11,565 nucleotides of DNA, taken from positions 1 through 11,565 of the forward strand of contig JAGVWE010000001.1 of assembly GCA_018304425.1 (NCBI GenBank). The letters are read 5' to 3'. Made by a program: the position numbers and the translations under genes. Below the pieces are notes generated by a model. The model saw only the letters and a list, made by a program, of their open reading frames with translations. It was not told where the DNA came from and ran no database searches. Positions 1 through 11,565 of this stretch are shown piece after piece. Positions within the stretch are counted from its first letter, which is position 1. Every line of letters starts with the position of its first letter. The stretch comes from Candidatus Iainarchaeum sp. GTDB taxonomy: Archaea > Iainarchaeota > Iainarchaeia > Iainarchaeales > UBA10219.

Positions 1-684
1 GCGGACAGGCTGCAGGTCGCGGCTCCATCGACGGGCCTGGCCATCCTGCCGACACAGGCACCGGAGCCAAGCGGCAACCAGCCCGAAGCGGCGCCGCCAG
101 CGGCTGCCCCCACCGGCCCGGAAATGAAGGGCTTGTTAAAGGACCCGGCCGGCAAAATGGGCCAGGACAACGCACCAGTAGTCTTCGTCGAGTACTCGGA
201 CTTCCAGTGCCCGTTCTGCGGGAGATGGTACAAGGACTCGGCAGCCCAGCTGAAAAGGGATTACGTTGACACCGGGAAAGTGCTGTTCCTGTACAAGGAC
301 TTTCCCCTGAGCTTCCACCCCAACGCCGGCCCAGCCGCCAACGCGGCGAGGTGCGCGGCCGAGCAAGGCAAGTTCTGGGAATTCCACGACAAGGTCTTTG
401 AAAACCAGGAAGCCCTGTCGGCCGACAACTACAAGAAGTGGGCCAAGGAACTGAAGCTCAACGCGGGCCAGTTCGACTCCTGCTTTGCTGGCAGCAAGTA
501 CAACAACCTCGTGCAGGCCAACTTCAGCGAGGGCTCGCGGTACGGCGTTTCCGGGACCCCGAGCTTCCTCGTGGGCAAGGCCGGCGGAAAAGCACAGCTC
601 GGGCCGCAAGGCTCCTATCCTTCCATCGTGGGCGCCATGCCGTACAGCGAGTTCAAGGACGCCATCGATGCGTTGCTGAAATAA
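1..684 (+). CDS. DsbA-like extracytoplasmic thiol oxidoreductase, 5' partial
   Basis: The frame is open from base 1, so the true start lies upstream and 227 codons are visible. The first ~40 codons are a Pro/Ala-rich linker, probably joining an unseen membrane anchor or signal peptide to the catalytic domain. The domain has the redox motif DFQCPFCGRWY (Cys at window codons 70 and 73) and a cis-proline loop GVSGTPSFLVG (Pro at codon 187). Two further cysteines (codons 118 and 161) could form a structural disulfide. This matches the thioredoxin_4/DsbA-like family, which makes or isomerises disulfides outside the membrane. An ATG at 124 lies in frame but is probably internal, because the linker reads through it. 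It converges on the CcdA gene 21 bases away, a plausible functional partner. Family is secure; oxidase versus isomerase direction is not. Confidence 0.9.
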   Translation, partial: ADRLQVAAPSTGLAILPTQAPEPSGNQPEAAPPAAAPTGPEMKGLLKDPAGKMGQDNAPVVFVEYSDFQCPFCGRWYKDSAAQLKRDYVDTGKVLFLYKDFPLSFHPNAGPAANAARCAAEQGKFWEFHDKVFENQEALSADNYKKWAKELKLNAGQFDSCFAGSKYNNLVQANFSEGSRYGVSGTPSFLVGKAGGKAQLGPQGSYPSIVGAMPYSEFKDAIDALLK

Positions 685-693
685 GCCTGGTTG

Positions 694-714
694 GGGCTCA
701 ACGCCCTATCTTTT
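694..714 (+). terminator. possible weak terminator after the DsbA-like gene
   Basis: GGGC (694-697) and GCCC (703-706) can form a four-base-pair stem with a five-base loop, followed by TATCTTTT. It lies in the short convergent gap and overlaps the 3' end of the opposite CcdA gene. The stem is short, so this is tentative. Confidence 0.3.
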
Positions 715-1569
715 CACCAGCCAGTCGTTCAGGTCAGCCCATAGCCGCATGTCCCAGGGAGTGAACTCCTGGATGGCCTCCATGAAGGGAGTCGTGCCCC
801 CATAGGAGGCGATGGTCCAGCCGATGGCCAACAGGAACAAGCCCGCGACCAGGTTGTAGGGGCTGAGGCTGAGTTGCCTGCCAAACAGGTTCAGGGAAAA
901 CGGGGTGTTGACGGCGGCCACCATTTTTTGGAATCCTTTCCGTTCCGCCACCAGCGAGGCAGCCACCAGGGGCAGGACGACGCCGGCCGAGAAGGCGAGG
1001 AGCAGCAGGGCGCCCCAGGCCGGGCTGGCCATGCCGCCGGCCGCGAGCAGGATGCCGGCCAAGACCGCACCCATGCAGGGCGTCCAGCCAATGCCGAAAA
1101 GGGCGCCCAAGAAGAACATCGAGGCCAGGCCGCCGCTTGCCTTGACGAAGTGCTGCTGGAGCGTGGGCAGGTTTTTTCCCGCCAGCAGCCAGAGGCCCGC
1201 GAATGCCAGCAGGACTCCCGATACCAGGGCGAAAGGCTGCCGGTAGGCATTGAAGAGGGTGCCGAGGCTGCCGGCGACGAAGCCGAACACCGTGAAAGTG
1301 GCCATGAGGCCCAGGCCGAATAGGAGGCTGGCCTGGAAGGCCTTCTTCCGGGTGAAGGCCACGGTGAAAAACAGGGGCAGCAGGACGAAGCCGCAGGGCG
1401 AGAGAAAAGAGATTAAGCCGCCAAGGAAGGCGCCCAACAGGGTGACGCTCTGCATGAGCTGCTGGTTGTATTCAACGATTCTTTGGAGGCCGATTGGGAG
1501 CTCCTGGGCGAGCACGGGAACCGCGAGGAAGGAGAGGAAAACCAGCCAGACAAGCAATCGGGGAGGCAT
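706..1569 (-). CDS. CcdA/DsbD-type transmembrane thiol-disulfide carrier
   Basis: This 287-residue membrane protein would pass electrons from cytoplasmic thioredoxin across the membrane to extracytoplasmic thiol proteins. The signature cysteines are both visible: SPCGF (Cys59) and TPCMG (Cys165), each at the start of a hydrophobic helix and each after a proline, as in the CcdA family. An N-terminal signal-like stretch (PPRLLVWLVFLSFLAVPVLA) is followed by about six further helices, more than a minimal CcdA. I start it at 1569 because the signal peptide begins there and the upstream gene stops 14 bases earlier. The longer frame to 1653 would add 28 unlikely residues and overlap that gene by about 70 bases. 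It is third in the leftward operon after the repressor and peptidase. Likely partners are the DsbA-like protein and the thioredoxin-repeat protein. Confidence 0.88.
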   Translation of the reverse strand: MPPRLLVWLVFLSFLAVPVLAQELPIGLQRIVEYNQQLMQSVTLLGAFLGGLISFLSPCGFVLLPLFFTVAFTRKKAFQASLLFGLGLMATFTVFGFVAGSLGTLFNAYRQPFALVSGVLLAFAGLWLLAGKNLPTLQQHFVKASGGLASMFFLGALFGIGWTPCMGAVLAGILLAAGGMASPAWGALLLLAFSAGVVLPLVAASLVAERKGFQKMVAAVNTPFSLNLFGRQLSLSPYNLVAGLFLLAIGWTIASYGGTTPFMEAIQEFTPWDMRLWADLNDWLVKR

Positions 1570-1582
1570 GGAAACGCCTGGC

Positions 1583-2359
1583 CTATGAGAACCCGCAACG
1601 GGTTTCCCGGTCAAAGGAGTGGAAGGCGTCAAACTTTTTCTTGGCCGAGGCAAGGTGCCGGCCCGTGCCCTGGACCTGGACGGCGAACCGGTCTGCCTTC
1701 AGTTCCTCGTTTTCGAGGTCGGCCCTGATTTCATTGAAGGAAAAGACCGGCACCAGCCGTTTCACGAGCAGCGAGGAGAACTTGAACAACTGGTTGGAGT
1801 TCTTCAGGTGGCTGAGCTCGTGCAAGAGCACCGCCTCGGCTTCCTTCTTCGTCAGGAGCTCCAGGAGGCCGACCGAGACGAAGATGGTGGGCTGGAGGCC
1901 GGCCGTGGAAAAGGCGACCGGTTTTTGGTCGTCGACGAGCAGCACCTTCGGCTGGCGCATCCCGAGCCGGGAGGAGTAAAGGGAAACCATTCCGGCGATT
2001 TCTCCGTCTCCCAGTTCCCGCGCCTTCAGCATCCGGCGGTAGAGGAGGGGCGAGACCAAGTAACCCAGGACGATGGAGCCAAGCAAGGCGATGGGCAGCG
2101 CCTTGAAAACGGTTTTGGCCTGGCATGCCAGCATGCCGGCGCAGGGCACCGAAAGCGTGAAATAGACGAGGGGAAAGAGCACCGAGAAGAAGGTGGTGTA
2201 AATCCAGGCAGTCTTCTTTCGAACACTCAAATCGCTTCGCTTCAACTGGAGCAGCGCCACCACGGCGAGGAACAGGGCGCCAAGCGTGACCATCAGGCCA
2301 TCCCGGCTCTGGAGGAAGCCCAGCAGGCAGGTTCCCACCATGCAACCCATGTCAAACAT
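1583..2359 (-). CDS. membrane zinc metallopeptidase (M48/M56-like), possible BlaR1-type signal protease
   Basis: A 258-residue membrane peptidase. HELSH at residues 180-184 supplies two zinc ligands and the catalytic Glu181. EELKAD (219-223) fits the downstream Glu ligand and the Asp of M48-type enzymes. Hydrophobic helices lie at about 21-39, 52-70 and 88-107, before the catalytic domain, and 'LLVKRLVPVFSF' follows HELSH. The ATG follows the repressor's TGA directly (TGAATG), with GGGAGG at 2374-2369 nine bases upstream. A BlaI-family repressor next to such a peptidase is the BlaR1/BlaI and MecR1/MecI arrangement, in which the peptidase transmits a surface signal that removes the repressor. 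No C-terminal penicillin-binding sensor domain is present. Cysteines at 6, 11, 73 and 79, near the membrane, could sense redox or metal; this is inference. A housekeeping HtpX-like role is the alternative. Confidence 0.85.
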   Translation of the reverse strand: MFDMGCMVGTCLLGFLQSRDGLMVTLGALFLAVVALLQLKRSDLSVRKKTAWIYTTFFSVLFPLVYFTLSVPCAGMLACQAKTVFKALPIALLGSIVLGYLVSPLLYRRMLKARELGDGEIAGMVSLYSSRLGMRQPKVLLVDDQKPVAFSTAGLQPTIFVSVGLLELLTKKEAEAVLLHELSHLKNSNQLFKFSSLLVKRLVPVFSFNEIRADLENEELKADRFAVQVQGTGRHLASAKKKFDAFHSFDRETRCGFS

Positions 2360-2722
2360 TCACGCATGCCTCCCGAAGCGTTCGTTGAAGTAAGTGGTGG
2401 CCGTTGACCCAAACCGCTGAATCAGCTTGTTGACCGCGCTCTCCAGCATGTGCTCCTTGAACTTGGAGGGGGAGCCTGAGGCGAAGTAAATGTAGCGGTA
2501 GCCACCCCGGCAGGACTCGACCTTCCGCTCAACCAGGCCCTTCGAGTACAGCCGGTCGAGGATGACCGCGACGCTCGTCAAGGCGACTTTCCGCTTCCGC
2601 TTGACGAGTTTATGGGCTTCCTTGGTGCGCATGCCGTTCCCCCTGACCAGTACGTCAAGAACCACGGCCTCCAGGGGGCTAAGCGCAGCTTTTAATTCTT
2701 GACGTATCTCAATTACCTTCAT
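2360..2722 (-). CDS. BlaI/MecI/CopY-family winged-helix repressor
   Basis: A 120-residue DNA-binding protein. Residues ~15-80 form the winged helix: LSPLEAVVLDVL, then a recognition region around VALTSVAVILDRLYSKGLVERK, then the wing CRGGYRYIY. These follow the BlaI/MecI/CopY pattern closely. The C-terminal ~40 residues should form the dimerisation helices. It lacks the CxC pairs of copper-binding CopY and has one cysteine, Cys71, at the wing. The ATG at 2722 is preferred over the adjacent TTG at 2725 because a TATA box lies about 28 bases upstream, implying a leaderless or near-leaderless transcript. TACA/TGTA half-sites, the motif this family recognises, lie just beyond that TATA box. It probably represses both its own leftward operon and the divergent ten-gene operon. 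Function in the family is well established; the inducer here is unknown. Confidence 0.88.
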   Translation of the reverse strand: MKVIEIRQELKAALSPLEAVVLDVLVRGNGMRTKEAHKLVKRKRKVALTSVAVILDRLYSKGLVERKVESCRGGYRYIYFASGSPSKFKEHMLESAVNKLIQRFGSTATTYFNERFGRHA

Positions 2723-2746
2723 CAATAAGGGGATGGGAAGTAAGGC

Positions 2747-2753
2747 TTAAAAA
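2747..2753 (-). promoter_or_regulatory. TATA box of the leftward repressor operon
   Basis: TTTTTAA on the minus strand is centred about 28 bases before the repressor's ATG. That spacing fits archaeal transcription starting at or next to the start codon. A very similar box precedes the multicopper oxidase gene at the same spacing. Confidence 0.6.
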
Positions 2754-2762
2754 CATAACCGA

Positions 2763-2770
2763 TTATACAA
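2763..2770 (+). promoter_or_regulatory. possible TATA box of the rightward ten-gene operon
   Basis: TTATACAA would place transcription start near 2793, giving a short leader before the GTG at 2806. Its last bases overlap the first TACA half-site, so repressor binding would block TBP/TFB. It matches the other TATA boxes here less well. Confidence 0.4.
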
Positions 2771-2796
2771 GTTGTAACATTTACAAGCATTTGTAA
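2766..2796. promoter_or_regulatory. probable operator: four alternating TACA/TGTA half-sites
   Basis: Half-sites occur at TACA 2766-2769, TGTA 2773-2776, TACA 2782-2785 and TGTA 2792-2795. They make three inverted repeats: TACAAGTTGTA (2766-2776), TTGTAACATTTACAA (2772-2786) and TTACAAGCATTTGTAA (2781-2796). BlaI, MecI and CopY are known to recognise TACA/TGTA dyads. The array lies between the divergent start codons and overlaps the presumed rightward promoter. Spacers here are 3, 5 and 6 bases between the tetramers, not the two of the classical cop box, so the exact dimer-binding unit is uncertain. Confidence 0.7.
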
Positions 2797-2805
2797 TGGT
2801 ATGGA

Positions 2806-3543
2806 GTGGGAAACTTGAAGGAATCAGCTGAGACCCGGTTCTTCCTGGGCACCAAAAAAGGCTTTTACGCCCTCGTCATCATCACGGCGTTCATGCTGTT
2901 GAACAACATCCTGGCCACCACCCTGTTCGCGCAAGCCATTCAGGCAACTGCGGCCGGGGCCGGCGCCGGGCCCGCGGTCGTCGACGTCGGCAGCGGCTTG
3001 AATTATGGCCCGAAGACCACGCTCAAGCCCATGCCGTTGGCGCAGGACGAGCAGCCCACCTTCCAGGGCTTCAGGACCAGGGTAAAAGCCCTGCCCACCA
3101 TCAGCGAACTCGCCATCGCCCCCTCCAGCAGTGATTTAGTCCAGGACCTGGTCAACAACATCATCCCCACCGGCGTACCATGGTATAGCGACGAAGCCGG
3201 GGGAGTCACTTTTGACGACCCCATTTACGCGCAGCAGACTTGGGGCCCCTACGAGGAAACCATCCAGTTGAGCGGCGAAGACGAACAACGGTGGAGCACC
3301 ATCGTGAACTCGTTCACCTGCGATTATTGTTGTGGTTCCCCGCAGCAGCCCACCATCATCACGCGGTGCGGCTGCGCGCATGCGAAGGCCGCGCGGGGCA
3401 TGGCCAAGTGGTTCATCCAGAATCATGGCGATGAATTCTCGGACGAGGAAATCTACGGCGAAATGGCGCGATGGTACGCCCTGTGGTATCCGGGGCCCAC
3501 CGTCAAGCGGCTCGCCGAAGAAATAACCGGAACGCTATCATGA
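2806..3543 (+). CDS. membrane-anchored protein with CxxCC...CGCAH cysteine cluster
   Basis: First gene of the rightward operon, 245 residues, no secure family name. Residues ~18-46 form one hydrophobic anchor, followed by an Ala/Gly-rich linker and a probably extracytoplasmic domain. The C-terminal part holds the striking cluster: Cys172, Cys175, Cys176, then Cys188, Cys190 and His192 (TCDYCCGSP and RCGCAHAKAARGM). A helical segment follows (KWFIQNHGDEFSDEEIYGEM), then WYALWYPG. The layout recalls PCYCGC-motif proteins, suggesting a soft-metal or redox site; this is a resemblance only. The start is unusual: GTG at 2806 is the most upstream option after a stop at 2794. A TTG at 2815 with GGAG eight bases upstream is an alternative. 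Downstream neighbours are all thiol- or metal-like envelope proteins. Confidence 0.8.
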   Translation: MGNLKESAETRFFLGTKKGFYALVIITAFMLLNNILATTLFAQAIQATAAGAGAGPAVVDVGSGLNYGPKTTLKPMPLAQDEQPTFQGFRTRVKALPTISELAIAPSSSDLVQDLVNNIIPTGVPWYSDEAGGVTFDDPIYAQQTWGPYEETIQLSGEDEQRWSTIVNSFTCDYCCGSPQQPTIITRCGCAHAKAARGMAKWFIQNHGDEFSDEEIYGEMARWYALWYPGPTVKRLAEEITGTLS

Positions 3544-3555
3544 TGATTAAACACA

Positions 3556-3561
3556 GGGAGG
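3556..3561 (+). promoter_or_regulatory. strong ribosome binding site fixing the start at 3570
   Basis: GGGAGG lies eight bases before ATG 3570. It argues against the in-frame ATGs at 3540 and 3543, which overlap the preceding stop codon and would add ten charged residues before the membrane segment. Confidence 0.7.
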
Positions 3562-3569
3562 CAAAAAAA

Positions 3570-3794
3570 ATGGACAAGACAATGATCCTCACCATTCTGG
3601 TGGGAGCCATGGTATTGGTTTCGGCCCTGCAAACCATTCAATTGTTTGGGCTGAGCAACGCGCTGTCCGGCGCACAGGTTGGCGGAGGCTCGCTGAGCGC
3701 GGCGAAAGCCCCGGCAACCACGGCCAAGGCGCCCGTTGCGGTCAGCGGGGGCACGAGCCTAAAGAACCTGCCCAGCATGGTTGGCGGGTGTTAG
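3570..3794 (+). CDS. 74-residue membrane-anchored peptide ending in MVGGC
   Basis: I do not recognise a named family. The product has three parts: a hydrophobic anchor at residues ~5-27, with MILTILVGAMVLVSALQTIQ at its core; a flexible Ala/Lys/Pro/Thr/Gly linker (~34-62); and a C-terminal end, SLKNLPSMVGGC, whose only cysteine is the very last residue. The tail would project outside the membrane. A lone terminal cysteine after Gly-Gly could be a metal ligand, a disulfide or persulfide acceptor, or a point of covalent attachment or cleavage; all of these are inference. It sits between the Cys-cluster protein and the triple-thioredoxin protein, so a substrate or partner role with them is attractive. 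The start is set by a strong ribosome site at 3556-3561. Its coding reality is supported by that site, the operon spacing and the membrane anchor. Confidence 0.78.
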   Translation: MDKTMILTILVGAMVLVSALQTIQLFGLSNALSGAQVGGGSLSAAKAPATTAKAPVAVSGGTSLKNLPSMVGGC

Positions 3795-3835
3795 GCCGGC
3801 AAGGAGCCAAGAGCCAGGGAAAGGATTGACAGGCA

Positions 3836-4987
3836 ATGACCAATGCAGGGAAACTCAAGCGGAACGCGTTGACGGTGTTGTTCGTGTTGCTGGTGGGGAT
3901 TAGCCTCCTCAACACCCTCCAATTGATGAACATCACGGGCAAGCTCACCGAAAAGGTGGTGGAAGCAAAAGAGCTGGCGCGGCCGGCCAAGATAGAGGTA
4001 ACCCTGCTTGTTTCAGGGGCTTGCAGCGCAAGTGACTGCTATGACATCGGCTTGTCCCTGGATGCCTTGAAGCAACAGAACGTGGAAGTCACGAAGGAAC
4101 AGACCCTCGCGCTGGAGTCAGCCGAAGGAAAGGCCCTGGCGGAAGCCAGTGGCGTCCAACGGCTGCCAGCCCTGGTCGTGTCCGTGGAACCGAAAAAGGC
4201 GGAACAACTGAAGAACTACTGGAAGCGCGTGAACGCCGTTGAACCCGCAGAAGGCAAGGCCGTTGTCCAGCCACCGGTGCCGCCCTACTTTGACCTCGCC
4301 CAGGGAAAAGTGGCGGGACTGGTAAAGCTCGTCTCGCTGACGGATGACGCCTGCACGCAATGCCTCAAATTGGATGACGTTGCCGCAATCCTCGAGGGAG
4401 CCGGGATAAAAATCGTGGACAAACAAGTGCAGGCCTATGATTCCCCCGAAGGAAAGGCATCCATTGAAGGGTTCGGCGTGACCCGGATTCCGGCCCTCCT
4501 CCTCTCCAAGGACGTAATGGTTTACGAGGGCATGGCCGAGCAGTTGAAGGCCCTGAACTCGGTTGAAAAAAACGGCTATTACGCCGTCCACTCCACTATT
4601 CCGCCTTACCGCGAGGTTGCCAGCAACCAGGTCAAGGGCCTGGTGGAAGTCATTTACCTGACGGACGAGTCCTGCAAGGAATGCTTTGACGTCCAGGTGA
4701 ACAAGCAAGTCCTCCAACGGTTTGGCTTGGTCTTTGCGAGCGAGAAGACCGTTGACATTGCGTCAAAGGAAGGCAAGGAACTCGTGAACCGCTACAACCT
4801 GACAAAGGTTCCGGCCTTTCTGATGTCCGGTGAGGCCAAGGAATACGCTTCCCTCAACAGCGTGTGGAAACAGGTGGGCACGGTCGAGGGCAGCGGCTGG
4901 TATGTTTTCAGGAAGCCCGAAGTGTTCGGTGCCTACAAGGACCTGGAGAAAAAATTGGTGGTCACGCCGCAGCAGGGCGGCCAGTAA
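3836..4987 (+). CDS. membrane-anchored triple thioredoxin-like repeat protein
   Basis: A 383-residue protein with an N-terminal anchor (~11-31) and three tandem thioredoxin-like units of about 107 residues. Each unit has a Cys pair and later a cis-proline loop. Unit 1 has Cys63 and Cys68 (CSASDC) with Pro111 in RLPALVVS. Unit 2 has CTQC (173-176) with Pro219 in RIPALLLS. Unit 3 has CKEC (280-283) with Pro326 in KVPAFLMS. Each unit also carries an EGK after the second strand, and units 2 and 3 are introduced by PPY...V.GLV. Unit 1 has four residues between its cysteines instead of two, so its redox chemistry may differ. It is probably extracytoplasmic and may exchange disulfides with its neighbours or be recharged by the CcdA protein. 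The ribosome site is weak (AGGAT at 3822-3826). Fold is inferred from motifs. Confidence 0.85.
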   Translation: MTNAGKLKRNALTVLFVLLVGISLLNTLQLMNITGKLTEKVVEAKELARPAKIEVTLLVSGACSASDCYDIGLSLDALKQQNVEVTKEQTLALESAEGKALAEASGVQRLPALVVSVEPKKAEQLKNYWKRVNAVEPAEGKAVVQPPVPPYFDLAQGKVAGLVKLVSLTDDACTQCLKLDDVAAILEGAGIKIVDKQVQAYDSPEGKASIEGFGVTRIPALLLSKDVMVYEGMAEQLKALNSVEKNGYYAVHSTIPPYREVASNQVKGLVEVIYLTDESCKECFDVQVNKQVLQRFGLVFASEKTVDIASKEGKELVNRYNLTKVPAFLMSGEAKEYASLNSVWKQVGTVEGSGWYVFRKPEVFGAYKDLEKKLVVTPQQGGQ

Positions 4988-5010
4988 GAGTCCAGCCACT
5001 GCCATTGTTT

Positions 5011-5016
5011 GGGGAG
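5011..5016 (+). promoter_or_regulatory. ribosome binding site fixing the start at 5021
   Basis: GGGGAG ends four bases before ATG 5021. The in-frame TTG at 5009 would put the start upstream of this site and is unlikely. Confidence 0.6.
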
Positions 5017-5020
5017 CGAA

Positions 5021-5794
5021 ATGAGCGAAAAAGAAGGATGGGTGCTCTACGGCTTCGTGGTTTTCGCGGTCGTGGCGCTGGGAATCGGCTTGCTGGCTTT
5101 GGCCAACATCCTGGGTCTGAACCAAGCGAGCCCGGACGATGAAAGTCAAGCCACGCAGGAGCGGGACGAGGCCATGGGCCGGTTGACCATGACGTCCTTT
5201 GACCGGGATATGGCCCTGAAACTCATGGACAAGGACTCCGATGGCAAATGCGATGCCTGCGGCATGCCGGTCGAGATGTGCATCGAGTCCGGCCAGCTGG
5301 AATGCAACATGGGACCGGATGGCGCGTCCAAGATGGGGTTGCTGAACTCCCAGCACGTCCACGCGGACTGGAAGGTTTACGTCAACGGAAAGGCGCTCGA
5401 CTTGTCGGACAAAACCCATGGAGGACGCATGCAGGCCGGGCTTCCCGTGAGCAGTTTCATGCACGTCGACGAAGGCGCGCCAGCGCCTGAACTGCCGGGC
5501 GACGTCCTGCACATGCACGCCAAGAACGTGCCCCTCTGGCTGTGGTTCGAAAGCCTGGGCATGGAGTTCTCCAGGGACTGCCTGGAACTGAGCGCAACCC
5601 CCAAGTTGGGGGCAGGCGAAAAATACTGCAACGGCAACGGAAAGACCCTGAAGTTCTACGTGAACGGCCAGCCCAACGATGGATTCGAGAAATACGTGTT
5701 CAGGGACGGGGACAAGCTGCTGATTTCCTACGGGGATGAAACGGACTTGTCAGCGCAACTGGGTTCCATTACTAGCTTCGGTGGACGCCATTGA
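5021..5794 (+). CDS. membrane-anchored protein with Ca-loop-like CxxCGM motif and His-x-His domain
   Basis: A 257-residue protein with one anchor (~7-33). Residues 70-82 read DKDSDGKCDACGM, which combines an EF-hand-like Asp/Gly loop with a CxxC and is followed by Cys87 and Cys95. The rest is a His-rich domain: HVH (112-114), His133, MHVD (His148), HMH (164-166), with Cys187 and Cys203. It ends in a VNG...DGDKLLISYGDE strand region (~213-240). The same plan recurs in the product at 7595-8173: an initial HxH, a central His strand, a G-M/V-x-F helix end, then VNG-P...EKYV..DGDK. The two are therefore paralogues. Paired histidines and cysteines outside the membrane suggest soft-metal binding, possibly copper; this is inference. 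I know of similar unnamed proteins in small-genome archaea but cannot name a characterised member. Confidence 0.82.
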   Translation: MSEKEGWVLYGFVVFAVVALGIGLLALANILGLNQASPDDESQATQERDEAMGRLTMTSFDRDMALKLMDKDSDGKCDACGMPVEMCIESGQLECNMGPDGASKMGLLNSQHVHADWKVYVNGKALDLSDKTHGGRMQAGLPVSSFMHVDEGAPAPELPGDVLHMHAKNVPLWLWFESLGMEFSRDCLELSATPKLGAGEKYCNGNGKTLKFYVNGQPNDGFEKYVFRDGDKLLISYGDETDLSAQLGSITSFGGRH

Positions 5795-5802
5795 GGGAAC
5801 GC

Positions 5803-6210
5803 ATGGACGCAAAAACGAGGATTGAAAGCTTTGTCAGCTCCGCTTCGGGGGCATTGGCAACCATTGGCTCGAGCTGGCAGGTCTGCCACAACATCTGCCT
5901 GGCGGCATTGGCCTTGCTGGCCTCCATCGGCATTGTCATAACCGGGATGCCGCTGCTTTTCCTGTTCGAATACAACCTTTATTTCTGGGGGGCCGCCGTG
6001 CTGTTGCTGGCGCTGACGCTCACCATGTTTCTCAGGAACCCGGCCTGTGGCTCGAAAAACGTCTTGGCGTTCAACGTGGGTGTGGTCATCGCCGGAACTC
6101 CTGGCCAATTCCTCGGAGGCTTTCAGCCCCTGTTCTGGGGGGTTGGAGGCGTTATTGCGTTGACGGGAATCGTGGGCTGGTGGCTGAAGCGGAAAAAGGG
6201 AGAAAAATGA
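5803..6210 (+). CDS. four-helix membrane protein with CHNIC motif
   Basis: A 135-residue, almost wholly hydrophobic protein with helices at about 30-47, 50-57/59-77, 87-104 and 108-127. Cysteines 28 and 32 (VCHNIC) lie just before or at the first helix, and Cys82 (NPACGSK) is in the middle loop. The tail is short and basic (KRKKGEK). Small size, four helices and paired Cys near the first helix are reminiscent of Mer-type transport proteins or small thiol carriers. There is no convincing motif match, so I leave the function open. The ATG at 5803 is chosen over a TTG at 5791 because GAGGGA lies at 5793-5798. It begins eight bases after the previous stop, and its own stop overlaps the next ATG, consistent with translational coupling. 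Confidence 0.78.
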   Translation: MDAKTRIESFVSSASGALATIGSSWQVCHNICLAALALLASIGIVITGMPLLFLFEYNLYFWGAAVLLLALTLTMFLRNPACGSKNVLAFNVGVVIAGTPGQFLGGFQPLFWGVGGVIALTGIVGWWLKRKKGEK

Positions 6211-6611
6211 ACTGGCCAGCATGGGCTTTGATTTCGTTGGTTGCGGGCGTGCTCCTCGCGGGATGCGTAGCCGGCGAAGGCAAGCCGGCTGCCGGGAGAG
6301 GAGAAACAGGCTTGAAGACGCTGTCCGTCGAAGAATTAAGGCAAGGGCTTGAAAACAAGGACTTTTTCCTGGTGGACGTGCACGTCCCCGAACAGGAACA
6401 CTTCCCGCAAACCGATGCATTCATTCCCTATGATGCGATTGAGTCAAACCTGGGGAGCCTCCCAAAGGACAAGAACGCCAAGATTGTGCTGTATTGCAGG
6501 ACCGACCGAATGAGCGGAATCGCGGGAGAAAAACTAGTGCGCTTGGGGTACACCAACGTCTACCATGTCGTGGGCGGAAAAGTGGCCTGGGACGGGATGG
6601 CCAGCGACTAG
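6207..6611 (+). CDS. rhodanese-domain lipoprotein
   Basis: A 134-residue protein. Residues 1-20 are a signal peptide ending in the lipobox LAGC (Cys20), so it should be lipid-anchored outside the cell. A short linker leads to a rhodanese fold: LSVEELRQGL (39-48), FFLVDVHVPEQEHF (53-66), then KIVLYCRTDRMSGIAGEKL (92-110) with the catalytic Cys97 at the start of the six-residue active loop. The end is YHVVGGKVAWDGM. Rhodaneses carry sulfur as a persulfide or relay it to acceptors. The usual CDV.R/E signature is here VDVHVPEQEH. The start is set by AGGGAG (6197-6202) and the ATGA overlap with the preceding gene; an in-frame ATG at 6180 lies within that gene. Extracytoplasmic location beside thioredoxin-like proteins suggests sulfur or persulfide exchange at the surface. 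Substrate is unknown. Confidence 0.9.
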   Translation: MNWPAWALISLVAGVLLAGCVAGEGKPAAGRGETGLKTLSVEELRQGLENKDFFLVDVHVPEQEHFPQTDAFIPYDAIESNLGSLPKDKNAKIVLYCRTDRMSGIAGEKLVRLGYTNVYHVVGGKVAWDGMASD

Positions 6612-6624
6612 GCAGGGGAAAGGC

Positions 6625-7131
6625 ATGCGTTCACAAGCGAACACGGTTTGGCTGGCGGCAAAGGAAGTCCTTTCCCACACGAAGTACCTGTGGCTCTTTG
6701 TTTTGGCCAGCACGTTCTTCGCCCTCCTGTTCATTGTCTACCCCGTGCTCGCCACGCCGGGCAACGACCTGGCTTTCCAGTTGTCGATTACGCCTTGGTG
6801 GGGCCTGCTGTTAATCGGTTTCCTCGCGTTCGCTTCCGGGCTCCTGGTCACCCTACAGGCCTACATCTTCAGAAGGCTCAAGGCCCTGCCCGTAAAGGAA
6901 ACCGGGACAACGCTTGTCGGGGGGGCTTCGGCTTTCCTTGCCAACGTCTTCGCCTCGGCTTCCTGCACGGCCTGCGTTTCGGCCCTTTTCTCCTTTCTCG
7001 GCATCGGCACCATCATTTTCCTGTTGAATTACCGCTGGGAAATCGTGGGCGGCAGCATCGTGCTGACGCTTCTTGCCATTTACTTCGCATCCAAACGCAT
7101 CAACAACCATTGCATGGAATGCGGGGTTTGA
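6625..7131 (+). CDS. membrane protein with intramembrane CxxC and C-terminal CxxC (paralogue 1)
   Basis: A 168-residue protein with helices at about 22-43, 58-79, 97-133 (probably two) and 140-156. A CxxC (SCTAC, Cys114 and Cys117) lies inside the third hydrophobic region. A second CxxC (HCMEC, Cys163 and Cys166) sits at the very C-terminus, three residues from the end. The next gene repeats this plan, so the two are probably diverged duplicates. Cys pairs within a helix plus a tail pair would suit a thiol-electron relay or a soft-metal transporter such as the Mer type; this is inference, and no named family is recognised. The ATG at 6625 is chosen because GGGGA and AGG lie just before it and it follows the previous stop by 13 bases. 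An in-frame ATG at 6565 lies within that gene. Confidence 0.8.
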   Translation: MRSQANTVWLAAKEVLSHTKYLWLFVLASTFFALLFIVYPVLATPGNDLAFQLSITPWWGLLLIGFLAFASGLLVTLQAYIFRRLKALPVKETGTTLVGGASAFLANVFASASCTACVSALFSFLGIGTIIFLLNYRWEIVGGSIVLTLLAIYFASKRINNHCMECGV

Positions 7132-7141
7132 GGGAACGAAA

Positions 7142-7594
7142 ATGAAAGACGTCGTCAAGTGGTTCACGAGGATGGGCGTGGTTCCGCGGGCACTGATTAT
7201 TGGGTTGACGATGTTCGTGGCCTTCGGCGTGCCAACCGCCCTGGTGCCGTTGCCCCTGATTGCCTACAAGCGCATGATTCCCGCGACCGTTCTGGACTAT
7301 TTGCTGCTGGCCGCGGTTTCGGGCCTCGTGGGCCTCTACGCTTCCTATCGCCTGCGAAAAAACGCGCCTGAAAAAGGCGGCGACATGAAGGCGTTTGGGG
7401 CAACGATTGCCGGGCTATTCTCGTTCGCTTGCCCCATCTGCAGCGTGCTGCTGGTCTCCTTGCTGGGCAGCGCCTTTGTTTTGACTTACTTCGAGCCGGT
7501 ACGGCATCCGCTGGGTGTCGCAGCCGTCGGCGCATTGGTTTACCTGGTTTACGTGGAAAGAAAAAATTGCAGGGCCTGCAAGGAAGGGAATTGA
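7142..7594 (+). CDS. membrane protein with intramembrane CxxC and C-terminal CxxC (paralogue 2)
   Basis: A 150-residue protein with helices at about 17-40, 50-68, 85-116 and 123-138. ACPIC (Cys97 and Cys100) lies inside the third hydrophobic region and NCRAC (Cys143 and Cys146) near the C-terminus. The order and spacing match the preceding gene, including the small-residue segment before the intramembrane CxxC and the LGxxxxF segment after it. The two products may form a heteromeric membrane unit. GAGGGA (7130-7135) six bases upstream fixes the start at 7142. The stop is followed at once by the next ATG (TGAATG). Function is unknown; thiol relay or metal transport are the leading ideas. Confidence 0.8.
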   Translation: MKDVVKWFTRMGVVPRALIIGLTMFVAFGVPTALVPLPLIAYKRMIPATVLDYLLLAAVSGLVGLYASYRLRKNAPEKGGDMKAFGATIAGLFSFACPICSVLLVSLLGSAFVLTYFEPVRHPLGVAAVGALVYLVYVERKNCRACKEGN

Positions 7595-8173
7595 ATGGAC
7601 GAAGCAAGCGAAGAATTAGTGGCGGAATTGACCAAGAAACAAAAGAAGAACCTCGAAAAAAAACGGAGGCAGAAAGAGGAACAAGCAGTGGAACAGAAAA
7701 AAGCCGGGGCGGAAAAACTGAAAAAGACGGCCCTGGCCTCCCTGGCCCTGGTGGCCGGCGCTTTCCTCGTTTACTTCGTTGCCATGGCCCCCAAAGTGGA
7801 GGGGCCCTACACGCCCGGCCCCGTGCACTGGCATTCGACCCTTTCCATGACCGCATGCGGCCAACCCATTCCCTTGCCCCGCGCCCCGCCGGGCAGGATG
7901 CTGGGGCCCGAAATAAGGCACCTCCACGACAACGATGACAAGATCCACATCGAGGCACAGGTCCAGCGAAAGGAGGACATCATGGTGGAAGCCTTCCTGG
8001 CGGACATCGGCGTGGCGTTCAACGAAAAACAACTGGGAAACTATGGCGAGGGAAACCAGTGCCCGAATGGAAAAGCCGGCAAGGTCGCATTCACCGTCAA
8101 CGGCAAGCCAAGCACGGAATACGAGAAGTACGTGATGCAGGACGGCGACAAAATCGAGATACGGTTTGAATAA
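7595..8173 (+). CDS. membrane-anchored His-x-His domain protein
   Basis: A 192-residue protein. The first ~44 residues are strongly charged (Lys/Glu/Gln-rich, probably a cytoplasmic helix or coiled coil). A single membrane helix follows (~45-64), then an extracytoplasmic domain. That domain carries HWH (78-80), Cys88, HLHDNDDKIHIE (His109, His111, His118), Cys156, and ends in VNGKPSTEYEKYVMQDGDKI. It shares its plan with the product of the fourth operon gene, as paralogues, but lacks that protein's CGM motif and has an opposite-style charged N-terminus. Metal binding through the His pairs is plausible, and the C-terminal strand pattern hints at a small beta fold. Start codon and preceding stop are contiguous, and AAGGGA lies just upstream. 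Related unnamed proteins occur widely in small-genome microbes to my knowledge. Confidence 0.82.
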   Translation: MDEASEELVAELTKKQKKNLEKKRRQKEEQAVEQKKAGAEKLKKTALASLALVAGAFLVYFVAMAPKVEGPYTPGPVHWHSTLSMTACGQPIPLPRAPPGRMLGPEIRHLHDNDDKIHIEAQVQRKEDIMVEAFLADIGVAFNEKQLGNYGEGNQCPNGKAGKVAFTVNGKPSTEYEKYVMQDGDKIEIRFE

Positions 8174-8185
8174 TTGCGAGTATGC

Positions 8186-8192
8186 GGAGGGG
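8186..8192 (+). promoter_or_regulatory. ribosome binding site fixing the start at 8198
   Basis: GGAGGGG lies five bases before ATG 8198. It rules against the in-frame TTG at 8174, and the protein then begins directly with its lipoprotein signal. Confidence 0.7.
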
Positions 8193-8197
8193 TAATC

Positions 8198-8683
8198 ATG
8201 GGGAGCAAAATAATCTGGATCGGATTAGTGGCGCTGGCCCTGGTGTTGAGCGGCTGCGCGCAGGCGGAACAAAAACAACAGGCAGTGGCTGGCCCACAGC
8301 AGGGCTACGACCTCCATGTGGACGCCAAGCACTGGCTGAAAGACAAACGGGAAACGGTTCACCACTGGTGCAAGCCCACCAAGGAAAAGCTGTTTGAGTG
8401 CCTGTTGTTTGACTCGGATGCGGCCAACGCCAACATCGTGGGAACGGAAGTCATCGTGGAGAACGGCGTCTGGGAAACCTTTGACGACGAGGAAAAAGGC
8501 CGCTGGCATGACCATAAAACCGAAATCGTGGAAGCAGAGGCCACTCTGCCGGGCATGCCGGAGGCCGAGGCCCAAAAATGGGTCGAAGCCCTGATGCAGA
8601 CCCATGGACGCGTGATTTACTTCTGGAACTACCCGAGGGACGCCTATCCCATTGGCCGGCCTTTCATGGACTCCGACCACTAG
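8198..8683 (+). CDS. DUF1264/OBAP-like lipoprotein
   Basis: Last gene of the rightward operon, 161 residues. Residues 1-20 are a signal peptide ending in LSGC (Cys20), so the mature protein should be lipid-anchored outside. The body matches the pattern I know from DUF1264, the family that includes plant oil-body-associated proteins: HHWC (His55, His56, Cys58), CLLFDSD...NANIVGTEVIV (68-87), FDDEEKGRWHDHKTEI with His104 and His106 (95-110), and HGRVIYFWNYPRDAYPIGRP (136-155). The conserved His/Cys positions suggest a metal or substrate site, but no biochemical role is established for the family that I can cite. Its presence as a lipoprotein in a thiol/metal envelope operon is informative context. 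A hairpin and T-tract follow immediately. Confidence 0.85.
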   Translation: MGSKIIWIGLVALALVLSGCAQAEQKQQAVAGPQQGYDLHVDAKHWLKDKRETVHHWCKPTKEKLFECLLFDSDAANANIVGTEVIVENGVWETFDDEEKGRWHDHKTEIVEAEATLPGMPEAEAQKWVEALMQTHGRVIYFWNYPRDAYPIGRPFMDSDH

Positions 8684-8685
8684 GT

Positions 8686-8732
8686 TTAAGGGCTTTGGAC
8701 AAGGCATCCCCTTAAGCCTTTTTCTTTCCTTT
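8686..8732 (+). terminator. hairpin plus T-tract terminator of the ten-gene operon
   Basis: TTAAGGG (8686-8692) and CCCTTAA (8709-8715) form a seven-base-pair stem with a 16-base loop, followed by TTTTTCTTTCCTTT (8719-8732). It starts two bases after the stop codon. The T-tract alone could end archaeal transcription. Confidence 0.65.
8711..8716 (+). promoter_or_regulatory. possible TATA-like element of the ATP-cone gene
   Basis: CTTAAG is centred about 27 bases before ATG 8741, and no Shine-Dalgarno site precedes that ATG, so leaderless transcription is possible. The element overlaps the right arm of the terminator hairpin. The match to a TATA box is poor. Confidence 0.3.
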
Positions 8733-8740
8733 GTCCTGCC

Positions 8741-9559
8741 ATGCGCGTCCTCAAGGCCAATGGGGAATCAGAGGAATTCGACGCCGAAAAGGTGCGGCGG
8801 GCCTGCCTCCGGGCCGGGGCCTCCGACCGGATGGCCGAAGAAATCACGCAAAGCGTGCGGGCGCGGGCCTATGACGGCATCCCCACCCATGAAATCTATG
8901 CCATGGCCTACAAGCTGCTCAAGCAAGCCAAGACCGGGGCCGAGCACCGGTTCAGCTTGAAGAAGGCCATGATGGAGTTGGGCCCGGAAGGACACGCCTT
9001 CGAGGACTTCGTTGCCCGCGTGTTCCAGGCAAACGGCTACCAGGCGCGCACGCGGCAAATCGTGAAAGGGAAATGCGTCTCCCACGAAGTGGACGTGGTC
9101 GCGGAAAACGCCGGGGAAAAAGTCCTGGTGGAATGCAAGTTCCACCACCGGCCGGGCATTGAGTGCCACGTGCAAAACCCGTTGTACGTGTGGGCGCGGT
9201 TCCAGGACGTGGTCGAGGGCGCGAAATCAAATGGGGAACGGCCGTTCACGCAGGCCTGGCTTGCGACCAACACGAGGTTGAGCTCGGACGCGGTTGCCTA
9301 CGCGGAATGCGTGGGGTTGAAGGTCCTGGGCTGGAAATATCCTTCCGTCAACGGCCTGGAAGCCCTGATTGAGCAAAAGCGATTGTATCCGGTCACGGTG
9401 TTGACGGGCCTCACTTCCCACGAAAAGGACCGGCTGGTGGGAGCGGACATCCTGTTGTTAAGGGAACTCGTGCAAGCCAACGCCGCGGGCCTGGCCGCGA
9501 AAACCGGCCTGCCCGCACCCCGAATAGAGGGCCTTAAAGCCCAAGTCCACTGGTTATAG
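8741..9559 (+). CDS. ATP-cone / PD-(D/E)XK nuclease-like fusion protein
   Basis: A 272-residue protein. Residues ~1-78 form an ATP-cone, the nucleotide-sensing domain of NrdR and ribonucleotide reductases: MRVLKANGESEEFDAEKVRRAC, then THEIYAMAYKLLK. Residues ~84-205 look like an Mrr-type PD-(D/E)XK fold: AFEDFVARVFQANGY (86-100), EVDVV with Asp118, and VLVECK with Glu131 and Lys133 as the catalytic pair. The C-terminal ~60 residues (LTSHEKDRLVGADILLLREL, then LAAKTGL) look like helix-hairpin-helix DNA-binding repeats. Such fusions are known from archaeal genomes but, to my knowledge, not characterised. A nucleotide-gated DNA nuclease for repair or defence is plausible. It is transcribed separately from the operon before it, and the multicopper oxidase gene converges on it. 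The start has no ribosome site. Confidence 0.85.
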   Translation: MRVLKANGESEEFDAEKVRRACLRAGASDRMAEEITQSVRARAYDGIPTHEIYAMAYKLLKQAKTGAEHRFSLKKAMMELGPEGHAFEDFVARVFQANGYQARTRQIVKGKCVSHEVDVVAENAGEKVLVECKFHHRPGIECHVQNPLYVWARFQDVVEGAKSNGERPFTQAWLATNTRLSSDAVAYAECVGLKVLGWKYPSVNGLEALIEQKRLYPVTVLTGLTSHEKDRLVGADILLLRELVQANAAGLAAKTGLPAPRIEGLKAQVHWL

Positions 9560-9611
9560 CGTGCGTTAGCACGCGCGGACCTGCACACCCGCAGGTGCAA
9601 GCCTGTGCAGG
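9559..9611. other. convergent gene gap with nested inverted repeats, possible bidirectional terminator
   Basis: Three structures are visible: GCGTGC-GTTA-GCACGC (9559-9574), CCTGC/GCAGG (9580-9584 and 9591-9595), and a longer pairing of CCTGCAC (9580-9586) with GTGCAGG (9605-9611). The last two compete. The region separates the ends of two convergent genes but has no T-tract on either strand, so termination is only a guess. Confidence 0.4.
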
Positions 9612-9624
9612 CCTACACCGGGTT

Positions 9625-11121
9625 TCAGGGCCTTACCTCTAGCAGGGCCATCATGCCGGACTCCAGGTGCTCGGGGATGTGGCAGTGCAGCATCCATTGG
9701 CCCGGGTTGGAGAAGTCGACGAGCAGGTCCACGGTGCTGCCGGCGGGAACCAGGACCGAGTCCTTCCAGGCCAGGTTGTCGTTCGGTTTTCCGTCCACGC
9801 TGGCCACGAGGAAGCGGTTGCCATGCAAGTGGAGGGGGTGCTGCATGGGATGCGCGGAAGTGGCGAGGTTGTGGATGCGGATTTTTTGGATGCTGCCCGC
9901 CCTGGCTTCAAATCGCACGTCCATGTTTTCTTTGCCGGTTTTCCTGTCGCGCAGGATCCATTTCGTGTTCTCGGGAGTTGAAGCGGAGTTCATGGCGGCC
10001 ATCCTGCCTTCCTCCCACTCGATGGGTTCGGGGGCTCCGCCCAGGGCGTGCGGCGTCATGTCCATGCCCTGCATTTCAACGTCGAGTTCCAGTTCGAGGT
10101 CAGGTTGCTGGTCCAGCAAGGCCTTGAAGGGGGCCAGGGAAGACTGCAGGACCGGGTTGGCATGGGGGGAAGAAAAATCGGTGGCAGGGGTTGGCGCGGA
10201 CGCAGCCTCGACTTCGAGGACGCCCAGGGTGTAAGAGGCGTCGGGCGTGGCGTTGAGTAACTTGAAGGAACCGGCTTTTTCGAGGGCCAGCTCCACGATG
10301 GCGCGCTCCGAGGGCCCGAGGACCACGCCCTCGACCAGGGCTTCGCGTTCGGGTTTGCCGGAATCCAGGCCCACGAGTTTCAGGGGATGGCCTTCGACCG
10401 TGAAATGGAAGGGCCGCGCGTTGGCCGCGTTGACGAGGTAAAACCGCAGGGTTTGGCCTTTCCCAGCCTTCAGGCGGTAGTTGTTTTGCCAGTTGACGAA
10501 CAGGGTGTTGCCATAGCGGCCCATCAAGGCATGCGTGGCCTGGTCCTCGTTGAAACCGGCCATGCCTCCCGGCTCGAGGAGGAGGTCGTCCAAGAACAGG
10601 ACTTCCTCACGGTCGACTGGGTTGTAGTAGACTGGGTCTCGGGGTTCCACGAGGATGGCGCCATACAAGCCGAGCTCCTGTTGCCGGTCTTCGCGTAGGT
10701 GCGGGTGGTACCAGTAGATGCCTTCGTCCGGGAAAGAGAGTTCGTAGCGGAAGGTTTCGCCTGGCTTGACTGGCTCCTGTGTAACGCCTGGCACGCCGTC
10801 AAAGGCATGGGCGACTCTCACGCCGTGCCAGTGCACGGTCGTGTCGTATGGCAAGCTGTTCCGAAAATCAATGGAAACCCGGCTACCCTGTCTCACCTTG
10901 AGGAGCGGCCCGGGCAGCATGCCGTTGTAGGCGTAGAGGGTCTCCGGTTTGCCGGCCATGGTTTGGGTGACGGCGGACGCGGTAAGGGAGTAGACGGAGC
11001 CATCTGCGAGGTCAATGGCTTGCATGGGCCTGGCATCCGGGGCCTGCCTGGCGACGCAGCCGGCGGCAAGCGAGAACAGGAACAGCAGGACCAGAACGCG
11101 GTCACCATGCACACAGGGCAT
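9625..11121 (-). CDS. multicopper oxidase lipoprotein (laccase/CueO-like)
   Basis: A 498-residue three-domain copper oxidase that would oxidise a substrate one electron at a time and reduce O2 to water. All copper motifs are present: HWHG (97-100), YHPH (His139 and His141), HPLHLHG (His428, His431, His433) and HCHIPEHLESGM (His479, Cys480, His481, His485, axial Met490). The N-terminus is a signal peptide with lipobox AAGC (Cys22), so it is anchored outside. Met residues cluster in MQGMDMTPH (~351-358), which might favour Cu(I) or metal substrates as in CueO. I start at ATG 11121 because a TATA box (11145-11152) lies about 27 bases upstream. The longer frame to a TTG at 11160 would run through that box. 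Natural substrate, Cu(I) or phenolic, is not determinable. Confidence 0.93.
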   Translation of the reverse strand: MPCVHGDRVLVLLFLFSLAAGCVARQAPDARPMQAIDLADGSVYSLTASAVTQTMAGKPETLYAYNGMLPGPLLKVRQGSRVSIDFRNSLPYDTTVHWHGVRVAHAFDGVPGVTQEPVKPGETFRYELSFPDEGIYWYHPHLREDRQQELGLYGAILVEPRDPVYYNPVDREEVLFLDDLLLEPGGMAGFNEDQATHALMGRYGNTLFVNWQNNYRLKAGKGQTLRFYLVNAANARPFHFTVEGHPLKLVGLDSGKPEREALVEGVVLGPSERAIVELALEKAGSFKLLNATPDASYTLGVLEVEAASAPTPATDFSSPHANPVLQSSLAPFKALLDQQPDLELELDVEMQGMDMTPHALGGAPEPIEWEEGRMAAMNSASTPENTKWILRDRKTGKENMDVRFEARAGSIQKIRIHNLATSAHPMQHPLHLHGNRFLVASVDGKPNDNLAWKDSVLVPAGSTVDLLVDFSNPGQWMLHCHIPEHLESGMMALLEVRP

Positions 11122-11144
11122 GCAGGGAGTAGGAGGGAAAACCA

Positions 11145-11152
11145 TTAAAAAT
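11145..11152 (-). promoter_or_regulatory. TATA box of the multicopper oxidase gene
   Basis: ATTTTTAA on the minus strand is centred about 27 bases before ATG 11121, with no ribosome site between. This fits a leaderless archaeal transcript and closely resembles the repressor promoter at 2747-2753. Confidence 0.6.
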
Positions 11153-11160
11153 TGCAGCAA

Positions 11161-11355
11161 ATGACAAGGGGGAAGGGGCCATTGCAGGAAACGGAATCCG
11201 TTTGATGCAAGCCCTTCCTCCCAGCCTTTTCGCCTACAGAATTCGGGGTGATAAATCGCCCGATAATATAATGTCGCGCAGGAATTAGATAATTTTAATT
11301 GGTTTGGAAAGCGAACCCGGCGGGCGGCCGGCGGCCGCGGAGGGGGCTGGGAAAG
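11161..11355. other. intergenic stretch with AT-rich promoter-like part and a GC-rich block
   Basis: I see no gene here. Bases 11252-11302 are AT-rich, with TATA-like stretches near 11265-11271 (ATAATATAA) and 11291-11298 (ATTTTAAT). Bases ~11313-11349 are almost pure G/C with GGCC/GGC repeats that can self-pair. A short RNA is conceivable, but no fold or family is recognisable. Confidence 0.35.
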
Positions 11356-11364
11356 TTTTAATAA
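11356..11364 (+). promoter_or_regulatory. TATA box of the small zinc-finger gene
   Basis: TTTTAATAA is centred about 35 bases before ATG 11395, giving a predicted leader of roughly nine bases. Confidence 0.5.
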
Positions 11365-11394
11365 GCGGATTGGCGTACGTAATTAGTCGAGAGA

Positions 11395-11565
11395 ATGGAT
11401 TTAAGCGATTACACGAAGCGGAGCCAGAAAGCCGCGTATAGCGCTCCTGGCGCGCGCCAAAAGAAGTGCATGCAGTGCGGCAAAGTCCTTGAAAACGACG
11501 GCTCGCACCTCTACTTCCAGCGGTTCTGCAGCCAGCTTTGCAAGGAAAAATACATGGAATTGTAG
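11395..11565 (+). CDS. 56-residue four-cysteine zinc-finger protein (TRASH/FCS-like)
   Basis: A complete small gene whose TAG is the last codon of the window. The first ~24 residues are polar and basic. The rest holds one predicted zinc site: KKCMQCGKVL (Cys25, Cys28), then YFQRFCSQLCKEKY (Cys45, Cys49), a CxxC-x16-CxxxC pattern. An aromatic residue before C-S-x-x-C-x-x-K-Y is typical of treble-clef fingers of the TRASH/YHS/FCS type. Some of these act in heavy-metal sensing and trafficking; others simply bind nucleic acid or protein. Next to the divergent multicopper oxidase, a metal-related role is possible but unproven. It has its own TATA box and a weak AGAGA before the ATG. Codon use and reading frame look genuine despite the small size. 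Confidence 0.75.
   Translation: MDLSDYTKRSQKAAYSAPGARQKKCMQCGKVLENDGSHLYFQRFCSQLCKEKYMEL

Follow-up and report, generated by a model that had tools for sequence, protein, structure and literature searches.

Organization of the island

Comparative analysis of the window, by which we mean the whole 11,565-base contig analyzed here, indicates that its host probably carries an inducible cell-envelope defense against thiophilic metals (Cu+ and Ag+, with Hg2+ in some relatives). The apparently new elements are a family of anchored Cys-rich proteins, A, and small membrane tethers ending in MVGGC, a tail that in this phylum is found only at A/B loci; the type of switch that controls them is already known, its closest precedent being the cyanobacterial PetR/PetP pair. 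The host belongs to the Iainarchaeota (Diapherotrites) and has a genome of 1.48 Mb that is 92.6% complete. The GC content of the window (59.2%) is in line with the remainder of that genome, and misbinning of the contig was rejected on the basis of tetranucleotide correlations (0.727 between window and host versus 0.722 within the host and 0.33-0.64 against other genomes).

Three genes, encoding a CcdA-type carrier, a membrane peptidase, and a BlaI-family repressor, run leftward from a common regulatory region (2726-2805), and ten tightly spaced genes, A to J, run rightward from it (2806-8683; intergene spacing of -4 to +41 bases). The original prediction had described this arrangement as a BlaI repressor, an HELSH peptidase, and CcdA facing a ten-gene operon across a common operator region, and its coordinates and features hold. 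Its further statement, that nearly all operon products are anchored, secreted, or membrane-embedded and carry paired cysteines or His-x-His, agrees with a predicted transmembrane (TM) helix or lipobox in all ten products and with motifs that can be read directly.

Regulatory genes and putative operators

The repressor (2360-2725, minus strand) is a 121-residue protein with a single Cys that matches PF03965 at 41.4 bits (cut-off 22.6). Next to it lies an M48/M56-type membrane peptidase of 258 residues (1583-2359, minus strand) with HELSH at residue 180, which scores 37.9 bits against PF01435, above the cut-off, and 29.1 bits against PF05569 (M56), slightly below the Pfam cut-off of 31. The CcdA-type membrane electron carrier (706-1569, or alternatively to 1653, minus strand) matches DsbD_TM (PF02683) at 50.1 bits. 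An alignment of 22 peptidase homologues, together with topology prediction, places three TM helices ahead of HELSH. The TM1-TM2 loop is basic while the N-terminus and the TM2-TM3 loop are not; by the positive-inside rule, the cysteines found in the latter two segments are therefore predicted to lie outside the membrane and the HExxH site inside. Each homologue has Cys in the N-terminus, the TM2-TM3 loop, or both, with three peptidases (two of them distinct) lacking the loop Cys and carrying Cys only N-terminally.

The region between blaI and A contains two operator-like palindromes, TACAAGTTGTA (2766-2776) and TTACAAGCATTTGTAA (2781-2796), the second being the sole exact copy in the host genome. 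Putative operators of the form TACA-n3-6-TGTA occurred in 10 of 15 BlaI/A intergenic regions (14 sites in total), compared with an average of 0.27 loci expected from dinucleotide shuffles and a maximum of three loci in 2000 shuffles; across whole loci their density was 0.07 per kb. These counts support the earlier proposal that a BlaI-peptidase pair has its operator in common with an envelope Cys/His operon. Loci without BlaI often have, next to A, a membrane helix-turn-helix (HTH) protein unrelated to BlaI. Of 29 such proteins, 28 carry at least two cysteines in an external TM1-TM2 loop, and the 29th is a fragment. Since two unrelated regulators display the same external Cys feature, sensing outside the membrane is suggested.

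The switch resembles several known systems. CopY, a member of the same BlaI/CopY superfamily, recognizes a TACAnnTGTA-like operator; however, the archaeal repressor lacks the CxCxxxxCxC metal motif and scores 20.3 bits against TIGR02698, whose cut-off is 121.95. With BlaR1/BlaI and MecR1/MecI the island has in common a BlaI-family repressor, a putative membrane zinc peptidase whose HExxH is predicted to be cytoplasmic, and palindromic TACA/TGTA operator-like sites. It differs from them in that the archaeal peptidase ends about 75 residues past HELSH, with no C-terminal extracellular penicillin-binding sensor domain detected, and in that beta-lactamase and penicillin-binding protein genes do not accompany it. 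The original prediction knew of no described system with this gene set, which is too strong for the switch itself, since in Synechocystis PetR, a BlaI-family regulator, is paired with PetP, a BlaR1-family protease, and copper-dependent proteolysis has been proposed as the means of copper sensing (PMC7896320). Both systems combine a BlaI-family regulator with a neighboring membrane metalloprotease, but PetR/PetP switches plastocyanin and cytochrome c6, whereas the archaeal pair faces a multi-gene Cys/His envelope operon. The predicted external Cys pair of the archaeal peptidase may be a further difference. A plasmid of Pseudonocardia autotrophica (L206, 998-4528) encodes BlaI, an M56 peptidase, DsbA, CcdA, and a relative of protein H in a single operon; it offers weak support because it has no TACA/TGTA operator and its M56 protein no Cys pair.

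Proteins A and B

Protein A (2806-3543, plus strand) is an anchored protein with the motif CDYCC...CGCAH. Its start is ambiguous, either GTG at 2806 or TTG at 2815, the TTG having the better-placed GGAG. In an alignment of 51 sequences, C172, C175, C176, C188, C190, and H192 were invariant. None of the 51 members matched a Pfam family, including PF03918 (CcmH) at an E-value of 0.1, and A had no sequence relative in the PDB; PF13798 (PCYCGC), considered for the likeness of its motif, also failed to match. A structural model of A (pLDDT 90.8) aligned best with the periplasmic domain of CcmH, 2hl7 (Z of 6.4 over 71 residues; next best 3.9), and the CcmH profile aligned with A in register (P of 0.002; score of 17.9, against a maximum of 11.2 in 199 column shuffles), while Foldseek with the full model returned nothing significant. 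These structural and profile values, both moderate, suggest that the core of A is CcmH-like, i.e., a three-helix CxxC domain. Such a core would be common to A and CcmH/NrfF, but A has additional cysteines (CxxCC, CGC) and a His, and cytochrome c assembly genes do not accompany it.

Protein B (3570-3794, plus strand) is a small membrane-anchored protein with a terminal MVGGC. Family comparison showed a GGC ending in all 35 members, MVGGC in nearly all, and little else in common apart from an N-terminal TM helix. Searching the 87 genomes of the phylum for the codons of MVGGC followed by TAA or TGA gave 34 matches in 18 genomes, each no farther than about 650 bases from an A gene, and the reversed pattern gave none in the same genomes. 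This short C-terminal tail is a candidate metal or thiol tether. In the window it is present on B and absent from A. The host has a second A-B pair on another contig (L125; C1 339000-357500, at about 350 kb), in which both A and B end in MVGGC and which is accompanied by a membrane HTH protein, a DsbD-like fusion, a YHS-type fragment, and, 4 kb from the pair, an 833-residue Cu-type ATPase. Selenocysteine was considered for this second A, given one TGA, and rejected because the TGA lies upstream of the start.

Proteins C to J and the flanking DsbA and multicopper oxidase

Downstream of B, protein C (3836-4987, plus strand) is anchored and has three thioredoxin folds with CSASDC, CTQC, and CKEC; thioredoxin Pfam families were matched by most members, and C itself matches archaeal protein disulfide oxidoreductases in the PDB. 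Protein D (5021-5794, plus strand) is an anchored His/Cys protein with CDACG and HxH, seen in its alignment to comprise the segment DKDGDGKCDACGM and a beta-grasp domain, for which a model (pLDDT 83.5) matched the transcobalamin type with a Z of about 6. This domain, with a conserved His, is common to D and to protein I (7595-8173, plus strand), an anchored His-rich protein with HWH that is homologous to the C-terminal domain of D. Protein E (5803-6210, plus strand; 18 homologues) is a membrane protein with a CHNIC motif (QVCHNxCL), F (6207-6611, plus strand) a rhodanese lipoprotein with its Cys in YCRTDR (PF00581, 40.2 bits), and J (8198-8683, plus strand) a DUF1264 lipoprotein (PF06884, 86.4 bits). 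Proteins G (6625-7131, plus strand; CTAC and CMEC) and H (7142-7594, plus strand; CPIC and CRAC) align with each other as 4-TM proteins, and by eye they bear a likeness to MerT. Plasmid-borne relatives of H have heavy-metal ATPase genes or sulfur genes as neighbors.

To the left, a DsbA-like thioredoxin gene (1-684, plus strand; CPFC; PF13462, 114.7 bits) has lost its 5' end at the contig edge. To the right, beyond the 706-8683 interval of the original prediction, lies a multicopper oxidase gene (9625-11160, minus strand) with PF07732, PF07731, and PF00394 domains and PDB matches to laccase and CueO. In other Iainarchaeota the oxidase is grouped with G, H, I, and DsbA (L014, L016, and L018), and homologues of the DsbA-like protein adjoin the oxidase, G, H, and I.

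Conservation of the island

A profile of A detected members in 19 of the 87 genomes of the phylum, and 129 related stretches were found in the genome collection. The closest relatives of the A locus (46-68% identity by region) occur outside the host phylum, in Aenigmatarchaeota, Woesearchaeota, and Pacearchaeota bins that are mostly groundwater-derived, and in the tree of A the window's protein is the sole iainarchaeote within a 27-row clade (support 100/100). Horizontal acquisition is likely. Relatives of A also appear in records titled as bacterial (Parcubacteria, Kerfeldbacteria, Microgenomatus, and others; L091, L096, L105, L106, and L119), some of them near P-type ATPases.

For 26 related loci, most of them from Aenigmatarchaeota, Woesearchaeota, and Pacearchaeota, we counted the genes lying no more than 12 kb from A: B was present in 22, C in 21, D/I in 20, and E in 18, along with BlaI in 14, the peptidase in 12, the membrane HTH regulator in 11, and CcdA in 8, all of these being lower bounds, since many loci end at contig edges. 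On the same terms F was found in three, G in one, and J and the multicopper oxidase in none; counts of H are unreliable because some automatic open reading frames were extended over A. An NTF2-like anchored protein of ~160 residues follows C in 19 of the 26 relatives (L041-L066) and is missing from the window. Other iainarchaeotes (L014, L015, L016, and L018) have a cluster similar to F to J, the multicopper oxidase, and DsbA. Taken together, the neighbor counts and this resemblance indicate that the window is a mosaic, a widespread, recurrent core of A to E with its regulator having been joined to a lineage-specific copper-type cluster, F to J plus the oxidase. Thus, where the original prediction expected the neighboring genes to be conserved together, A to E and the regulator are indeed kept together, but the ten genes do not form one set.

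Metal-resistance genes in related islands

Neither a mercuric reductase (MerA) nor a metal ATPase is encoded in the window, and the host genome has no MerA over the curated cut-off. Among the 26 relatives, MerA exceeded the cut-off in five genomes and lay inside the island in three of these, between D and E in two (L042 and L047) and after E in the third (L055). The island MerA proteins scored 500-568 bits against the curated cut-off of 454, and those between D and E have the GTCVNVGC motif and a C-terminal CC. A heavy-metal ATPase lay within 12 kb of A in four of the 26; that occupying the D-E slot of one island (L041) has CPC, YN, and MxxSS motifs and scored best as a Cu type. Within the available stretches, 19 of the 26 relatives had neither gene. 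Counted over the whole set, islands of the sister 'As' subtype of A include DUF411 at 27 loci and a P-type ATPase at 29. The DUF411 protein of these islands matches a solved structure, 6wis, that of the copper protein CopG.

These neighbors agree with the soft-metal role that had been proposed from the window. MerA, a Cu+-ATPase, and DUF411/CopG-type proteins or a multicopper oxidase among the wider island family recall the bacterial mer and cop/cue operons, but the regulators of the islands are not MerR or CueR, and we know of no counterpart of A, B, D, or E in those operons.

A model for the island and its alternatives

The soft-metal reading rests on MerA and heavy-metal ATPases in related islands, DUF411 and P-type ATPases in the sister islands, the Cu-type ATPase near the second A-B pair of the host, the multicopper oxidase in the window, the recurrent operator motifs, the predicted external cysteines and internal HExxH of the peptidase, the external cysteines of the HTH proteins, and the PetR/PetP precedent. 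We infer the following order of events, electron path, and cargo. A soft metal would bind the Cys pairs of the peptidase outside the membrane, upon which its cytoplasmic HELSH site would cleave BlaI; loss of BlaI would free the operators at 2766-2796 and switch on A to J and probably the regulator genes too. CcdA would supply the thioredoxin protein C and the CcmH-like A with electrons moving outward, and the cysteines of A, B (the MVGGC tethers), and D would thereby stay reduced and able to bind metal and hand it on. G and H may move metal or thiol electrons within the membrane, and the multicopper oxidase may oxidize Cu(I). The choice among copper, silver, and mercury is likewise read from gene content.

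Several other functions could be served by such a gene set. The original prediction had left open a thiol or a metal role, and our results narrow this toward metal while leaving one sulfur-based explanation live, namely a persulfide or sulfide system in which the Cys pairs serve as sensors of external sulfur species, with rhodanese F, CcdA, the thioredoxins, and H handling them. F adjoins G and H, and relatives of H on Streptomyces, Haladaptatus, and Haloprofundus plasmids occur in sulfur clusters that include a rhodanese, TauE, YeeE, or an MBL-fold hydrolase; however, relatives of H in Rhodococcus, Rubrobacter, and Halocatena have copper genes next to them, F is present in just three of the 26 core relatives, and MerA and copper ATPases would be foreign to a system of this kind, which we consider unlikely. 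Regulated folding or repair of envelope disulfides, with the metal genes as neighbors needing folded partners, would account for DsbA, CcdA, the CcmH-like A, and the relation of C to archaeal protein disulfide oxidoreductases. We judge it improbable, as it gives no reason for MerA to occupy a slot in the operon, for A to have its Cys5His set, for D and I to be rich in His, or for the MVGGC tethers to exist. Cytochrome c maturation, with A acting as CcmH and CcdA as its electron supplier, would fit the core of A and the presence of CcdA, but the host genome, at its 92.6% completeness, has no PF01578 assembly protein and PF03918 is absent from 53 related genomes; on these grounds it was rejected as very improbable.

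Returning to metal defense, a more specific and more tentative possibility is that these loci form a hitherto undescribed family of DPANN metal-defense islands whose Cys5His protein, derived from CcmH, cooperates with MVGGC membrane tethers that catch soft metals outside the cell or pass them on. Control would rest with one of two membrane regulators, unrelated to each other but each sensing metal by means of external Cys pairs. A literature search, which was not exhaustive, found no paper describing such an island. If the soft-metal reading holds, metal control of the protease-released, BlaI type would be known from archaea as well, and A, B, E, and H, which had no Pfam match here, would gain a function in small-genome DPANN archaea.

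Other genes in the window

Two further genes lie outside the operon. At the contig end (11398-11565) a small Cys-rich protein (CxxC...CxxxC) has only weak treble-clef matches. Between J and the multicopper oxidase (8741-9559) is a gene for a protein with an ATP-cone and an Mrr-type nuclease domain (PF03477 and PF04471, with an AF1548-like C-terminus), which is probably unrelated to the A-J operon.
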